From the NCBI RefSeq assembly GCF_004297185.1, contig NZ_PGCL01000001.1, positions 558,001 to 622,000 of the forward strand: DNA of 64,000 nt. Reading direction: 5' to 3'. The notes under the pieces were generated by a model that had not been told where the DNA came from, did no database searches, and saw nothing but the letters and a program-made list of their open reading frames with translations. Shown here piece by piece: positions 1 through 64,000 of this stretch (position 1 is the first letter of the stretch; each line of letters begins with the position of its first letter). The position numbers and the translations under genes were made by a program. Origin of the DNA: Methanofollis fontis. GTDB taxonomy: Archaea > Halobacteriota > Methanomicrobia > Methanomicrobiales > Methanofollaceae.

Positions 1-163
1 CCTGCCTGAGGTTGTACCAGGGATCGTTGCCGAGCACATCGGCCACGCCCTCGGCCATCAGCCCGCCCATCGGGATCAGCCGGATCCAGAGGGCGATGAT
101 TGAGAAGAGTATGATCGCTGCTGCGATGATGATGGATTTTTGTTTATTGTCGAATGGCGGCAT
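1..163 (-). CDS. aglB: Oligosaccharyltransferase AglB (STT3), N-terminal part, cut by the window edge
   Basis: Transfers the lipid-linked glycan to Asn in N-X-S/T sequons on the outer face of the membrane. Only the first 54 codons are visible. They read as a short charged N-terminus, one membrane segment (about residues 10-27) and a loop ending in GNDPWYNLRQ, the first catalytic acidic motif of archaeal STT3/AglB proteins. The ATG at 163 is preceded by GGAG. An A/T-rich TATA element (201-210) suggests its own promoter, separate from the 239-bp upstream glycosyltransferase. It lies downstream of a complete cluster for making an acetamido-uronate sugar donor, which fits a role as final acceptor of that pathway. 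The identification rests on the N-terminus only. Confidence 0.82.
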   Translation of the reverse strand, partial: MPPFDNKQKSIIIAAAIILFSIIALWIRLIPMGGLMAEGVADVLGNDPWYNLRQ

Positions 164-195
164 GGATGCTCCTGCTATGAGTGTTTTGCCGATGA

Positions 196-215
196 TGATT
201 AATATATTTGGATAC
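196..215 (-). promoter_or_regulatory. TATA-type promoter of aglB
   Basis: Read on the minus strand the stretch gives CAAATATATTAATC, an archaeal TATA box. It lies about 40 bp before the aglB ATG, which leaves a leader of about 15-20 nt carrying a GGAG ribosome site. The rest of the 164-402 gap shows no gene. Confidence 0.5.
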
Positions 216-402
216 TGCCGAAAGCCGCCGGGTGCCGTATGAGGGGCGGAGTCGGGATCGGAGTGTGCAGGGTGTGTTTTGCGTGGATGAGCCCGGATTC
301 TTTATCCTGCGGTGCACGGAAGGAATTCCCTGGATCGGGGCACTGCCGGGAGGGATGGTCGCTCCCCGGGGGGAAACAGCGAAGGGAAAAAGAGTGGATC
401 CA

Positions 403-1539
403 TCAGTCGATCAGGGATTCGAGCACCCCTTCCATCTCCGCCGCCCGCCGCTTCCAGCTGAAGCGTTCGGCATCCACCGTGACGGCGGCGGGGGAGCGGA
501 CGGCCCGCTCGATCAGATCGATGAATTCCTCGTCGTCCCGGTAGATCGAGAGGTGCTCTCCCCCGATCGCCTCGACGTCCGGGATCGGGCGGGAGAGGAT
601 CGGGCGGGCGCAGGCCGAGTACTCGAAGAACTTGTTCGGGAGGGCGATATTTGCCCACTGCGGGGGGGAGAGGGGGATGGTGCAGACGTCCATGGCGGCG
701 ATATGGGGGGGGAGGTCCGCATACCCGACCGTGCCGGTGAAGGTGACCTCGCCTGCGACGCCGCAGGAGGCGGCGAGGGCCTTCAGGTCATCGATATAGC
801 CGGTGAAGAGCGACCCTCCGACAATGAGGAGGCGGACGTCGCCGAACTCCCGTCGGAGACGGGGCAGCAGGCGGATCAGGTTGTCGACGGCATACCAGCG
901 CTCCACCGATCCGGCAAACCCGATCACGAAGGCCTCCTCCGGTATGCCGAGGCGGCGGCGCATCGGCGCCCCGTCCATCGGGCGGAAGATATCGGTGTTG
1001 ACGCCGTTGGTGATCACCCCGGCCTCGAAGCCGTGGCGGCGGAGCTGCGCCGAGAGCGAGGGGGAGACGGTGGTGATCTGGTCGGCGTGGTCGAGGTTGT
1101 GGCGGGTGATCGCCCAGACGCCGTCGTGGATGATCCGGCGTGTAGCCGGGTTGTTGTAATAGGCGGCCGCGGAGTCGGGGAACCAGTCCTTGAGGTCAAA
1201 GAGCACCGGGATATCGGCGGAGCGGGCAGCCCGGATCGCCGCTGTCCCGGCGAGCACATGGGCGGCCACCACCACGTCGATGCCGTTCTCCCTGATGATC
1301 CGGCGCATCACCGCCGCATGGTAGGGGGCGTTCGCCATATAATGGACGAAGGGGCTGGTGACCGGGACCAGGGTGGCCTCGTGGATCCGGCAGCGGGTCG
1401 GGCGTTCCGGGCCGCGGCTCACATGAAAGTGGGGGACGTGCACCTCGTGGCGACCGGCAAGCTCCTCGAAGATGTAGTGGTGCCTGGAGGGCACCGGGTG
1501 GTGGATGTAGTCCTGGGTGGAGACGAGGAGGATCTTCAT
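403..1539 (-). CDS. GT4-type glycosyltransferase
   Basis: A 378-residue glycosyltransferase group 1 protein with the GT-B fold. The N-terminal half begins MKILLVSTQDYIHHP (acceptor-binding Rossmann domain). The C-terminal half carries the nucleotide-sugar donor site, including ITNGVNTDIFRP, GFAGSVERWY and the late acidic loop ALPNKFFEYSACARPIL, where the conserved E contacts the donor. Its ATG overlaps the stop of the upstream dehydrogenase by 4 bases, so translation is probably coupled. Between the UDP-diacetamido-uronate genes and aglB, it probably adds that sugar to the dolichol-linked N-glycan. Donor and acceptor are inferred from context, not from a specific motif. Confidence 0.85.
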   Translation of the reverse strand: MKILLVSTQDYIHHPVPSRHHYIFEELAGRHEVHVPHFHVSRGPERPTRCRIHEATLVPVTSPFVHYMANAPYHAAVMRRIIRENGIDVVVAAHVLAGTAAIRAARSADIPVLFDLKDWFPDSAAAYYNNPATRRIIHDGVWAITRHNLDHADQITTVSPSLSAQLRRHGFEAGVITNGVNTDIFRPMDGAPMRRRLGIPEEAFVIGFAGSVERWYAVDNLIRLLPRLRREFGDVRLLIVGGSLFTGYIDDLKALAASCGVAGEVTFTGTVGYADLPPHIAAMDVCTIPLSPPQWANIALPNKFFEYSACARPILSRPIPDVEAIGGEHLSIYRDDEEFIDLIERAVRSPAAVTVDAERFSWKRRAAEMEGVLESLID

Positions 1540-2984
1540 GGTTTCAGTGTGTGTCCGTTTCGGTCGCCCCTGCCGATCCCCCGGTAGGCAAAGCCCGCCT
1601 CGATGAAGGGGTCGGGATCAAGAACGTTCCTGCCGTCGATGATTCCAGGGTGGTCGCAGCCGCACGCCTCCTTCACCGCCGCCGGCAGGAGCCCCCGGTA
1701 GTCCCGGTGCCCGGCAAACACCACGACGGCGTCGGCGCCGCCGAGCACGGTATCCAGGTCATGGCTGAGTGCTGGCGGTGCATCCGGCGATGTCTCCGGA
1801 TCGACCCAGGGGTCGTGGACGGCGACCTCCGCACCGGCGACGATGGCCGCAGTCCGGAAGGGCTCTGCAGGGGTGTTTCTGGCGTCGTCGGAGTCATTGA
1901 TGAAGGCCCACCCGAGCAGGGCGATTCTGGCGCCTTTCAGAGTTTTTCCGACCTGTTCAAGTGCCGATTCCGTGAGGAGGAGCATGTGGGCCGGCATGAA
2001 GTCGTTGATCCGGCGGGCGGTGACATACAGGGAGGCGACGTCCGCGGGCCAGTCCAGGGCGTCGGCCCCGAGCTGCCGCACCCCCCGCTCCAGGTGATAG
2101 GTGTCCTTGGTGAGGCAGTGGCCCCCGACGCCGGCGCCGGGCCAGAGGATGCCCCGCGTGATCCCTTCCCCCTTCAGGGAGGCGATGCCGGCCCGCACAT
2201 CATAGACATTGATTCCCATCGCCTCACAGTAGAGGGCGAGCTGGTTGGCGGCGGCGATCTGGAGGTCGCGGAAGGTGTTCTCGGCGGTCTTCGTCACCTC
2301 GGCGGCGGTGGCCGTCATCGGGATCACCTGCCCGGTGGTGAGCACCGGGCTATAGAGCTCGACGGCCCGTTGAGTGCTCGCATCGTCGATCCCGCCGACA
2401 CAACGGTCGTGCTCCCTGATATTCCTCAGCAAACGCCCGACCATCACCCGCTCTGGTGCATGGGCGAGGGCGAAATCCTCGCCGGCGACCAGGCTGGACT
2501 CCTCCTCCAGGATCTCGCGGGCCATGCCGGCGGTGGTGCCCGGGGTGATCGTGGACTCGAGCACCACCAGGGTTCCCTCGGTCAGGTGGCGCCCGACGTT
2601 CCGGATCCCCTCGATCAGGGGGGTGAAGTCCGGGATCAGGTCCGCCGGATCGGCGAAGGGTGTCTGGATCGCAAGGGTGACGGCATCGCATTCCGAGACT
2701 GTCGAAAAGTCAGGGGTGCAGGTGAATTTTCCGGCCCCGACGACCCGTTTGAGGAGGTCCTCAAGACCGGGCTCCTCGCCCCTGAGCGGTGACTCGCCGC
2801 GGTTGAGCATGGTGATCTTGTAGCCTGATGTGGGGGAGTCCCGCTGGAACCCCCATACCTGCTCGAATGCCGGTGCGTCGGCGAAGAGCGCAGCGGCGGG
2901 GATGCCGACATAGCCCATGCCGACGACGCCGATCCGCCGGATCGGCCCCCGTTTCTCGATGATGGATGCCAGTCTGGTCTTCAT
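1536..2984 (-). CDS. UDP-GlcNAc/ManNAc-type 6-dehydrogenase (nucleotide sugar dehydrogenase)
   Basis: A 482-residue member of the UDP-glucose/GDP-mannose dehydrogenase family, which oxidises C6 of a UDP-HexNAc twice with NAD+ to give the uronate. The NAD-binding GMGYVG is at residues 22-27. The active-site Cys is in GVGGHCLTKDTYH in the middle third, and the C-terminal UDP-binding domain includes ALLGWAFINDSDDARNTP. It is longer than typical WecC/WbpA proteins (about 420-440) because of an N-terminal extension of about 15 residues and extra loops. It sits 61 bp after the Gfo/Idh oxidoreductase and overlaps the glycosyltransferase start. In this context it is the first step from UDP-GlcNAc towards a 2,3-diacetamido-glucuronate sugar. 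The epimer (GlcNAc or ManNAc) cannot be told from sequence alone. Confidence 0.88.
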   Translation of the reverse strand: MKTRLASIIEKRGPIRRIGVVGMGYVGIPAAALFADAPAFEQVWGFQRDSPTSGYKITMLNRGESPLRGEEPGLEDLLKRVVGAGKFTCTPDFSTVSECDAVTLAIQTPFADPADLIPDFTPLIEGIRNVGRHLTEGTLVVLESTITPGTTAGMAREILEEESSLVAGEDFALAHAPERVMVGRLLRNIREHDRCVGGIDDASTQRAVELYSPVLTTGQVIPMTATAAEVTKTAENTFRDLQIAAANQLALYCEAMGINVYDVRAGIASLKGEGITRGILWPGAGVGGHCLTKDTYHLERGVRQLGADALDWPADVASLYVTARRINDFMPAHMLLLTESALEQVGKTLKGARIALLGWAFINDSDDARNTPAEPFRTAAIVAGAEVAVHDPWVDPETSPDAPPALSHDLDTVLGGADAVVVFAGHRDYRGLLPAAVKEACGCDHPGIIDGRNVLDPDPFIEAGFAYRGIGRGDRNGHTLKP

Positions 2985-3045
2985 GATGATCCCGGAATCT
3001 GAAGAGTAGTCAGCTCCCGGTGGACAAGTAGGCGTCGGTTGCGGA

Positions 3046-3960
3046 TCAGCGGGGGAGGCGCCGCCCGATCTCCTCGCAGACCCGGAGGTTCAGCACCCCC
3101 TCATCGGGCGTGATCGGGAAGGGCACGCCCTCCGTTGCGCACCTGACAAAGGTCTGGAGTTCGGTCTTCAGGGGCTCAACCTTGTTCACCAGCACCTTCT
3201 CGATGATGTTTTCCTGCCGGTAGAGGCCGTCTTCCAACCCGTACTCGCTGGGTTTACGGTAGACATAGATCTCCTGCGTCATGTAGTCGGCCTCGACCGT
3301 CCGGCTCTCCTCCTCGATATAGATGCTCCTCACCTTCTTCGAGGCCTTCCTGGACGCCGAGAGGTAGACAGGCGTTGTATCGAAGGTGGCGAGCGCCGCT
3401 GCCACGTCCCCTGTCCCACCTGCGGCGATGGCATACTCACGGCCCGGGAAAAAGAGGTTGAAGGCGATATCAATGTCATGGATCATCAGGTCCTCCACCA
3501 CCGAGGACCCGCTCACCCGGGCGGAGGCGGGGTTGTGGCGGTGGAATGCCACGTAGAGGGGATCCCGAACGATTCTGGCGATCTCCGGGATGATCGGGTT
3601 GAAGCGTTCGATATGCCCGACGCCGACCGTCACCCCTTCGGGGATCAGGGGGATGAGTTCCTCCCCCTCCGCCGCCGTCAGGCAGATCGGCTTCTCGATG
3701 AGGGTGTGGACCCCGGCCTCGATGCAGCGTCGGGCGGTGGAGAAGTGGTGGGGGGTCGGGACGCAGACTGAGAGGCACTCCGCCTTCCTGAAGAGTTCAT
3801 CGATGGACGTGCAGACCTCGGCGCCGGTCCGAGCGGCGACGTCGGATGCCGCCTCCAGGTTCAGGTCGTAGACATAGGTGGTGCCGACCTCCTTGAGCTC
3901 GGTGTAGACCCGGACGTGGTTTTGCCCCATCGCCCCGGTGCCGATCACGCCTGCGTCCAT
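3046..3960 (-). CDS. Gfo/Idh/MocA oxidoreductase, probable UDP-GlcNAcA 3-dehydrogenase
   Basis: A 304-residue NAD(P)-dependent oxidoreductase. The Rossmann motif GTGAMG is at residues 7-12 and the family catalytic signature EKP at 89-91, followed by the C-terminal alpha/beta substrate domain with MIHDIDIAFNLF. In the pathway described for Pseudomonas WbpB and Methanococcus MMP0352 this family oxidises C3 of UDP-GlcNAcA to the 3-keto sugar, which the next enzyme aminates. Its start abuts the stop of the aminotransferase (ATG at 3960 shares a base with the stop), consistent with coupled translation. The specific reaction is inferred from the four-gene context. Confidence 0.85.
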   Translation of the reverse strand: MDAGVIGTGAMGQNHVRVYTELKEVGTTYVYDLNLEAASDVAARTGAEVCTSIDELFRKAECLSVCVPTPHHFSTARRCIEAGVHTLIEKPICLTAAEGEELIPLIPEGVTVGVGHIERFNPIIPEIARIVRDPLYVAFHRHNPASARVSGSSVVEDLMIHDIDIAFNLFFPGREYAIAAGGTGDVAAALATFDTTPVYLSASRKASKKVRSIYIEEESRTVEADYMTQEIYVYRKPSEYGLEDGLYRQENIIEKVLVNKVEPLKTELQTFVRCATEGVPFPITPDEGVLNLRVCEEIGRRLPR

Positions 3961-5045
3961 CAGGCCACCTCGTTCAGGGTGTCGACGATCAGGGTGCGGT
4001 CCTCGTCCGTGACCGTCGGGTGGACCGGTATGGAGAAGACCGAGGCGGCGAGGGCATCGGCCACCGGACAGGAGGCGGTATGCCCGATATACAGGGGCTG
4101 GCGGTGGATCGGCACCGGGTAGTGGACGGCGGTGCCGATCCCCTTCAGGCGGAGGTGCGCCATCAGGCCGTCACGTTCCAGGGGTGCGCTGTCCTCCACC
4201 CGCAGGACGTACTGATGGAAGACGTGCCCCGCCCCTGGGGCCGTCGAGGGCGTATGGAGCCAGGGAGAATCGATCCCGGAGGAGTAGTATGCCGCCGTCT
4301 CCTGCCGCCGCCGGTTGAAGCCGTCGAGGCGGTCCAGCTGGACGAGCCCGATGGCGGCGGCGATATCGGTCATGCGGTAGTTGTAGCCGAGTTCGGTGTG
4401 CAGATACTTCTCTGACTGGCCGTGGTTGATGATCCGGCGGAGGCGGGCGGCGTAGTCGTCGTCCGCTGTCGTCACCATCCCGCCCTCCCCGGTGGTGATG
4501 TTCTTGGTGGCATAAAAGGAGAAGCAGCCGAGATCGCCGATCGATCCGGCCCTCCGCCCGTCCAGGGATGCGCCGTGGGCCTGGGCGGCGTCCTCGATAA
4601 ATATGAGGTCGCTGTCCGCACAGAGGTTGGCGATCGCCGGTGCGTCGCAGACCTGACCGTAGAGGTGGACACCGATCACGGCCTTCGTCCGCTCGGTGAC
4701 GAGCGCCGCCGCAGAGGCCGGATCGATCGTATAGCGTTCGGGCTCCACATCGGCGAAAACGGGGCGGGCGCCGCACATCGAGACCGCCGTTGCGGTGGCG
4801 ATGAAGGAGAAGGAGGGGACGATCACCTCGTCCCCGGGACCGATGCCGGCGGCCAGCAGGGCGGCATGGAGGGCGGCCGTACCCGAGTTGACGGCCACGG
4901 CATGGGTGACGCCGCAGCAGGCGGCGAAGCGGTCTTCAAAATCGGCTACCCTCTTGCCTGCGGCGATCATACCGGACTCGAGCACCTCCTGCACCGCTTC
5001 CGCTTCTTCAGGTCCAAGAGTGGGTCGGGCGATCGGCACCGCCAT
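3960..5045 (-). CDS. DegT/DnrJ/EryC1 PLP-dependent sugar aminotransferase
   Basis: A 361-residue fold-type I aminotransferase. The Schiff-base lysine is K181 in FYATKNITTGEGG, and FIEDAAQAHGA is the PLP-ring contact region. It would transaminate the C3 ketone of UDP-3-keto-GlcNAcA (WbpE type). The open frame continues upstream to 5372, but the start is set at 5045: the protein begins MAVPIARPTL, as family members do, and this lies 2 bases after the stop of the acetyltransferase gene. The longer version would be 109 low-complexity residues read out of frame through that gene. It is the third member of the acetamido-uronate gene run. Confidence 0.9.
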   Translation of the reverse strand: MAVPIARPTLGPEEAEAVQEVLESGMIAAGKRVADFEDRFAACCGVTHAVAVNSGTAALHAALLAAGIGPGDEVIVPSFSFIATATAVSMCGARPVFADVEPERYTIDPASAAALVTERTKAVIGVHLYGQVCDAPAIANLCADSDLIFIEDAAQAHGASLDGRRAGSIGDLGCFSFYATKNITTGEGGMVTTADDDYAARLRRIINHGQSEKYLHTELGYNYRMTDIAAAIGLVQLDRLDGFNRRRQETAAYYSSGIDSPWLHTPSTAPGAGHVFHQYVLRVEDSAPLERDGLMAHLRLKGIGTAVHYPVPIHRQPLYIGHTASCPVADALAASVFSIPVHPTVTDEDRTLIVDTLNEVA

Positions 5046-5047
5046 GC

Positions 5048-5641
5048 CTACTCCAGCATCTTCTCCGGGAGGTCGACGAAGCGCGCCGGGGTGCCGATCG
5101 CCATCATGCGGGCCGGGACGTCGTGGGTGACCACCGACCCGGCGGCGACGAGCGCCCCCTCGCCGATGGTGATGCCCGGGAGGATCACCGCTCCGGCCCC
5201 GATCGAGACATTGTCCTTGATCACCGGGCCCTGGAGGGGCGGTCTGCCGTGCGGCGGGTAGCGGTCGTTCGTGAGCACGGCGTTCGGCCCGATGAACACG
5301 CTGTTCCCGAGGATGGTATTGGTCGGGATATAGACCATACTCTGGAGGGAGACGTCGTTCCCGATCGAGCACTCCCCCTCGATCACCGTCGAGGTGCCGA
5401 CGGCCACCCGGTCGCCGATCTTCGTATGCTCACGGATCATCACGTTGTGCCCGCTCGAGAAGTCGTCACCGATCTCCACGTCGCAGTAGATGATCGTCCC
5501 GCTCCTGAGAACGGCGTTTTTGCCGATGACGGTCCCGGTAAAATCCGTCTGTCCGAGCCGTTCCCTGGAAGGAAACCCGAGGGTCACCGGTTCGAAGATG
5601 CGTGCGCCCTCGCCCACGCTGTTTGTGCCATATTCTGTCAT
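5048..5641 (-). CDS. Left-handed beta-helix sugar N-acetyltransferase (WbpD type)
   Basis: A 197-residue hexapeptide-repeat acetyltransferase. Imperfect [LIV]-G-x-x-x-x repeats run from about residue 35 to 180, for example IGDRVAVGTSTVIEG and IGAGAVILPGITIGEGALV. A loop NDRYPPHGRPP interrupts the helix, as in WbpD/WlbB acyl-CoA-dependent enzymes. It would acetylate the new C3 amine to complete UDP-GlcNAc3NAcA. The ATG overlaps the glmS stop by 4 bases (5638-5641), so it is probably translated with glmS. This matches the archaeal acetamido-sugar route worked out for Methanococcus maripaludis MMP0350-0353. Confidence 0.88.
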   Translation of the reverse strand: MTEYGTNSVGEGARIFEPVTLGFPSRERLGQTDFTGTVIGKNAVLRSGTIIYCDVEIGDDFSSGHNVMIREHTKIGDRVAVGTSTVIEGECSIGNDVSLQSMVYIPTNTILGNSVFIGPNAVLTNDRYPPHGRPPLQGPVIKDNVSIGAGAVILPGITIGEGALVAAGSVVTHDVPARMMAIGTPARFVDLPEKMLE

Positions 5642-7377
5642 TCGACGGTCACGCTCTTTGCCAGGTTTCTTGGTTTGTCGATGTCACGGCATAAAGCGTT
5701 CGCCGTGTGGTAGGCCAGCAGCTGCAGGACCACCGAGACCGTGACCGCCTGCACCATCGGGTGGTCCTCGGGGACCGTGACGAAGACGTCCACGACACTC
5801 TCGACCTCGGTGTCGCCCTCGACCCCGATGCCGATGATCGGAGCGCCCCGCGCCTTCATCTCCTTGATGTTGGAGAGCATCACCCCGTAGGTCTGCCCCG
5901 GGATGCAGATGGCGACGACCGGGGTCTCGGTGGAGAGGAGGGCGAACGGACCATGCTTCAGTTCGCCGGCTGCATACCCCTCGGCATGGATGTAGGAGAT
6001 CTCCTTCATCTTCAGGGCGCCCTCCAGGGCCACCGGGTAGAACACCCCGCGTCCCACATAGAACATGCCGGTGGCGCTGCCGAGCAGCCCGACCGCCGCC
6101 TCCAGGTCGGTCGAGAGCACCCGTTCGATGGAGCGGTGGGCGTGGGCGAGGGGTTCGGTGAACCGCCCGTCCGCCATCACGTTCACCATGCCCATGAACA
6201 CGGCGAGCTGCGCCGTGAACGACTTTGTGGCGGCGACGCTGATCTCAGGGCCCGCACACATGAAAACGGTCCAGTCGGCGCTGCGGGTGATGGAGCTCCC
6301 GAGCACGTTCGTGACCGCCAGGGTCGGGCAGTTCCTCGCCTTCGCCGCCTCGATCGCCGCCAGTGTGTCGGCGGTCTCGCCGGACTGGGTCACCCCGATC
6401 ACCATGTCGCGGACCGGTGGGGTGTAGTATTTGAACTCGGAGGCCAGTTCCACCGAGAGGCGTTTGGTGGTGTACTCCTGGACGAGATAGCGGAAGGCCA
6501 TGGAGGCATGGTAGGAGGTGCCGCAGGCGGCCACGGTGATCTCTGAGGGGATCCTGAGCATGGAGAGGCGGGAGTCCTTCTCGAGCGCCTTGATGGTGTT
6601 GTAGAACACCTGCGGCTGTTCGTAGATCTCCTTGAGCATATAGTGCTCAAAACCGCCCTTCTTGGCGTCGTCGACACTCCAGGTGATATGGTTGACCGCC
6701 CGCTCGACCGCCACGCCGTCATGGTAGACGTCGATCCGTGCCGGGGTGAGGGCGGCGATATCCCCGTCCTCCAGGTAAACCGCCCGCTCGGTGTGGTCGA
6801 GCAGCGGGGTGATATCTGATGCGCAGAGGGTCTCGCCGTCGCCGATCCCGAGCACGAGGGGACTGCTCTTGCGGGCGGCGATGATCCGGGTGTCGTCCTT
6901 TGCGATGACCAGGATGGCATATGAACCCTCCAGGTGGCGCACCGCCTCCGTGACCGCCGCCAGCAGGTCGCCGCGGTGGTGCTCCTCCACCAGATGGGCG
7001 ATCACCTCGGTGTCGGTCTCGCTCGCAAAACGGTGCCCGTTTTCGATGAGTTTACGTTTCAGCACCGCATAGTTCTCGATGATCCCGTTATGCACCACGG
7101 CGATCCTGCCCGAACAGTCGGTATGGGGGTGGGCGTTGGTGTCGTTGGGCACCCCGTGGGTCGCCCAGCGGGTGTGCCCGATCCCGATGGTGCCACCGAG
7201 AGCGGTGATATCGGCGCCGTTCTCTGAGATCCGTCCACTCCGTTTTACAACGCGGATCTCGCCGTTCTCGGTTGCGACTCCGAACGAGTCATAGCCGCGA
7301 TATTCAAGGCGTTTTAAGCCCTCGACAACCAGAGGTGCGGCGTCCCTCCAGCCGATATACCCCACTATCCCGCACAC
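5638..7377 (-). CDS. glmS: Glutamine--fructose-6-phosphate aminotransferase (isomerizing)
   Basis: A 579-residue GlmS that makes glucosamine-6-phosphate from fructose-6-phosphate and glutamine. It begins MCGIVGYIGWRDA, with Cys2 as the N-terminal amidotransferase nucleophile. The glutaminase domain covers about 1-215 and includes GHTRWATHG. Two SIS domains follow, with CGTSYHASMA and TQSGETADTL, and the C-terminus KPRNLAKSVTVE is the conserved tail that closes the active site. The start is a GTG (7375-7377) with GAGGGGAG 7 bases upstream. A TATA-like TCTTATAAG (7424-7432), overlapping the end of the upstream gene, suggests an internal promoter. Confidence 0.96.
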   Translation of the reverse strand: MCGIVGYIGWRDAAPLVVEGLKRLEYRGYDSFGVATENGEIRVVKRSGRISENGADITALGGTIGIGHTRWATHGVPNDTNAHPHTDCSGRIAVVHNGIIENYAVLKRKLIENGHRFASETDTEVIAHLVEEHHRGDLLAAVTEAVRHLEGSYAILVIAKDDTRIIAARKSSPLVLGIGDGETLCASDITPLLDHTERAVYLEDGDIAALTPARIDVYHDGVAVERAVNHITWSVDDAKKGGFEHYMLKEIYEQPQVFYNTIKALEKDSRLSMLRIPSEITVAACGTSYHASMAFRYLVQEYTTKRLSVELASEFKYYTPPVRDMVIGVTQSGETADTLAAIEAAKARNCPTLAVTNVLGSSITRSADWTVFMCAGPEISVAATKSFTAQLAVFMGMVNVMADGRFTEPLAHAHRSIERVLSTDLEAAVGLLGSATGMFYVGRGVFYPVALEGALKMKEISYIHAEGYAAGELKHGPFALLSTETPVVAICIPGQTYGVMLSNIKEMKARGAPIIGIGVEGDTEVESVVDVFVTVPEDHPMVQAVTVSVVLQLLAYHTANALCRDIDKPRNLAKSVTVE

Positions 7378-7422
7378 GTCTCTCCCCTCACGAAAAACAA
7401 CATCCAGTATTCACCTCAACTC

Positions 7423-7432
7423 TTATAAGATT
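7423..7432 (-). promoter_or_regulatory. Internal TATA-type promoter before glmS
   Basis: Minus-strand TCTTATAAG lies about 50 bp ahead of the glmS GTG and overlaps the last codons of the upstream nucleotidylyltransferase gene. Such a promoter could let glmS and the uronate genes be expressed apart from glmM and glmU. Confidence 0.4.
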
Positions 7433-8574
7433 CTTGCGCCATCGGGAACCTCGCCATAGACCGTCTTTCCGTCATCGATACGGGCCTCGTTCCCGACGAT
7501 GCAGTTCTTCAGGATGCAGAACGGAGCCGTCCTGACGTTGTCTCCCAGGATCGCCCCGAAACCAGCCCTGATCATCTCTCCCTCGATCGAGAAGATGGTC
7601 CGGTAGGGAATGGTTGTGGAGTGGTCCCCGATCTCCGACCCGATCCCGATGACTGCATCAGATAGACGCGCATGGGACCTGATCCGCACGTCGTCCAGGA
7701 CCAGGGAGTGGGCGATCATCGTGAAGGGTTCGACCTCCACCCGTGATCCGATGCTGGTTTCAGGCATGATCACGCAGTTCGGGCCGATCCGGCAGTCGTC
7801 CCCGATGACGACCGGGCCCAGGATGGTGGTGTTCGGGCCGATGGTCGTACCCTTTCCGATCGAGACCGCCCCCCGCATCACCACCGAGGACCCGATCTGT
7901 CCGGCCCGCTCCTGCCTGATCTCCCTGAGGAGGGCGGAGTTGAGGCGGAGCAGGTCCCAGGGGTAGATGGCGTCCTGCCAGTCCTCGGCAGGAACGGCCC
8001 TGAGGCTTTTTCCGTCTGCGATCATGGCGTTGACGGCGTCCGGGATCTCGTTCTTGGTGAGATAGGGGAGGAAGGATGGGGTGAGGGAGAAGATACCGGT
8101 GGAGACGGTGAAACCCGGTGCCTCATCCGGTTTTTCGATCACTTCCCTGACATACCCGTCCCTGATGGTGAGCACCCCGAAGTTGGAGGGGTGGGGGTGG
8201 TCCCATGTCAGCACGGCGTTCTTCTCCTTCATGATCCGTGCGATCGATGCCGTGTCGATGTAGTTGTCGCCGGGGAGCAGCAGAAAGTCGCCGGTGATCA
8301 GTGGTGCGGCGCACTTCAGGGCGTGGGCCGTTCCGAGCTGGCGCTCCTGCACCACCACCCGCACCGGGATATCCAGGCTGTTTAAGTGACGGATCACCTG
8401 CTCCTTTTTATAGCCGACGACGACGATGATCTCCCGGATCCCGTTCTTTTCAAGCGCCCTGATGATATACTCAATGATCGGCCGGTTTGCGACCGGCACC
8501 ATCGCCTTGGGCATCGAATGGGTGAGGGGGCGGAGGCGCCGCCCCTCCCCTGCTGCAAGAATGACTGCCTGCAT
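7423..8574 (-). CDS. GlmU-like sugar-1-phosphate nucleotidylyltransferase/acetyltransferase, copy 1
   Basis: A 383-residue two-domain enzyme. The N-terminal nucleotidyltransferase domain (about 1-225) has MQAVILAAGEGRRLRPLT, the metal/UTP site LLPGDNYID and IEKPDEAP. The C-terminal left-handed beta-helix (about 235-380) has repeats such as IGKGTTIGPNTTILGP. The archaeal family (MJ1101 type) couples acetylation of glucosamine-1-P to UTP transfer. The start is placed at the second Met (8574), the usual family N-terminus; a Met three codons earlier (8583) is possible. It follows copy 2 by a few bases. With two such genes here, which one makes UDP-GlcNAc and which uses another sugar cannot be decided. 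Confidence 0.88.
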   Translation of the reverse strand: MQAVILAAGEGRRLRPLTHSMPKAMVPVANRPIIEYIIRALEKNGIREIIVVVGYKKEQVIRHLNSLDIPVRVVVQERQLGTAHALKCAAPLITGDFLLLPGDNYIDTASIARIMKEKNAVLTWDHPHPSNFGVLTIRDGYVREVIEKPDEAPGFTVSTGIFSLTPSFLPYLTKNEIPDAVNAMIADGKSLRAVPAEDWQDAIYPWDLLRLNSALLREIRQERAGQIGSSVVMRGAVSIGKGTTIGPNTTILGPVVIGDDCRIGPNCVIMPETSIGSRVEVEPFTMIAHSLVLDDVRIRSHARLSDAVIGIGSEIGDHSTTIPYRTIFSIEGEMIRAGFGAILGDNVRTAPFCILKNCIVGNEARIDDGKTVYGEVPDGARIL

Positions 8575-8587
8575 GTGTACCATCTCC

Positions 8588-9790
8588 CTACCGGATCACC
8601 GTCCGGTCCTTCAGTGTCCCCTCGACAAGGGAGTGCGGGCCGATGAGCGAGTAACTCCCGATGACGCTTCCGACATTCACCGAACAGTTGATCCCGAAGA
8701 GGACGTGGTCGCCGATGATCGCCCCGAACTTCCGTCTCCCGGTTGATTTGCCGTTGATCCGGATGGTGCCGTGGTCGTGCCTGAGGTTTGCGACCTTGGT
8801 GCCGGCCCCGAAGTTGCAATAACTCCCGATCACCGAATCGCCGATATAGTTGAAGTGCGGGATCTTCGTCTCCGGAAAGATGATGGAGTTCTTGATCTCC
8901 ACCGAGTGGCCGATATGGCAGCGGTCCCCGATCGCCGTTGAGCCCCTGATATAGGCGTGCGGCCCGATCATGGCGCCCTCGCCGATGATGCAGTCGCCCT
9001 CGATGTAGGTGCCGGCCTTCACGACCGAATCTTTTCCGACGATGAGTTTGCCATGGACCACGACGCCCTCCTCGACCGTCCCCAGGATCTCCGGCTCCAT
9101 ACCGTCCATCAGGGTGGCGTTTGCGTCCAGGAGGTCCCAGGGGGCGCCGACGTCCATCCAGAGGGAGAGGGTGTATGCCGAGAGGCGCCCCTCGGCGATA
9201 TAATCGTCAAGGGCGTCGGTGAGTTCGTATTCGCCCCGTCCGGAGAGGGGCACCCGTTCAAGCCGCTCGTAGATCTCGGGCTCGAAGAGATAGACGCCGG
9301 CGTTTATCAGGTTGCTCTTCGGCTGCGGCGATTTCTCCTCGAGGCCGGTGATCCGCTCCCCTTCGACCGTCACCACCCCGAAGTCCTGCGGGTGGTCGGA
9401 CTCGTGGACGCCCATGCAGGGCGCCGGAGTGGCGGCGAGCGCCCGCAGGTCCTCGGCTCCGACGATCATGTCGCCGTTGAGCATCAGGAAGCGTTCGCTG
9501 ACCAGACCTTTTGTGGTCCTGAGGGCGTCTGCGGTGCCGAGCTGCCGGCGCTGGACGACATAGCGGATCGAAACGCCCAGGCGGGCGCCGTCGCCGAACC
9601 ACTCGCGCACCTCCCGTTCGCCATAGCCGACGACCAGCACGATGGACGTGATCCCGGCATCGCGGACGGCACAGATCAGGTGTTCGAGCATCGGGCTGTT
9701 TGCGAGCGGGAGCATCACCTTCGGGCGGGCTGCGGTGAGGGGCCGCATCCGGGTGCCCTCCCCTGCCGCCAGGATGACGGCCTCCATCAT
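8588..9790 (-). CDS. GlmU-like sugar-1-phosphate nucleotidylyltransferase/acetyltransferase, copy 2
   Basis: A 400-residue paralogue of the next gene. The nucleotidyltransferase domain (about 1-230) begins MMEAVILAAGEGTRMRPLT and has LMLNGDMIVG and VGAPWDLLDAN. The beta-helix domain (about 240-400) ends with a His/Asn-rich region, SIIFPETKIPHFNYIGDS and NFGAGTKVANLRHDHG, resembling the acetyltransferase active site of bacterial GlmU. Copy 1 lacks this region, so copy 2 is the better candidate for the glucosamine-1-P acetyltransferase step. The start ATG at 9790 overlaps the glmM stop as ATGA. The open frame continues upstream to 10174 only as a shadow of glmM. Confidence 0.88.
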   Translation of the reverse strand: MMEAVILAAGEGTRMRPLTAARPKVMLPLANSPMLEHLICAVRDAGITSIVLVVGYGEREVREWFGDGARLGVSIRYVVQRRQLGTADALRTTKGLVSERFLMLNGDMIVGAEDLRALAATPAPCMGVHESDHPQDFGVVTVEGERITGLEEKSPQPKSNLINAGVYLFEPEIYERLERVPLSGRGEYELTDALDDYIAEGRLSAYTLSLWMDVGAPWDLLDANATLMDGMEPEILGTVEEGVVVHGKLIVGKDSVVKAGTYIEGDCIIGEGAMIGPHAYIRGSTAIGDRCHIGHSVEIKNSIIFPETKIPHFNYIGDSVIGSYCNFGAGTKVANLRHDHGTIRINGKSTGRRKFGAIIGDHVLFGINCSVNVGSVIGSYSLIGPHSLVEGTLKDRTVIR

Positions 9791-11043
9791 GCCTCCTCCC
9801 GGCGTGCACGACTCAGGAGGGCCCGCCCCTCTTCCATCATCCGCTGTGCGGCGGCGGCGTCGCGCCCCTCCGCGGTGAAGCGCACCTTGGGTTCGGTTCC
9901 ACTCGCCCGTATCAGGCACCAGCCGTCCTCCTCCTGAATGCGGACGCCGTCGGTCGGGACATCGGCGCCGAGGGCCGTGACTGCCGCCCGTGCATCCGGG
10001 ATCCGGATCGACTCCCTCAGGATCGGGTAGGAGGGCATGCCGTCGATCTCGGCGGCGATGTCCCATTCGCCGGCGATCTCCGTGAGAAGCGCTGCGGCGT
10101 AGATGCCGTCCGGGCAGAGGGAATGTTTCGGGAACATCCATGCTCCTGATGGTTCGCCGCCGAAATCGCCCCATTTCAGGAGTTCTTCGGAAACATAGGT
10201 GTCGCCGACCGGTGTGCGGTGCACCTCGGCCACCTCCTCGATCGCCATCGAGGCATCGGCGGTGGTGACCACCCGGTCGGCGCCGAGATAGCGGGCGAAG
10301 AGCATGAGCAGGTGGTCCCCACCGATGTACCGCCCCCTGTTGTCGAAGGCCATCATCCGGTCTGCATCGCCGTCGTGGACGATGCCGAGTGCCGCCCCCC
10401 GCTTCCTGACCATTGCGGGCATGTAGGGCAGGTGCGCCTCGAGGGGCTCTGAGGGACGGATGAACTTCCCCTGTGTGTGTGCATTCAGGCAGAGGGCCGG
10501 TACCCCGGCACCGGCGAGAAGGGACGGGGTGATCACACTGCCGGCGCCGTTCCCGCAGTCCACGACGACACCGAGCCCTTCAGGAGGCGTGACGCTCTGG
10601 AGAATTGCGGCGGTGTGGAGGGATATGGCGTCGATCCCTCGAATGGTGCCCTGCTCCCGCCACCCCTGCCAGTGGTCGGCGTCGATCGCCTCCTCCATCT
10701 CCCGCTGCTGGACGGAGGTGAAGGAGGAGCCATCCGGGTTGAGGAGTTTGATCCCATTGTACTCCTCGGGGTTGTGCGAGGCCGTGATCATCGCCCCGAA
10801 GCCGTGCTCCCGGGCGGCGCAGGCAACGGTCGGTGTGGGTGCAATCCCGCAGCGGTAGACATCTGCGCCTGCTGAGAGGATGCCGGCCGCCACCGCATCG
10901 GCAAGAAGCGGGCCGGTGGTGCGGGCGTCCATACCGACCACCGCCGATCCCGCGCCGGCAGCGGCGGCAGCACCGACCCGCACGGCGAGATCGGCAAACG
11001 ATCCCGTATACTCTCTCCTGATCCCTGAAGAGCCGAAAAGCAT
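9787..11043 (-). CDS. glmM: Phosphoglucosamine mutase
   Basis: A 418-residue alpha-D-phosphohexomutase converting glucosamine-6-P to glucosamine-1-P. The phosphoserine loop TASHNP is at 87-92 (Ser89), the Mg2+ loop DGDADR at 224-229, the sugar-recognition loop is GGEPSGAW, and the C-terminal phosphate-binding loop is RASGTEPKVR. Length is normal for archaeal GlmM, slightly short of the 445-455 of bacteria. It heads the gene run glmM-glmU-glmU-glmS, 55 bp after the previous gene, and the following start overlaps its stop. A related archaeal phosphomannomutase cannot be excluded by motif alone, but the context strongly favours GlmM. Confidence 0.9.
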   Translation of the reverse strand: MLFGSSGIRREYTGSFADLAVRVGAAAAAGAGSAVVGMDARTTGPLLADAVAAGILSAGADVYRCGIAPTPTVACAAREHGFGAMITASHNPEEYNGIKLLNPDGSSFTSVQQREMEEAIDADHWQGWREQGTIRGIDAISLHTAAILQSVTPPEGLGVVVDCGNGAGSVITPSLLAGAGVPALCLNAHTQGKFIRPSEPLEAHLPYMPAMVRKRGAALGIVHDGDADRMMAFDNRGRYIGGDHLLMLFARYLGADRVVTTADASMAIEEVAEVHRTPVGDTYVSEELLKWGDFGGEPSGAWMFPKHSLCPDGIYAAALLTEIAGEWDIAAEIDGMPSYPILRESIRIPDARAAVTALGADVPTDGVRIQEEDGWCLIRASGTEPKVRFTAEGRDAAAAQRMMEEGRALLSRARREEA

Positions 11044-11098
11044 GGGTGGTACTGCACCCTCACAGAATATGAGGTTTGGGGATTTGGGCAGCCCCGTT

Positions 11099-11704
11099 TC
11101 AGTGGCCGTACGGGCACCAGTGCTCGTGTTTGAGCAGGGCTGCGACGCCGGCCGTCGATGGGCCCAGGAAGATTACCCGTCGGTCCTGGAGGGCGCCCTC
11201 GACGGCGGCAAGGGCGTCGGCCTCGATCAGGCCGGGACCGGTGACGAGCACCACATCGGCCGCGGCCGGGTCGTCGGTGTAGGCGATCCCCGCATCCTCG
11301 GGGAGGGTGCGGCTGGACCCGGCCACGAACGCCGTCTTCCCCCGGAGTTCTGCTGCAAGGGCCTGTTTGCATCGGGTGTGATCGGTCTCGGTGCAGGCGT
11401 TCAGCCGTCTGTTGATACAAAAAAAGCCGCTGACGGCGTTTATGATGGCGCAGGCGGCGCTCCGCTCTATTGGACGTTCGAGTGGTGCCCCGAACATAAA
11501 CGAAACCTTCGTGCACGCCTGAATTGGTTCAGGCGTCACCACATGGGCGCGCCGGTCGCCGAACCGCGCCTCGATGCAGACCCCGCGGGGGTACTGGCAG
11601 AGCGGGATGGTGGTGGAGCGCGAGAGCGAAACCGCCCCCTCCTCGCACCCGGAATGCTCCACCGTCTCTTCGAGTTTTTTAACTGCTGTTGCGATCAGGT
11701 TCAT
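11099..11704 (-). CDS. Conserved protein with a DUF364-like C-terminal half, function unknown
   Basis: A 201-residue soluble protein. It has many cysteines in the first two thirds (near residues 20, 37, 44, 63, 84, 96, 103 and 110) and ends CPYGH. The C-terminal part (about 120-195) has a Rossmann-like pattern: AFVAGSSRTLP, ADVVLVTGPGLIEADAL and VIFLGPSTAGVAALL. This resembles the putative heavy-metal chelation domain DUF364 (PF04016), but the family call is made by eye and is tentative. It is the last gene of the suf-pcm-cyclase operon, 4 bases after the cyclase. A role linked to metal or Fe-S handling is only suggested by that context. Confidence 0.6.
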   Translation of the reverse strand: MNLIATAVKKLEETVEHSGCEEGAVSLSRSTTIPLCQYPRGVCIEARFGDRRAHVVTPEPIQACTKVSFMFGAPLERPIERSAACAIINAVSGFFCINRRLNACTETDHTRCKQALAAELRGKTAFVAGSSRTLPEDAGIAYTDDPAAADVVLVTGPGLIEADALAAVEGALQDRRVIFLGPSTAGVAALLKHEHWCPYGH

Positions 11705-11708
11705 GGGG

Positions 11709-12323
11709 TCACCTCACGTGCGGTCCCCGGTCGGTGAGGATCACCCTGGCCGGAGAACCGTCCAGCCCTTTCAGACGGAGTGGGAGTGCGGTCATCATAT
11801 ACTCTCCCTCCGGGACGGCCGAGAGGTCGAGGAGTTCGATGATGGCGATATCCTCGTCCAGCAGGCTACGGTGCACGCTGCCGTCGCCCTCAAAACCCTC
11901 GATCGAGGGTGAATCGATGCCGACGCAGACGATCCCCGCCTCGACCAGGAAGGCCGCCGCTGCGGGGGTGAGGTGGGGGAAGTCGGGGCTGAACGTCTTT
12001 TCCCCGGAGAAACGGGTCTTCAGGAGGATGCGGCTTGCCCCCTCCACCCGGCCGCGGAGGTCTGCTACATCGATCGATCTGACGGTGCCGAGGTCCACGA
12101 CCCGGCAGGGGCCGATGAGGCGGTCAGGATCGATCCGGTCCACCGTGCGCTCGTCCTTGAGATAGTGGGACGGGGCGTCGATATGGGTGCCGGTATGGGT
12201 CGAGAGGGAGAGGAGGGTGAGCAGGTAGGCGCCATGGTCCTCGGTCGTGAATGCCGGGGGGGGATCGCCGCCCGGAAAGATCAGGATATTCTCGGAGAGT
12301 TCTCTGGTAACGTCAAAATACAT
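11709..12323 (-). CDS. Cyclase/kynurenine formamidase family metal-dependent hydrolase
   Basis: A 204-residue protein of the cyclase family (PF04199). The metal-binding motif HTGTHIDAPSHY lies near residues 42-53, and a late conserved region reads GIDSPSIEGFEGDGSVHRSLL. Family members hydrolyse N-formylkynurenine or related amides and cyclic compounds with Zn2+ or Mn2+. The archaeal substrate is not established. It starts 3 bases after the pcm stop and ends 4 bases before the next start, so it is firmly inside the suf-pcm operon. The pairing with Pcm could mean a role in metabolite or protein repair, but this is inference. Confidence 0.85.
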   Translation of the reverse strand: MYFDVTRELSENILIFPGGDPPPAFTTEDHGAYLLTLLSLSTHTGTHIDAPSHYLKDERTVDRIDPDRLIGPCRVVDLGTVRSIDVADLRGRVEGASRILLKTRFSGEKTFSPDFPHLTPAAAAFLVEAGIVCVGIDSPSIEGFEGDGSVHRSLLDEDIAIIELLDLSAVPEGEYMMTALPLRLKGLDGSPARVILTDRGPHVR

Positions 12324-12326
12324 GGT

Positions 12327-12974
12327 TCAATCCTCCCAGCCGTATTCGCCGATGAGGGGGACGAAGACCACGCCCCCCCAGGATTCCTGTTTGATATCGG
12401 TTCCGTGCCGGGTGTAGCGCATCAGGTACTGGAGGTCACGCCCCCCCACCGGCGCCACGAGGCGCCCGCCGTCGGCGAGCTGCTCGAAGAGGGGGTCGGG
12501 GACGGACGGGGTGGCGGCGGTGACGATGATGCCGTCGAAGGGCGCCCGGTCGGGGAGGCCAAGGGTGCCGTTGGCGACGACCACATGGACGTTCTCCACG
12601 CCGGCGGCCCGGAGGTTTTCTCTGGCCTGCGCCGCCACCGCCGGGATGCGCTCGATGCTCCAGACCTCATCGGCAAGACGGGCGAGGACTGCCGCCCCAT
12701 AGCCGCTCCCGGTCCCGATCTCCAGCACCCGGTCGCCGGGGCCGATGGCGAGGAGTTCGGTCATCACCGCCACGATATAAGGCTGCGAGATCGTCTGCCC
12801 CTCCCCGATCGGGAGGGGATGGTCGCCGTAGGCGACGTTTTGCAGGTCGGGCGGGACGAAGAGGTGGCGGGGCACCGCCTCCATGGCGGTGAGCACCCTC
12901 TCGTCCGAGACGCCGCGGTCCCGGATCTGGTGCTCCACCATGCGGTGCCGTTCAATCCTCTCGTCCCGTTTCAT
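12327..12974 (-). CDS. pcm: Protein-L-isoaspartate O-methyltransferase
   Basis: A 215-residue class I SAM-dependent methyltransferase that repairs isoaspartyl residues in aged proteins. The SAM-binding loop EIGTGSGYG is at residues 85-93, preceded by the PCMT signature GEGQTISQPYIVA (57-69). LFVPPDLQNVAYGDHPLPIG near residues 39-56 is also typical. Length matches the archaeal enzyme. It lies 4 bases after sufB and 3 bases before the cyclase gene. The start ATG at 12974 gives the usual MKRDERIERHRMVEHQI N-terminus. Confidence 0.93.
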   Translation of the reverse strand: MKRDERIERHRMVEHQIRDRGVSDERVLTAMEAVPRHLFVPPDLQNVAYGDHPLPIGEGQTISQPYIVAVMTELLAIGPGDRVLEIGTGSGYGAAVLARLADEVWSIERIPAVAAQARENLRAAGVENVHVVVANGTLGLPDRAPFDGIIVTAATPSVPDPLFEQLADGGRLVAPVGGRDLQYLMRYTRHGTDIKQESWGGVVFVPLIGEYGWED

Positions 12975-12978
12975 CGGT

Positions 12979-14076
12979 TCAGAACCCTGACTCGGCGGCG
13001 TCGATCGCCGCGTCGATCTGCTTCTGGAGGACCGCTGGCAGTCCCTCGATCCGCACGTCCAGGAAGCCCCGGATGATTGTGGCCGTCGCCTCCTCCTCGT
13101 CCAGCCCGCGGGCCATCAGGTACTCGATCTCGTCGCGGGCGATCTTGCCGACCGCCGCCTCGTGCGAGAGGTCGGTGCCGGTGACCCGGCCCTCGATCTC
13201 CGGGATGGCGTGGATGATGCCGTCCTTCAGGATCAGCCCCTTGCACTCGATGTGCCCCTTCGTCTCGGCCGTCTCACCGAGCACATGGCCGCGGGAGATG
13301 ACCGTCCCGCCGCTGGTGATGGCGCGGGTGATCAGTTCGGCGCTGCTCCCCCTGCCGTGCAGGATGGCGCGTGAGCCCAGGTCGAAGTGCGATCCCGGTT
13401 TTGCCACCACGATCGAGGAAAATCGCCCGACAGCGTTCTCCTTCAGCGTCACCTGCGGGTACATCTGGATCCGCGAGACGGGCTGCATGCAGACGTAATT
13501 GGATATGAAGACGCCGTTCTCCTCGACGACGGTCGCCGTCCTGGGGAAGACCGAGACGTTGGGGTTCCAGTTGTGGATCATCGTCGAGGTGATCCGGGCG
13601 TCCTTGCCGACGTAGATCTCGGTGACGCCGAGATGCGATCCGCTCTTCGCTCCGCCGGCACTGGCGCACCCGGAGATCACATGGAGTTCGGCGCCCTCCT
13701 CGGCGATCATGATGTTGTGAACGGTCTGGACCGGTTCGCCGGCCATATACAGGCAGGCCTGCACCGGATAGACGGTGCGGGTGCCCTCATGGGCGATGAC
13801 GACGACGCCCTTCGGGTGCTCCTGTCCGGCAACGAACTCGGTATATTTGTCCTTGTCCTTTGGCACCGCATTCCAGTAGCGCTCTTCCAGCCAGTCGTAG
13901 CGTTTCAGGGCGTCTTCGATGGCGAGCACCTCCACGCCCTCGGCCGAGCAGGTGGTCTGGAGGATCTCCTGGTCCATCTGGAAGAAACTACCGCAGCGGT
14001 TCTCCAGCCCGACTTCAAGCCCGGTCTGGGTGAGGCGTTCCTGCTCCTCTTCGGGCAGTTCGTAAAACTCGTTCAT
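12979..14076 (-). CDS. sufB: SufB/SufD family Fe-S cluster assembly scaffold protein
   Basis: A 365-residue SufBD-family protein that forms the beta-helical scaffold on which the SufC ATPase drives Fe-S cluster assembly. Recognisable regions are MIAEEGAELHVISGCAS, MIHNWN and the C-terminal SHEAAVGKIARDEIEYLMAR, where SHEAAVG is the SufB/D hallmark. Archaeal methanogens usually carry one SufB-like protein with SufC and no SufD, SufS or SufE, as here. The start is set at 14076, where ATG overlaps the sufC stop as ATGA; upstream Met codons at 14088 and 14097 lie inside sufC. At 365 residues it is shorter than bacterial SufB (about 480). Confidence 0.92.
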   Translation of the reverse strand: MNEFYELPEEEQERLTQTGLEVGLENRCGSFFQMDQEILQTTCSAEGVEVLAIEDALKRYDWLEERYWNAVPKDKDKYTEFVAGQEHPKGVVVIAHEGTRTVYPVQACLYMAGEPVQTVHNIMIAEEGAELHVISGCASAGGAKSGSHLGVTEIYVGKDARITSTMIHNWNPNVSVFPRTATVVEENGVFISNYVCMQPVSRIQMYPQVTLKENAVGRFSSIVVAKPGSHFDLGSRAILHGRGSSAELITRAITSGGTVISRGHVLGETAETKGHIECKGLILKDGIIHAIPEIEGRVTGTDLSHEAAVGKIARDEIEYLMARGLDEEEATATIIRGFLDVRIEGLPAVLQKQIDAAIDAAESGF

Positions 14077-14804
14077 ATCTGCTGGCATGCAAGACACTCC
14101 CTGTATCCCTTCTCCTTGATCACGCTCAGAATTTCGCGGGGGTTGCCGTGGCAGCGGATGGTGCCGTCGATCATCACATGCCCGAAGTCGGCCTCCAGAT
14201 AGTTGAGGATATAGCCGGTATGGGTGATGATCAGCCCGCTCTTCTGCCGGTTGACGATGTGCTGGTCTTTCTGGAGGAGTTTCGCGATGGATTCGCCCAT
14301 CAGCGAGATGTTCTCGAGGTCCACGCCGCTTTCCGGTTCGTCGAGCATGACGAAGTCGGGGCGCTGGACCATCAATTGCAGCACCTCGCTGCGTTTGATC
14401 TCGCCGCCGGAGAAGCCCTGGTTGATGTCGCGCTCTAAAAAGCCCTCCATGTTCACCAGGCGGGCATGCGCCGGGATGTCCCCGGTCTTTCCGCCGGCGA
14501 CGGCCGTGAGGAGCTTGCCGAGTTTGAGCCCCGCGATCGTCGGCGGGCGCTGGAAGAGCATGCCGATGCCCAGCTCAGCCCGTTCATGGATGGGCAGGTG
14601 CGTGATGTCCTCTCCTTTGAAGGTGATCCGGCCGCCGGTGACCTCGTAGTTGCCAAACCCCATGATGGTCATCAGCAGGGTGCTCTTGCCCGATCCGTTG
14701 GGGCCCATAAGCACATGCGTCTCGCCGTCATTGATCCGCAGATCGATGTCGTGGAGCACCTCGCGGCCGCCGACCCTGACCCTCAGTTTCTCGATTGTAA
14801 GCAT
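14073..14804 (-). CDS. sufC: Fe-S cluster assembly ATPase SufC
   Basis: A 243-residue ABC-class ATPase. Walker A GPNGSGKST is at 34-42, followed by the Q-loop FQRPP, the signature FSGGEIKRSEVLQL with the SufC-type SGGE, Walker B FVMLDEPESGVD and the switch His in IITHTG. It has no membrane partner and is followed by the SufB scaffold, so it is the SUF ATPase rather than a transporter. It is the first gene of a five-gene minus-strand operon; the next start overlaps its stop. The upstream 14805-14963 region carries a TATA element and two inverted repeats suited to regulation. Confidence 0.95.
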   Translation of the reverse strand: MLTIEKLRVRVGGREVLHDIDLRINDGETHVLMGPNGSGKSTLLMTIMGFGNYEVTGGRITFKGEDITHLPIHERAELGIGMLFQRPPTIAGLKLGKLLTAVAGGKTGDIPAHARLVNMEGFLERDINQGFSGGEIKRSEVLQLMVQRPDFVMLDEPESGVDLENISLMGESIAKLLQKDQHIVNRQKSGLIITHTGYILNYLEADFGHVMIDGTIRCHGNPREILSVIKEKGYRECLACQQI

Positions 14805-14902
14805 TGATATCCTCCAGGATGATATGGCCCGCCCATTGCCCCCCTGATGGCGCCTGCCCGGTCTGGTGGTGAGCGCAATCGGCGTTGAGGACGGTGCGGG
14901 AA

Positions 14903-14963
14903 AACCGTTTCAATGTGAACGGTTCGGTGTATCCGCTATATATGAACGCGTGGTGTTAAACAC
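14903..14963 (-). promoter_or_regulatory. suf operon promoter with two inverted repeats
   Basis: Three elements can be seen. A minus-strand TATA box TTCATATATAG lies around 14936-14946. A perfect 7-bp inverted repeat, AACCGTT (14903-14909) and AACGGTT (14918-14924), covers the expected transcription start. A perfect 5-bp repeat around one base, GTGTT-A-AACAC (14953-14963), lies just upstream of the TATA box. Such placement would suit a repressor at the first repeat and an activator or repressor at the second. The binding proteins are unknown. Confidence 0.5.
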
Positions 14964-15148
14964 TTGTCGGAAATGGTATTCTGCGGCTCCGGGTGCCGGT
15001 TTTTTCCTGAAGAAATCTCTCCCATTCTGGCCTTAAATTGCATTCTTTGTCTGGAGCGTGTGGGAACGGCCACCCGACGGCAGGTGCCGGAACACTTTCA
15101 CACCGCCCCCGGCTCCGGTAGATATACCCCCGCGTTCATTCTCTGAAC

Positions 15149-15307
15149 ATGGAAGATACAACCTTCTCTGCCATTGCAGAACGCGCCCGAACCTATCCTG
15201 TGGTGCTCAGAAAAAGCCAGATGTCGAAGGTCACCTATATGGCGAGGCCGCACCATGCAGAGCGGCGGTCGTGCCCGGCGCCGCTCCCCTGCATGATCTG
15301 CGTGTGA
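15149..15307 (+). CDS. Possible small Cys-containing protein (52 aa), unrecognised
   Basis: An ATG frame of 52 residues, MEDTTFSAIAERARTYPVVL onwards, ending with three cysteines in its last 11 residues (SCPAPLPCMICV). A TATA-like GATATACC lies at 15121-15128, about 26 bp before the ATG, the spacing expected of a leaderless archaeal mRNA. There is no ribosome site. It ends exactly where the convergent transglutaminase-like gene ends (15308). No homologue is recognised. The frame may be chance, since the region is GC-rich and long open frames are common here. Confidence 0.3.
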   Translation: MEDTTFSAIAERARTYPVVLRKSQMSKVTYMARPHHAERRSCPAPLPCMICV

Positions 15308-16468
15308 TCAGGGCTGGAGGGGGTTGGAGCGGAGCCACTCATAGGTGCCCTGCCGGTCATAGCGGTGCCCTACAATATAGTTGTAGATCCTCACCGCCCG
15401 GTCGTAGTATGCAGCCTCGGTTCCGTATGTGCCGAGGTCCTGGTTATATGCCGCAACCTGACTGTTGTATCCTGGAACAAGGGTGTTGTAGCGAACGGTC
15501 TGTCCTGATGAGAGCAGAGATTCGATCTCCTCGCGTTCCTTCCTGAGGCGCTCTTCGGCCGCCTGCAGTCTCGCCGAGTGTTCGGCCACGCCCGGGCCGA
15601 CCTCCTCGATCACCGCCCGCGCCTCCATCTCTCGCTCGATGATAGATGCCGTCTGCGATCCGGCACCATAGGTGGTGTTGCCCTCGCCGATCCGGATCAC
15701 CAGGGGTTCGCCGGTCAGGTGAACCCCGTCTGCCAGGTTTTCCGGGACGTCCCCGACAAAATTGAATGCGGTCGTCTCGATATAGGCGTAGCCGGTCGAT
15801 CCGTAACTGTTCTCCTTGCTCCTGACGCCGACGGCCATGTGGGCATCGGCAAGAAAGTCCAGCAGGGCGACGTCGTAGCCGGCCCGTGTGAGCAGGGCGG
15901 CCAGCAGGAGGCTCTTGTCGTCGCAGTCGCCGGTCCGTTCGGTGATCGTCTCCACCGGGAACTTCGGGGGTGCACCCTCGGGATGGGTCTCATAGGGGAT
16001 GGACTGGACGAATGCGGTGATCATCTCCAGGTAGCGGTCGGAATCGAGGGCCTGTTCATCTCTGATCCCTGAGAAGGCGGAGAGCAATCCGCTGTAGAGG
16101 CTCTCCTGGTGTGGATCGTCGATGAACGCACGGTAATACCCTGGCATCCATTCTTCGTCCGGGATATCCCCATAGAGGATGGCGCTCTTTGAACCGGTCC
16201 GCGCCCCGCTGTAGACGGTGACGTCCACCGGCATGCGGAGGCGGTAGCGGATCTCCTCGAAGGGGAAGATAAACTCTGATTCCTCGGTCCCGCCGTCCGT
16301 GGCGATCGGCGTGATGGACGGGTAGATCGCCATCGGCCTGATGAAGGAAACGATCCCGGATGCTACAAGAACCCCGGTGAAGAGGAGGGTGATCACGATG
16401 ACGGTGGCGATTACATGCCTGTTTGCAAAAAAATGCTTGTTTCCTTTGGGGATGTCCGGTTCGGACAT
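15308..16468 (-). CDS. Membrane-anchored transglutaminase-like protein
   Basis: A 386-residue protein with a cytoplasmic N-terminus, one membrane segment at about 19-42 and an extracytoplasmic transglutaminase-like domain at about 150-250. The papain-type triad is visible as Cys in ERTGDCDDKSLL, His in ADAHMAVGV and the acidic residue in YAYIETTAF. The C-terminal 130 residues are helical and charged (ERLRKEREEIESLLSSG), probably a coiled coil, then Tyr-rich. In archaea such proteins are thought to act as surface proteases or cross-linkers; the substrate is unknown. A minus-strand TATATATAAG lies at about 16531-16541, overlapping the end of the HAD gene. Another transglutaminase-like gene begins at 63718. 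Confidence 0.8.
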   Translation of the reverse strand: MSEPDIPKGNKHFFANRHVIATVIVITLLFTGVLVASGIVSFIRPMAIYPSITPIATDGGTEESEFIFPFEEIRYRLRMPVDVTVYSGARTGSKSAILYGDIPDEEWMPGYYRAFIDDPHQESLYSGLLSAFSGIRDEQALDSDRYLEMITAFVQSIPYETHPEGAPPKFPVETITERTGDCDDKSLLLAALLTRAGYDVALLDFLADAHMAVGVRSKENSYGSTGYAYIETTAFNFVGDVPENLADGVHLTGEPLVIRIGEGNTTYGAGSQTASIIEREMEARAVIEEVGPGVAEHSARLQAAEERLRKEREEIESLLSSGQTVRYNTLVPGYNSQVAAYNQDLGTYGTEAAYYDRAVRIYNYIVGHRYDRQGTYEWLRSNPLQP

Positions 16469-16530
16469 CCGGTCCCTCTGCTCCCTGATCCTGATCCCCC
16501 CGCTCTCGATGTGGCGATATTCTGATCCCC

Positions 16531-17313
16531 TTATATATAGGTTCGCCTGACGAGGTCGGGAAGAGCGGCGATCGATGGGATCAGGTGGTCCGGACGGGTG
16601 CCTGATGCCTCATAGACCTCCTGCCTGAACTTTCCGGTCTGCACCAGTGCCGTATTCATATCCACGGCCCGTGCACCGTCGATATCGGTCCTGATGTCGT
16701 CCCCGACCATCAGCGCCCCGGCCGGATCGACGCCGATCTCCTGGAGGGCGCCCAGGAAAAACTCAGGGGCCGGTTTGCCGACGACGGTAGCCTGCCGACC
16801 GGTGGCGTACTCGAGCGCCGCCACGAATGGACCCGCAGAGAGCATCAGTCCGTCGCCCCCCATCCAGTAGCGGTCTCTCTCGAGGGCGATGATGGCGGCG
16901 CCGTCGAGGATCATCCGGAAGGCGGCGTTCAGGTGTTCGTAGGTGAAGTTGTCCCCGGCGTCGCCGATCACGACGGCCTCCGCCTCGTTCCTGACGAGCG
17001 TGATCCCTCCGGAGAGGAAGTCGTCGGCGACGTCGCCGGTGGTGAGCAGAAATGCGGTCCTGCCCTGGAGATGCCGGATGGCGCCGATGGGGGGGTTGAA
17101 GATCTCCGATTCCGTGATGTCGTAGCCGAGGTCCCCCAGGCGTGCGGCGATGGAGCGCCGGGAGCGGCGTGTGGTGTTGGAGACGCACCTGAACGGGATC
17201 CCCTCGTCCCGGAGCCATGCAATCGTCTCTGTTCCGCCCTCAACCGCCCTGTCTCCTACATAGAGCACCCCGTCGATGTCCAGGAGAACACCCCTGATCT
17301 GGCCCTCATCCAT
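16531..17313 (-). CDS. HAD superfamily class IIA sugar/aryl phosphatase
   Basis: A 260-residue HAD phosphatase of subfamily IIA (NagD/AraL/4-nitrophenylphosphatase type). Motif I LLDIDGVLYVG has nucleophile Asp12 and acid/base Asp14. Motif II is in SNTTRRS, and the C-terminal motif III/IV region is GKPAPEFF ... MVGDDIRTDIDGA. The start is set at the ATG at 17313, the normal HAD-IIA N-terminus. The open frame runs upstream to 17607 but there crosses the divergent gene's coding region. The substrate is not predictable; sugar phosphates or nucleotides are usual. The shared upstream region has TATA elements for both directions. Confidence 0.88.
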   Translation of the reverse strand: MDEGQIRGVLLDIDGVLYVGDRAVEGGTETIAWLRDEGIPFRCVSNTTRRSRRSIAARLGDLGYDITESEIFNPPIGAIRHLQGRTAFLLTTGDVADDFLSGGITLVRNEAEAVVIGDAGDNFTYEHLNAAFRMILDGAAIIALERDRYWMGGDGLMLSAGPFVAALEYATGRQATVVGKPAPEFFLGALQEIGVDPAGALMVGDDIRTDIDGARAVDMNTALVQTGKFRQEVYEASGTRPDHLIPSIAALPDLVRRTYI

Positions 17314-17360
17314 GGCAGTGATTCTGTCCGGGAGGTAATGGGTGTTGTGGGTCCGGGTCA

Positions 17361-17390
17361 CATTATATATATTGGATCTGTATAATAATC
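17361..17390. promoter_or_regulatory. Divergent TATA region between the HAD gene and the Cys-rich gene pair
   Basis: An A/T island (ATTATATATATTGG, then TGTATAATAATCC) sits between the divergent genes starting at 17313 and 17433. It can be read as a TATA box in both directions. The plus-strand gene also has a good GGAGGTGA ribosome site at 17420-17427. Confidence 0.45.
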
Positions 17391-17432
17391 CGGCGCCGCC
17401 ATCTGCGGTGCGGCGCTCTGGAGGTGAGAGAG

Positions 17433-17930
17433 ATGGTCGGTATCGAGGAGATCCCCGCCGAACTGCGCTGGACGCTGGCGACGCGGCTGGCAACGGCGAT
17501 GCCCTTCGCCTTCGATAAGGCGATGCGGGAGCGCATCGGCGAGGACTTTGGGGGGATGGTTGCTGATATCTGGCTTGAGGCTGGAAAAAAGCAGATCGGA
17601 CTTGCAAAGGGGTTCAATATGCCCCTGAAAAATGCGGCGGATGTAGCGAATGCCTACAGCACGATCTCGACGCTTCTTCTCGGCCCTGAACTGCAGGGAG
17701 AGGTGAGGGTTGCACGGAATCGCGACTGCGCCGAGATCGCCGTGACCTCGTGCCCCATGTGCACGCGGGCGCAGGAGATGGGTGTGGACCCCCGTTCCAA
17801 TTGCGGCCCCTGCAGGGCATATGCGGCGGGTGCGGTCGGGGCCCTGAACCCGGCGTATGCCGTCTCGCATCGGAGCGGGATGTGTGTCGGGGATGAGAGG
17901 TGCGAGATCCGGATAGAACCGGGACAGTAA
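17433..17930 (+). CDS. Cys-motif protein, first of a paralogous pair, function unknown
   Basis: A 165-residue soluble protein, starting at the ATG at 17433 six bases after a strong GGAGGTGA site. The first 85 residues are helical. The second half carries cysteines in a fixed pattern: SCPMC, NCGPC, then SGMCVGDERCEIRI. The tail C-x-G-D-x-x-C-E resembles the ends of V4R-like and ATC-hydrolase-like domains, so a small-molecule or metal-binding role is possible, but the family is not certain. The next gene has the same layout and Cys spacing (CPFC, C, CMGDGQCE), so the two arose by duplication. They are followed by THEP1 and ROK kinase genes. Confidence 0.7.
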   Translation: MVGIEEIPAELRWTLATRLATAMPFAFDKAMRERIGEDFGGMVADIWLEAGKKQIGLAKGFNMPLKNAADVANAYSTISTLLLGPELQGEVRVARNRDCAEIAVTSCPMCTRAQEMGVDPRSNCGPCRAYAAGAVGALNPAYAVSHRSGMCVGDERCEIRIEPGQ

Positions 17931-17980
17931 CCGGTTCAATCACCGCATCCATTTTCTTTTCCCGGATATGAGGTCTATGC

Positions 17981-18490
17981 ATGGCGCATGATCTGATCGA
18001 GGATATCCCGTTGATGGCGCGGTGGCGCTCTGCCGCCCGTGCCGCCGCCCTGCTGCCTTCCCTCTACTCCCGCGCCCTCCGAGAGGAGGGACCGCTCGAG
18101 GAACGCGAGCAGATGGTCTGGTATGCCTTCGGCAAGGAGGTGGGGGATATCGCGCGCACCTTCGGTCTGCCTGTGGGCGATGCGGAGGAGGTCTGCGAAA
18201 CGTTCAGGGCGTGCACACTCGTCCTGTTCGGGCCGGATTTCAGGATCACGGTCCTTTCCGCCTCTGAAGACTCGGCCACGATCGTCATGAAGGGCTGCCC
18301 GTTCTGCGGGATGATCCGGGGGAGCGGGGGAGACGAGGCCGTCGGCTTCTCATGGTGTCTCCCCTATGCCCTATCGGCGGTAGAGGCGTTGAACAGCGAG
18401 TTTACCCTGCGGTTCGTCAGGTCGCGCTGTATGGGGGACGGGCAGTGCGAGATGACGGTCCAGAGAAGAGAGGACGGGGGCGGGACATAG
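17981..18490 (+). CDS. Cys-motif protein, second of a paralogous pair, function unknown
   Basis: A 169-residue protein, 50 bp after its paralogue. Shared features are an N-terminal helical half with a DIP-x4-RW start like the EIP-x3-RW of the first copy, a mid CPFC, a single Cys followed by PYALSAVEALN, and the tail RCMGDGQCEMTV. Compared with the first copy it lacks one Cys of the NCGPC motif (here SWCLP), so the ligand set differs. It starts with ATG at 17981 and has no strong ribosome site. Function is not recognised; a heteromeric partnership with the first copy is a reasonable guess. Confidence 0.7.
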   Translation: MAHDLIEDIPLMARWRSAARAAALLPSLYSRALREEGPLEEREQMVWYAFGKEVGDIARTFGLPVGDAEEVCETFRACTLVLFGPDFRITVLSASEDSATIVMKGCPFCGMIRGSGGDEAVGFSWCLPYALSAVEALNSEFTLRFVRSRCMGDGQCEMTVQRREDGGGT

Positions 18491-18520
18491 GTTTCCCGTC
18501 TCCGGAAGGGGGGTGAGGAT

Positions 18521-19072
18521 ATGATGAAGAAGAATCTGTTGATCACCGGGGCGCCGGCGAGCGGGAAGACGACGCTTCTCCGCCGGGCGGTGAAGAGTTT
18601 TCCCGGGGCTGTCGGTTTTTTCACTGAGGAGATGAGAGAGGGGGGAGAACGAATGGGTTTTCAGATCGCCGGCCTTGACGGGCGCCGGGCGCTCTTTGCC
18701 CACCGGGGAATACGGGGGCATGGCAGGGTCGGGTCCTATGGTGTCAACATCCCGGTGTTTGAGGGTTTCCTTGCGGCGACACCATTTGATTCCCCGGAGG
18801 CCCGCCTGGTCGTCATCGATGAGATAGGGCGAATGGAGTGCCTTTCGGCCGATTTTCGCCGTCTGGTGCTCGAACTCCTCGACGGACCGGTGCCGGTGGT
18901 GGCGACGGCGGCGCTTCACGGCGACGAGTTCATCGAGGGGATCAAGGCGCGCCCGGATCTGTCGGTGTTTGTAGTGACGCGGGAGAACCGGGACGACCTG
19001 CTCAATGAGGTGCGGGCCGAGATCGCCGTCCTGCTCGGGGAGCGGAAGCCTGAAGAGCCGCCGTACCCATAA
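18521..19072 (+). CDS. THEP1-type nucleoside-triphosphatase
   Basis: A 183-residue P-loop NTPase of the THEP1 family (PF03266), archaeal and eukaryotic ATP/GTPases of uncertain cellular role. Walker A GAPASGKTT is at residues 10-18, Walker B is VVIDEIGRME, and VVATAALHGDEFIEGIKAR is the family's second conserved region. Length is normal. GGTGAGGAT precedes the start; ATG codons at 18521 and 18524 are both possible. The ROK kinase gene follows 7 bases later, suggesting one transcript from 17433 or 17981 to 20024. Confidence 0.9.
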   Translation: MMKKNLLITGAPASGKTTLLRRAVKSFPGAVGFFTEEMREGGERMGFQIAGLDGRRALFAHRGIRGHGRVGSYGVNIPVFEGFLAATPFDSPEARLVVIDEIGRMECLSADFRRLVLELLDGPVPVVATAALHGDEFIEGIKARPDLSVFVVTRENRDDLLNEVRAEIAVLLGERKPEEPPYP

Positions 19073-19079
19073 TAGCGGC

Positions 19080-20024
19080 ATGGATGCGGGTCTGTCAGGG
19101 GATGCGGTGGTGGCGGCGGACGTCGGCGCCACGCATATCAGGGCGGCGGTGGTGGAACGGGACGGCACTGTCCGCCGGCACCTGGTCAGAACGACACCCC
19201 GGAGCGGTCCGTCCGGCGATGCTGTCACCGATGCGGTGTTCGGGATGATCGCCGCCCTTTTGGACGGTGGTGGCGTGCAGGGGATCGGTATCGCCGCCGC
19301 CGGTCCGCTCGATCCGGGGAGAGGTGCGATCGTGGGGTCGCCGAATATGGCGTTTGACGAGGTCTGCCTCACCGGACCCCTGCGGGAGCGTTTCGGCCTC
19401 CCGGTCACGCTCCTGAACGACTGCCGGGCCGGCGTCCTGGGGGAGCACTGGCAGGGTGCCGGGCAGGGGATCGGGGATCTGGTGTATGTCACCCTCTCCA
19501 CCGGGATCGGCGGGGGTGCGATCGTGAACGGTTGCCTCCTGAGCGGCAGGGATGGGAATGCCGGGGAGATCGGGCACCTGTTTGTGGAGGGCGACCTCGC
19601 CCTCCCCTGCGGCTGCGGGCACCGGGGCCACTGGGAGGGGTATGCCTCAGGGAGCGGCATGCCGCGGTTTTGTACAGCCTGGTGTGAACGAAAGGGCGTC
19701 ATACCGGCGTTTGATGCCTCGTCGAGCCGCGGCATCCTGGAGGCGGCGGAGGCGGGCGACCCTGTTGCCGCTCTGTTCATGGAGGCCCTGGGGGAGGTGA
19801 ATGCCCGGGGGATCTCCGACCTGATCGTCGCCTATGCGCCGGAGGTGATCGTCCTGGACGGTCCGCTGGCGCAGGCCCACGGACGCCTGCTCATCGGGCA
19901 TATGCTCCCGCATATCGACCGCTATCTCCCGCTCCCGGAGATCCGGGTCAGCACCCTCGGGGGTCGGGCGCCCCTTCTCGGGGCGGCATGGTCGGTCTTC
20001 AGCGCCTCTTCTCCAGCCCCCTGA
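19080..20024 (+). CDS. ROK family sugar kinase (probable glucokinase)
   Basis: A 314-residue ROK protein without the N-terminal DNA-binding domain, so a kinase rather than a repressor. The ATP/phosphate motif AADVGATHIRAAVV is near the start. The catalytic Asp is in LLNDCRAGVLGE, followed by LSTGIGGGAIV. The Zn-binding region GEIGHLF ... LPCGCGHRGHWE keeps His and the CGCGH group but has His-Trp where many members have Gly-Cys, so the zinc site may be altered. The start at 19080 gives MDAGLSGDAVVAADVG; the frame upstream belongs to THEP1. It phosphorylates glucose or another hexose; the sugar is not determined. Confidence 0.85.
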   Translation: MDAGLSGDAVVAADVGATHIRAAVVERDGTVRRHLVRTTPRSGPSGDAVTDAVFGMIAALLDGGGVQGIGIAAAGPLDPGRGAIVGSPNMAFDEVCLTGPLRERFGLPVTLLNDCRAGVLGEHWQGAGQGIGDLVYVTLSTGIGGGAIVNGCLLSGRDGNAGEIGHLFVEGDLALPCGCGHRGHWEGYASGSGMPRFCTAWCERKGVIPAFDASSSRGILEAAEAGDPVAALFMEALGEVNARGISDLIVAYAPEVIVLDGPLAQAHGRLLIGHMLPHIDRYLPLPEIRVSTLGGRAPLLGAAWSVFSASSPAP

Positions 20025-20042
20025 GGGGGTGGTCGGCGCTCG

Positions 20043-20249
20043 TCATCCGGCATCCTCCTCCTCGAAGATGAAGAGGTCCTCGATCCCGGCGCCGAGGGCC
20101 CTTGAAACCCGCCAGGCAAGTTTCAGCGAGGGGTTGTACTTCCCCTTCTCGAGAAACACGATCGTCTCGCGGCGGACGCCCACTGCTATGGCGAGTTCCC
20201 CCTGCGTGAGTCCCTGCAATGCCCGATACTCCCGGATTCTTGTTTTCAT
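20043..20249 (-). CDS. Small XRE/HTH transcriptional regulator
   Basis: A 68-residue protein made almost wholly of a helix-turn-helix domain: [20 protein letters not shown] is the HTH and [17 protein letters not shown] the following helices. It resembles the YozG/CrlC-like group often found beside small membrane proteins and ABC exporters. It lies 6 bases after the permease gene as the last gene of a six-gene minus-strand cassette, so it probably regulates that cassette. The TGTGA-N6-TCACA repeat at 23121-23136 upstream of the cassette is a candidate operator. Confidence 0.9.
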
Positions 20250-20255
20250 GCCAAT

Positions 20256-20948
20256 CTAGGGGATGGTGGTGACGATCCGCTCGCGGTCCAGGTAACGCGT
20301 CGCCCATCCGACCAGGAGGAGGAGCAGGGCGGAAGCGGCAATGACCACTCCCTCGGTCTCCCAGGTCACCGCCAGACCGCTCTCCGTGAGGCCGGCGATG
20401 AGCGAGAAGGAGAAGATCACGCAGAAGATCACCGCCATGTTGATGATCTGGTTCTCCCTCATGCCGAGCAGGAGCTGCACGAACCCCAGCAGCCCCACGG
20501 CGACCGCCGTCAGGGCGGGCACGGCGACCAGGGCGTGGAGGACGACCGGCCCGGAGGGGAGCACGGGGGCGCCGGCGAGTGCCGAGGCCCCGCCGCTCAT
20601 GATTCCCGCAGCGGCGAGAGTGAACAGCCATGCCGGCAGGGCGATGCCGGCGACCTTCCCGGCCCAGATCTCCCTGAGCGAGAGGGGTGTGCAGAGCAGG
20701 GTCTCGATCGTCCCCTCCTTCTTTTCCCGCAGGAACACCTCTGCGGAGAAGATGTAGCCCATGAAAACACCGATGACGGTGAGGATCATGATCATCATGG
20801 CCTCGAAGCGACTGTCCCCTGTTTCGAGGACGGCCGGGGCCGCCGTGGCCGAGAAGACGATGGTGATCATTACGGCCGAGAGGATCAGCTGGCGGGAATG
20901 GAGGACCAGCGCCGCCTCTTTCTGCATGACGGTGAGGACGTTCTTCAT
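20256..20948 (-). CDS. ABC-2 type transporter permease
   Basis: A 230-residue polytopic membrane protein with about six hydrophobic segments (near 20-40, 55-75, 105-130, 140-165, 175-195 and 205-220). The cytoplasmic EKKEGTIETLLCTPLSLREI between segments 2 and 3 is the ABC-2 permease coupling-helix signature. It pairs with the ATPase gene just upstream, whose stop overlaps its ATG by 4 bases. Only one permease gene is present, so the exporter probably works as a homodimer. The cargo is unknown. Confidence 0.88.
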   Translation of the reverse strand: MKNVLTVMQKEAALVLHSRQLILSAVMITIVFSATAAPAVLETGDSRFEAMMIMILTVIGVFMGYIFSAEVFLREKKEGTIETLLCTPLSLREIWAGKVAGIALPAWLFTLAAAGIMSGGASALAGAPVLPSGPVVLHALVAVPALTAVAVGLLGFVQLLLGMRENQIINMAVIFCVIFSFSLIAGLTESGLAVTWETEGVVIAASALLLLLVGWATRYLDRERIVTTIP

Positions 20949-21880
20949 GCGGACCCCTCCGCCTGCCGCACCACCGAGAGATAGATCTCCTCAAGGGAGC
21001 GGCGTTCCTGGACGACCTCCTCAATGGCGCATCCCTTTTCGACGAGTGTCCGCACAATGGCCGGGACACCGGTGCCCTCGAGATGGACCGTGACCTCCTC
21101 GCCGTCCCGGTCGGCGGGACCGATGCCCGGCATGGCGGTGAGCGTCCGCAGCGCCTCCTCTGCGGAGGGGGGGTCGGTGAGCACGATCCTGACCCTGCCG
21201 CCGCCGTCCTCCCTGAGGCGTTCGATCCGGTCGAAGGCCCGCAGCCTCCCGTCGTGGAGGATGCCCACGCTGGAGCAGACCCGTTGCACCTCGTCGAGGT
21301 TGTGAGAGTTGATGAAGACGGTCATCTCCTCCTCCCGCGAGAGTTCCAGGATCAGGTCCCTGACCATCCGTTGCGCCTCGGGGTCGAGGCCGGAGGTGGG
21401 TTCGTCCAGGAAGAGCACCTCCGGGGTGTGGAGGATCGAGCGGCCGATCCCGAGTTTCCGGCGCATGCCGGTGGAGTAGGTTCCCACCAGACTGTTCTGG
21501 CGATCAGAGAGTCCGATGAACTCCAGGATCTCCTCGATACGCCTCTCTCGTTCCTGGACGCCGTAGAGGCGGGCGTGGTAGTCCAGGTTGTCCCGGGCCG
21601 TGAGGCGGTCGGAGAGCCCGTCGTTCTCCAGGAGCACCCCCACCTTCCGGCGCAGTCCGTCCGACCGGGCCAGGTCTTCGCCGAAGACGGTGGCCGTACC
21701 CCCGTCCGGGCGGAGGAGGCCGAGCAGGCAGCGCATTGTCGTCGTCTTGCCGGCGCCGTTCGGGCCGAGGAAGCCGAAGACCTCGCCCTTTTTGACCGAG
21801 AAGGTGACCGCCCTGAGCACCTCTCTCCCTTTGAACCCCTTCTGCAGGTGTTCGATGCTGATTATGTCCATGATGGTCAT
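20945..21880 (-). CDS. ABC transporter ATP-binding protein (export type)
   Basis: A 311-residue ABC ATPase. Walker A GPNGAGKTT is at 39-47, the signature is YSTGMRRKLGIG, Walker B VLFLDEPTSGLD and the switch FINSHNLDEVQ. A C-terminal domain of about 90 residues is typical of CcmA/NatA-like exporters. The start is set at 21880, where ATG overlaps the upstream stop as ATGA; an ATG three codons later (21871) is also possible, and longer starts would run through the upstream gene. It works with the permease encoded next. Confidence 0.92.
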   Translation of the reverse strand: MTIMDIISIEHLQKGFKGREVLRAVTFSVKKGEVFGFLGPNGAGKTTTMRCLLGLLRPDGGTATVFGEDLARSDGLRRKVGVLLENDGLSDRLTARDNLDYHARLYGVQERERRIEEILEFIGLSDRQNSLVGTYSTGMRRKLGIGRSILHTPEVLFLDEPTSGLDPEAQRMVRDLILELSREEEMTVFINSHNLDEVQRVCSSVGILHDGRLRAFDRIERLREDGGGRVRIVLTDPPSAEEALRTLTAMPGIGPADRDGEEVTVHLEGTGVPAIVRTLVEKGCAIEEVVQERRSLEEIYLSVVRQAEGSA

Positions 21881-22278
21881 GTCCTGTGTTCGAGTATTCG
21901 TATCGCTGTTTTTTCCAGAATTACCATGATGAATACGCCTGCACATGCCGCAAGCACCGGTGAGGCGAGGTTATGGAGTTTCGGGTCCCCGGCCGTCGTC
22001 AGCCAGAGGGAGAGGATGCCTCCTCCCACGAGGGTTCCGGCGATGACGGCGGCGCACCATATGATGCGGGTTGACCGCTTCGGCAGGCGGTTCTGGTCTT
22101 CTGACCATGTCCTGAGGACTGCCGGGAGGAGGATCAGCACGCCCCCGGCGAGCACCGGCACCAGGGATGCCGGATCCGTCTCCCCGACCGCCCCCGACCA
22201 TGCCAGGGTGAGTCCGGTCAGGGCGAGGAGGAGACCGGCGGTGCTGACGGCGATGCCTGTTCTGGTGGAGATCACCAC
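21877..22278 (-). CDS. Small four-helix membrane protein, third of a tandem set
   Basis: A 133-residue membrane protein with four hydrophobic segments (about 8-28, 40-56, 73-94 and 104-125). A charged loop between segments 2 and 3 reads RTWSEDQNRLPKRSTRIIW. It is laid out like the two preceding genes but lacks their GPEQDERT motif. The start is GTG: at 22278, or at 22275 where GTGA overlaps the upstream stop. It overlaps the ABC ATPase start. Function is unknown; a role as accessory or immunity-type subunit of the exporter is speculative. Confidence 0.7.
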   Translation of the reverse strand: MVISTRTGIAVSTAGLLLALTGLTLAWSGAVGETDPASLVPVLAGGVLILLPAVLRTWSEDQNRLPKRSTRIIWCAAVIAGTLVGGGILSLWLTTAGDPKLHNLASPVLAACAGVFIMVILEKTAIRILEHRT

Positions 22279-22658
22279 TCGTCCCCCCGCAGGGAGAGAT
22301 ATCCCTGAAATGCGATGGCGCTTGCCACCATCAGGACGATGGCGATATAGAGGTTGAGTGGTGCATCGAGCGGGATGAAGGGGCCGATCGAGGCGAGGAG
22401 GAGCATGCCCGCAAACGTGACATACCAGGAGTACCTGAACCCTGCGCTCGTGATCCCATCGGTGCGCTCGTCCTGTTCAGGTCCGTCGCCGGAGCGGTGT
22501 CTCCAGAGGAACCCTCCGACCAGGAACCCGATGCCCGTGCCGGTGATCATCAGCATCGAGGGCCATGACTTCTCTGAAATCGGCCAGGACACGAGAATCA
22601 AGAGCCCGCTCGCCAGGATCAGCGCCCCGGCGAGGATGAGGAGGTCGGGCCTTCTCAT
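22272..22658 (-). CDS. DUF2178-like four-helix membrane protein, second of a tandem set
   Basis: A 128-residue membrane protein with helices near 5-22, 32-50, 75-92 and 97-115 and the central cytoplasmic motif GDGPEQDERTDGITSAGFRYSW. The phrase EQDERT...A...SW is shared with the upstream gene (GPEQDERTRRIG...YSW) and is the mark of the archaeal DUF2178 group. The start at 22658 is an ATG overlapping the upstream stop as ATGA; the ATG-free extension to 22688 is not used. Function is unknown. Confidence 0.78.
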   Translation of the reverse strand: MRRPDLLILAGALILASGLLILVSWPISEKSWPSMLMITGTGIGFLVGGFLWRHRSGDGPEQDERTDGITSAGFRYSWYVTFAGMLLLASIGPFIPLDAPLNLYIAIVLMVASAIAFQGYLSLRGDEW

Positions 22659-23041
22659 TCCACATCTCCCCGCCTGAAGAACCACCACTGAAACAGCCGC
22701 GCCGAGATCGCCATCAACAGGATCGAAGATAGGATGACGTCGGATGAGGAGAGGGCGATGACGCCGAGGTTCTGGACCCAGAAGAGGACGAAGAGATAGA
22801 GGAGCGTCACAAACCAGGAGTATGTGATCCCGTAGGCGCCGATCCGCCGGGTCCGCTCGTCCTGTTCCGGACCTTCGTCCTTCCGCATCGCCCGCGTGCC
22901 CGCGAAGACGAGCACCACCGCGCCAGTGGTGACGAACATGCCGGTGGTGGCATCAGAGCCCGTGCCGCTGAGGTGCTGGATCACCCCTATGGTGATGAAA
23001 AGGAGGCCGAAGGCGATCCACAGGTGGTAGCGTCGGTTCAT
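22655..23041 (-). CDS. DUF2178-like four-helix membrane protein, first of a tandem set
   Basis: A 128-residue membrane protein and the first gene of the six-gene cassette. The start is set at 23041 (MNRRYHLWIAFG), preceded by GGAGGGGG; the frame upstream to 23119 has no ribosome site. Helices lie near 5-24, 33-51, 76-96 and 100-120, with the charged motif GPEQDERTRRIGAY between helices 2 and 3. It is a clear paralogue of the next gene. Upstream lies a promoter region with a TGTGA-N6-TCACA repeat. Confidence 0.78.
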   Translation of the reverse strand: MNRRYHLWIAFGLLFITIGVIQHLSGTGSDATTGMFVTTGAVVLVFAGTRAMRKDEGPEQDERTRRIGAYGITYSWFVTLLYLFVLFWVQNLGVIALSSSDVILSSILLMAISARLFQWWFFRRGDVE

Positions 23042-23120
23042 GCCCCCTCCGTGCAGTGTGCAAACGCCGCTCCGGTGATCCCCATGAAGAGGATGTAACG
23101 TGTCTTCATATCGCCTCATG

Positions 23121-23136
23121 TGTGAAATAGATCACA
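23121..23136. promoter_or_regulatory. Candidate operator TGTGA-N6-TCACA
   Basis: A perfect 5+5 inverted repeat with a 6-base spacer lies in the A/T-rich gap upstream of the membrane-protein/ABC/XRE cassette. It looks like a bacterial CRP/FNR site, but archaea seldom use those proteins. The cassette's own XRE regulator is the more likely partner. The site is seen directly; its use is inferred. Confidence 0.4.
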
Positions 23137-23244
23137 TTTTGTTATGGATATCTAACATCTGGTATTTGTGGGTTGTGATGGATCTACACGCTCTGGTGCC
23201 GGGAATCGGCAGGTTCATTCTCAACGGCGTCGAAATGTAAAAAT

Positions 23245-23550
23245 GTGGCAGTGATACAGCGCTTTGGAATTGTGTCGGTCGCCCGGATCAATGCGGCGAT
23301 CAGCCTCGTGATTGGACTCGTCCTGAGCGTGCTCTGGATCCTCTTCACCGGCGTCACCGGTGTCGCCCGGGGGATTGACGGTGGCGCCATCGGCAGTGCG
23401 GCGATGCACGGGGCAGGCGGCCTCGTGGTGATCATTTTTGTCACCATCGTCTATGCGGTCGTCGGCTTCATCGCCGGCGCCCTTGTGGCACTGCTCTACA
23501 ATGTGGCTGCCGGATGGTTCGGCGGGATCGAGATGGACCTCGCCGATTGA
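23245..23550 (+). CDS. DUF3566-like small membrane protein
   Basis: A 101-residue protein with two long hydrophobic segments (about 15-42 and 58-88). A conserved-looking N-terminus, IQRFGIVSVARINAAISLVIG, precedes the tail LVALLYNVAAGWFGGIEMDL. The start with A-R-I and the end with Y-N-x-x-A-x-x-x-G-G-I are the pattern of DUF3566 membrane proteins, whose function is unknown. The start is GTG at 23245 without a strong ribosome site. It is divergent from the ABC cassette and convergent with the large sensor gene, 12 bases from its stop. Confidence 0.7.
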   Translation: MAVIQRFGIVSVARINAAISLVIGLVLSVLWILFTGVTGVARGIDGGAIGSAAMHGAGGLVVIIFVTIVYAVVGFIAGALVALLYNVAAGWFGGIEMDLAD

Positions 23551-23561
23551 AACCTTTTCAA

Positions 23562-26399
23562 TTAATTTTTATCGAATTCTGTGTTATTTTGCTCTTTGTA
23601 AAGGCCATAGTGGCGTTTGAGCACTTCCCTGACCTTGTCAGACTCCACCCAGCCCTGATCCAGGAGGGTGACGATGCGGTCGATCTCCCGGGCGAGTGAG
23701 ATGATCTGCTCCATGTTGGGGCTATCCTCGAGAGCGGCAAGCCCGATGATGCCCTGGAGGGGGTTTCGGATCTGGTCGTTGAGGACTGCAAACTGCTCCA
23801 TATTCCTTTCAATCCTCCTGAACGCCTCAACCGCCCTCTCTTCCATCTGGATGCGTTCCCTGATGTCCCGCATGATCGAGAGGATCACCTGTCTGTTATT
23901 GAGGCTGAACATGTGGGCCCTGACATCCACCGGCACCCTCTCCCCCCCACTGGTGCGGAGCACCGCCTCGAACTGGCACCGCCCGCAGGCGGCGAGTCTC
24001 TCCATGATGGCCGCAATGTCGGTCCGCTCGCTGTCGACGATATCATAGAGGAAGGATGAGAGGAGTTCTGCCCTGGTGTAGCCGAGCATTGTGCAGAGAC
24101 TCTCGTTCACCTCGGTGAACTCTCCCGGTCTCAACCCCTCCTCGACCACGTTCAGGGAAATGCCGTCGGTGGCGTTGTTGAAGATCGCCCTGAACTTCTC
24201 CTCGCTCTCGATCAGGGCCTCCCTGGCCCTCTTCTCCTCGGTAACGTCCATCAGCGTCCCGACACACGCGGGGGCCCCCCTGAAGGTGATCGGAGACCCG
24301 ATCGCCTCCAGAAAGCGCACTTCGCCGTCCGGTTTCCTGCAGCGGATCCCGGTCTGGAAGGGTCGGTCGGGGGTGGCGACGAACTCCTCCCAGCGTTCCC
24401 GGTCGGCGGGATCGATGAGTTCTGCTATGGAGAGGTCCAGGAGTTTGTCTTCGTGCTCATACCCCAGGATATGCGCCAGGGCCGGGTTGGCGTAGCCGAT
24501 CCTCCCGTTCTGGACAACGTAGACTCCGATGAGGGAGTGTTCGACCGGGTTGTGATACATCTCCTCATCCATCTCACGCTGGATGGCGAGGCCGATGATC
24601 CGTCCTGCCGCCTGCAGGGCCTCGATCTCGGCGTTTGACCAGTGCCGCTCGTCATGGCAGTCATCGAAGCCGATGAAGCCGAACCATCTCCGTCCCACAT
24701 GGATCGGGGCGACCACGAGTGCCTGTATCCCCTGCGGCTCGAGATATGCGCGTTCCAGGGCAGGGAATGTGCGGACGGCCCCTGAGATCATCCCTCCCTT
24801 CGAGAGCGCTTCTGCCCAGCGCGTGGCGGTCGGGTCGTAGGGAAGGTTCTGGAGATCGGGATTGTCGATCTCCTCCGAAACACCATCCTCTGTCCATTCC
24901 CAGCGCTGACTCATCAGGATCTCGCCGGTCCGGGGGTCGGTGCTGTTCTCGAAGATGTAGGTCCTGCTCGCCTCCGCCGCCTCGCCGAGATCGCTGAGCA
25001 CCAAACCGATTTCCTCCTTCCAGGAGGAGGAGCCGAGGAGCTGCCCGGCGGCGAAGTTGACCGCTTCAAGGATGCGATCCCGGCGTTTCAGTGCATGTTT
25101 CGCCTCTTCTGCCGCCGATACGTCGCGGGTCAGACCGAAAAAGGCCTCTTCGCCCTCCCACATCCCAACAGAAACCCGGCTTTCCACCTCGATGACGCGC
25201 CCGTCCCTTGCGATGATCGGGACGGCGCAGATGGTCTTTGTCCCGGCAAGCATTTCGCCGAAGTTCTGCTCCGCCTCAGCACGGCGTTCGGGCACATGGA
25301 GGTTGAGGAGCGGCATTCCCTTGAGTTCTTCGGCGGTGTAGCCGAGGGTTGCCTGGACCGAACGGTTCGTCGCCAGCACATGGCCGTCACGGCTGATCAC
25401 GAAGATGAGATCGACCATGCCGTCAAAAAGGGTCTGCAGGTTCTGCTGTTGTTTTTTCAGTTCCTCTTCGATCTTCATCCGCCGGATCGCCCCGCCGATC
25501 TCCCGTCCGATGCTCTCGAGTGTGCGCCGCTCATCGGCACGGAAGAGGTGGCGCCGCCTGTTGATCACATTGATGGCACCGAAGATCTGGTCATGCTCGA
25601 AGATCGGAACGCTGGCGAGCGAGGCGAACCCGAACTGTGCTGCCCGTTCGGGCGAGATCGCCGGATAGTTCTCGGTATAGATCGCCTGACCCTCGCCGAA
25701 TATGCGGTCATAGGGGGGCGAGTTCACGTCCACCTCCCTGACTTCGGACAGAAACGCCAGCGGCACCCCGGACTCGCAGACCACCTCCGCCCTGCCGGCC
25801 TCTCCCAGAAGATAGATCCCTCCGGCGTCGAAGGAGAGCAGGTGCAGTGTTTCTTCAAGCACGCCCTGGAGGAGGGTCTGCAGCCCGTCTGCCCTTCCCG
25901 CAACCGTGATGATCCGGTTGAGCACTTCCAGGCGGCGCCGTGTCAATGCGTCCGTGAGGATCTCGTCGTCGTCCGGGATACGCTCCCTGAGGGTGAAGAG
26001 GTAAAGGTCTCCCCCGGGGGGAGAGAGCGGGGCCAGCGAAACGTCGTATCCGATCAACGATCCCCCGATGCCCCTCAGGGTGCATGAGATCTCCCCGGTT
26101 CCCGCATTCAGTGATTCCATGTCATGGACCAGAGCTGAAAAGGAGCAGTCCGATCGGGTTTCAAGGTGAAAAATCCCCTCGATCGAATGCCCGACCAGCT
26201 CCGTCACGATGATGCCGGTGATCTCCGCCATTCCGTGATTTGCCAGCAGGATCGTCCCGTTCTGATCTGCAATTGCAGCAGGGAGAGATATAGCGGAGAG
26301 GAGCGGTCTGATGATCCGCCCCTCCGGTCCACCGATGTCACTCTGATCGGTGTCCCATGCCGGCATCTCGCTTTCCGGGTTCTGTTCTTCCGGTCTCAT
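23562..26399 (-). CDS. Large PAS/GAF sensor protein with degenerate kinase core
   Basis: A 945-residue cytoplasmic sensor. By eye the domains are PAS (about 30-135), GAF (165-305, containing SFDAGGIYLLGEAGRAEVV), PAS (320-430), GAF (445-605, ending FIGFDDCHDERHWS), PAS (610-720) and PAS (735-860). A short helical tail (860-945) follows. The tail contains AVLNDQIRNPLQGIIGL, which matches a histidine-kinase H-box except that the phospho-acceptor His is Asp875. No HATPase domain follows. It therefore cannot autophosphorylate like a normal kinase and may act as an accessory sensor or dimer partner. The next sensor gene upstream is a complete hybrid kinase. A TATA-like TATATATC lies near 26455-26465. 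Confidence 0.85.
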   Translation of the reverse strand: MRPEEQNPESEMPAWDTDQSDIGGPEGRIIRPLLSAISLPAAIADQNGTILLANHGMAEITGIIVTELVGHSIEGIFHLETRSDCSFSALVHDMESLNAGTGEISCTLRGIGGSLIGYDVSLAPLSPPGGDLYLFTLRERIPDDDEILTDALTRRRLEVLNRIITVAGRADGLQTLLQGVLEETLHLLSFDAGGIYLLGEAGRAEVVCESGVPLAFLSEVREVDVNSPPYDRIFGEGQAIYTENYPAISPERAAQFGFASLASVPIFEHDQIFGAINVINRRRHLFRADERRTLESIGREIGGAIRRMKIEEELKKQQQNLQTLFDGMVDLIFVISRDGHVLATNRSVQATLGYTAEELKGMPLLNLHVPERRAEAEQNFGEMLAGTKTICAVPIIARDGRVIEVESRVSVGMWEGEEAFFGLTRDVSAAEEAKHALKRRDRILEAVNFAAGQLLGSSSWKEEIGLVLSDLGEAAEASRTYIFENSTDPRTGEILMSQRWEWTEDGVSEEIDNPDLQNLPYDPTATRWAEALSKGGMISGAVRTFPALERAYLEPQGIQALVVAPIHVGRRWFGFIGFDDCHDERHWSNAEIEALQAAGRIIGLAIQREMDEEMYHNPVEHSLIGVYVVQNGRIGYANPALAHILGYEHEDKLLDLSIAELIDPADRERWEEFVATPDRPFQTGIRCRKPDGEVRFLEAIGSPITFRGAPACVGTLMDVTEEKRAREALIESEEKFRAIFNNATDGISLNVVEEGLRPGEFTEVNESLCTMLGYTRAELLSSFLYDIVDSERTDIAAIMERLAACGRCQFEAVLRTSGGERVPVDVRAHMFSLNNRQVILSIMRDIRERIQMEERAVEAFRRIERNMEQFAVLNDQIRNPLQGIIGLAALEDSPNMEQIISLAREIDRIVTLLDQGWVESDKVREVLKRHYGLYKEQNNTEFDKN

Positions 26400-26587
26400 C
26401 TCTGCTCCAGTGCATCCCTCGGATCGAAGGCACTCGATTCAATAGTCGCACATTCTGATATATAATGGCTGCCCAGAGAAAAAATTTCCAAATTTATTAA
26501 TTTTTGATTATTCTGTTAAATCTAGTTGATTTTTGAGATTTTATGGCCTTTTTGTCTGTTTGGGGAGTATTGCCGGCATCGGCGGGC
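26400..26587. other. A/T-rich gap between the two large sensor genes
   Basis: No gene is seen. The half near 26450-26465 contains a minus-strand TATA element for the gene starting at 26399. The other half (about 26480-26550) is poly-A/T with several T runs on the minus strand, which could end transcription of the upstream sensor gene. A/T content here is far above that of the flanking genes. Confidence 0.5.
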
Positions 26588-29500
26588 TCATCGCATGGTC
26601 ACGCCCGTGTCATCCTGATCGGTACGGTAGGCCCCGAAGGGCACGGTGATCTCGAAACAGGCGCCCTTCCCCTGGATCCCCACCTCACGTATGGTGAGGC
26701 CGGTGATCGAGAGGATCTCGCGGGCGAGGAAGAGGCCGTAGCCGGTGTTCTTCCCGACGCCGCGGTAGAAGATCTTGCCCTTGTCCCTCTCCTCGATCCC
26801 GTGACCGTCATCCTCGCAGAGGATCACCAGGTGGTCACCCTCCAGCCTCGGCGAGAAGCGGATCCTGCTCACCCCGTCGCCGTGGCGGATGGCGTTGTCG
26901 ATCAGGTTGATGAACACCTTTTCGAGGAGGGGATCGGCATAGATTTCCATGCCGTTGAGGTCGTTCTCGATCACCGCCTCGTTTCTGGGGAACATCCTCG
27001 CCGCATTGGCGACGAGGTGTCGGGCATTCTGCCATGCCGGCGTGTGGACGCCGATATCCTGATAGTCCTTGGTAAAGGAGATCTGGTGCCTGATCACGTT
27101 GGCGGACTCCTCTGCCTTCTCGATGAGGGTGATCACCTCGGAGTCGAGCCCGAAGTCCCTGACAAACTCCAGGTAGCCAAGGAGGCTGGTGAGGCGGTTG
27201 AGCACGTCATGGCGTGTGATGCTCGAGAGGAGGTTGAGTTTCTCGTTTGCCCGTTTCAGCGCCTCCTCCACGCGTTTTCTGTCGGTGATGTCGCGTTTGT
27301 TCTCCCTGCGGCCCAGATATTTGCCGTCAGGTCCGAAAACAGGCTGACAATAGTGGCTGATCCACTTGATGTCGCCGGTTTTGGTGATGATCCGGTAATC
27401 GATATGGCAGACCCCTTCCTGCTCGTGGATGCCACCATGGTAGTGGGTCTCCACCAGGTCGCGGTCCTCCGGGTGGACGATGCGGATCATCAGCATCGGG
27501 TCCTCCATGAACTCCGCCGCAGCAAACCCGGTGATCCGTTCGCAGGACGGCGAGACATAGAAGTACTTGCCGTCGGGCTTGAACCATGCCTCCCAGTCGT
27601 AGGTGAAGTCTGCAAGGGTACGGTATTTCACCTCGTTTTCCCGGAGGGCCTGTTCCATCCGTTTTCTCTCGCTGATGTCCGAGATCACTCCAAGAATGCC
27701 GGCAACCGTTCCATCTGCGGTCATGAGGGCGGTCTTTGAGAAGAGGACGTCGAGGCGTTTCCTGTTCCGGTCGGTGATCGCATATTCGTAGCGCTGGACA
27801 TGAGGGCGAGCGATGATCAGGTGGTCCTTCTTCTTGTAGAACTCGGCGTACTCCCGCGGGAAGAAGTCATGGATCGTTTTGCCGACGATTTTGTTCTTTG
27901 AAAGTCCGACGAGTTCCTCGAAGGCGCGGTTGCAGTCGTGATAGACGCCATTGGTGTCGCGGTAGAAGACGGGCGCCGGTATGGCGTCCATCAGTGCATG
28001 GACATAGTTGACCTTCTCCTTGAGGTCGATCTCCATCTTTTTGCGCTCGCTGATGTCGACGATCACCCCGACGATGCCTGCCACCGATCCGTCTGCACGC
28101 AACAGGGCGGTCTTTGAGAAGAGGACGTCGATCTTCTGTCCGTCACGGTCGGTAATGGCGAACTCATAGCGCTGGACATGGGGGTGATCGATGATCAACC
28201 CGTCCTTTTCCTTGTAGATGTCGGCGTACTCCCGCGGGAAGAAGTCGTGGATCACCTTGCCGGTGATCTCCTCCCTGGAGAGTCCGACGAGTTCCTCGAA
28301 GGCGCGGTTGCAGTCATGGTAGATGCCATGGGTGTCGCGGTAGAAGACGGGTGCCGGTATGGCGTCCATCAGTGCCTGGACATAGTTGACCTTCTCCTTG
28401 AGGTCGATCTCCATCTTTTTGCGCTCGCTGATGTCCATGATCACCCCGACGATGCCTGCCACCGATCCGTCTGCGGTCATGAGGGCGGTCTTTGAGAAGA
28501 GGACGTCGATCTTCTGTCCGTCACGGTCGGTAATGGCGAACTCATAGCGCTGGACATGGGGACGCTCGATGATCAACCCGTCCTTTTCCTTGTAGATGTC
28601 GGCGTACTCCCGCGGGAAGAAGTCGTGGATCTCCTTGCCGATGATCTCGTTCTTGGCAAGACCGACGAGTTCCTCGAAGGCGCGGTTGCAGTCATGGTAG
28701 ATGCCATGGGTATCGCGGTAGAAGACGGGCGCCGGTATGGCGTCCATCAGTGCCTGGACATAGTTGACCTTCTCCTTGAGGTCGATCTCCATTGTCTTGC
28801 GCTCGGTGATGTCCAGGATGGTGCCGATGATCACCTTCTCGCCCTCGATGGTGGTCACCGAACCATGGACCTCGGCGGTGATCATGTTGCCGTCGCTCCT
28901 GACCCCTCTGAACTCGTAGGTGTCTCCGCTCCCCTCGCTCCGCTCCCTCATCTTTTCCGCCACGAAGGGGCGGTCCACGGGGTGGACGATATGGAGCAGG
29001 GGCATGTTGTCTGACATCTCCTCGGCGGTATAGCCGAACATCTCTGCAAACCGGGGGTTCACATAGGTGAGTCGCCCGCTCCTGAGGATGTAAATTCCGA
29101 CCGGGGACTGCTCAGAGAGCACCTTGAACTTGTTCTCGGAATCTCGCAGCGCCTCTTCGGCCAATTTCCTGTCGGTGGTGTCACGTCCGACCGACTGGTA
29201 CTCGATCAGGGTGCTGTTCCCGTCAAAGATCGCCCGGTCCACCCACTGCTGCCAGCGCATCACCCCATCGTCGAGCACCACCCGGTGCTCGATGGTGCCG
29301 ACCGGGTTCTCCGGGGTGAGACTGTCGAAATGGGCCCTGATTCGTGCCTTCTCGTCCTGAGGCACGTCAGGGAAAAAGTATTTGCCGACGATCTCATCGG
29401 GATCTTTCCGGTAATATCTGCAGAAGGCCTCATTGGCGAAGACCTGTGTGCCATCCGGGAGAAAACGGCTGATCAGTTCGGTCTGACTCTCGACGACGGC

Positions 29501-29917
29501 GCGATAGCGCGCCTCGCTGATCTTCAGCGCCGCCTCGGCGCGGGTGTTCTGGACCGCCTGCCTGATCATGTTCTTCAGTTCTGCGAACTGACTCTTCGGG
29601 TCCCCGCCTTTCTGGAGGTAGAAGTTCGCTCCGTTGTTGAGGGCCTCGATGACGACGTCCTCCCGACCCCGCCCGGTGAAGATGATGAAGGGTGCGTTGT
29701 TCCCGCCTGCCCTGATCACCTTGAGAAACTCGATCCCGTCCATCTCTGGCATCTCGTAATCGGAGATGATCGCATCGAATGACTGCCCGGAGAGGACGTC
29801 GAGGGCCTCGTGTGCACTCAGGCATGTTGTGACCGCAAACTCGTGCCCTTTCCTGAGATAGAGGCTGGTGACATCAAGGATCATGGGGTCGTCGTCGATG
29901 AGCAGAACTGAGATCAT
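26588..29917 (-). CDS. Hybrid sensor histidine kinase: receiver, six PAS domains, HisKA/HATPase
   Basis: A 1109-residue protein with an N-terminal receiver domain (1-120, phospho-acceptor Asp53 in SDYEMPEMDG). Six PAS domains follow (about 133-255, 258-377, 378-503, 504-629, 630-755 and 760-885), then an archaeal-type kinase core. That core has His903 in SSITRHDVLNRLT, the N box LIDNAIRHGDG, the G1 box DDGHGIEERDKG and G2 GYGLFLAREI. PAS domains three to five are tandem copies of a 126-residue (378-bp) unit, at 27653-28786 in DNA. The N-terminal receiver suggests it takes a phosphate from another kinase and passes a signal within the chain. No output regulator is adjacent. Confidence 0.93.
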   Translation of the reverse strand: MISVLLIDDDPMILDVTSLYLRKGHEFAVTTCLSAHEALDVLSGQSFDAIISDYEMPEMDGIEFLKVIRAGGNNAPFIIFTGRGREDVVIEALNNGANFYLQKGGDPKSQFAELKNMIRQAVQNTRAEAALKISEARYRAVVESQTELISRFLPDGTQVFANEAFCRYYRKDPDEIVGKYFFPDVPQDEKARIRAHFDSLTPENPVGTIEHRVVLDDGVMRWQQWVDRAIFDGNSTLIEYQSVGRDTTDRKLAEEALRDSENKFKVLSEQSPVGIYILRSGRLTYVNPRFAEMFGYTAEEMSDNMPLLHIVHPVDRPFVAEKMRERSEGSGDTYEFRGVRSDGNMITAEVHGSVTTIEGEKVIIGTILDITERKTMEIDLKEKVNYVQALMDAIPAPVFYRDTHGIYHDCNRAFEELVGLAKNEIIGKEIHDFFPREYADIYKEKDGLIIERPHVQRYEFAITDRDGQKIDVLFSKTALMTADGSVAGIVGVIMDISERKKMEIDLKEKVNYVQALMDAIPAPVFYRDTHGIYHDCNRAFEELVGLSREEITGKVIHDFFPREYADIYKEKDGLIIDHPHVQRYEFAITDRDGQKIDVLFSKTALLRADGSVAGIVGVIVDISERKKMEIDLKEKVNYVHALMDAIPAPVFYRDTNGVYHDCNRAFEELVGLSKNKIVGKTIHDFFPREYAEFYKKKDHLIIARPHVQRYEYAITDRNRKRLDVLFSKTALMTADGTVAGILGVISDISERKRMEQALRENEVKYRTLADFTYDWEAWFKPDGKYFYVSPSCERITGFAAAEFMEDPMLMIRIVHPEDRDLVETHYHGGIHEQEGVCHIDYRIITKTGDIKWISHYCQPVFGPDGKYLGRRENKRDITDRKRVEEALKRANEKLNLLSSITRHDVLNRLTSLLGYLEFVRDFGLDSEVITLIEKAEESANVIRHQISFTKDYQDIGVHTPAWQNARHLVANAARMFPRNEAVIENDLNGMEIYADPLLEKVFINLIDNAIRHGDGVSRIRFSPRLEGDHLVILCEDDGHGIEERDKGKIFYRGVGKNTGYGLFLAREILSITGLTIREVGIQGKGACFEITVPFGAYRTDQDDTGVTMR
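27653..28786 (-). repeat. Three tandem 378-bp copies of a PAS-domain unit inside the sensor kinase gene
   Basis: The phrase CTCCATCTTTTTGCGCTC occurs at 28031 and 28409, with variants at 27653 and 28787, exactly 378 bp apart each time. Copies are 28409-28786, 28031-28408 and 27653-28030. The first two are nearly identical at DNA level over most of their length; the third is somewhat diverged. Each encodes a 126-residue PAS plus linker with the phrase DAIPAPVFYRDT. Confidence 0.92.
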
Positions 29918-30074
29918 GGTTGGTCCTCGGTGTACTAAGTACGGACTGTTGTAGATAAAAAGAGATATGTTTTATTTTTCCGTCTATTCATTCAGAATGG
30001 TGTATTTGAGCGTTTAATGTGCTTTTTAATGGTAAATGGGTATGCGGGTGTGATTTTTCCCGCCGGGGTCCGCC
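29918..30074. promoter_or_regulatory. Upstream region of the hybrid kinase gene
   Basis: A gene-free A/T-rich gap. On the minus strand it contains AAAATAAAACATATC (about 29966-29980, TATA-like). A perfect small palindrome GTACT-A-AGTAC (29932-29942) lies just before the ATG of the kinase. The palindrome would fall in the 5' leader and could be an operator or a small hairpin. The other end (30040-30074) contains T runs that could end the DUF2115 transcript. Confidence 0.35.
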
Positions 30075-30686
30075 TCACACCCCCTCCATCTGGTGTGCCG
30101 GGCAGACATTGCAGATGGAGAAGGGCACGTCCTGCTCTTTGTCCCTGATCGGGCAAAAATATTCGTCTCCTCTCTGTTCAACGACAAATCCTCCGGGAAA
30201 TGGGGTTCCGACCGGGTGACCGGGGCCGTTCTCGACGAACATCAGGTAGCCGGTGACGAGGTAATAGAAGAGGGAGTGCAGGGGATCGGAAAAGCCGAAG
30301 TCGGTGCCGCTCTTCCCGCTTTCTCTCAGGCATCCCTCCTCGATCAGGGCGGCGAACTCCTTGAAGCGGTCGGGATCGGCGATCGGGTCGTCCATGCTCC
30401 GGAAGGACCCCGAGCGGTGGGCGTGCATCAGACGGTGATAGGCGCCGAAGATCTGGGCCTCGAAGTAGGGTCTGACCTGACTCCGGTAGGGTTCAGGGAG
30501 GGGGTCCACCTCCCTCTTGATCCCCCCCCCGATCCGCTGGAGGTCGTGCAGGGTGTAGCGTCCCGCCTCCTCCCCGAGCACGCTGCCGAGTTCTCCCCTG
30601 GTGGTGCAGGCGCCGATCCGTCGGGCGGTGCGTCGGATCCGCTCCACCCCTCTCTCTGACATCTCTTGAGAGTATGGTTCTGCCAC
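30075..30686 (-). CDS. DUF2115 (UPF0305) family protein
   Basis: A 203-residue soluble protein of a family largely confined to methanogens. Recognisable parts are a helical N-terminal half and FVEQRGDEYFCPIRDKEQDV, with the final SICNVCPAHQ supplying a second Cys pair. Together C-P-I-R-D-K-Q and C-x-x-C-P suggest a metal site. Function is unknown. The start at 30686 or the in-frame ATG at 30662 (MSERGVERI) are both possible. It is followed upstream by a small unknown gene on the same strand, 23 bp away. Confidence 0.78.
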   Translation of the reverse strand: MAEPYSQEMSERGVERIRRTARRIGACTTRGELGSVLGEEAGRYTLHDLQRIGGGIKREVDPLPEPYRSQVRPYFEAQIFGAYHRLMHAHRSGSFRSMDDPIADPDRFKEFAALIEEGCLRESGKSGTDFGFSDPLHSLFYYLVTGYLMFVENGPGHPVGTPFPGGFVVEQRGDEYFCPIRDKEQDVPFSICNVCPAHQMEGV

Positions 30687-30709
30687 CCCATCAGGCTATG
30701 GGAACCCCT

Positions 30710-30979
30710 TCACCACCTGAAGCGTTCCTGTTTCTGTTTTTTCTCCTCAAACGGGATCAGGATATAGCTGTGGACCACGCCGGCATCGTCCAGTTCCATC
30801 TCCAGGTAGAGCTCCTCGCCCCGGTGCTCCATCGCCACGGCGGCGGGATCGGCACCGATCTGCACAAATCCGAGGCCGGTCAGGTCCCGTTCAAGGTTTT
30901 CCATCGAACGGTTGCGTGCGTCGTCAAGGATCGCCTCCACCGTCTTCATCATGCCGCTCTGGTATTTCTGGTCGGTCAT
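30710..30979 (-). CDS. Small hypothetical protein (89 aa)
   Basis: An 89-residue soluble protein, MTDQKYQSGMMKTVEAILDD at the start, mixed alpha/beta, ending in a basic tail (EEKKQKQERFRW). No motif or family is recognised. It precedes the DUF2115 gene on the same strand with a 23-bp gap, so the two may be one transcript. Codon use looks like its neighbours, which supports a real gene. Confidence 0.6.
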   Translation of the reverse strand: MTDQKYQSGMMKTVEAILDDARNRSMENLERDLTGLGFVQIGADPAAVAMEHRGEELYLEMELDDAGVVHSYILIPFEEKKQKQERFRW

Positions 30980-31057
30980 TCACATCCCCCGGCTTCCGGT
31001 ATAGCGTGGGGAGTAATTAACCCCTCCCTCCCTGATGTGCCGCGGCATATGGGGGCC

Positions 31058-31067
31058 AAATATAAAT
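31058..31067 (+). promoter_or_regulatory. TATA box of the Cache lipoprotein gene
   Basis: AAATATAAAT lies about 36 bp before the ATG at 31099, leaving a leader of roughly 10 nt. No other gene is nearby on this strand. Confidence 0.5.
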
Positions 31068-31098
31068 TCTTTTTACCTCCCTGGTTGCATTGTGGAAT

Positions 31099-31626
31099 AT
31101 GAAGCAGATATGGACTGTATGTGCGGTTTCAATCCTGATCGCCGGTATGCTCCTCATCGCGGGATGCACCACGCAGGAATCCCCCTCACCGGCACCGGCG
31201 CCCACGGTGACACCGGCCCACACCGAGGAGGAGATGGTTGCGTTTGTGCATGAAGCCGTCGCATATGCGCAGGAAAATGGTAAAGACAGGGCTCTTGCGG
31301 TCTTTTCGGATCGCAATGGCTCGTTCTTCCGTGACGGCCTCTACATCTATGCCTACGACTTCAACGGCACCACACTTGCCCATCCGGTCAATCCGGAGAA
31401 GATCGGGGTGAACAGGCTGGACGAGACCGATGTGAAGGGGAACTTCTACATCCGGGAACTGCGTGATGTCGCCAGAAACGGCAGCGGGTTTGTATATTTC
31501 TATTATGTCGACCCGATGGCGGAGAACACGGTGCAGCCGAAACTCGGCTACGTGGAGCGGGTGGACGAGACCTGGTGGCTTGGTTCGGGGATCTACGGGG
31601 TGACCGCTCCTGAAGCGGCGTCCTGA
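31099..31626 (+). CDS. Single-Cache-domain lipoprotein
   Basis: A 175-residue exported lipoprotein. The signal peptide (about 1-22) ends in the lipobox LLIAGC, and a Pro/Thr-rich linker (PSPAPAPTVTPA) follows. The domain at about 45-170 has the single-Cache type 2 pattern: EAVAYAQENGKDRAL, YIYAYDFNGTTLAHP, GFVYFYYVDP and LGSGIY. Such domains bind small ligands outside the cell, usually as part of sensors; here there is no signalling domain, so it would act as a free binding lipoprotein. The ATG at 31099 is chosen over an upstream TTG (31090). Confidence 0.88.
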   Translation: MKQIWTVCAVSILIAGMLLIAGCTTQESPSPAPAPTVTPAHTEEEMVAFVHEAVAYAQENGKDRALAVFSDRNGSFFRDGLYIYAYDFNGTTLAHPVNPEKIGVNRLDETDVKGNFYIRELRDVARNGSGFVYFYYVDPMAENTVQPKLGYVERVDETWWLGSGIYGVTAPEAAS

Positions 31627-31675
31627 TCTGATTCCGGAAATCTAATCCCCTCTCAGCGCATGGGTAGGTTCATTC

Positions 31676-31942
31676 ATGCATGACAACCCCCTCAAAAAAG
31701 GGCTTGCCTTCCTCGGCCTCTCCACCAGCCTACTGCTCGGGTCGGCGGCAACCGGCAGCCTCCTCTTCACCGCCGCCGCCCCGGTGCTGGCGGTGATGAA
31801 CATCCTGGTGTTCCTGATGACCGCCGGTATCATCCTGATCTGGCTCAGGCTGGGCGGTCTGCCGGACGGTGTCGTCTGGCTGGAGATTGGAGGTTTTGCA
31901 GTCCTGGAGATCGCCATCTGCGCCCTGTGCGTGATCGGGTGA
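31676..31942 (+). CDS. Small membrane protein (88 aa), unrecognised
   Basis: An 88-residue protein with three hydrophobic segments (about 10-32, 34-57 and 65-87) and almost no loops, starting MHDNPLKKGLAFLGLS. No family is recognised. It lies 49 bp after the Cache lipoprotein gene on the same strand and may be co-transcribed. It is convergent with the dGTPase-like gene (28 bp). Confidence 0.6.
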   Translation: MHDNPLKKGLAFLGLSTSLLLGSAATGSLLFTAAAPVLAVMNILVFLMTAGIILIWLRLGGLPDGVVWLEIGGFAVLEIAICALCVIG

Positions 31943-31970
31943 TCCCGGACCTCCCGCTCTCTGCTTTTTC

Positions 31971-33194
31971 TTATCGATAGGCGTTTTTCACCCGTTTCGG
32001 GATGGTAATCTCCCGGAAGGCGTCCTCGAAGTAGCGATCCGTCATGCCGGCGACGAAGTCCCGCACCTTCCCTGCCTCCCCTTCCTTCTGCAGGTAGTCC
32101 GGGGAGATCCAGGGCGCCTCGATGAAGTCCCGGAAGATCGGCGAGGCGGTGTTCTCCCTCTCCAGGTCCGTGAGGAAGTGTTCGAAGAGGGTGGCGAACA
32201 TCGTCTGGATCTTTCCCATCTGCGAGGTCAGCACCGGGCTCTCGTAGATGTGCGTCCTGCTGAACTCCCGCAATTGCCGGATGCCGTCCGAGACCTCCCC
32301 TGAGAAGGATATCCGTTCCACTCCCATGCTCTCGTTGATGATGTCCCTGATGGCGGTATCGACGACGGTGCGGTTGATCTCATCGGGGTGTTCGATCCCG
32401 AAACTCTCCCGGCAGATTGCCATCAGGTCGTCGCCGTCGCCGTCGATCAGCCCCACCTCGATGGCGTCCTCCAGGTCGCGCCCAAGGTAGGCGATGGTGT
32501 CGGCGAACCTGACGACGCACCCCTCCATCGTGGAGGACGGTATCTCCTCCGCCTCGCCTGAAGAGAGGCGGCGGAATTTTTCCTCGAAGCCCTCCGGGGT
32601 CACCTCGCCCGCGGGTGCAAGAGAGCGGTGGTGGACCTCGCCGTTGTGGCAGAGGATGCCGTCGAGCACCTGGAGGGTGAGGTTGCAGTCCTCGATCACG
32701 TCCAGGAACCTGACGCTCTGGACGTTGTGGAAGAAGCGGCCGATTGTATGGCGATTGCAGAGGCCGTCCAGGCACTCCTCCCCCCTGTGCCCGAAGGGGA
32801 CGTGCCCGATATCGTGGCCCAGGGCGATCGCCTCGATCAGGTCTTCGTTGAGTCCGAGCGCCCGCCCGATGGTCCGCCCGATCTTGGAGACGAGCTGGAC
32901 GTGGATGACGCGGTGGGTGATGTGCTCGTTGTCGATCAGGAAGAAGACCTGCGTCTTGTCGATATAGCGGGTGAAGCCCTTCGAGTGGAGTATGCGGTCG
33001 GCGTCCCGGTAGAAGGGGGGGCGGATGAGGGGGTCCTCTGGCCGTCGGGGATCGGGTCGCCGGCGCCGGGCGTCGGCGTTGCGGGTGGCGAGGGGGGAAT
33101 AGGTCTCCTCGATGGCGGTCTGCCGTGCGGCGATGCGGGCGCAGATCTCGGGTGTGATCTCCATCTGGATAGCAGGATCTCGGATACCGGTCAT
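31971..33194 (-). CDS. dGTPase-like HD-domain deoxynucleotide triphosphohydrolase
   Basis: A 407-residue HD-superfamily protein of the dGTPase type, which hydrolyses dNTPs to deoxynucleoside plus triphosphate. The metal site is visible as HRVIHVQL (His), ALGHDIGHVPFGHRGE (HD and following His) and VRFADTIAYLGRDLEDA (final Asp). The N-terminal RPPFYRDADRILHSKGFTR is also typical. The start codon lies 1 base after the stop of the RNase gene, so the two are co-translated. A Met at residue 11 is an alternative start. It may balance dNTP pools or act in defence; nothing here decides that. Confidence 0.9.
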   Translation of the reverse strand: MTGIRDPAIQMEITPEICARIAARQTAIEETYSPLATRNADARRRRPDPRRPEDPLIRPPFYRDADRILHSKGFTRYIDKTQVFFLIDNEHITHRVIHVQLVSKIGRTIGRALGLNEDLIEAIALGHDIGHVPFGHRGEECLDGLCNRHTIGRFFHNVQSVRFLDVIEDCNLTLQVLDGILCHNGEVHHRSLAPAGEVTPEGFEEKFRRLSSGEAEEIPSSTMEGCVVRFADTIAYLGRDLEDAIEVGLIDGDGDDLMAICRESFGIEHPDEINRTVVDTAIRDIINESMGVERISFSGEVSDGIRQLREFSRTHIYESPVLTSQMGKIQTMFATLFEHFLTDLERENTASPIFRDFIEAPWISPDYLQKEGEAGKVRDFVAGMTDRYFEDAFREITIPKRVKNAYR

Positions 33195-33195
33195 A

Positions 33196-34656
33196 TCAAG
33201 GTTCGGATCTGCCGGTGCAGACGAAATCGATGTAGCCGTTGTAGGGATCGGTGAGGATCAGGCGGACCCTGACCCTCTGCCCGACATACAGGCCGTATTC
33301 ACCCTCCATGACCCTCCCTTCGACCGGGGGTGCGATGAGCCTGACATAGGTTCCCCGTTCCGAGGCGCCGGTGACGATGGCGTCGAAGGATTCGCCGATC
33401 CGTTCCCCGAGCAATACGGCCCCCGCCGCCTTCCGCATGAAGCGTTCGACCTTCTGGGAGGCCTTTTCCCTGCCGGTGAGCCATTCGGCAAGGTCTGCGA
33501 GGTCTTCTGAGGTGTAGGGGGAGCCTTCGCCGCGGAGGGCGGCCTTGAGCAGCCTTTGAATGATGATGTCGACATAGCGCCTGTTCGGGGCGGTGCCGTG
33601 GGTGTAGTTGGAGATCGCAAGCCCGAAGTGGCCGATTGAAGCCTCACCGGGCTGGAGGGGCAGGTAGATTCCCGGCCCGATCAGTTTTACGATGGTGAGG
33701 GAGAGGTCGGGGAAGCCTTCGGGGTCGGCGGTCCGCTGCCCGGTGAGGAAGCGGGAGAGGGCCACCGGGTCGGGTTCCGGGGGGAGGTATTCGCCGTGTT
33801 CTGCCGCCGTCCGCTGGATACCCTTCCAGTCTCTGGGTTCGCGGACGACACGCTGGATCATGGGCATGCCGGCGGCGGCGAGGGTGCCGACGATCGTGGT
33901 GTTGGCGCCGATCATGAACTCCTCGATCAGGCAGTGTGCGGCGTTCTGTCTCCTGACGATGAGGTCCCTCACCATCGCCCCCTCCATGACCGCACCCGCC
34001 TCGATGGTCTCCAGGTCGAGCGCTCCCCCCTCGAAGCGGCGGCGTCTCATCCGTTGTGCGGCCTCGTTCTGGAGGAGGACCTGCTCCCTGAGGCCGGGGA
34101 TCGCATCGATGTTCTCCGGGAGGGGTCCGGTCCCCTCCAGCCACTCGCCGACCTCCTCATAGACCAGGTGCGCCCGATTGCGGACGAGGGCGCGCTCGAT
34201 GCCGTCGGGGCGGATACTGCCGTCGTTCTGGACGGTGTATCTGATGACCAGGGCCACGCGGTCCTGATCCGGCAGGAGGGAGGTGATCCCCTCCGAAAGC
34301 CGGGGGGGCAGCATGGGGAAGGTCTCGACGCCGGTGTACACCGAGGTGCCGTTATGGGCGGCATGACGGTCGGCCGCGGAGCCCGGTCGCACACGGAGGT
34401 CGACGTCGGCGATCGCCACCGCCACCCGGATCGCTCCTTCCGGGCCTTCCTCGCAGTATTCGATCTGGTCCAGGTCCCTGGAGTCGTGGTTGTCGATGGA
34501 CGACCAGGGGAGGTGGCGGAGGTCGGGGAGTCTGTCCGGGATCGGGGGTGCCCCGGCGGTTTCGCTCTCGATGGTCGCGGGAAAATCGGGCTCGAAGCCG
34601 TAGCGCCGCATGGCGTCCCATGCGATGGCCCTCAGGTCGGGGGTGCGGGTGTTCAT
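33196..34656 (-). CDS. RNase II/R-family (RNB domain) exoribonuclease
   Basis: A 486-residue RNB-domain protein, a 3'-to-5' exoribonuclease type. The metal-binding motif is SSIDNHDSRDLDQIEY, where the fourth acidic residue of E. coli RNase II is Gln, as seen in a known RNB subgroup. Further catalytic-core regions are IADVDLRVRPGSAAD, LIEEFMIGANTTI and YTHGTAPNRRYVDII. An S1-like C-terminus follows from about residue 410 to the end. It lacks the cold-shock domains of full RNase R. It is followed directly by the dGTPase-like gene. Confidence 0.9.
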   Translation of the reverse strand: MNTRTPDLRAIAWDAMRRYGFEPDFPATIESETAGAPPIPDRLPDLRHLPWSSIDNHDSRDLDQIEYCEEGPEGAIRVAVAIADVDLRVRPGSAADRHAAHNGTSVYTGVETFPMLPPRLSEGITSLLPDQDRVALVIRYTVQNDGSIRPDGIERALVRNRAHLVYEEVGEWLEGTGPLPENIDAIPGLREQVLLQNEAAQRMRRRRFEGGALDLETIEAGAVMEGAMVRDLIVRRQNAAHCLIEEFMIGANTTIVGTLAAAGMPMIQRVVREPRDWKGIQRTAAEHGEYLPPEPDPVALSRFLTGQRTADPEGFPDLSLTIVKLIGPGIYLPLQPGEASIGHFGLAISNYTHGTAPNRRYVDIIIQRLLKAALRGEGSPYTSEDLADLAEWLTGREKASQKVERFMRKAAGAVLLGERIGESFDAIVTGASERGTYVRLIAPPVEGRVMEGEYGLYVGQRVRVRLILTDPYNGYIDFVCTGRSEP

Positions 34657-34732
34657 GCTGCTCAGGGGAGGTTTTTTCGTGCGGGGGATAATTATCTTCT
34701 GGAATGCGACCGGCAGGACAGGGTGATGCCGT

Positions 34733-36058
34733 TTATTCCCTCTGATCGGCCCGCACCTCCTCCTCGATCCCGGCGATCAGGTCTGCCAGGGTGGTCGCAT
34801 CGGTGATCTTTGTCCTCACCTGTGCCGATTCAAACACATATTCGGCCGATTTTCCGGCGAGGGGCTGCTGTGAGTAGACGATGTCGGGCTTCTGCTCCAG
34901 CAGCATCTCCGCCGCCCGGATCCCCTTCTGCCGCTCCAGGTCGCGGGCCGGGTTCGGGAGGATCTCCTTGCGCTCCAGTCTCCCCTCCTTCACCCCGATG
35001 TCGAGGAGGGCGAAATAGGGGGCCTCGCCGAAGTGGGGGCTGATCGTGCCGTCGAGGTCGATGAGCGGGACGGCATAGCGAATGTGCGAGCGCTCCGCCG
35101 GTTCGGGGTGGATGACGACCCGCTCCACGTTGGGGACCAGGCGGCGGATTCGGTCCTGGATGCGTCCGCTCGCCAGGTCCGCCCCGGCGAGATCGGTCGG
35201 TTTCATCGCCACCACTGCCTCGACAAAGATGTAGCGTCCCGAGTTCCGGGCGGTCAGGTTCCTGATGCCGATCACCATCGGGTCGGCGAGGACGGCGGAC
35301 CTGATGGCGTCGCGGGTGGCGTGGTCGATGGAGGCGTCGAGGAGGGTGCGCATGCTGTCCTTCAGGATGTCCCATCCCGAATAGGCGATGAATCCGGCGA
35401 TGACGACGGCGGCTGCGTGATCGATAGGGAGCCCGAAATACCGGGCGAGGAGGGCGAAGAAGACGACCGAGGTGGAGAGCACGTCCACCCGGTGCTGTCG
35501 CCCGTCGGCGATCAGGCTGGGGGAATGGTAGTCTCTTCCCATCCGCACCTCATAGGTGCCGAGCAGGTAGGGGACGGTGACCAGGGCGGCGACGGCGATG
35601 AGCACCCATCCACTGAAGGGGGTGGCCGTGCCCTCGCCGGTGAGCGCCTCCGCGGCGATCTCCCATGCCGTGAAGAAGACCAGCAGGGCGATGATCACGG
35701 CGACGATGTTCTCCACCTTGTAGAGGCCGTACGGGAACTCCCGGCTCTTTCTGGAGGAGAGATAGATGCCGGCGAGGAGGGCGAGGGATGCGAGCACGTC
35801 CAGGGAGGAGTGGACAGCATCGGCGCCGAGGGCCAAACTCCCCGCGATCCCGGCGAGATAGAGTTTTACGAGCACCAGGGCGGTATTGACGATCAGGGAG
35901 TAGAAGGCGACCTTTCTGACGACCCGCTCGGCCTCCTGCCGGTCGTCGCCCGCTCCTTCCTGCACCGCCGGATCGTCCATTGGTGTGTGGTGGCCGATCA
36001 GCGATGATAACGCTTGCGGAGGGGGCAGGGTGAGGGGAGGGGTCTGTTCGTCCTTCAT
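34733..36058 (-). CDS. Cation diffusion facilitator transporter with C-terminal NifX-like domain
   Basis: A 441-residue fusion. Residues about 45-250 are a six-helix CDF transporter with HSSLD in helix 2 and QHRVD in helix 5, where the usual first His is Gln. About 255-330 is the cytoplasmic CDF dimer domain. About 335-435 is a dinitrogenase Fe-Mo cofactor biosynthesis-like domain (PF02579 type: ISPHFGEAPYFALLDI ... KGIRAAEMLLEQKPDIVYS). The start at 36058 is set by a TATA element 27 bp upstream (leaderless); the frame upstream to 36094 begins with GTG inside the promoter. The metal is unknown; the NifX-like domain suggests Fe or an Fe-S/Mo species. Confidence 0.87.
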   Translation of the reverse strand: MKDEQTPPLTLPPPQALSSLIGHHTPMDDPAVQEGAGDDRQEAERVVRKVAFYSLIVNTALVLVKLYLAGIAGSLALGADAVHSSLDVLASLALLAGIYLSSRKSREFPYGLYKVENIVAVIIALLVFFTAWEIAAEALTGEGTATPFSGWVLIAVAALVTVPYLLGTYEVRMGRDYHSPSLIADGRQHRVDVLSTSVVFFALLARYFGLPIDHAAAVVIAGFIAYSGWDILKDSMRTLLDASIDHATRDAIRSAVLADPMVIGIRNLTARNSGRYIFVEAVVAMKPTDLAGADLASGRIQDRIRRLVPNVERVVIHPEPAERSHIRYAVPLIDLDGTISPHFGEAPYFALLDIGVKEGRLERKEILPNPARDLERQKGIRAAEMLLEQKPDIVYSQQPLAGKSAEYVFESAQVRTKITDATTLADLIAGIEEEVRADQRE

Positions 36059-36082
36059 TCCCCTGATCCATATGGCCAGGGC

Positions 36083-36088
36083 TTTATA
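36083..36088. promoter_or_regulatory. Single TATA element between two divergent leaderless genes
   Basis: TTTATA reads as TATAAA on the other strand. Its centre (36085.5) lies 27.5 bp from the first base of the minus-strand ATG (36058) and 26.5 bp from the plus-strand ATG (36112). Both fit the spacing from TATA to transcription start in archaea, so both mRNAs would begin at their start codons. Confidence 0.6.
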
Positions 36089-36111
36089 CCGCACCCGTCA
36101 ATGATCGGCTG

Positions 36112-36795
36112 ATGCCTGACACCCCGGACACGCCCCCATGCAGTGTGCAGGACGGTGCACACTGCGACGCCTGCACATTGAACGAGAGGATCAATTGTCG
36201 GTGGGACCGGTGCGTCCTCAACGGTTTTATCGCCGTGTGCTGGGCCACATACCCCGGCACGCTGGTGTTGCTGGGGATCGTGTTTCTGCTCACGGGATGG
36301 TGGTGGCCGATCGCCGCCTACACGCTCTATGTCGTCGGGATCTTTCTCTTCGAGTTCAGGTTCCTCTGCAGCCACTGCCCCTATTATGCCGGCGAGGGGC
36401 GGGTGCTCAGGTGCCTGGCGAACAACGGTGCACCGAAGATCTGGAGGTATAACCCCGCCCCCATGAACGGCACCGAACGCTCCCTGATGCTCCTCCTGGT
36501 GTGGTCGCTGTATGTGGTCATCCCCCTGGTCGCCGGGCTCTCTGCCATCTGGCTTGTGTATGCGGGGGGTGAGGGGACGGTGGCTCTGCTCGCCACGATC
36601 GGTGTGGTCCTGCTCACCCTTGCGGCGTCATCGACCTTCCTCTGGATCATGAAGATCTACTACTGCAGCAGGTGCATAAACTTCTCCTGCCCGCTGAACA
36701 CGGTGGATAAACAGACTGTCGATGCCTACCTGGAGAAGAACCCGGTGATGCGTGAGGCCTGGGAAGGGAGCGGGTATTCGCTCACCAGAAAATGA
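36112..36795 (+). CDS. Four-helix membrane protein with cysteine clusters, unrecognised
   Basis: A 227-residue membrane protein. The Cys-rich N-terminus (CSVQDGAHCDACTLNER and CRWDRC, with six cysteines in the first 35 residues) is followed by helices near 40-60 and 65-85, a loop FLCSHCPYYAGEG, helices near 125-150 and 155-180, and a tail CSRCINFSC. The three Cys clusters on one side of the membrane look like Fe-S or Zn sites. Ferredoxin-like CxxCxxC spacing is not exact. It shares its promoter with the CDF-NifX transporter, which suggests a metal- or redox-linked role. Function is not recognised. Confidence 0.72.
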   Translation: MPDTPDTPPCSVQDGAHCDACTLNERINCRWDRCVLNGFIAVCWATYPGTLVLLGIVFLLTGWWWPIAAYTLYVVGIFLFEFRFLCSHCPYYAGEGRVLRCLANNGAPKIWRYNPAPMNGTERSLMLLLVWSLYVVIPLVAGLSAIWLVYAGGEGTVALLATIGVVLLTLAASSTFLWIMKIYYCSRCINFSCPLNTVDKQTVDAYLEKNPVMREAWEGSGYSLTRK

Positions 36796-36831
36796 GGGGC
36801 GGGGGACGTTCGATCCCCCTGGATGTCCCGA

Positions 36832-37590
36832 TCAGGCCGAAGGGGTCTCGTTCGCCGGGATCTCCGGGCCCGGCCCGAGTTCGGGGGTGGGGACGGGGAG
36901 GATGGACGCCGCCCAGGCGGTCGGGCTCTCCCTGGCGATGACGCTCAGGATGTAGGTGTCTGACTCGGGGACGGTGACGATCCTGAAGGTCTCTGTGGAG
37001 ATTTCGCCGAAGCCGGGCTGGACATAGGTGTTGTTTGCGTCCATGAGCGGGCTTGCGTTCGCATAGCTCAGGAAGTACATGGGGGAGGAAATGCCGGTCT
37101 GCTGCCGTTCGAAGATGTACTGCCCCTTCTCAAGGTACAGCGGCGGCGCCACCTCGGTGCCGTTGCCGGTGAGGTTCAGTGGCGCCTTCTGGCCTTCGCC
37201 GGGCACGTATTTCGAGGCTGTTGCGGTCCATGCGCCGGTGCCGGTGATGTTCAGCAGGTATTCGTCCTTCTGCGGGACCTCGAAGACGAGCGTTCCGTCA
37301 TACGGGCCGGTGATGGGGATCTCGTTGCTCGCAGCGTATTCGTTCGATGCGCTCGCGAAGTTGACCGTCATCGTCTGCTTCCCTTCGGCGTGGAACGAGA
37401 GGAGGATGACGCCGGTGTCCAGGGAGAGCGTGGCGTTGGGGCTGGAGGCGGAGAGTTCCGCCGGGAGCGAACCCGCGGGTGCGGGGGTTGGGGTGGCGAG
37501 CGTTGTTTCGGGAACGGCACTCTGTTGCGTACAGCCGCAGACGAGCATCACGGCCGCAAGGAGGAGTGCGATAAGGAGTATCCGTTTCAT
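36832..37590 (-). CDS. Secreted lipoprotein, function unknown
   Basis: A 252-residue protein with a lipoprotein signal (MKRILLIALLLAAVMLVCGC, Cys20 lipid site) and a Thr/Pro-rich linker. Two beta-rich repeats follow (about 50-130 and 130-230), each with a YLL/YIL-type strand near its end (KDEYLLNITG and ESDTYILSV). Several N-x-S/T sequons are present, so it may be N-glycosylated at the surface. The pattern resembles bacterial pre-peptidase C-terminal or GOLD-like domains, but no firm family is assigned. A minus-strand TATA-like CGTATATCC lies about 29 bp upstream (37616-37624). Confidence 0.65.
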   Translation of the reverse strand: MKRILLIALLLAAVMLVCGCTQQSAVPETTLATPTPAPAGSLPAELSASSPNATLSLDTGVILLSFHAEGKQTMTVNFASASNEYAASNEIPITGPYDGTLVFEVPQKDEYLLNITGTGAWTATASKYVPGEGQKAPLNLTGNGTEVAPPLYLEKGQYIFERQQTGISSPMYFLSYANASPLMDANNTYVQPGFGEISTETFRIVTVPESDTYILSVIARESPTAWAASILPVPTPELGPGPEIPANETPSA

Positions 37591-37784
37591 GGGGTTTTTT
37601 CTCGTGTTTTCAGTGGATATACGTTTCTGTTTTTTTTCCCGGATCGTCCTATCGGTCTCGCCTCAGGGTGGGGATCTGAAATGCGCTGATCGGGAGGGGG
37701 ACCGATCCGGGCCGTCCCCCGGATGATCCTCATGCCGACGCCGGAATAATGGTAGATGAGTCTGTCCCGCATCCCTGAGGCGGC

Positions 37785-37931
37785 ATGCCTCCTGATGGGG
37801 GGGTGCTCGGGAGGGAGATCAACTATGTCCTCTTCACGAAGGACGAGATGGAGCGGCGGATCGCGGCTGGCGATCCGTTTGTCTTGAATGTGCTTGCAGG
37901 ACCGAAGGTGGTGTTGATTGGCCGGGATTGA
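37785..37931 (+). pseudogene. Remnant of an MNT-type nucleotidyltransferase antitoxin (C-terminal end only)
   Basis: A 48-codon frame whose last 40 residues read LGREINYVLFTKDEMERR ... DPFVLNVLAGPKVVLIGRD. This is the typical C-terminal part of archaeal MNT-domain proteins that pair with HEPN toxins. The nucleotidyltransferase core with its GSxxxG and DxD motifs is missing, and the sequence upstream (37591-37784) does not encode it in any frame. The stop lies just before the HEPN remnant, the usual gene order. It is read as a decayed toxin-antitoxin gene. Confidence 0.65.
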
Positions 37932-37945
37932 GGACCTGGAACGCC

Positions 37946-38204
37946 ATGAACCTTGCCCGGCGGGACGTGACGGTTGCCGGGAGCGTCCTTGCGGGCAACA
38001 GCGACTGGGCGTATACCATCGCCTACAATGCCATGCTCCAGGCCGGGCGGGCGCTGATGTTCTCGAAGGGATACCGCCCGGCGGGGACGAATCAGCATAT
38101 CACGGTCTACGATATGGTGGGGGCGGTCTATGGAGGGGGAGGCGAGAAACGCCGTTTCTCGTGCTGGGGCATTCCTGGATGCGATCGAGGGGCTCCTCCG
38201 CTGA
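37946..38204 (+). pseudogene. HEPN-domain toxin remnant with internal deletion/frameshift
   Basis: The first frame from the ATG at 37946 gives MNLARRDVTVAG ... DWAYTIAYNAMLQAGRALMF ... GYRPAGTNQHITVYD, the first two thirds of a HEPN protein. After about 38125 the match is lost. A different frame (38139-38204) gives EARNAVSRAGAFLDAIEGLL, the usual HEPN C-terminal helix. The two pieces are out of frame, and the middle piece containing the late R-x4-6-H RNase motif is absent. Read with the MNT remnant just upstream, this is a dead HEPN/MNT pair. Confidence 0.7.
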
Positions 38205-38231
38205 GGATGTTGCGGCGGAGCGGAGAACGGA

Positions 38232-38456
38232 CTATTTCCGTTCTTTGAGTTCCTCTCGTTCTATCCCTGCCTGTCGGAGGATTTCAAGAAGAGTGCCTGT
38301 GGGCAGATCCTTTGCATGAACCGGGACGGTCACGCGCCTCCCTGTTTCCGGGTGACGGTAGAGGTGGTGGCTGCCCCGTGTCCGTACCAGGACGAATCCT
38401 TTTGTTTCAAGAATTTTGATGACTTTTTGCGGGGAGAGGACGGGAATTTTAGGCAT
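38232..38456 (-). CDS. hicA: HicA-type mRNA interferase toxin
   Basis: A 74-residue HicA/YcfA protein with a dsRNA-binding-like fold. The catalytic His is in RTRGSHHLYRHP, followed by the conserved RRVTVPVHAKDLPTGTLLEI. It overlaps the end of hicB by 8 bases and follows it, so the antitoxin is made first. The pair is complete and apparently intact, unlike the HEPN/MNT remnants beside it. Typical action is ribosome-independent mRNA cleavage when HicB is lost. Confidence 0.93.
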   Translation of the reverse strand: MPKIPVLSPQKVIKILETKGFVLVRTRGSHHLYRHPETGRRVTVPVHAKDLPTGTLLEILRQAGIEREELKERK

Positions 38457-38682
38457 ATGCTTCGACCGTCAGGGTATATTCGAGGGTGTCCTCCTCGGTC
38501 GGGATCTCCTCGCCTCTTTCGGTCAGGTCTTCCAGGTACACCTCGATCGCCTCCTTCGCCATTGCGATCGCCTCCTCGATCGTGCCGCCGAAGGTGACGC
38601 AGCCGGGAAGCGTCGGTACCGTGACGGTGTAGCCTCCCTCCGGCTCTTTTCGCAGAAGAATGCGATAGGTGATGCGGTGCAT
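38449..38682 (-). CDS. hicB: HicB-type antitoxin
   Basis: A 77-residue HicB-like protein made of the partial RNase H fold domain: YRILLRKEPEGGYTVTVPTL, PGCVTFGGTIEEAIAMAKEA and IEVYLEDLTERGEEIP. It has no added DNA-binding domain at the C-terminus (ends LEYTLTVEAYA), so autoregulation would need another factor or the HicAB complex. A ribosome site AAGGAGA and a minus-strand TATA-like CCATAAAACC (about 38721-38730) precede it. Confidence 0.92.
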   Translation of the reverse strand: MHRITYRILLRKEPEGGYTVTVPTLPGCVTFGGTIEEAIAMAKEAIEVYLEDLTERGEEIPTEEDTLEYTLTVEAYA

Positions 38683-39380
38683 GTCCCTTTTCTCCTTTTG
38701 GTTCGATCTTTTGTGGGGGTTTTATGGGTGAAATAGGTTTTGTGGTGGATGGATATCGTTGCAATAGAGGACCGGGTCGGGCTCAGACATCGGCCCTCTC
38801 GCCTGCGATCCTCTCCCGCATCGCTGGTCTGACGGCGTCGGGGGACGTCGGGTCGTTTGGGGGGGGTGGTCTTCCCGCTTCCGCGAAGGCGAAATGTGCC
38901 GACCGGGCGGGAGCACTCGAGCCGGGATGTCGGTGCCGCCTGCGGGGGTGGTTATGGCAGGGTGTGGGCTGACTCCCGGCCCCTCCGGCGTTTACACTGT
39001 TTTCAGCAGGTTTTCGGCAAAATTTCAGCGTCTGCCGCGAAGATGAACGGGCGAGGAATGGCCCCTGTACCGACAGTACGGTACAGATAGAGAGACGCGT
39101 CTCTCTATCTGTACTATATTTCAGCAGATCACACGCACAGCCTCAGGTGTCTGTGCAGGAGTGGGTGGGTGCGGGTGTGTGTGCGACCTCCGGAATGTTG
39201 TAGACGATCCGGTGATCTGGGTGTGCGGGGGCTGTAATTTGAATCAGGGTGATTTGTGGCGTTTTTATGGTGGTGGTGCCTGCTGAAAGGTGCTGAAAAA
39301 GGGCAAAAATGGTGGGTCTGTGCTGTAAGGGTTCCTGGGGGGGATCGTGGTGCAGGTTTTTTGAAACTGTTATTCTCTCA
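38683..39380. other. Gene-free stretch between hicBA and sepS
   Basis: About 700 bases with no gene that can be supported. Open frames here (for example 38724-38972) are low in recognisable content. It holds the hicBA promoter, a nested set of inverted repeats at 39065-39114, a weaker repeat GCACAG ... CTGTGC (39135-39156), a G/T-rich stretch (39160-39240), and A/T-richer sequence after the sepS stop that could carry its terminator. Confidence 0.6.
39065..39114. repeat. Nested inverted repeats, including a 34-bp perfect palindrome
   Basis: 39081-39114 is a perfect palindrome with 17-base arms (GTACAGATAGAGAGACG and its complement) and no spacer. 39065-39072 (CTGTACCG) and 39079-39086 (CGGTACAG) form a second perfect 8-bp repeat with a 6-base loop. 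The six bases GTACAG at 39081-39086 belong to both, so the two hairpins exclude each other. No neighbouring gene start is close. Confidence 0.9.
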
Positions 39381-40982
39381 TTACTCCCCGATCTCCCCTC
39401 GCACCGTCAGAAACACCGGGCCCCGCACATCCACCTTCCTCTTATTATCGGTAATATACCGCATCGTCCAGTCCGGGATCCGCAGGTTCACATCCGACGG
39501 CGTCTTCGCCATCTTCACCTGCACGCTCGCCGCCTCCCCGCAGCGGGCCGCCTCCTCGATGCGGGCCGCCGCCAGGTTCGCTGCCGCCATCAGGTAGGAG
39601 ATGCCGGTGGGTGCGCCGTTCGCCCGGACGTCGGCGAACTTCTCGGTGTCCGGGACGCCGAGCACGCGGCCGTCCTGCACAAAGACCTCGTTGAAGGTGG
39701 CCGGCCCGCAGAGCCGCGAGTTCTCCTCGGGCTCCTCCACAAACACACGGAGGCGCCGCCCGCCGACCTCGCCCTCGAAGGCCAGGAATGAGCAGGGCCC
39801 TTCGGCTGCGGCGTTCGCCGTCGCCGTCGCCATGATCGCCTCCACCAGGGCCCGCCCCTCCGGGCTCTGCGCCTCCTCCCTGAGGGTGATCGCCGCGGCG
39901 ATCTCCCGGTCGGTGAGGGTGCGGGGGAAGAACTGGGGATGGGTGAGTTTTCTGACGTCGTCGGCCTGGTAGAGGATCATCGCCAGCCGCTCCACGCCGA
40001 GGCCCAGGTTCATCACCGGCACCCCGATGCCGTACTCCCCGAGGGCCGAGGGGGAGTACATGCCGAAGGTGGCCACCTCCACCCATCCGATCTCCGGGTG
40101 GCGGGCGTAGACCTCGGTCTGGGTGTCCGGGATATAGTATTTGGAGCGCTTCTCGTCAGGGCGGAACTCGAAGTCCTCAAAACCGAAGGCCGAGAGCAGG
40201 GCCTCGGAAACCGCCTTGCCGTCCTCGATCGTGATCTCCTCACCGGCCAGCACGCAGGAGGCCGAGTGGTAGGTCATCAGGCGGGTCGGCCCCTCCTCCT
40301 GCTCACGGCGGAAACAGCGGTCGATCGAGAAGAGACAGATCGGGCGGGGGTAATGCTCCCACATCGCCCCCAGGGAGAGGAACCAGCCGCTCGTCATATG
40401 GGAGCGCAGCGTCGTCCTGGACGACTCCGGGGCGAGGTCCCGGAACTCCGGGAAGATCGAATCCAGGATATGCACCACCAGGGCATCGTCGATGCCGAGG
40501 TCGGCGGCGATCTCATGGCTCAGTTCGTCGCCGTCGATCGTCGCCTTCTTATAGGCGTGGAAGGTCTGCTGGAGTTTCTCCTTCACCTCCTCGGGGGGAA
40601 CGGCGTAGGAGTCGTTCTCGGCCCTGATGATCCCCATGATCTCCTCGGCCTGACGGTCCGAGATCCCCACGTTCGGCCGCGGCAGACCGCCGAGATAGAA
40701 GACGCGGTCCAGCACGGCGCTCGCCTCCGGGCCGAACTGGCGATAGACGTCCGCCTCCTCGATCATCAGCGGCACGCGGGCCTCGTCGAAGCCCATCGAG
40801 AGGTAGACCTCGCGGAGGCGCTGGATCGTCTCGGCGATCGGGTGCGGCGCCGCCCGCCGGAAGCCCTTCCTCGGATAGGTTGCGGCCAGCGACGGGCGGG
40901 AGAGCACCTCCGGCCCCCGGTGCCAGGCGCCCTCGAAATCGGTTCTTGACAGTTCCTTCCAGAATTCAGGATCAAATCTCAT
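39381..40982 (-). CDS. sepS: O-phosphoserine--tRNA(Cys) ligase (SepRS)
   Basis: A 533-residue class II synthetase charging tRNA-Cys with phosphoserine, which SepCysS then converts to Cys-tRNA. Diagnostic motifs are [13 protein letters not shown] and [12 protein letters not shown], whose His/Thr and Ser residues bind the phosphate, the motif 2 region [14 protein letters not shown], and [15 protein letters not shown] (Asn and motif 3). N-terminal [12 protein letters not shown] and PRKGFRR also match methanogen SepRS. It is not PheS, which lacks HMTSGWF. It starts 3 bases after the taw1 stop, as the last gene of the prf1-argS-taw1-sepS operon. SepCysS is not in the window. Confidence 0.95.
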
Positions 40983-40985
40983 ATC

Positions 40986-41897
40986 TCACTCATCCCCTCG
41001 TCGTTCCATCAGCACCACCCGCGAGATCGGGCTCTCGTCGGTGATCTCGTAAGAGCAGTGTGCAGCGATCTCCTCGGCAAACGCCCTCACCTCGGCATGA
41101 TCGGGCATGTTCTCCCTTTCAAGCCGTTTTCGACTGTATCCGAGATACATGTATCCCTTTACCTCGATATAGGTGGGCCTCGACCGCTCGTAGATCGCCG
41201 CATACCCCGCGGCGTCGATATCGTTCAGGCCCTTCACGACCGTCGTCCTGATCGCCGACCGCCGTGAGGAGAGGAGGTCCAGGCTCTCCATGATCCGGTC
41301 CCAGTAGTCCTCGTCCGGGTTGCAGAGGTCCAGGTAGGTGCCGCGGTCGGGTGCGTCCACCGAGACATAGGTCTGGAAGGGGCGGCAGCGAGCCAGCATC
41401 TCCGGACGGGTGCCGTTCGTGACCAGGAAGGTGGTGAAACCCTCGGCATTGAAGCCGTCGATCAGTTCCGCGAGGCGGGAGTAGAGCGTCGGTTCGCCGG
41501 AGAGGGAGACCGCCACCATATCGGGGTCCAGCGCCTCGGCAAACCGCTCCTTTGAGACATAGCGCGAGACCTTGTAGCCGGAGAGGGCGCGTTTCTGGAG
41601 GCGGCGGACATTCTCCAGGATCACCTCAGGCGGACACTCCTCAACCTCCTCGACCTCGTGCTCAAAGGATCGCCAGCAGAAACGGCAGCGCTGGTTGCAG
41701 CGCAGCGTCGGGGTCATCTGCACGCAGCGGTGGCTTGTGATCCCGTAAAAGCGGTTCTTGTAACACATCTCGCCCCCCTTCAGGGAGCGCTTGTTCCACA
41801 TGCACGGCTTCACCGCCGCCGTCGATTCAGGCGAAAAAAATTGGTAGCCCTGTTTCTTCAGGGCGCCGCGGGCGCCCTCACATCGTTGAGATCGCAT
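40986..41897 (-). CDS. taw1: S-adenosylmethionine-dependent tRNA 4-demethylwyosine synthase
   Basis: A 303-residue radical SAM enzyme that condenses pyruvate onto m1G37 of tRNA-Phe to give imG-14, the first tricyclic step to wyosine. The cluster motif CNQRCRFC is near residue 75, N-terminal KPCMWNKRSL carries the second conserved Cys for the extra cluster, and the late region is YIEVKGYMYLGYSR. The ATG at 41897 overlaps the end of argS by 20 bases; a TTG three codons earlier (41906) is less likely. Codon use and position fit a translation operon. Confidence 0.94.
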   Translation of the reverse strand: MRSQRCEGARGALKKQGYQFFSPESTAAVKPCMWNKRSLKGGEMCYKNRFYGITSHRCVQMTPTLRCNQRCRFCWRSFEHEVEEVEECPPEVILENVRRLQKRALSGYKVSRYVSKERFAEALDPDMVAVSLSGEPTLYSRLAELIDGFNAEGFTTFLVTNGTRPEMLARCRPFQTYVSVDAPDRGTYLDLCNPDEDYWDRIMESLDLLSSRRSAIRTTVVKGLNDIDAAGYAAIYERSRPTYIEVKGYMYLGYSRKRLERENMPDHAEVRAFAEEIAAHCSYEITDESPISRVVLMERRGDE

Positions 41898-43542
41898 CGA
41901 TACCAAGCGTCTCCAGCGCTTCCTTCAGGGTGTTCTGCGCCGCCCGCACCAGGGTCAGCCTGCTCTGCAGCGTCACCCCCTCGGACCGCAGCACCGGCAC
42001 ATAGCGGTAGAAGGAGTTGAAGAGATCGGCCAGGTCGCGGGCATAGATCGCCAGCAGGTGGGGCCGGAGGTCCCGGACCACCTGGTCGATCACCGCCGGG
42101 AAGCGGGCGATCTGCTTTGCAAGGGCGATCTCGTGTGGATCGGTGAACTCGTAGGCATACTCGAACGCCCCTGCCTTCTCCAGGATCGAGCAGGCCCGGG
42201 CATGGGAGTACTGGACGTAGGGGCCGCTCTGCCGTTCGAAGTCCAGCGCCTCCTCCCAGTTGAAGACCGTCGACTTCTCTGGCGAGACCTTGACGATATC
42301 GTAGCGGATGGCGGCCAGCGCCACGGCCCGGGCGATCCCCTCCCGCTCCTCCTCGGGGAGTTCGGGGCGGCGATCTGAGACCTCATCATAGGCCTTGTTC
42401 GTCACCTCGGCGATCAGTTCGTCTGCCGAGATGAACTTCCCGGCCCGCGTGGACATCGAGCCCTCGGGCAGGGAGACGAACTCGAAGATCACGATCTCTG
42501 GGGGTCGTTCGCCCATGAGCTGCAGGGTGCACTGGAGCTGCGAGCCGATCAGCTTGTGGTCGGCGCCGAGCACGTCGATCACACGCTCGAAGTTGCGGCC
42601 CTTCCAGGTGTGATAGGCCAGGTCCCGCGCCGCGTAGACCGAGGTGCCGTCCGAGCGCCGCACCACATACTCCTTCTCGAACCCGAACGCCGAGAGGTCG
42701 ATGGCCAGGGTGCCTTCGTGTATCGCCTCCGGCATGCGGTCGAGTTTCTCGATGATCCGCCTCATATCGCCGTTGCGCACGAAGTCCGATTCCCAGACAA
42801 AGCGGTCGTGGACGACGTTCAGGTTCTTCATCGTGACCTTGAAGCCGTCGAGGCAGCGGGAGACGACCGCCCTGAACTTCCGTGCGGTCTCGGGGTCGCC
42901 GGCCTCGATCTGCTGCATCAGGCGGTCGATATCGGCGACGATCGACTCGTCCGCCTCGATCCGCCGGTTTGCCGCCACATAGACGCGCGCGATGTGGTGG
43001 TCTCCCTTCTCCCCCTCTTCTGCGGCCAATTCGATATGGTCAAAGCCCCAGGAGACGATGGCGATCTGGCGGCCCATGTCGTTCACATAGTAGTGGACCT
43101 CCAGGGTGTATCCGGCCTTCCGGAAGGCGCGGGCCAGGGTGTCGCCGATGATCGAGTTCCTGATGTGCCCCACATGCAGGGGGCCGTTGGGGTTGGCGCT
43201 GGTGTGCTCCAGGTTCACCCGCCCGCCCTGTTCGGGGAGGCGCCCGAATCCGGGTTCGAGGGCCGCCTTCACCGTCTCGCGGACATAGGCGTCGCTGACA
43301 TGGAAGTTGATGTACGGCCCCTTCGTATCGACCCTGATGCCGTGCGGATCGAGGGCAGGGGCGAGGCGTTCCGCCAGATCGGCGGCGATCGCCATCGGTG
43401 CTTTGCGTTCTTTCTTTGCCAGGGAAAAGGCGATGGTGGTGGCGAAGTCCGCATGCTCGCCGCCATCGACCAGGTCCGCCGATTCGGCGCCGGTGGCATC
43501 CCGCAGTGCCGCCTCCAGTATCCGGTAGGTCTCAAGAAACAT
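41878..43542 (-). CDS. argS: Arginyl-tRNA synthetase
   Basis: A 554-residue class I synthetase. The HIGH-type motif is PLHVGHIRNSIIG near residue 115, the N-terminal tRNA-contact domain (about 1-100) includes LVDGGEHADFATTIAFSLA, and the KMSKS position is the variant SMSTRAGKFI. The anticodon-binding C-terminal domain ends in LRSEGVTLQSRLTLVRAAQ. Length is normal. It begins 1 base after the prf1 stop and overlaps taw1, so it is in the same operon. Confidence 0.95.
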   Translation of the reverse strand: MFLETYRILEAALRDATGAESADLVDGGEHADFATTIAFSLAKKERKAPMAIAADLAERLAPALDPHGIRVDTKGPYINFHVSDAYVRETVKAALEPGFGRLPEQGGRVNLEHTSANPNGPLHVGHIRNSIIGDTLARAFRKAGYTLEVHYYVNDMGRQIAIVSWGFDHIELAAEEGEKGDHHIARVYVAANRRIEADESIVADIDRLMQQIEAGDPETARKFRAVVSRCLDGFKVTMKNLNVVHDRFVWESDFVRNGDMRRIIEKLDRMPEAIHEGTLAIDLSAFGFEKEYVVRRSDGTSVYAARDLAYHTWKGRNFERVIDVLGADHKLIGSQLQCTLQLMGERPPEIVIFEFVSLPEGSMSTRAGKFISADELIAEVTNKAYDEVSDRRPELPEEEREGIARAVALAAIRYDIVKVSPEKSTVFNWEEALDFERQSGPYVQYSHARACSILEKAGAFEYAYEFTDPHEIALAKQIARFPAVIDQVVRDLRPHLLAIYARDLADLFNSFYRYVPVLRSEGVTLQSRLTLVRAAQNTLKEALETLGIDAISTM

Positions 43543-43543
43543 T

Positions 43544-44815
43544 CTAGTATCCCGTCCTGTATCTGAGGATCGCCGCTATCCCGCCGAAGGCCGAGTAGAG
43601 CACCGAACCCTCCTCAAATTCGTCCGATATGATCTCCACCTTCGTCCCGCTCTGATCGGCCAGGGCGGTGAGTTCGTCGATGATGTCCACCTCCTCCTCG
43701 ATCTGCAGGGGTGCGCTGCATTGCGGGCAGGACCCGGTCTCGAAATCCTTGGTCGTCTTGCCGGGCTCGACCCTGATGGTCCGCTCCTCGGTATAACCGC
43801 AGGAGCCGCATTTGATCCGCAGGCGTGACTCCCGCAGGCGGTCGGAGAGGAGCAGGATATCCACAGCCCCCATCTCCAGGTTCCGCCTCACGCTCTCCTC
43901 ACCGTATGCGGCGACGCTGTCGTCCTTGACCAGTTCCCGGAGGAACCGGGTCATCAGTTCCTTCTCCTTGACGACCTCGATCCCCTTCAGGGCGTCCTGT
44001 GCGGCGTCCACCAGTTCACCCAGCCCGCTCTCGTTTGTATAGGCGACGTCGAAGAGGCCGAGCACCCGTTTCTGCACCTCGTGGTGGAGGTAGTTGCCCT
44101 CATAGAACTCCTCCTTGGTCGGTGAGGGTCCGCCGATGAGCAGCCCCTTGAAACGCTCGAAGAAGTCCTTCTCGGCCAGGAAGACGTCGCTTGCGTGGTC
44201 CCCGACCTTCTTGTAGAACTCGTTGATGGCGATGAGACGGAGACGTTCGAAACGGACCGATGACTGTCCGCCTTTACGCTGTTTGCCCGGCACGGTCGAG
44301 GTGCTCCCGCTGATGGGCTCGATCCGGTTACCCCGCAGGAAGCCCCAGTATGCCTCCCGCCGGTCGATGACCAGGAGACCGTAGACATATTTCTCCTCGA
44401 GCATCGCCTTCAGGGGTTCGAGCTCGAAGTTCGAGGAGCAGCGGTACATATACATGCCGAGGGGCTCGGGCGGATAGACGATCTCGCACTGGAGGTCGGT
44501 GCGGTCGCCGATGGTGTTCACCGTCCCGCAGAAGACGGCCATGCCGTTCTCGGGCGGCTTCTTGAAGTATTTCAGGCGTGAAAGGATGGAGGAGATGGCG
44601 CTCTGGACGTTGGTTCTCGTCTGTTTGCTCTTGATGTTCGAGCACTGCCCGAACTCGTCCCGCAATTGGGCCGTGACGTCGAAAATCTGTTTGTCAGGCG
44701 GGATGTAGAGCGAGATCAGCTCGGTCCCGCTTCCCTGCTTTGCCTCCAGCCGCTCGAGCATCTTTTTGAACTCATATCGCAGCCGCGCCGGTTCCATCTC
44801 CTCAATATTGGTCAT
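43544..44815 (-). CDS. prf1: Peptide chain release factor aRF1
   Basis: A 423-residue archaeal/eukaryal-type release factor. The stop-codon recognition motif NIKSKQTR is in the N domain, and the peptidyl-hydrolysis motif GGQSS in KQRKGGQSSVRFERLR in the M domain. The C domain contains a Zn-ribbon-like CGSCGYTEERT ... CPQCSAPL. It is the first gene of a four-gene operon (prf1-argS-taw1-sepS). GGTGA lies 8 bases before the ATG and TATA lies at 44862-44870, inside the end of the neighbouring hydrolase gene. Confidence 0.96.
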   Translation of the reverse strand: MTNIEEMEPARLRYEFKKMLERLEAKQGSGTELISLYIPPDKQIFDVTAQLRDEFGQCSNIKSKQTRTNVQSAISSILSRLKYFKKPPENGMAVFCGTVNTIGDRTDLQCEIVYPPEPLGMYMYRCSSNFELEPLKAMLEEKYVYGLLVIDRREAYWGFLRGNRIEPISGSTSTVPGKQRKGGQSSVRFERLRLIAINEFYKKVGDHASDVFLAEKDFFERFKGLLIGGPSPTKEEFYEGNYLHHEVQKRVLGLFDVAYTNESGLGELVDAAQDALKGIEVVKEKELMTRFLRELVKDDSVAAYGEESVRRNLEMGAVDILLLSDRLRESRLRIKCGSCGYTEERTIRVEPGKTTKDFETGSCPQCSAPLQIEEEVDIIDELTALADQSGTKVEIISDEFEEGSVLYSAFGGIAAILRYRTGY

Positions 44816-44861
44816 CTCACGTTCACCAGTCTACAGAGCTAGTATATGTTCTCTCCAGATT

Positions 44862-44870
44862 CGTATAAAT
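44862..44870 (-). promoter_or_regulatory. TATA box of the prf1 operon
   Basis: Minus-strand ATTTATACG lies about 50 bp before the prf1 ATG; the expected start of transcription is near 44840, giving a leader of about 25 nt with a GGTGA ribosome site. It touches the stop codon of the previous gene on the same strand. Confidence 0.5.
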
Positions 44871-45712
44871 CACACGCATACGGCCATCACGCCGGCATCG
44901 ACCTCGGCATTGACGCCGTGTGTGCCGTTGAAGGGGACGAATTCCCGCGGCTCTGCGGCCGCCTCAAACAGGGCCTGCCCGTCGGCATAGGGGATCACCG
45001 GATCCTCGGTGGCATGGAAAAGGAGCACCGGCCGCGGGGATATGGAGGCGATCGAGACGGAGGGATCGATCGAGAGCAGGAACCGCCGTGCGTCCCCGCC
45101 GTAGTCGTCGCCCGCCCGCCCGAATCCTGATGTCGAAACCCCGATATACCCGGCAAAATCGGTATCGGCGGCGGCCGCCAGTTCGGCATACCGCCCGCCG
45201 TTCGAGGACCCCATCGCCCATACCGGGACGGGATAGCGCTCCGCGAGCACCTCCCGGCAGGCGATCAGGTCGGCGGCGATCCGGTGGGTCTGGGGCTGGT
45301 TCCCGCCGGCAAAGGCGGCGAACTCGGAGTTCAGGTCGAAGGGGTGCCCCGCCGCCCCGCCGCCGTTCCCCCTGATGTCCACGACACAGAAGGCGATCCC
45401 CGCCTCCGCATACCGGATCGCCCGCTCCAGATGCGCCGCGGGGAGCACGCCGGCCCCCGGTGCATACACGATCGCCGCCTCCGGCGTTTCCGGTGCGGCC
45501 AGCAGGCAGGGGATGTCGATATCGCGGTGGAGCACGATCTCCGACACCGTGACGCCCCCGCTCTCGTTCAGCACCTGCTCAGAGAACGCCGGCACCGGCA
45601 CGACGAGGGAGAGCGTGCCGTCGTCGTCCACGGCAGAGGTCGCCGTCTCCAGCGCACCTGTGCACCCGGCGGCGACCAGGAGGAGCAGAAGGAGGGGGGC
45701 GAGGCGGCGCAT
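44870..45712 (-). CDS. Lipoprotein alpha/beta-hydrolase
   Basis: A 280-residue secreted hydrolase. The signal peptide MRRLAPLLLLLLVAAGC gives lipid-site Cys17. The alpha/beta-hydrolase core has the nucleophile elbow GSSNGG (Ser) in VPVWAMGSSNGGRYAE, an acid in FHATEDPVIPYAD and the catalytic His in FNGTHGVNAE. The strand before the oxyanion region reads CVVDIRGNGGGAAGHPF. The substrate is unknown; peptidase or esterase activity on extracellular material is likely. The start at 45712 lies 4 bases after the Nudix stop; the frame further upstream is a shadow. Confidence 0.85.
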   Translation of the reverse strand: MRRLAPLLLLLLVAAGCTGALETATSAVDDDGTLSLVVPVPAFSEQVLNESGGVTVSEIVLHRDIDIPCLLAAPETPEAAIVYAPGAGVLPAAHLERAIRYAEAGIAFCVVDIRGNGGGAAGHPFDLNSEFAAFAGGNQPQTHRIAADLIACREVLAERYPVPVWAMGSSNGGRYAELAAAADTDFAGYIGVSTSGFGRAGDDYGGDARRFLLSIDPSVSIASISPRPVLLFHATEDPVIPYADGQALFEAAAEPREFVPFNGTHGVNAEVDAGVMAVCV

Positions 45713-45716
45713 CGGA

Positions 45717-46214
45717 TCACCGGCAGCAGCGGTATGCGATGGCGATCGTCTTGGCGTCCGTGATCCGCCCGTCCCGGCACATCGCCATGAGGTCGGCGAC
45801 CGGCAGGCGGACGACCTCGATCTGCTCGTCGTCGTCAGGGGTGAATTCGCTTGAGGGGGAGAGGCCGCGGGCCTCATACAGATAGATCCGCTCGTCCGAA
45901 AACCCCGGTGTGGTATAGATGAAGCCGTGCGGGATCATCTCCTCTGCCGCCAGTCCGCACTCCTCGACGAGTTCGCGCCTGGCCGTCTCGACCGGGTCCT
46001 CCCCCTCCTCCAGGGTTCCGGCCGGCGCCTCGTAGATCCACCCGTCGATGGCGAAACGGTACTGGCGGATGAGGTAGCAGTGCTCCCCCTCCAGCGGGAG
46101 CATCACGGCGGCGTTGCCGGGTCGGACCACGACCCGCTCCCGCTCCGAACCGTCAGGGAGGGTGATCCGCTCCAGGTTTACCGAGAGGCGCCGCCCGCGG
46201 TAGATCTCGGTCAC
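45717..46214 (-). CDS. Nudix hydrolase (ADP-ribose pyrophosphatase type)
   Basis: A 165-residue Nudix protein with the complete Nudix box [20 protein letters not shown] followed by CGL. The upstream region [19 protein letters not shown] is typical of ADP-ribose pyrophosphatases (family NudF-like). The start is GTG at 46214, overlapping the queC stop as GTGA. It lies between the archaeosine precursor genes and a lipoprotein hydrolase, with no clear functional link. Confidence 0.9.
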
Positions 46215-46888
46215 GGCCTCACCCGGTAGGGGATCGGGTCCTCGATGCCCAGGGCGCGGAAGGCCTCGAGCCTGAAATGGCAGGAATCGCAGACCCCGCA
46301 GGCGACCTCGTTCTGGGTGTAGCAGGACCAGGTGTGCTCGTACGGCACCCCGAGGTCCAGCCCCTTCTGCACGATCTCTGTCTTGTTCATGTGCACGAAG
46401 GGCGTCAACAGTCGGATCCGCCCGCCGGCAGCAGTGCCGAGGTCCACCGCCCGCTGGAAGGCCTGGATGAACTCTTCCCGGCAGTCGGGATAGCCAGAAT
46501 AGTCGGAGGACTGCACCCCGATGAACACCGCTTCGGCGTCGCGGGACTCGGCGAAACTGACCGCCATCGAGAGCAGGTTGGCGTTCCTGAACGGCACATA
46601 GGTCTGCGGGATCCCCTCTTCTCCTTCGCTGTAGTCCTCCACCGCGATCGCCGGATCGGTGAGGGCGCTCTTGCCGAACTTTGAGAAATAGCCGACGTCG
46701 ATCTCCAGGAACTCCTCCGCCTCCAGGAGCCCGGCAATCGTCCGTGCGCACGCCCGCTCCTTCTCGGCGGTCCTCTGCCCGTAGGTGAGGTGAAGGGCCA
46801 GGACCTCATAGCCCATCTCTTTTGCCAGGTAGGCGAGGGTGGTCGAGTCCATCCCGCCGGAAAGAAGACATACCGCCTTCATCGTCAT
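46211..46888 (-). CDS. queC: 7-cyano-7-deazaguanine (preQ0) synthase
   Basis: A 225-residue PP-loop ATPase converting 7-carboxy-7-deazaguanine to preQ0 with ATP and ammonia; in archaea preQ0 leads to archaeosine in tRNA. The PP-loop is [15 protein letters not shown] near residue 10. The C-terminal zinc site has four Cys in [15 protein letters not shown]. The start at 46888 is an ATG overlapping the queE stop as ATGA; an ATG two codons later also exists. It is the third gene of queD-queE-queC. Confidence 0.95.
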
Positions 46889-47499
46889 CTCATCTCCAGG
46901 TACTTGTGGAGCTGGATCTGGAAACGCGCCGGCAGGTTTGCCGCCAGCACCCACCTGGCGATGCCCTGCTCGTCCGCTCCATACACCGGGGATATGAAGG
47001 TCTCGCCCCGGATCGGGCAGTGGGTGATGACTCGTTCTGCAAATTCGAGATCCTCCTCGTCGGCAACGACGAATTTGACGCTGTCCCTCTCGCCGATATG
47101 CTGGAGGAGCGAGATGTCGCTCCTCTGGCTGGACGAGGGGCACTTGACGTCCATGCAGACCGACGCGAACGGCTGCACCGGTCTGAAGTCCACGGTGCCG
47201 TTCGTCTCGATCTCCACCGAATACCCCATGCGCTGGAGGCGGCGGCAGGCCTCGGCGACCTCGTCGATCTGGAGGAGGGGTTCGCCGCCGGTGATGCAGA
47301 TGTGACGGACCTTCATCCGCCAGATGCGGTCCAGGACGGCGTCGACACCCATCTCCACCCCCCTATCCCCGTCCCGCGCCGCTGGGCTGTCGCACCATGC
47401 GCACCGCAGGTTGCAGCCGGCCAGACGGATGAACACGGTCGGGCGCCCCTGGTTTCTCCCCTCGCCCTGCAGGGAGCAGAAGATCTCAGCTATCCGCAT
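46885..47499 (-). CDS. queE: 7-carboxy-7-deazaguanine synthase (radical SAM)
   Basis: A 204-residue radical SAM enzyme of the short QueE type, converting 6-carboxy-tetrahydropterin to 7-carboxy-7-deazaguanine. The N-terminal [20 protein letters not shown] leads into the cluster motif [19 protein letters not shown] is the SAM-binding GGE motif. The start is at 47499, giving [14 protein letters not shown]; it overlaps queD by 14 bases, and the open frame further upstream is a shadow of queD. Confidence 0.94.
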
Positions 47500-47899
47500 A
47501 CTCGATCTCCGCATAACAGGTCGCCGCCTCCCAGACCCGGACCCGCACCACCCGCGCATCTGACCCCCCCTCGATACAGGCCTCGTTGATGAGGTCGGTG
47601 ATGATCTCGGCGAGCGCCTCGCTCGTCGGATCCCCGGCGGTGGTCACCACGTCATGGAACTGGCGGATGCAGGGGACCATCGGGTCCTCCTCGTTGAGGA
47701 TCACCTGGTGATCGAACCGGTCGGTGACCGCCCTGATACAGTTGAAATCGATGAGAATGCCGGTCTTCGGGTCCGGCGTCCCGCTGATCCAGGCCTCCAC
47801 CCGCCAGCGGTGACCGTGGAGGCGGTGGCACTTCCCCACATAATGGAGGAGGCGGTGGCTTGCATCGAAGTAGGTTTCCTTATAGATGACGGTGACCAT
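47486..47899 (-). CDS. queD: 6-carboxy-5,6,7,8-tetrahydropterin synthase
   Basis: A 137-residue PTPS-family enzyme acting on dihydroneopterin triphosphate as the first committed step to preQ0. Zinc-binding His residues are in FDASHRL and CHRLHGHRW, and the catalytic Cys precedes the second pair. DFNCIRAVTDRFDHQVILN is the conserved D-H region. ATG at 47899 is preceded by a GTG that could also start. A minus-strand TATA (TCTTATATG, 47922-47930) lies about 27 bp away, so the mRNA is probably leaderless. Confidence 0.94.
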   Translation of the reverse strand: MVTVIYKETYFDASHRLLHYVGKCHRLHGHRWRVEAWISGTPDPKTGILIDFNCIRAVTDRFDHQVILNEEDPMVPCIRQFHDVVTTAGDPTSEALAEIITDLINEACIEGGSDARVVRVRVWEAATCYAEIEYADS

Positions 47900-47921
47900 C
47901 ACTGATCATTCGCCCGGCGGG

Positions 47922-47992
47922 CATATAAGATTATTATACAGGACGTTCCATGAATACTACCAGATTTCGGTGCGATGGACAATACATATATT
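47922..47992. promoter_or_regulatory. Divergent promoter region between queD and rpsL
   Basis: The minus-strand TCTTATATG at 47922-47930 serves queD at leaderless spacing. Candidate plus-strand TATA elements for rpsL are ACATATATT (47984-47992) and the weaker CTATACC at 48010-48016. The rpsL leader would be roughly 25-50 nt, with GAGGGT about 6 bases before its ATG. Confidence 0.45.
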
Positions 47993-48065
47993 CGTTCCGC
48001 GCTTTGGTACTATACCACAGTGAAGGGTATCCAAATCTAGAAATCCGACACAAAGAGGGTATTCA

Positions 48066-48494
48066 ATGGGAATGGGAAAATTTGCAGCCAGAAAGATGAA
48101 GCGTGACGCTAACAAGACGCGTTGGAGCGATACGACCTACGCGCGCCGTGAATTGATGCTCGATGTAAAATCCGACCCCCTTGAGGGCGCCCCGCAGGCC
48201 CGCGGCATCGTGCTCGAGAAGATCGGTGTCGAGGCAAAACAGCCGAACTCGGCCATCCGCAAGTGCGTGCGCGTGCAGCTGATCAAGAACGGCCGCCAGG
48301 TCACCGCCTTCGCCGTCGGCGACGGTGCGATCAACTTCATCGATGAGCACGACGAGGTCACCATTGAGGGCATCGGCGGCCGTCTCGGCCGTTCCAAGGG
48401 AGATATCCCTGGGGTGCGCTTCTGTGTGACCAAGGTGAACGATGTCTCCCTCCAGGAAATGGTTCTCGGGAGGAAGGAGAAGCCGCGCAGGTGA
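48066..48494 (+). CDS. rpsL: Small ribosomal subunit protein uS12
   Basis: A 142-residue archaeal uS12. It contains [20 protein letters not shown], the universally conserved decoding-centre loop, and the C-terminal [18 protein letters not shown]. It is preceded by GAGGGT. It is the first gene of rpsL-rps7-fusA. rps7 follows with its ribosome site inside the rpsL stop. No upstream nusA or rpoA genes are present on this side; queDEC is divergent instead. Confidence 0.98.
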
Positions 48495-48499
48495 TCATG

Positions 48500-49114
48500 A
48501 TGACAGAAGCAGACGTGCCCGTCCAGGCAGAAGAGCAGGAAGAAAGCGGCGTTCAGCAGCTCCTCTTCAACAAGTGGGATATCTCCGAGGTCCAGATCAA
48601 CGACCCCGGGCTTGTCAGGTATGTGAACCTCACCTCCATGATCGTGCCGCACTCCTGCGGGAAACTCTCCCAGCAGCAGTTTGCGAAGAGTGAGATGCTC
48701 ATCGTCGAGCGTCTGATCAACAAGATCATGCAGACCGAGCACAACACCGGCAAGAAGCAGCTTGCGATCCGGATTGTCGAGGAGGCCTTCGACAAGATCA
48801 ACAAAAAGACCAAGAAGAACCCGGTGCAGGTGCTCGTGGACGCGATCTCCAATGCAGGGCCCCGCGAGGAGACGGTCCGCCTGAAGTACGGTGGCATCAA
48901 CGTCCCCAAGTCGGTCGATACCGCTCCGCAGCGCCGTGTCGATGCCGCCATCGGCTTCATCGCAACGGCTGCATACAACGGTTCCCACAAGAGCAAGCGT
49001 TCCGCCTCCGACGTCCTCGCCGACGAGATCATCGCCGCAGCGAAGGGTGACGCAAAGTGCTTCTCGGTCTCCAAGAAGGAAGAACGTGAGCGCGTTGCAA
49101 AGGCTGCACGGTAA
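48500..49114 (+). CDS. rps7: Small ribosomal subunit protein uS7
   Basis: A 204-residue archaeal uS7, a primary 16S rRNA head-assembly protein. Conserved parts are [40 protein letters not shown] and the C-terminal [11 protein letters not shown]. The start is placed at the ATG at 48500 because AGGTGATC just upstream is a near-perfect match to the 16S 3' end; the ATG at 48497 and a GTG at 48491 are alternatives. It begins within the end of rpsL. Confidence 0.97.
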
Positions 49115-49144
49115 TATACCCTTTTTTGTTTTTGAGGCATTTCC

Positions 49145-51337
49145 ATGACACGAAGGAAAAAGATGGTAGAGCGGGTCACCGGCCTGATGGACAAGCCCGA
49201 CCGGATCCGCAACATTGGTATCGTTGCACATATCGACCACGGCAAGACCACCCTCTCCGACAACCTGCTTGCAGGTGCGGGGATGATCTCCGAGGAGCTT
49301 GCCGGCCGCCAGCTCTTCATGGACTCCGACGAGGAGGAACAGGCCCGCGGTATCACCATCGACTCGTCAAACGTCTCGATGGTCCACACCTACGGCGACA
49401 AGGAGTTCCTCATCAACATGATCGACACCCCCGGCCACGTCGACTTCGGCGGTGACGTCACCCGTGCGATGCGTGCGGTGGACGGTGCGGTCGTCGTCGT
49501 GGACGCCGTCGAGGGCACGATGCCCCAGACCGAGACGGTGCTCAGGCAGGCCCTGAAGGAGGGCGTCAAGCCCGTGCTGTTCATCAACAAGGTGGACCGC
49601 CTGATCAACGAGCTCAAGGTCGATTCCACCGAGATGCAGATCCGTCTCGGCCGCGTCATCGACAAGGTGAACAAGCTGATCAAGGGCATGAATGAGAAGG
49701 CCTACAACAACGGCTGGAAGCTCGATGCGGCGGCAGGGACCGTTGCCTTCGGCTCGGCACTCTACAACTGGGCCGTCTCCGTGCCCTTCATGCAGAAGAG
49801 CGGCGTGAACTTCCAGGAGGTCTACGACCGCTGCCGCGAAGAGGACATGAAGACCCTGGCAAAGAAGAGCCCGCTCGCCCAGGTGCTCCTCGACATGGTC
49901 GTCCGCCACCTGCCCGACCCGATCGATGCGCAGGACCGCCGTGTGCACATCATCTGGCACGGCGACTACGAGTCCGGCGTCGGCAAGGCGATGGTGGACT
50001 GCGACCCGAAGGGCCCGATCGCCCTGATGGTCACCGACATCTCCTTCGACCCCCATGCAGGCGAGGTCGCCACCGGCCGTCTCTTCTCCGGGACGCTCCA
50101 CCGCGGTGACGAGGTCTATGTGATGGGCACCGCAGGCAAGTCCAATCGTCTCCAGCAGGTCGGCATCTTCATGGGGCCGGAGCGGATCGAGGTCGAGAAC
50201 CTCTGCGCCGGTAACATCGCAGCGGTCACCGGCCTGAAGGACGCCATCGTCGGGTCCACCGTCTCCTCGCAGATGGAGATGACCCCGTTCGAGTCGCTCA
50301 AGCACTACTCCGAGCCCGTCATGACCGTCGCTGTCGAGGCGAAGAACATGAAGGACCTCCCGAAGCTCGTCACCGTGCTCCGGCAGGTCGCCAAGGAGGA
50401 CCCCACCGTCAAGGTGACGATCAACGAGGAAACCGGCGAGCACCTGATCTCCGGCATGGGCGAACTCCACCTGGAGATCATCACCGGGCGTATCAAGCGT
50501 GACAAGGGTGTCGAGATCGTCACCTCGCCGCCGATCGTCGTCTACCGCGAGACCCCGACCAAGAACGCGGGTCCGGTGGAGGGCAAGTCCCCGAACAGGC
50601 ACAACCGCTTCTACATCGAGCTCGAACCGATGAGCGAGGACCTCGTGAAGTTGATCAAGGACGGCGAGATCTCGATGAACATGCCCGAACTGGAGCGGCG
50701 TGAGGTGCTGATGAAGGTGGGCCTGGACAAGGACGAGGCGAAGAACCTCAAGGCCATCGAGGGTACGAACCTCTTCTTCGACATGACCAAGGGTATCCAG
50801 TACCTCAACGAGACGATGGAACTGGTCCTCGAGGGCTGGCGCGAGGCCCTTGCGGCCGGACCCCTGGCCGATGAGCAGGTCCAGAACCTGAAGATCAGGC
50901 TCATTGACGTGAAGCTCCACGAGGACGCCATCCACCGCGGTCCGGCGCAGGTCATTCCGGCCGTGCGCAGTGCGGTCAAGGCCGGGCTGCTCTTTGCAGG
51001 CGACTCCCTCCTCGAGCCGATGCAGAAGATCCAGATCACGGTTCCCATGGAGCAGATGGGCAATGCCACCGGTCAGATCCAGGGCAGGCGTGGCCAGGTC
51101 TTTGACATGCAGAGCATGGGCGACACGATCACGGTCGTCGGCAAGGCGCCGGTGGCAGAACTCTTCGGCTTCGCTGGCGACCTCCGCTCGGCGACCGAGG
51201 GTCGTGCGATGTGGTCCACCGAGTTCGCGGGCTTCGAGGTCGTGCCGGGCGGCATCCTCCCCGAGATCGTGAAGAGCATCAGGCAGCGCAAGGGCCTCAA
51301 AGAGCAGGTCCCGCGGCCTGACGACTATCTGGCGTGA
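49145..51337 (+). CDS. fusA: Translation elongation factor aEF-2
   Basis: A 730-residue translocation GTPase. G1 is [11 protein letters not shown]3 DTPGHVDF and G4 NKVD. The domain IV tip [16 protein letters not shown] carries His597, the residue normally modified to diphthamide. Length is typical for archaea. It is third in the rpsL operon, with a 30-bp gap after rps7. Usually the elongation factor 1A and uS10 genes follow in archaea; here a terminator and a convergent gene follow instead. Strong C-ending codon bias fits a highly expressed gene. Confidence 0.98.
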
Positions 51338-51343
51338 GATCCG

Positions 51344-51387
51344 CGCACCAACGGTGCGTTGTCGGGAATACCCTCCCGATCTTTTTT
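51344..51387 (+). terminator. Terminator after fusA
   Basis: Two stacked hairpins lie just after the fusA stop: CGCACC-AAC-GGTGCG (51344-51358) and TCGGGA-N6-TCCCGA (51362-51379), the latter followed within 3 bases by six T (51382-51387). The convergent gene ends at 51392, so it may be terminated here too. Confidence 0.8.
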
Positions 51388-51391
51388 AGCC

Positions 51392-52054
51392 TCAGTATGA
51401 TGGGACGAGAGTCCCGCCGCCGATGATCTCATCATAGTCATCGTCGGAGAGCACCGCAGGCCGGTATTCGACGCCCGATTGCCCGAGGTTTCGGACGAAC
51501 GAGCGGAGATGGTTCTCCGAACCCATCATCAGGGATGCATACACCTGCCGGACGTCGGTGTTGTCGGTGCGGGCCGATGCCGCCGCCAGGTCGACGATAT
51601 CGGTCTCTTCGATGCGTGCGGCGACCTTCAGGGCCTCGATCTCAGACGCCGATCCCTCTGCCGTCAGGCGGTCGTAGGTCTGCTGGAGGGTGGCGTTGGT
51701 GAATTCGCCCGTCGCCGGGCGGACAGGGTCGTCCAGGGCGTAGCGGTCGATCAGGGTGCCGAGGGCGTCCATGTGCGTCTGTTCGGAGGCTGCGATATTC
51801 GAGAACACCTGTGTCCCGTAGAGATCGGAGAAATGGGTGTAGGCGTCCCTGGCCAGTTTTTCCTCCTCCCTGAGGTAGAGGATGTCGGCGGTTTCGGTGG
51901 CGTTCAGGCTGCCGGGAGTGACGGCGACATTGTTCCCTCCGCCCCCGCCCCCCTGCTGCCCGTGCGGCCCTCCGCCCCCCTCCCCTCCACTGCATCCCGC
52001 GGAGAGGAGGGCGAGGATGATGAGGGCCGCCGTGATCAGGATCCGTCTGTCCAT
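51392..52054 (-). CDS. DUF2202 ferritin-like lipoprotein
   Basis: A 220-residue secreted lipoprotein. The signal peptide ends LLSAGC (Cys21), and a very Gly-rich linker (about 22-45) follows. The DUF2202 four-helix domain has YLREEEKLARDAY, NIAASEQTHMDALG, ARIEETDIVDL and SLMMGSENHLRSF. Glu and His residues in these four helices fit a ferritin-like di-metal site. The family's function is not established; extracellular metal or oxidative stress roles are guesses. It is convergent with fusA. Confidence 0.88.
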   Translation of the reverse strand: MDRRILITAALIILALLSAGCSGGEGGGGPHGQQGGGGGGNNVAVTPGSLNATETADILYLREEEKLARDAYTHFSDLYGTQVFSNIAASEQTHMDALGTLIDRYALDDPVRPATGEFTNATLQQTYDRLTAEGSASEIEALKVAARIEETDIVDLAAASARTDNTDVRQVYASLMMGSENHLRSFVRNLGQSGVEYRPAVLSDDDYDEIIGGGTLVPSY

Positions 52055-52084
52055 GGCACGGGATGGCGGCGGGATCTCATAGTG

Positions 52085-53062
52085 CTATCCCTCCATCTGC
52101 CCTTCCAGTGCAGACCCGGCGGTCCTGACGATCGCGCCCGTTCCGAGGCAGACGGAGACGGCCCGGACCAGGAAACCGAGGACAGGGACGAACATGAGCA
52201 GGGCGAGGATCACAAAGCCGATGAAAAACCGCCCGTAGGGCCCCATTGTGGGTGAGACCCGCCCGGCGATCAGGTCGCCGATCCAGGCCGAGACGAAGAG
52301 TCCGGCGAGCAGCGCCGAGAGGAGCAGGAGGATGCCGGCGACGGCGGCGAACGGGATGCCGATGATGGTGATCGCCAGAATGAGGAGGATGACCGCCCCG
52401 CCGATGATGACCACAAGACCGATCAGGGTGTTCAAAAGGGGCGATTCTGCCAGGGTGCCGACCACCTGTTCAAACGGGAGCGGCAGGAACCGGATCAGGG
52501 CCAGACCGAGGAGCAGGAAACCGATGGTGATCAGGACTGCCGCAACGCCGGGCAGCAGGCCTTTCTCCCGCTGTTTCTGCTGGAAATCGACCGTTCCGGC
52601 AGTGCCGGTGTTTGTGAAACTCTCCCCGGCCACGCTCAGGACGCCGCCGATCGTTCCGGCGTTCGAGACGGTGCGTGCCGCGATGTGGGCGTCCCTGTCG
52701 ATCGAGGAATTCGCACCGATCGTGACCGCATCGCCGGTGCAGAGGAGGTTTCTCCCGATGGGAGCGTCGATGCCGATCGTGCCGGCGGCGGCGACCACCT
52801 TCCCTCCCACCGCGGCGTCGATCTCGACGCTGCCGCCGGCCAGTATGACGTCCCCCCGGACGGGTGCGCGGATCAGGATCTCCCCGCCGGCGGCGATCAG
52901 GCTTTCGATCGGTGCGTCAACCACCAGGCGGCCCCCGGAGGCGATGACGTCGTCGTCGGTGGGTTCGGTGATGGCGACCTCCGAACCGGAGAGGAAGATG
53001 ATGGCCGACGACTGCGGGACGATGAGCAGGACGAGCAGGAAAATAACGGTATATCTATGCAT
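52085..53062 (-). CDS. Polymer-forming domain protein with C-terminal membrane helices
   Basis: A 325-residue protein with a signal peptide (about 1-20). A repeated beta-solenoid (30-165) follows, with turns such as VDAPIESLIAAGGEILIRAP and IDAAVGGKVVAAAGTIGI, the bactofilin/polymer-forming pattern. Four or five membrane segments come after it (about 175-320, including ILLILAITIIGIPFAAVAGI). The solenoid would lie outside the membrane. Such proteins occur widely in methanogens without a known role. A TATATA element (53085-53090) lies about 25 bp before the ATG, so the mRNA is probably leaderless. Confidence 0.85.
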   Translation of the reverse strand: MHRYTVIFLLVLLIVPQSSAIIFLSGSEVAITEPTDDDVIASGGRLVVDAPIESLIAAGGEILIRAPVRGDVILAGGSVEIDAAVGGKVVAAAGTIGIDAPIGRNLLCTGDAVTIGANSSIDRDAHIAARTVSNAGTIGGVLSVAGESFTNTGTAGTVDFQQKQREKGLLPGVAAVLITIGFLLLGLALIRFLPLPFEQVVGTLAESPLLNTLIGLVVIIGGAVILLILAITIIGIPFAAVAGILLLLSALLAGLFVSAWIGDLIAGRVSPTMGPYGRFFIGFVILALLMFVPVLGFLVRAVSVCLGTGAIVRTAGSALEGQMEG

Positions 53063-53084
53063 GCCGCCCCTGTGTCCTGGCCCC

Positions 53085-53090
53085 TATATA
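53085..53090. promoter_or_regulatory. TATA element between two divergent genes
   Basis: The self-complementary TATATA is centred 25.5 bp from the minus-strand ATG (53062). On the plus strand it would start transcription near 53113, leaving about 28 nt before the ATG at 53142. One TATA box could therefore serve both directions. Confidence 0.45.
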
Positions 53091-53141
53091 GATTCATCCC
53101 CCTGGCCACTACCTTCATGGTGATGGCGACAGAGCACCGGT

Positions 53142-53492
53142 ATGGTCGGGATGCGATGGGGCACGGTCGATCTGCACGGTGAGGTCTACGACTACGATGT
53201 GGTGGTTCATACCGATGGCACGGTCACAAAGCGTAAAAAAAAGCGTTCGAAGCATCTGAAGGGTGAATACGGGCACACTCCGCTCAGCAGGGGGGAGCTC
53301 GATCTGCTCATCACGGAGAGCCCGGAGGTGGTCTATGTCGGCACCGGCTATGAGGGCGCACTGCCGATCACCCCTGATGCCCGGGAGATGCTCGACGCCT
53401 ATTCTGCGGTGGTCGCCCCCACCCCTGAGATTGTGCCCCTGGCAGAGGCCGAAAAGAGGAGGTTTGTGGCCATCATCCATGTCACCTGCTGA
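53142..53492 (+). CDS. Mth938-like (NDUFAF3/DUF498 fold) protein
   Basis: A 116-residue protein of the Mth938 family (PF04430). Typical parts are the N-terminal WGTVDLHGEVYDYDVVV, the basic loop KRKKKRSKH and PEVVYVGTGYEGALPITPDA. The fold is known from structures and is related to the NDUFAF3 assembly factor, but archaeal function is not established. ATG at 53142 and an in-frame ATG at 53151 are both possible. The last 11 bases overlap the 3' end of the convergent peptidase gene. Confidence 0.88.
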   Translation: MVGMRWGTVDLHGEVYDYDVVVHTDGTVTKRKKKRSKHLKGEYGHTPLSRGELDLLITESPEVVYVGTGYEGALPITPDAREMLDAYSAVVAPTPEIVPLAEAEKRRFVAIIHVTC

Positions 53493-54375
53493 TGACCGTC
53501 CGCTTCCTCTCCTCCAGGTACCCCCTGACGAGACTGAGGTAGTGGGCGGTGTCCTCCAGGTGGTGCTCGTGCGATCCCCCGGAAAAGACGGCGATCTCTG
53601 AACCCGGCATCATACGGTGATAGTGGGCGGTGGTGGCGGGCGAGGCCTCGTCGAACTCCCCGCAGGTGAAGAGGGCTGGAATACCGATCTCGTGCAGCCG
53701 TTCTGCCCGTTCGAATCCGGCGAGGCTGCCGGTAACGGTGAACTCGCTCGGTCCCCACATCTGCAGGTAGATTTCGGTGTTCATCTGCTCGAACGTCCGC
53801 ATCAGGCATTCAGGCCAGGGATCGAGGCGGCAGAGGTGGCGGCGGTAGTATGCCATCATCGCCTCGCTGTATGCGGGATCGTCGAAGGTGCCGTCGGCCT
53901 CGCACCTCCGGATCGCTGCCTGTTCATCCTCTGAAAGCCCCTTCAAGTACCGCCTTCCGTCCGCCGCCCACCTGGAGGCGGAGAGGCAGGGACCGGAGAG
54001 CACCAGCCCGGTCACGCCGGCGGGTCGGCATCTCAGCAGGTATTCGACGGCAAGCATTGTCCCCCATGACTGACCGAGAATATGCAGGCGGGAGAGCCCG
54101 AGCCCCTCCCGCACGGCGGCAAGTTCCCGGACCGAGCGTTCCAGCGTCCAGAGCGAGGGATCGTCAGGGCGGTCCGACCCGCCGCAGCCGAGCTGATCGT
54201 AGAAGATCACCGGGCGTTCATCGGCGAGCGCCGCCAGCGGTTCGAGGTAGTCCCATGATCCCCCTGGTCCGCCGTGGATCACCAACAGGGGCGTAGCCTT
54301 GGCGCCGCTCCCGAACACCGTATAGCGGACCCGCCCGCCGGGCACCGGGACATATCCGCAGTTCTCCAGAGCCAT
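53482..54375 (-). CDS. Proline iminopeptidase-type alpha/beta-hydrolase
   Basis: A 297-residue serine peptidase of family S33, removing N-terminal Pro from peptides. The oxyanion motif HGGPGGSWDYLEPL, the nucleophile elbow GQSWGT, the acid in CGEFDEASP and the catalytic His in GGSHEHHLED are all present; CGGSDRP is also typical. The start at 54375 (MALENCGYVPV) is preferred; an upstream frame to 54402 adds nine residues without a ribosome site. It probably recycles peptides in the cytoplasm. Confidence 0.9.
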   Translation of the reverse strand: MALENCGYVPVPGGRVRYTVFGSGAKATPLLVIHGGPGGSWDYLEPLAALADERPVIFYDQLGCGGSDRPDDPSLWTLERSVRELAAVREGLGLSRLHILGQSWGTMLAVEYLLRCRPAGVTGLVLSGPCLSASRWAADGRRYLKGLSEDEQAAIRRCEADGTFDDPAYSEAMMAYYRRHLCRLDPWPECLMRTFEQMNTEIYLQMWGPSEFTVTGSLAGFERAERLHEIGIPALFTCGEFDEASPATTAHYHRMMPGSEIAVFSGGSHEHHLEDTAHYLSLVRGYLEERKRTVISR

Positions 54376-54402
54376 CGATGATGGTATTCCCCGTGATCCC
54401 AT

Positions 54403-55095
54403 GAAAGCATTGCCCGTGCCGGACGACGGCGCCTGAGGTCGGGAGGGCTCCTCCCTGATCCTCCCCCGTCAATGAGATTGGGCCGGTATTGAGAGAATTG
54501 CGGAGGTGTGGTGATGTGGAATTATTTGCTGAAAATTCGGCTCTGTTGAAAAGCTCCACTACAACAACGATCGAGATCGCTTGAAGGTGCTCTGGTGAGG
54601 GTATGATAGATCTTCTATCGTGGAACCGGGCTCCGGGAGGGTCTGGACAGAGCCATTCGTCCGGCAGTTTCCGGGAGCGTGGGTCTGTGTGCCCCTGCCG
54701 GGGGGCCTGCTGCCCCCCGGTCCCCCCGCAAATACGATAGGGGCAGGAACGGTAGAACACGCCGGCACGCCCATCCATAATTTTTCATCGGTGGATGCTC
54801 CACATGGCCCTTCCCCGCATGTCAGGAGCAATCATCCCGCGCGGGGGGAAAGAGAATGAATCACGCTCGCATCCGGAAAAATGATGATTTCTACATCGCT
54901 GAAAGTTCCCTTCTTCACTCCATGATTGCAACACGGGACGGTCCCCCCCCCTGAGAGCGCCCCCGAAAATTGGCCCGGTCCCTATCATGGCAATCCGGGG
55001 GAGCGGGGGGAGAAACCCCCTGTTCGTTGCTATCCTGATGTGCGGATCCGGTTCTGGATCGTGAGCGATTCAAGAGAGCCAGATTGTATGAGTAT
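54403..55095. other. GC-rich gene-free stretch with hairpins and short fragments
   Basis: No gene can be supported over about 690 bases. A plus-strand frame at 54459-54584 gives about 40 residues including LRELRRCGDVELF and ends at a stop without a start, and could be a decayed 3' end. A strong hairpin has 8-bp arms CCGGGGGG/CCCCCCGG around 7 bases (54698-54720), and a small one GATAGA-TCT-TCTATC lies at 54605-54619. A G5-N6-C5 repeat is seen near 55000-55022. Runs of C and G make frames unreliable here. Confidence 0.45.
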
Positions 55096-56197
55096 TCATC
55101 CACACCCGCCCTGAAAGAACTCCATGATCGGGACGGAGTGCGCCCGGTAATGCTGATACAGCCGTTCGCCCCAGTGCACCGCCTCCGGCGTGCGGCAGAC
55201 CAGGTCGTGGATCGAGTCGTAGGTCTGGTTGTCCCTGAGGAACAGACCGAAGGAGAGGGCCGTATCGGTGACGGTGAGTCCGACAGAGATTGGAATGGTC
55301 GAAACGAAGAACCGGAGGTTCGGGAAGAGCGAGGGGTCGCGCCCCTTCTTCACCACCTCCTCCTGCCAGAGTGCCGCGGCCAGTTCCGGGGTGATCACGA
55401 GTTCGACCTCCTTCCCCGCTATCACCAGATCCCAGAGCGTTGCGGCCACGGCGGGTTTGGACCATGTCGATACCCCGTGGAGCCACTCGGCCTCCCTGAT
55501 GATATCCAGGTAAAATTCCAGCCTCTGCTCGAAGTTCACCGGAACGTCGCAGATGAGTTCGGCGTTGATCAGATCTTCGATGCTTTCAAGGGCGAATTCG
55601 GGCACGCCTTCGAGGGAGTGGAACTCAAAGAAGGCATTGAACTCCTCGATGACGCCCGCGATCCTGATGCACCGCTCCAGGCCGCGCAGCACCTCCTCCC
55701 CTGCAGGTGTGCGCTGGCGCCCTCCGTCCCCGACCTCCAGAAGCCCCATTCCGAGGAGCCATTCTGCGATTGAGGGCTCGGCCGATACCGGATCGTCCAG
55801 CCCTTCGAGGTATCCATCCTCCCCCATCCGGATCAGTTCGTTGCGCACCTGACCGATCACCCGGAAGAAATGGGGGATCTTTCTGGTTCTGTCCCTTGAG
55901 ATCGCCCGGTAGAACTCGACTGCCAGGTCGTGGGTCCGCGTGGCCAGAAGCGTTCCGCCGGTCGTCAGGGTGTAGAGATCCCCCGTTCCGGTGATAAGCC
56001 AGCGGTACCTGAGGCCGCCGAGGATCTCGGCCACCCGTTCCTGTTCAAATCCCGTCTTTCTGGTGATGTCATCTGCACCGACCCCCTCCGCACCGATCAC
56101 CGAGAGCACCGTGATCATGTCGGGGTGGCAGTAGGACCGGATCAGGTCCGCCGCAGAGGCCCCATTGGGGGGCGAATTCTGTAATGTCGTTGGGCAT
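55096..56197 (-). pseudogene. FilR1-type (DUF1724) winged-helix regulator, apparently frameshifted near its start
   Basis: The main frame (55096-56118) encodes 340 residues: a winged-helix part (ITRKTGFEQERVAEIL) and the DUF1724/FilR1 domain (AELICDVPVNFEQRL, VELVITPELAAALW). FilR proteins regulate methanogenesis and filament genes. The frame stays open to 56198 and encodes SAADLIRSYCHPD before the first Met, but has no start codon. An ATG at 56195-56197, with GGAGG just before it, starts a frame off by one. Removing one C from the C6 run at 56167-56172 joins them as MPNDITEFAPNGASAADLIRS. The gene is therefore broken, slippage-controlled or carries a read error. Otherwise the product is intact. 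Confidence 0.7.
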
Positions 56198-56314
56198 CAC
56201 CCTCCACAAGTATTCTGCTCTGATCAGGTTTCCGTTTTTTGTCTTGCCTGGTGCCTGGATGTCTGGATAATCTGGAAAAAATAGGGGAGATATGCCTTTA
56301 TCCAGCAGGAAATG
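56198..56314. promoter_or_regulatory. Gap with regulator leader and a possible terminator
   Basis: Next to the regulator start lie GGAGG (56202-56206 on the minus strand) and A/T-rich sequence that may hold its promoter. On the minus strand a run of six T (56276-56281) lies 34 bases after the stop of the 134-residue gene and could end the mevalonate-gene transcript. No strong hairpin precedes it. Confidence 0.35.
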
Positions 56315-56719
56315 TCACCGTTCGTCCCTGAGGAGCACCTTCACATAGGGCCGGGGCGAGAGCACGCAGCCGCAGTAGGCCTCCCGGTTCCCGACGGCAA
56401 TGATCTCGGCCCGGTGCTCGCCGAGGGTTGCGTCGAAGCCGGGTTCGATGCTCTCCATGAAGAGGAGAAACCGGCGGAGTTCCATGAAGGGGCGGTCTGG
56501 TTCAGGGACGAACTCGAAGTCGACGAGGTCCGCCTCGATGCTGGAGGTGCGGGCGATTGCGGGGTCGAAGTAGATCCAGACCTCGACACCGTGGTCGTCG
56601 GCGATGCCCCGCAGGCTGAGGAGGGAGACGCCCTCCCCTGCCCTGATGCCGAGGCCGGCGAAACGTTCCGCCGTGTCGGCGCCCGGGAGATGCTCAAAGG
56701 CCGTCATGCCACTCCTCAT
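56315..56719 (-). CDS. Unrecognised protein co-translated with phosphomevalonate dehydratase
   Basis: A 134-residue soluble protein, MRSGMTAFEHLPGADTAERF at the start, with an acidic beta-rich middle (VEVWIYFDPAIA, SIEADLVDFEFVPEPD) and the tail YCGCVLSPRPYVKVLL. The ATG at 56719 overlaps the dehydratase stop as ATGA; a Met four codons later (56707) is possible. It is not the DUF126 small subunit, since the Gly-rich and Ser-rich loops of that family are missing. No family is recognised. Coupled translation suggests a partner or later-step role in the same pathway. Confidence 0.65.
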   Translation of the reverse strand: MRSGMTAFEHLPGADTAERFAGLGIRAGEGVSLLSLRGIADDHGVEVWIYFDPAIARTSSIEADLVDFEFVPEPDRPFMELRRFLLFMESIEPGFDATLGEHRAEIIAVGNREAYCGCVLSPRPYVKVLLRDER

Positions 56720-57879
56720 GCCGTGGCCACGGCCACGCACTCCTCAAGGCTCCCGATCCGGGCCACGGCCCCGCACATCGTCGGCACATAGGCGAGCGCC
56801 TTGCCCGAGTTCACCATGATGGCGTCGAAGCGGTCGAGGGCCGGCGAGACCACGACGCAGGTGTCGGCATAGACCCGCGCCCCGCTCGCCTCGATCCGGT
56901 TCACGGCGGCCCGGTTCTCCGCGATCACCCCGGCGGCGGCAAAGACGAAGAAAGGTTTCTTCACGCTCTTCCCGCCGAGCAGCCCTGCCAGGTGCTCGAG
57001 TTCGGCCGGGGAGAGGTGCGGGCAGCCGACGGCGATGGCGTCGACCTCCACTGCGGAGAACACCTCCCTCACCTCGGCGATCCGGATCTCGATCGTCTCG
57101 TCCACCTCCCGCCGCAGGGTCGGCAGGCGCGCCTCGGGCGTGATCCCGTCCACATGGTAGAGGGCGACGGCGCCGGTGGCCGCCATCGCCGCCCCGAGCG
57201 CCTTGAGGTGGTCACGGTTCGGGCGGATCCCGAAGAAGATCGGGATGCGGTTGCCGGCCATCCCGCCCGTCAGGTGCCCGAGCGCCCCGTAGTCTGCGGC
57301 GCCCTGCAGGGCTGTCGGCTCGTCCAGAGAAAAGCCGATCTGCGGCTGGCGGTTCTTGAAGATGTGCAGCCCGTAATAGGGAGTCTTTCCGATGATCGCC
57401 GCCGCAAGGGCGCCTGGTCCGCCCTCGCGGTTGGTCCGCGCCCCGATGACGGAGTTTGCATAACTGACTGCCGAGGACTCTGCCCAGGCCAGGTGTTCGC
57501 CGAAGGAGGTGTTGGTAAGGTAATAGGGGGTGCAGGTGCATTCGAGCCGGATCCCGAGGCGCTCATAGGCGGCGACCACCTCCTCCTGCTTCCCGGCGAA
57601 CTCCTCGGGGATACCCATCTCCCGCCAGCGGTGGCGGTCCATGCCGATCGGGTTCAGCACGGTGGGGACGACGGCGCGGGCGTCCAGCCCCTCCAGCCAT
57701 TCCAGTCCCCAGCGTCCGATCGTCTTGTAGGAGGCGCCGGAGACCTGTGCGCTCGTGATCGGCACCAGCCGCTCCGCACCGAAGACCGTGCCCAGCCCGA
57801 CGAGGAGCTCCATCATCTTCCGGCGGGTCTCGCCGAATTCGCCGTCCAGGATCGCCTGCTCCTCTCTGTCGAGGTCCAT
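56716..57879 (-). CDS. Phosphomevalonate dehydratase large subunit (aconitase X type)
   Basis: A 387-residue aconitase X family protein. It has VPITSAQVSGASYKTIG, a Cys pair in LECTCTPYYLTNTSFGEHLAW, SYANSVIGARTNREGG and VNSGKALAYVPTMCG near the C-terminus; these Cys would hold the Fe-S cluster. In archaea this family dehydrates (R)-5-phosphomevalonate to trans-anhydromevalonate 5-phosphate. UbiD- and UbiX-like genes just upstream make that assignment strong. The start at 57879 shares one base with the UbiD stop; an earlier Met (57891) is less likely. The small subunit (DUF126) is not in the window. Confidence 0.88.
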   Translation of the reverse strand: MDLDREEQAILDGEFGETRRKMMELLVGLGTVFGAERLVPITSAQVSGASYKTIGRWGLEWLEGLDARAVVPTVLNPIGMDRHRWREMGIPEEFAGKQEEVVAAYERLGIRLECTCTPYYLTNTSFGEHLAWAESSAVSYANSVIGARTNREGGPGALAAAIIGKTPYYGLHIFKNRQPQIGFSLDEPTALQGAADYGALGHLTGGMAGNRIPIFFGIRPNRDHLKALGAAMAATGAVALYHVDGITPEARLPTLRREVDETIEIRIAEVREVFSAVEVDAIAVGCPHLSPAELEHLAGLLGGKSVKKPFFVFAAAGVIAENRAAVNRIEASGARVYADTCVVVSPALDRFDAIMVNSGKALAYVPTMCGAVARIGSLEECVAVATA

Positions 57880-59120
57880 CAGGCATCCCACCCTGCACGC
57901 ACGAACTTCTCCTCCTCTCCCATCACCATCGTGGCGTCGACCCCGATCTTCACGTTCGTGCCGTCGCCCTCCCGACAGGGGTCCAGGGACGACCCCCGCA
58001 CCCCGGTGATCACCATCAGGTCGCGGTCACCCCGCACGCGGGTGGCGATCGCATACTCCACGTCCTCTATGGAGAAGGGGTCGATGTCCTCGTCGACGAC
58101 GACGACGTGCTTGAGGGAGGTATGGGCGGCAAACGCCGCCATGATGGCGTTCTTCCCATCGCCCTGCGTGTTCTTGCGGATCTGGACGACGGCATGCAGG
58201 TATCCGCAGCCGCCGGTGGTCAGCACCACGTTGCGCACACTGGTCACGCCGGCCACGGCCGCATAGATCCTGGGTTCATAGGGCACGCCCATCAGCAGGC
58301 GGTGTTCGTTGCCGCCGGGCAGGATGGAGTGGTAGATGGGGTCGTCCGCCGTCCACATCCCGGTGAACTCGATCACCGGCTGGATCCGCTGGAAGTCGTA
58401 GGTGCCGGTGATGTCCACAAATGGCCCCTCCTCGGTCCGTTCGGCGCCGATATAGCCCTCGAGCACGATCTCCGCCTCTGGCACGAGCACGCCGTTGCCG
58501 CACTCATGGACCGGCAGTTCCCCGCCCATCAGTTCGGCTGCAAAGGCGAGTTCCTTGCCCTCCGGCACGCGGGTGCAGGAGGCGAAGGTGACCGCCGGGT
58601 GTGCGCCGATGACCACGGCCACCGGCAGGCGTTCGCCCCGCGCCAGCGCCTCGCGGTGCATCACGTCGGTGTGCCTCCCCTCGACCAGGCGGGCGGCGAC
58701 GCGGTCCGCCCCGGTCACCATCATCCGGTGGATGGAGGCGTTCTCGACGTCGCCTGAGCGGGAGAAGACGATCCCGGCCGTGATATAGGGGCCGCCGTCC
58801 CGCGGGAAGAAGGTCATGATCGGGAGTTCGGCGAGGTCGACCTCCCGCATCGGGAGGTGTCCCATCATCTTCAGCCGCCCGTTGTAGGCGGCGCCTGCAA
58901 GCCGCTTTACAAGTCCCTTCTCGTCCGACCCGAGTGCCGCCGCCAGAGCGGGGCGCGAGGCGGTGAGGTTCATCACTGACTTTCGGCCGTCGGGGTCCTT
59001 CATCAGGAGTATCCGGTCGGTCCCGGCTGCCATTTTCGCCGCTTCAAAACGGAGGTCCACCGGCCGGTCGATCTCGTCGGCCAGTCCCGCCTCCTGCATC
59101 TGCTGGATAAAGTCACGCAT
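57879..59120 (-). CDS. UbiD-family decarboxylase, probable anhydromevalonate phosphate decarboxylase
   Basis: A 413-residue prenylated-FMN-dependent decarboxylase of the UbiD family. Conserved parts are FSRSGDVENASIHRMM, VVIGAHPAVTFASC, the active-site region GAERTEEGPFVDITGTYD and the late TTGGCGYLHAVVQI. In the archaeal mevalonate pathway this enzyme turns trans-anhydromevalonate 5-phosphate into isopentenyl phosphate. Being between ubiX and the dehydratase subunit supports this. The start is placed at 59120 (MRDFIQQM); a Met at 59129 is an alternative. Both overlap the end of ubiX. Confidence 0.88.
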   Translation of the reverse strand: MRDFIQQMQEAGLADEIDRPVDLRFEAAKMAAGTDRILLMKDPDGRKSVMNLTASRPALAAALGSDEKGLVKRLAGAAYNGRLKMMGHLPMREVDLAELPIMTFFPRDGGPYITAGIVFSRSGDVENASIHRMMVTGADRVAARLVEGRHTDVMHREALARGERLPVAVVIGAHPAVTFASCTRVPEGKELAFAAELMGGELPVHECGNGVLVPEAEIVLEGYIGAERTEEGPFVDITGTYDFQRIQPVIEFTGMWTADDPIYHSILPGGNEHRLLMGVPYEPRIYAAVAGVTSVRNVVLTTGGCGYLHAVVQIRKNTQGDGKNAIMAAFAAHTSLKHVVVVDEDIDPFSIEDVEYAIATRVRGDRDLMVITGVRGSSLDPCREGDGTNVKIGVDATMVMGEEEKFVRAGWDA

Positions 59121-59685
59121 CGTCGTCATAGCCGTTCCATCGTTTTCCTATTGTGTGTTCGACCCCCAGGTGGTCGAGGATACGGGCCACCACCATATCG
59201 ACCAGGTCGTCGATCGTCTCGGGCCGCCCGTAGAAGGGCGGACTCGCCACCATCACCGTCGCCCCCGCATCGTCGGCGGCGAGCATGTTGGTGAGATGCA
59301 CCCGCGAGAGCGGCATCTCCCGCAGCACGAGCAGGCACCGCCGCCGCTCCTTGAGGCAGACATCGGCCGTCCTGGCGATGAGGGTGTCCGAGAAACCGTG
59401 GGCGATCGAGGCCAGGCTCTTCATCGAGCAGGGGACGATCGCCATCCCGTCGTACCTGAACGAACCGCTGGCAATCTCGGCGGCCAGGTTGCTGTTATCC
59501 TCTTCGATCACCGGAAAACCCGTGAGGTCCACCCCCTCGAAGGCGGCGATCTCCCTGGCCACGTCCGAGACCACCAGGTGGACGCGGGCCTGTCCGCTCA
59601 GAACCTCCAGCAGGCGGCGGGCATAGATGATCCCGCTCGCCCCGGTCACGCCGACAACATATTCCTTCTGCATGCTCTTCCTCAT
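59113..59685 (-). CDS. ubiX: Flavin prenyltransferase UbiX
   Basis: A 190-residue flavoprotein making prenylated FMN from FMN and dimethylallyl phosphate, the cofactor of UbiD enzymes. The FMN/phosphate motif GVTGASGIIYARRLL is near residue 12. Further family motifs are GMAIVPCSMKSLASIAHG, LKERRRCLLVLREMPLS and a tail with VASPPFYGRP. The start at 59685 is an ATG overlapping the HD gene's stop as ATGA; one four codons later (59673) is also possible. The open frame upstream is a shadow of the HD gene. Confidence 0.94.
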   Translation of the reverse strand: MRKSMQKEYVVGVTGASGIIYARRLLEVLSGQARVHLVVSDVAREIAAFEGVDLTGFPVIEEDNSNLAAEIASGSFRYDGMAIVPCSMKSLASIAHGFSDTLIARTADVCLKERRRCLLVLREMPLSRVHLTNMLAADDAGATVMVASPPFYGRPETIDDLVDMVVARILDHLGVEHTIGKRWNGYDDDA

Positions 59686-60884
59686 ATGGGCAGCCTGTTC
59701 TGCTGCGTTGGTTTTTTGATGTGGAGCACCTCGTATGCCGCTCGCTCCACCGCCTCCCGCCGGTCGGGGGTGGTGTAGACGCCGAGACGCCACTGCTCCC
59801 GCCGCGTCTCGTTCAGGGTTGAGAGGAGCGGGGAGACCTGTTCCAGACCGACCAGGGCGTTCCTGTCGCGCACCCGCACCTCCATCGACATCTCGGCGGG
59901 GAAGGGCGGGATGTCGACGAGCACATATTCCTCGCCGACGCCCGCCTCGGCGGCGATGGCGGCGGCGATACGCCGGCTTTCCTCCAGACCGGCGCCCCGC
60001 TGGACGGCGGGGGCGTTCACCTGTCCCCGCCCCACATACACCGCCCGCTTGTAGAGGTGGCGGCGATAGAGGCGCTTCGCCAGCATCTGTGCGGTGTCGT
60101 CCGGCGACGAGAGGAGGCGGGTGAAGAGAGCGGCGTCGTCCAGGCGCATCAGGTCGGGGGCCTCCTCGCCGCTCTCCGCCGCGTGGGCGATGAGGGCGAG
60201 GTGGAACATCGAGGTGGCGATCCGCGAGACATGGTGGTAATAGACCACCGGGCGCATCAGGGTTCTGGCGATGAGCAGGGACTCGGCGGCATTGATCCCG
60301 CCCTGGTCGAGGGCGATCCCGGTCTCCGTCCCGACCGTGGAGCGGACGAGTCGTGCGGCGTCCACGATCCCGTAGGGCACGCCGGTGTAGTGTGCGTCCC
60401 TGAGGAGATAGTCCATGCGGTCCACGTCCAGGTCGCCGTGGATGATCCCGGCATAGCGGTGCGACCCATTGATCACGGAGGCCACCTCTCCGGGGTCGAG
60501 GCCGCACTCCGCCAGCAGGGCGGCGGTCCGCCCCTCCTCGAGCAGGGCGGCGACGTTCTGGTGACCCCTGCCGGTCCGTTCCAGCATGAAGGCCTCGGAG
60601 ACATGGGAGAAGGGGCCGTGGCCGATATCGTGGAGGAGCGCCGAGACGGTGACCAGGTCCCGCTCCCCGTTGTTGAGGCCGAGGTGGCGCGAGAGCACCG
60701 ATGCCAGGTGCATGGTGCCGAGGCAGTGCTCGAAGCGGGTATGGTTTGCGCCCGGATAGACGAGATGGGCAAACCCCAGCTGCCTGATATGGCGGAGGCG
60801 CTGGAGGGCCGGAGAGTCGAGGAGGGTGAGCGCTGCCTTCCCCACCTCAATGTCGCCGTGCACCGGGTCCTTGATGATTTTCAT
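59682..60884 (-). CDS. HD-superfamily phosphohydrolase (COG1078 type)
   Basis: A 400-residue HD-domain protein related to SAMHD1-like dNTPases. Metal ligands are in [14 protein letters not shown] and [12 protein letters not shown] (HD), with a later Asp in [15 protein letters not shown]. The N-terminus [12 protein letters not shown] is the family signature. It leads the mevalonate-pathway operon, overlapping ubiX by 4 bases. The functional link is not obvious, although COG1078 members hydrolyse nucleotides. It is divergent from cofD. Confidence 0.9.
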
Positions 60885-60934
60885 CGGCCGTTCCGTTAAA
60901 AATCTTCATGTATGCACACTTAAACTATTGTCTT

Positions 60935-61852
60935 ATGATTACGTTTCTCTCCGGCGGCACCGGGACGCCGAAACTCCTGCGGGGGATGCGCAACCTCGTC
61001 GCCGACGATCAGATCGCCGTCGTCGTCAACACGGCCGAGGATATGTGGCTCTCCGGCAACCACATGTCGCCTGATATCGACACCGTCCTCTACCTGTATG
61101 CGGGTCTGCTGAACACCGATACCTGGTGGGGGATCAGGGGCGACACCTTTGCCACCCACAAGTTCCTCGAACGCATCGATGACGGTGAGTTCATCGCCAT
61201 CGGGGACCGCGACCGTGCCGTCCATATCGCCCGCGCCAGGATGCTCTGGGACGGTCTCAGCCTGACGGCGGCAACAGAACGGATTGCCGATGCCCTGGGC
61301 GTGCAGGCGCGGGTGCTTCCGATGACCGATGCCGAGGTGACGACCTATGTGGAGACGGCGGGGGGTCCGATGCATTTCCAGGAATACTGGGTGCGTCACC
61401 GGGGCGAGGTGGCGATCGACGGTGTGGTGCGGATGGGCGAGCGCGAACCGGCGGCGAGCGAGGCGGCGATCGCCGCAATCCGGGATGCCGAGGCAGTGAT
61501 CCTCGGGCCGTCCAACCCGGTGACGAGCATCTCGCCGATCCTGGAGTGCGGCGGCATCAGGGAGGCGCTTGAAGAGCAGTTCGTCATCGCCGTCTCTCCC
61601 TTCATCGGGGACAGGCCGGTCTCCGGGCCCGCCGCCGCCCTGATGGAGGCATGGGGGATGGAAGCCTCTTCGGCCGGGACCTATACCCTCTACCGCGATT
61701 TCTGCGATGTGTTCGTGCAGGACATCCGCGACTCCTGTGATGTGCCGGGCAGTCTCCGCCTGGACACCATGATGTCGGACGAACGCCGGGCTGAGGCCCT
61801 GGCCTGGGAGATGATGGCGATCGTCAGGGCCGTGGAGCGAAGGAGAGGCTGA
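60935..61852 (+). CDS. cofD: LPPG:FO 2-phospho-L-lactate transferase
   Basis: A 305-residue enzyme that joins the phospholactyl (or phosphoenolpyruvyl) part of the activated precursor to FO during coenzyme F420 synthesis. The N-terminal nucleotide-binding loop is [35 protein letters not shown] and [14 protein letters not shown] are also conserved CofD regions. The start is at 60935, the family's usual MITFLSGG; nine extra codons to 60908 overlap the promoter. It is divergent from the HD gene. Its last 29 bases overlap the convergent MBL-fold gene. Confidence 0.95.
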
Positions 61853-62660
61853 GCCCGACGCCCGCCTCCCCGACCCTGCACGACCCCGCAAGGGCGATGA
61901 TGGCGGGGAGGCCGGTGCAGTGGCAGGGGTAGATGCGCCCGGGCGAGAGGTTCCTGAAGTAGCGGTAGGTTTCGTTGATCCGCTCCTCGCTCGCATCGAG
62001 GAGGTGGAACCCGCCGATGACGGCCGCAACCCGCTCCTCCCCGCAGACCTCCCGTGCATACTCCACAGTCGAGCAGATGCCGGCATGGGCGCACCCGGTG
62101 ATCACGACCACGCCGTCCTCTGAAGCGTAGGCGAGGGCGGTGTCGTCCGGGACCGTATCGGGCCGTCCGTCGCACTCCCCGACGGTGTGCCCCTCCTCGA
62201 AGGAGAAGCGCCGCGGGATCTCGCCCAGGAAATGGAGGTCATCGGTGATCGCCACTGGCTCGCGGGAGAGGTGCACCTCGCCCTGGCGGCGGAGGTCGTC
62301 CTCTCCCATCGGCATCCCGATCTCCGGGAGACCGGCGGCGCTGATATGCCGGAAGATCGCCGGGTGGGCGAGGTATCCGGGACGGGTATGGGGTCTTCCC
62401 TCGATCACCGCCCCGTTCAGGTGCCTGAGCAGGGGAAGGAGCCCCCAGGTGTGGTCGAGGTGGGCGTGGGAGAACACCACGCGCTCGATTTCAAGGAGCG
62501 TCTCGCCCATGGCCATGGCATTTCTCAGGAAAATATCGGAGTACCCGAGGTCGAAGAGCACGCCGGTCGGTCCGTCCCGGATCAAAAAGGAGATCCCGGG
62601 TTCACCCAGGAAATAGCGGTCGGTGATGGTGGTGTTGTCGCAGAGCAGGGTGAGGTCCAT
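61824..62660 (-). CDS. MBL-fold metallohydrolase of the COG1237 (MJ0301-like) group
   Basis: A 278-residue metallo-beta-lactamase-fold enzyme. The metal motif is [17 protein letters not shown] (HxHxDH), with later ligands in [17 protein letters not shown] and [11 protein letters not shown], and CHCTG near the C-terminus. This is the group once linked to pterin and methanopterin metabolism (MJ0301 type); the reaction here is not established. The start at 62660 gives MDLTLLCDN; the longer frame to 62732 overlaps the divergent transporter's promoter. The 3' end overlaps cofD by 29 bases. Confidence 0.88.
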
Positions 62661-62741
62661 GTATGGCGATCGGTGGGAGGGGGCCTCCCTTAACCCTGCC
62701 GGAGGATCAGGTTCATCACCCCGCAGGCGCACTCATCCGCC

Positions 62742-63629
62742 ATGGGCCGGGGGGATGTCGGGGACCGGTCCGCCCTTGCGGCGGCGCTGGCGATCACGGC
62801 AGGATTCATGCTCGTCGAGGTGGCGGGCAGCGTGCTCTCCGGATCGCTCTCCCTCATCTCGGACGCCGCCCATATGCTCACTGACTCCCTGGCCCTGACC
62901 CTCTCCCTGGGGGCGGTGATCATCGCCGACCGCCTGCCCACTAAGGGGCGGACCTTCGGCTACCACCGCCTGGAGGTGCTGGCCGCCTTCATCAACGGTC
63001 TGCTGCTCGTGCTGATCGCCGCCGTCATAATTATGGAGGCGGTGGATCGGTTGTTCTCGCCGCCCCCGGTCGGCGGTGCCCTGATGGGGGTGGTTGGGCT
63101 GATCGGCCTTGGCGCCAACCTGGTCGTCGCCTGGATGCTTCACGGGCGTGAGGACCTGAACGTCCGCGCCGCATTTTTCCATGTCGTCAGCGACACCCTT
63201 TCGTCGGCGGCGGTGGTCGTTGCCGCCGCCTGGATCGCCCTCACCGGGCAGAGCATCGTCGACCCCCTGCTCTCAATCGGCATCGCCGCCTTCATTCTCA
63301 TCTCTTCCTCCGCCATCCTCAGGGAGTCGGGCGGCATCCTCCTCCAGTACGCACCCCCGGGCGTGGACCTGGACGAGGTGGTCGTGGCGATCGAGTCGGT
63401 CGAGGGCGTCAGCGGCGTGCATAACGTCCACCTCTGGAGCCTTTGCTCGCATATCAATATCCTGGACGCCCATGTTGTCGTCGATACCGACGATTTCGCC
63501 GCCGTCGAGGAGATCAAACGGGAGATCAAATGCCGTCTGTCGAGTTTCGAGGTGAACTACAGCACCCTGGAGTTTGAACGGGAGCCCTGCCCGTCCTGTT
63601 CGGTCGTCTGCACCATCCCGGCAGATTAG
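62742..63629 (+). CDS. Cation diffusion facilitator zinc-type transporter
   Basis: A 295-residue CDF/ZnT-like exporter. Metal-site motifs are HMLTD in helix 2 (SDAAHMLTDSLAL) and HVVSD in helix 5 (FFHVVSDTLSS), both HxxxD as in zinc transporters. There are six membrane segments between residues 10 and 205. The cytoplasmic C-terminal domain carries VSGVHNVHLWSLCSH, and the tail has a Cys motif EPCPSCSVVC that could bind metal. It is the second CDF gene of the window and has the normal architecture, unlike the NifX-fused one. The start lies in the gap after the divergent MBL gene. Confidence 0.92.
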   Translation: MGRGDVGDRSALAAALAITAGFMLVEVAGSVLSGSLSLISDAAHMLTDSLALTLSLGAVIIADRLPTKGRTFGYHRLEVLAAFINGLLLVLIAAVIIMEAVDRLFSPPPVGGALMGVVGLIGLGANLVVAWMLHGREDLNVRAAFFHVVSDTLSSAAVVVAAAWIALTGQSIVDPLLSIGIAAFILISSSAILRESGGILLQYAPPGVDLDEVVVAIESVEGVSGVHNVHLWSLCSHINILDAHVVVDTDDFAAVEEIKREIKCRLSSFEVNYSTLEFEREPCPSCSVVCTIPAD

Positions 63630-63717
63630 GTGGTGCCGCATACCGGATCCCATCTGCCGCCCTTTCGGTATGATTATCTGCGGATCGCGTGCAGTATTGA
63701 TCAGGCGGGCAGACGGC

Positions 63718-64000
63718 ATGGAACGACAGGATCTCCTCACGATTGTAGCGGCGGTGGCGATCGTACTGATCCTTGCCCTGGTCGTCAAGCCCATGCTGAC
63801 CGGGGAGTGGTGGAAGGAGCCCCCGCCCGGTCCCGCCCCGGTCTCTCCCTGGCAGCCGCGCTCGACCCCCGCCCCCCCGGAGATCGATGCGGGTGCCCCG
63901 ACGATCGAGGCGGACTACCGCTGGACGGCGATCGACGGCGGTATCCGCACCTGGTCGTGCGAGGTGCCGGAGGAACTCTTTGAATATCTCCGCAGTCTGC
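63718..64000 (+). CDS. N-terminal part of a secreted/membrane transglutaminase-like protein, cut by the window edge
   Basis: From the ATG at 63718 the frame stays open to the window end (94 residues). It has a membrane segment (about 6-25), a Pro-rich linker (PPPGPAPVSPW ... TPAPP) and the beginning of a domain: YRWTAIDGGIRTWSCEVP and ELFEYLRS. This Trp-rich lead-in is typical of archaeal transglutaminase-like superfamily proteins. The catalytic part lies beyond the window, so the call is provisional. It lies 88 bp after the CDF gene on the same strand. Confidence 0.55.
   Translation, partial: MERQDLLTIVAAVAIVLILALVVKPMLTGEWWKEPPPGPAPVSPWQPRSTPAPPEIDAGAPTIEADYRWTAIDGGIRTWSCEVPEELFEYLRSL

Follow-up and report, generated by a model that had tools for sequence, protein, structure and literature searches.

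A histidine kinase of Methanofollis fontis with a copy-variable tandem array of PAS domains whose copies appear to exchange sequence

The 64,000-nucleotide stretch of the Methanofollis fontis genome analysed here, referred to as the window, contains on its minus strand (26588..29917) the gene of a 1109-residue histidine kinase with an N-terminal REC domain. This protein belongs to the archaeal REC-(PAS)n type, and its central PAS domain has become a copy-variable tandem array. Taken as a whole, the observations are probably best explained by a REC-(PAS)n kinase carrying stacked sensor modules, in which unequal exchange changes the number of units and gene conversion acts between them.

The open reading frame and its Pfam matches (Response_reg, PAS_3/4/8/9 and HATPase_c) give the domain order REC-PAS-PAS-[PAS x3]-PAS-HATPase; all coordinates below refer to the minus strand. 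The REC domain (29594..29908, residues 4-108) matches PF00072 with an E value of 1.3e-21 and 77.3 bits, the cut-off being 30.2. Its residue D53, located in the stretch ISDYEMP, is invariant in 4/4 aligned genes (that of the window and three single-copy orthologues), and is the putative equivalent of Asp57 of CheY. Two non-repeated PAS domains (28793..29593) precede the array. The second starts at about residue 262 (PAS_8 match, residues 262-316), and the border of the first was inferred from the alignment. The PAS domain located 3′ of the array (27320..27562; PAS_3 match, residues 786-866) is outside the repeat family, its ungapped amino acid identity to the repeated units being 12-13%. Further downstream lies the sequence RHDVLN (27197..27214, residues 902-907), which is invariant from R902 to N907 in 4/4 aligned genes and which is the probable H-box of the dimerisation domain; Pfam HisKA gave no match in the kinase (26588-29917) at E≤0.001. 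The catalytic domain HATPase_c (26636..26929, residues 997-1094) matches PF02518 with 51.4 bits against a cut-off of 26.4. The PAS content detected by Pfam in the kinase amounts to six PAS_9 stretches plus the PAS_3/4/8 matches. The repeated units themselves score above the cut-offs of PAS_4, PAS_9 and PAS. An earlier note, made from the sequence alone, had described a triplicated PAS domain inside a kinase gene.

Tandem Repeats Finder (TRF) delimited the array at 27654-28819, with a period of 378, 3.1 copies, 0% indels and a score of 1796. It is the only long-period array among the three found in the window; the two others (37-81 and 39529-39570) are short tandem repeats with an 18-bp period. 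Together with a comparison of the copies, this defines three consecutive, in-frame units of exactly 126 codons each, without indels, which we name A (28415..28792), B (28037..28414) and C (27659..28036). The earlier note had drawn the repeat 6 bp out of this phase, a shift of no consequence given that any phase may be chosen for a tandem repeat, and had described it as an exact 378-bp triplication in which two copies are almost identical in DNA. The period and the three in-register units are real, but the triplication is not exact. Units A and B share 94.7% of their DNA (20/378 bases differ) and 92.1% of their protein sequence, A and C share 84.7% and 82.5%, and B and C 82.5% and 79.4%, respectively. 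Near-identity in DNA can thus be said of A and B only, and loosely, and C is the most diverged copy of the three. The 126-codon stretches on both sides of the array, compared with the units without gaps and in the same register, display only 6-13% protein identity, which indicates that the likeness of A, B and C goes beyond the common PAS fold. TRF detected no second long-period PAS array in 20 stretches of this genome (107,520 bases) that hold 48 of its 71 own-genome matches, the other matches being located in the window (4) or elsewhere (19). Weak partial direct repeats, with 67-76% DNA identity, are present in other kinase regions (L100 1461-2126, L097 3407-4361 and L086 2487-2981) and are perhaps older PAS duplications.

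The host genome is a draft of 22 contigs (2.36 Mb), and arrays of this kind can trouble assemblers. In the Methanospirillaceae MAG G129 two contigs break inside the array, L060 at its end (G129:C25) and L061 at its start (G129:C88); the array likely has three units if both contigs belong to one gene. That the assembler duplicated or mis-ordered copies in M. fontis is nevertheless very unlikely: A, B and C all differ from each other and stay in frame, no exact repeat within the array is longer than 80 bp, and arrays of this kind, with two or three copies, are also carried by relatives whose assembly is a single contig (G102, G111, G113 and G120). A further, identical copy could have been collapsed in the assembly. 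As in G129, PAS arrays may split assemblies and conceal copy number.

At E≤1e-150 the kinase was found in 4/12 genomes of the genus, the window's own included. The three orthologues (G009, G011 and G004), 74-75% identical overall, each contain a single 126-codon unit at the place where M. fontis has three; in every case the units are in frame, with the same two domains next to them. The genes around the kinase of M. fontis recur in its relatives. In both G011 and G004 the gene is flanked by DUF2115 on one side, and on the other a 101-aa ORF precedes ABC-transporter genes; the contig of G009 shows the side with the 101-aa ORF and the ABC genes only. Since G004 and G011 are assembled in 1 and 2 contigs, respectively, collapse of a repeat is an unlikely reason for their single copy. 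Two further features of this locus were observed. In M. fontis a 945-aa PAS/GAF protein (23562-26399, minus strand) is encoded between the kinase and the 101-aa ORF; it has no HATPase match and a HisKA match only below the cut-off. In G011, G004 and G009 the two flanking ORFs are adjacent, and no counterpart was found in this interval. In G009, a short ORF (contig 84, L072, 588-1127, plus strand) lies directly upstream of the single-copy orthologue; it is 79% identical over 137 aa to the kinase, in the REC region, and is apparently a partial tandem duplication.

The unit was matched at E≤1e-25 in 58 of the 232 genomes of the order Methanomicrobiales, and two or more adjacent units were detected in at least 14 of these 232, including this one, when the best candidates of each genome, up to 18, were scored. 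Reading of the genes revealed three units in G092, G093, G110, G111, G112 and G120, two in G102, G113, G115, G118, G213 and G218, and one in G197, G203 and G208. The two- and three-unit arrays of other genera of the order occupy the corresponding site of the kinase. REC, PAS and HATPase are present in all nine of the 13 array-bearing relatives that were scanned with Pfam, and GAF also in G213 and G218. Of 392 genomes drawn from the phylum, 25 had matches at E≤1e-35, and adjacent units, judged by positions only, were confined to the order Methanomicrobiales. The gene sequences thus support variation in copy number (1, 2 or 3 in-frame units) between species, whereas the earlier note had envisaged it between strains.

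Divergence at synonymous sites, which the earlier note had put forward as a way of comparing the copies, was estimated next to that of the flanks. The flanks differ from those of the single-copy orthologues by a dS of 0.96-1.16 (NG86). For A/B the dS is 0.10 (NG86) or 0.19 (YN00), and for A/C and B/C it is 0.48 and 0.50 (NG86) or 1.00-1.05 (YN00); the YN00 values inside the array are about twice those of NG86, YN00 having been applied to the array only and NG86 to both array and flanks. The dS of the units is 0.95-1.05 to G009 and 0.53-0.80 to G011 and G004 (NG86). The A/B pair is clearly younger than the split from the single-copy orthologues, or was recently converted. C is not clearly younger than this split. 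The word "recent" in the earlier note is therefore appropriate for the A/B pair but not clearly so for C, with a dS of 0.48-0.50 against 0.53-1.05 to the single-copy units. Conversion can in addition make copies look younger than their true age.

The direction of the change was addressed with two trees. A tree of the flank proteins, from which the array had been removed (18 genes, three cut rows having been dropped), requires at least five copy-number changes among the states 1, 2 and 3. In this tree the three single-copy genes form a starred clade with the window gene as its sister, and the array-bearing genes that are nearest by path after these three include G092 and G093, with three units each. 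The genus-group ancestor might accordingly have had three units, as Methanoculleus-type relatives do, two of which were lost in the three single-copy relatives. The unit tree (42 rows) adds to this, as A and C group with the single-copy orthologues to the exclusion of B (95/89), which makes a three-copy ancestor with later contraction possible; the data are also compatible with a clade of A, B and C (p-AU 0.247). Moreover, A and B differ from the units of G011 and G004 by a dS (0.53-0.61) that is little above the values for A/C and B/C. However, all six units of the genus group (the three studied here and the three single copies) form one clade (100/99), so that no old pairing by position links the copies of the window to the Methanoculleus-type units, and the dS of A/B (0.10, NG86) is far below the 0.53-1.05 to any single-copy unit, a value that conversion could also have lowered. 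On balance we regard loss of two units in the relatives as rather unlikely, and favor gain of units in the lineage of M. fontis as part of the explanation given at the outset. In the unit tree the f5 units mostly group by position and not by genome, which suggests that the f5 arrays are old and stable.

Several results indicate that the copies within the kinase appear to exchange sequence, although the tract statistics are mixed. Within the genome the DNA identities of A/B (0.947), A/C (0.847) and B/C (0.825) exceed those to the single-copy units (0.759-0.807). Judged by the longest identical run, silent identity is clustered for A-C (P=0.005) and B-C (P=0.028). Over all pairs, the longest run was significant (P<0.05) for 5/14 paralogue pairs and 0/10 orthologue pairs, and the number of runs for 2/14 paralogue pairs (A-C and units 2-3 of G093) and again 0/10 orthologue pairs; in these tests pairs share sequences and are not independent, and orthologue pairs that differ almost everywhere, such as A-G009 (37/40 informative codons), have little test power. 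The pattern is clearest in the first 44 codons, a border that was drawn after the maps had been viewed. Of the informative silent codons there, A and C differ in 4/17, compared with 14/15 for A and G009 (Fisher P=8e-5). Inside the unit, the contrast for A-C is 4/17 in codons 1-44 versus 16/29 beyond (Fisher P=0.064).

These numbers bear on an alternative, namely plain tandem duplication without later exchange, the conserved blocks being due to purifying selection. A and B are indeed close enough to stem from one recent duplication, their silent differences are not clustered (P=0.48), and by number of runs only the two paralogue pairs mentioned are clustered. Protein constraint, however, fails to explain the identity of A and C, because the same codons differ silently at 14/15 positions between A and G009. 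Similarly, units 1 and 2 of G093 differ at 0/11 informative silent codons in codons 1-44 and at 15/25 beyond (P=0.0007), whereas unit 2 of G092 and unit 2 of G093 differ at 11/11 in codons 1-44. Blocks are thus shared at silent sites that vary between species, and duplication without exchange is improbable as a full account.

Other arrays were compared in the same manner. The three-unit arrays of two Methanoculleus-type genomes, G092 and G093, which replicate the pattern outside the family of M. fontis, are located at L056 5740-6873 (minus strand) and L057 6253-7386 (plus strand). Within G092 the sequences of units 1 and 3 differ at 4 bp and within G093 at 3 bp, as against 33-36 bp between the genomes, and unit 2 of G092 and of G093 is 25 residues apart from units 1 and 3. 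An A-B-A pattern is thus maintained separately in G092 and G093. In G092, units 1/2 and 2/3 differ at 5/12 and 4/12 informative silent codons in codons 1-44, and the longest run is not significant for any of the three pairs. Units 2 and 3 of G112 have a significant longest run (P=0.0024), yet 16/27 informative silent codons differ in codons 1-44, which indicates that the homogenised stretch is not always the same one. In most f5 units, likeness within a genome does not exceed likeness between genomes. Together, the sequences indicate that the copies in some arrays, namely that of M. fontis and those of the two Methanoculleus-type genomes, are not diverging independently, most clearly in the first 44 codons. 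The proposal in the earlier note that the repeat expanded by recombination or is subject to conversion is hence supported as regards gain or loss of units in a lineage (one unit in three syntenic orthologues, three here) and, with the mixed statistics described, as regards exchange.

Some silent codons are common to B and C, others to A and C. Inspection by eye of B as a simple hybrid from unequal crossover (5′ part of C and 3′ part of A) revealed no single breakpoint, and this origin of B was discarded. In the single-copy relatives, one PAS domain and the next have only short homology at their borders, the longest in-register exact match being 6-9 bases, and border homology is a weak candidate for the cause of the first duplication.

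An AlphaFold2 model of the unit (pLDDT 90, pTM 0.82) displays an N-terminal helix followed by two strands, helices and three strands. The structural matches listed by Foldseek and VIA-align are overwhelmingly PAS domains, with VqmA as the top row for Foldseek and 9rc0 for VIA-align (Z 17.0, rmsd 2.7 over 114 residues). Using the general naming of PAS elements, we take codons 1-44 to comprise the helix plus A-beta, B-beta and C-alpha, and codons 45-95 to comprise D-alpha to G-beta. The profile of the unit matched only two solved sequences at E≤1e-5, those of BvgS (PDB 6zj8) and DvhD (PDB 9rc0). As to the ligand, the structural matches listed include heme (FixL, DosP), flavin (NifL, LOV) and quorum-signal PAS domains and hence point to no single ligand class, and no histidine in the helix at 61-76 is common to A, B and C. 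A model of three stacked PAS domains was poor (pTM 0.36, seven sequences).

The extra PAS domains could each have been recruited to a different ligand instead of constituting one repeated sensor. The A/B differences, located in codons 46-54, 76-77, 105-106 and 119, lean toward amino acid changes, with 10 amino-acid-changing to 5 silent codons versus 21 to 37 for A/G009 (Fisher P=0.043, one of six tests), and the distance of unit 2 from units 1 and 3 in G092 and G093 points in the same direction. On the other hand, 31/126 columns are invariant across 29 aligned units, the A/B differences are few and without an identified pocket, and the same contrast for A/C versus A/G009 is not significant (P=0.15). 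Recruitment to different ligands is in our opinion unlikely, and a repeated sensor of one class remains the preferred reading.

Duplication of PAS domains has reportedly been described for cyanobacteria by Narikawa and coworkers in 2004. Multiple PAS domains that arose by intragenic duplication are also known from KinE and BkdR, the KinE duplication predating a species split (PMC3734008). As in these proteins, several PAS domains of the kinase studied here stem from duplication inside the gene; unlike KinE, as treated in the available part of that paper, genus relatives differ here in copy number, with partial homogenisation of the copies. Archaeal kinases of the REC-HisK type, REC-(PAS)n-HisKA-HATPase, are an established class that had not been characterised experimentally by 2018 (Galperin et al. 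2018, PMC5847659). The kinase resembles them in its N-terminal REC, following PAS domains and C-terminal HATPase, and differs in that the accessible portion of that account concerns tandem duplication of whole genes, whereas here similar PAS copies vary in number between orthologues and appear to exchange sequence. Concerted evolution has been described for mtrA-1/mtrA-2 of Methanomicrobiales and Methanococcales, where long-lasting conversion homogenises one domain (PMC4632066). That exchange, according to the sections at hand, takes place between two genes of one operon, and the one proposed here between tandem domains of changing number within one gene. The cytoplasmic PAS domain of BvgS forms dimers stabilised by flanking helices, and no ligand was found for it in the part of the study available (PMC3726324). 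The BvgS and DvhD PAS domains belong to another architecture, are ~20-24% identical to the unit, and the BvgS and DvhD material consulted mentions no tandem array. In Methanosarcina acetivorans, two kinases with multiple PAS/GAF domains function as redox sensors, and the consulted part of the same source states that few archaeal signalling systems have been characterised (PMC6944256). REC-(PAS)n kinases and intragenic PAS duplication are thus known; a copy-variable, partly homogenised PAS array is apparently new, as we found no description of copy-variable or concertedly evolving PAS arrays among the matches listed from the open-licence literature.

The mechanism that we propose would work as follows. 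Homologous recombination between similar units, and perhaps also between the DI(S/T)ERKxME stretches, alike in sequence, where one PAS domain meets the next, would add or remove whole 126-codon units in frame by unequal exchange, and gene conversion would overwrite stretches of neighboring copies; in M. fontis, A and B would be the younger, or the recently converted, pair. Lying in a stack between REC and the kinase core, the units would act as PAS modules that dimerise and that each carry a signalling helix at the N terminus. The signalling rod would become longer with every added unit, and cytoplasmic signals of one class may be multiplied or integrated. Through homogenisation, the half formed by the helix and A-beta/B-beta/C-alpha would stay common to all units, and the half from D-alpha to G-beta would be left free to differ.

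What each copy contributes in multi-PAS sensor kinases is, in our judgement, largely unanswered for archaea. One orthologous kinase that exists naturally in versions of one, two and three units, in the same frame and with the same neighbors, constitutes a ready-made comparison. Besides mtrA, Methanomicrobiales may have in this kinase a second gene that was shaped by sequence exchange. More tentatively, and with some doubt on our part, PAS copy number might act as an evolvable dial, in which units are gained and lost in frame, conversion keeps the signalling half common and the sensor half diverges, so that the kinase would be re-tuned across the order and possibly within populations. The sensor section of this kinase seems to expand and contract, its units evolving together like a family.

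Follow-up and report, generated by a model that had tools for sequence, protein, structure and literature searches.

The question raised by this locus is what a long perfect palindrome is doing between two genes of Methanofollis fontis. The stretch of DNA that was analysed (the window, 64,000 nucleotides) contains the palindrome, 34 bp in length, at 39081-39114. Its arms, 39081-39097 and 39098-39114, are complementary at 17/17 positions with a spacer of 0 (GTACAGATAGAGAGACG followed by CGTCTCTCTATCTGTAC). Base composition predicts about 1.2e-5 palindromes of 34 bp in the window, and the runner-up perfect palindrome has arms of only 8 bp. Thus, the statement of the first-pass annotation that 17-base arms without a spacer are beyond chance was correct. 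The second hairpin that it described was also found: CTGTACCG (39065-39072) pairs with CGGTACAG (39079-39086) across a 6-nt loop, and hairpin and palindrome overlap by exactly six bases (39081-39086). The site is intergenic, between sepS (39381-40982, minus strand) and hicB (38449-38682, minus strand). It lies 266 bp beyond the sepS stop, as previously given. From the hicB start it is about 400 bp upstream, a gap that had been put at about 380 bp.

A structured RNA had been considered as one explanation. The RNA folding z-score of the palindrome region was -5.1. Rfam gave nothing at gathering score and a tRNA search found no tRNA in the whole window; further, no intrinsic terminator (a GC-rich stem followed by a T run) was present in 38900-39400, and a promoter and terminator scan was empty. 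The explanation by a structured RNA is not supported, in view of the missing Rfam match and of the copies located inside genes, which are translated as a protein linker as described below.

The 17-mer arm, with up to one mismatch allowed, has further copies in this genome and was detected in 10 of the 11 other genomes of the genus, and it was absent from the 29 other genomes of the order tested. The first-pass annotation had suggested a search for such copies and had reserved the possibility of an isolated chance feature; the recurrence of the 17-mer in genome and genus does not agree with that possibility. When 29 loci were aligned, conservation extended over about 350 bp with a common layout, which reads from left to right TTnCAGCA iterons 11 bp apart, GTAC repeats, the palindrome, an iteron, a CAC/GTG-rich inverted repeat and inverted iterons. 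About 49 such elements (type A) reached at least 60 bits with a model of the core sequence, in 11 of the 12 Methanofollis genomes. About 14 of these lie in frame within an intact gene, rep, and about 33 stand alone (solo), where the split is our reading of Rep matches, homology ends and model hits combined.

From computational evidence, we propose that the palindrome is probably the centre of a solo copy of a replication origin from an undescribed family of integrated replicons of the Methanomicrobiales. In intact elements, the sequence lies in frame within the gene rep and is very probably their origin of replication, with Rep as the predicted initiator that would recognise it. Our literature searches found no description of the element. 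Of the earlier suggestion of a mobile-element end, the link to a mobile element is right in outline but the end is wrong: the palindrome is the middle of the element. A recombination or attachment site, also listed there, is conceivable but gained no positive evidence; in intact elements the palindrome is located within rep and at no evident end of the element.

The solo element of the window, about 380 bp long, spans 38975-39354 (limits approximate; plus strand, in the orientation of the rep gene). With the dyad as zero, local alignment to the in-rep copies extends from -121 to +258, and the core scores 102 bits with the sequence model. The left iteron array (38990-39030, plus strand) is phased at 11 bp, the TTnCAGCA consensus being conserved in the family alignment; it comprises a degenerate GTTTACACT at 38990, TTTTCAGCA at 39000-39008, TTTTCGGCA at 39011-39019 and ATTTCAGCG at 39022-39030. 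Judging from the family alignment, the second hairpin (CTGTACCG, 6 nt, CGGTACAG; 39065-39086, plus strand) is derived from the GTAC repeats that flank the palindromes of the family. The palindrome itself (39081-39114, without strand) forms the centre of the element within its region of lowest GC content, and is among the few fully perfect ones in the family. Immediately to its right is the iteron ATTTCAGCA (39118-39126, plus strand), whose CAGCA is invariant in the family alignment. It is followed by the CAC/GTG-rich imperfect inverted repeat (39130-39185, plus strand), which is also kept in the family, and by a single degenerate inverted iteron AATGTTGTA (39194-39202, minus strand; family consensus AATGTTGnAA). 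The right inverted iterons (39280-39328, minus strand; identified with the family alignment) are CTGCTGAAA at 39280, GTGCTGAAA at 39290 and GTGCTGTAA at 39320. The iterons at 39000 and 39118 and the inverted iterons at 39280 and 39290 are perfect.

The about 14 intact rep copies carry the origin-like element inside the putative initiator gene; the window copy is solo, stop codons interrupt its rep frame and it encodes no protein. Three intact type-A rep genes (C2, C3 and C4) are present in the same genome, and their products are candidate partners that could bind it. As the window copy lacks a protein but is probably bindable by these resident Reps, it is at most a Rep-binding site that acts by titration, or a slowly decaying remnant.

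The in-rep element is conserved as DNA and not as protein. In 12 type-A rep genes, the differences per codon position were 0.301/0.307/0.293 inside the element, that is without codon periodicity, and about 0.12-0.18/0.09-0.19/0.31-0.34 in the remainder of rep. Further, synonymous differences in these genes fell from 0.41 to 0.18-0.20 over the left iterons and the palindrome. The arms of the palindrome covary: among 44 distinct cores, the centre varies (CGCG, GATC, AAGCTT, AATT and others) while the arms remain complementary. Mismatches to the element's own arm averaged 2.8 of 13 in type A vs. 5.3 between elements, and 3.2 vs. 7.1 in type B, and 0 of 5000 shuffles matched this complementarity. 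At the palindrome, the GC content is down to 0.40-0.47 from about 0.70; there is no long AT tract, and the palindromic centre is weaker in this respect than a classical AT-rich unwinding region.

The rep open reading frame, with the element in frame, encodes 920 residues or more. Rep matches were found in all 12 Methanofollis genomes and in 128 of 199 genomes, representing 31 of 38 genera, of the Methanomicrobiales; no Pfam or NCBIfam family matched Rep at cut-off. An alignment of 30 relatives contained the invariant motifs D-x-D-P-x-R-P and S-G-N-G-A-H and a Walker A motif; in our interpretation, they denote a primase-polymerase domain together with an AAA+ helicase. The predicted architecture of Rep is a primase-like domain, an AAA+ helicase, a winged helix, a disordered linker encoded by the origin and a C-terminal zinc ribbon. 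Note that the winged-helix and primase assignments come from motifs and from an AlphaFold model of modest quality (mean pLDDT 73, pTM 0.42). In this model the N-terminal part, the helicase and the winged helix are ordered, and residues 736-863, the part encoded by the element, have very low confidence and are predicted to form a disordered linker. Foldseek with Rep matched MCM helicases in the PDB, and among phages and archaeal viruses it matched replication proteins; a sequence-profile search of solved structures found no relatives. Tyrosine integrase genes were located 0.5-4.4 kb from rep at three of the ten loci inspected, two of them confirmed by Pfam. A plasmid collection contained no extrachromosomal form of the rep replicon, and matches in plasmid and phage collections were to the N-terminal third of Rep only. 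The rep at one locus (L083; G008:C5 about 516.8-519.2k), of the TTTCGAC/TTTCACC iteron class, lacks the zinc ribbon and ends instead in an unrelated low-complexity C-terminus.

The iterons fall into classes: type A has CAGCA, type B has TTTGCACC and type C has TTTTCACC. Further classes are TTTCGAC/TTTCACC and one located near sepS in relatives, in which the element straddles the rep stop. In the primase and helicase, the similarity between type A and type B Reps (0.79-0.83) was comparable to that within the types (0.78-0.85). In the wing, by contrast, similarity was 0.85 within type A, 0.83 within type B and 0.65 between A and B, and the fixed wing motifs xSRG and NNGG separate the type A and B Reps. 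Across the order, CAGC-core iterons accompanied 35 of 36 Reps with an SRG wing and 0 of 23 others, counts that are not to be read as a probability since lineages are related and some genomes, present in both genome collections, were counted twice. The Rep of L082 has the backbone of another Rep class, yet possesses an SRG wing and CAGCA iterons. Thus, the iteron class matches the wing motif of Rep. Of all the arguments that Rep binds the element encoded within it, and hence that the element is an origin, this match is the strongest. The protein-binding site listed by the first-pass annotation was therefore a sound guess in outline, in that the origin-like element matches the DNA-binding wing of the replication protein of integrated replicons.

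In the mechanism that we envisage, the winged helix of Rep would bind the phased iterons, the lower-GC palindromic centre would be opened or extruded, and Rep itself would supply both helicase and primase. The reading as an origin draws on the in-frame rep copies, the halved synonymous change, the disordered linker, the covariation of the arms and the GC minimum at the palindrome, and further on the match of wing and iterons, the helicase and primase fold relatives and the coincidence of solo ends with the element. The iterons are phased at 11 bp and their class follows the Rep wing in sequence comparison; their binding by Rep is predicted.

An origin inside its initiator gene has a precedent in phage lambda, in which the iterons of ori lie within gene O (PMC7466680). 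In both cases, the iterons occupy the middle of the gene and encode a linker that joins the DNA-binding part to the remainder of the initiator (PMC7466680). Unlike O, Rep is a predicted primase-helicase with a C-terminal zinc ribbon; the methanogen iterons are phased at 11 bp, a long palindrome occupies the centre with inverted iterons beyond it, and many solo copies reside in the chromosome. The alpha protein of phage P4 combines primase, helicase and a C-terminal winged helix in one protein and recognises short iterons such as GGTGAACAG. The predicted domain set of Rep is similar, and some methanogen iterons (GGTGAAAA) resemble those of P4. To our knowledge, ori and crr of P4 are not embedded in frame in the alpha gene; the origin layout differs, and a match of sequence families is absent. 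Membership of Rep in the P4-alpha family was rejected, as no Pfam or NCBIfam family matched at cut-off and the fold matches were distant.

A palindrome that appeared to be an orphan is thereby tied to a family of replicons which is undescribed and which is present in 128 of the 199 sampled Methanomicrobiales genomes. Its predicted origin is translated within its own initiator, and the iteron type can be read from the wing of that initiator. The family offers candidate replicons for methanogen genetics and a protein-DNA recognition code to test. Further, it is a natural setting in which a decoy role of chromosomal origin copies against mobile elements can be addressed.

A single genome (G005) has up to about ten solos, and solos are also present in Methanoculleus. 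In most type-A solos, the homology to rep starts 106-140 bp to the left of the dyad, and in most it ends 205-330 bp to its right (full range -82 to -177 and +203 to about +450, respectively). The copies are dispersed and their ends loosely inverted, as in a MITE-like transposable repeat or an attachment site bounded by TTGCAGCA-type inverted repeats. However, the ends vary by tens of bp, and the "terminal" repeats are iterons that change together with the DNA-binding wing of Rep, so that we regard this explanation as highly improbable. A MITE or insertion sequence was rejected on the variable ends and on the alignments of orthologous solos, in which no target duplication was seen.

Solos, including the window copy, may instead have been left by deletion of integrated elements and now be functionless, a plausible explanation to which we give somewhat less than an even chance. 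The stop codons in the rep frame of the window copy, the rep 3' end remnants retained by several solos, and the finding that several relatives have a rep of a different class in the corresponding interval near sepS are consistent with this. On the other hand, among 60 Rep fragments, 43 have their centre within the element vs. about 8 expected, where the 60 include a few double hits of one element. Moreover, several solos are orthologous between species and thus persist, and their iterons and palindrome diverged by 0.078 vs. 0.136 in the element spacers (p about 1e-4; flanks 0.24, partly misalignment). This motif conservation argues against simple decay.

The lower divergence of iterons and palindrome than of spacers would also be expected if chromosomal solos titrate Rep, whether incoming or resident, and thereby restrict or exclude the mobile element, which we consider possible but rather unlikely. 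Solos outnumber in-gene copies about 2:1, and some are tandem arrays that mix iteron classes. Lambda origin copies provided in trans on multicopy plasmids inhibit the cognate replicon (PMC4488673, PMC3349717), ectopic origins blocking lambda by competition for O (PMC4488673). Those decoys were engineered multicopy plasmids, whereas the methanogen copies are natural and chromosomal, with a hypothetical decoy effect, and one or few chromosomal copies may titrate little. In the phage-encoded resistance Per of lactococci, plasmid-borne phage origin DNA is a false target for the replication machinery. Per is comparable to solos acting as decoys in that origin DNA is the false target, and it differs in that phage origin DNA is carried on plasmids, with different hosts and initiators. 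Against titration by solos, resident Reps of the same class share genomes with them, and gene conversion among copies could yield the motif conservation.

Solos could also be integrated small circles containing only the origin, which Rep would have amplified in trans before their capture by the chromosome, comparable to defective-interfering genomes; we likewise consider this possible but rather unlikely. Their ends cluster just beyond the origin yet vary by tens of bp, as expected if function, and not a recombinase, sets the ends, and tandem units of types A and B have the same junction at two loci. However, no ori-only circle was seen, and the rep 3' remnants in several solos are as expected of deletion in place. 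Functionless remnants, decoys and captured circles do not exclude one another, and our confidences in them overlap. A combination is conceivable, though we would not expect it to be the case: methanogen chromosomes may keep by selection dispersed and tandem solo origins of multiple specificities as Rep sponges, possibly seeded by ori-only satellite circles. If true, such sponges would constitute an origin-decoy immunity or incompatibility system.

The interval next to sepS lacks the window element in relatives, in which the sepS side carries different toxin-antitoxin-like genes. No clean empty site for the insertion in the window was demonstrable, as relatives do not align over about 38949-39380. 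In four related species (L145, L147, L148 and L149), a rep of another class lies between a lipoprotein gene and sepS, and its origin-like element straddles the rep stop codon. The interval, which also carries hicAB and other toxin-antitoxin genes, has the appearance of a hotspot. To the left of the element, the non-coding segment 38753-38949 of the window aligns at 73-79% to several places near sepS in relatives and is apparently the remnant of a toxin-antitoxin-type gene; these alignments end at 38949, adjoining the element.

Two further arrangements of solo or split elements were observed. In one genome, unlinked tandem solos of types A and B (L105, G009:C1 about 278k; L106, G009:C1 about 1407k) have nearly the same A/B junction despite diverged sequences. 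In a Methanoculleus-like genome, the two parts of a type-A element lie about 1.45 kb apart (G067:C1:1575183-1575276 and 1576730-1576787). The parts overlap by 8 model positions, as would be expected if an insertion sequence had entered at the left palindrome arm and duplicated 8 bp of target.
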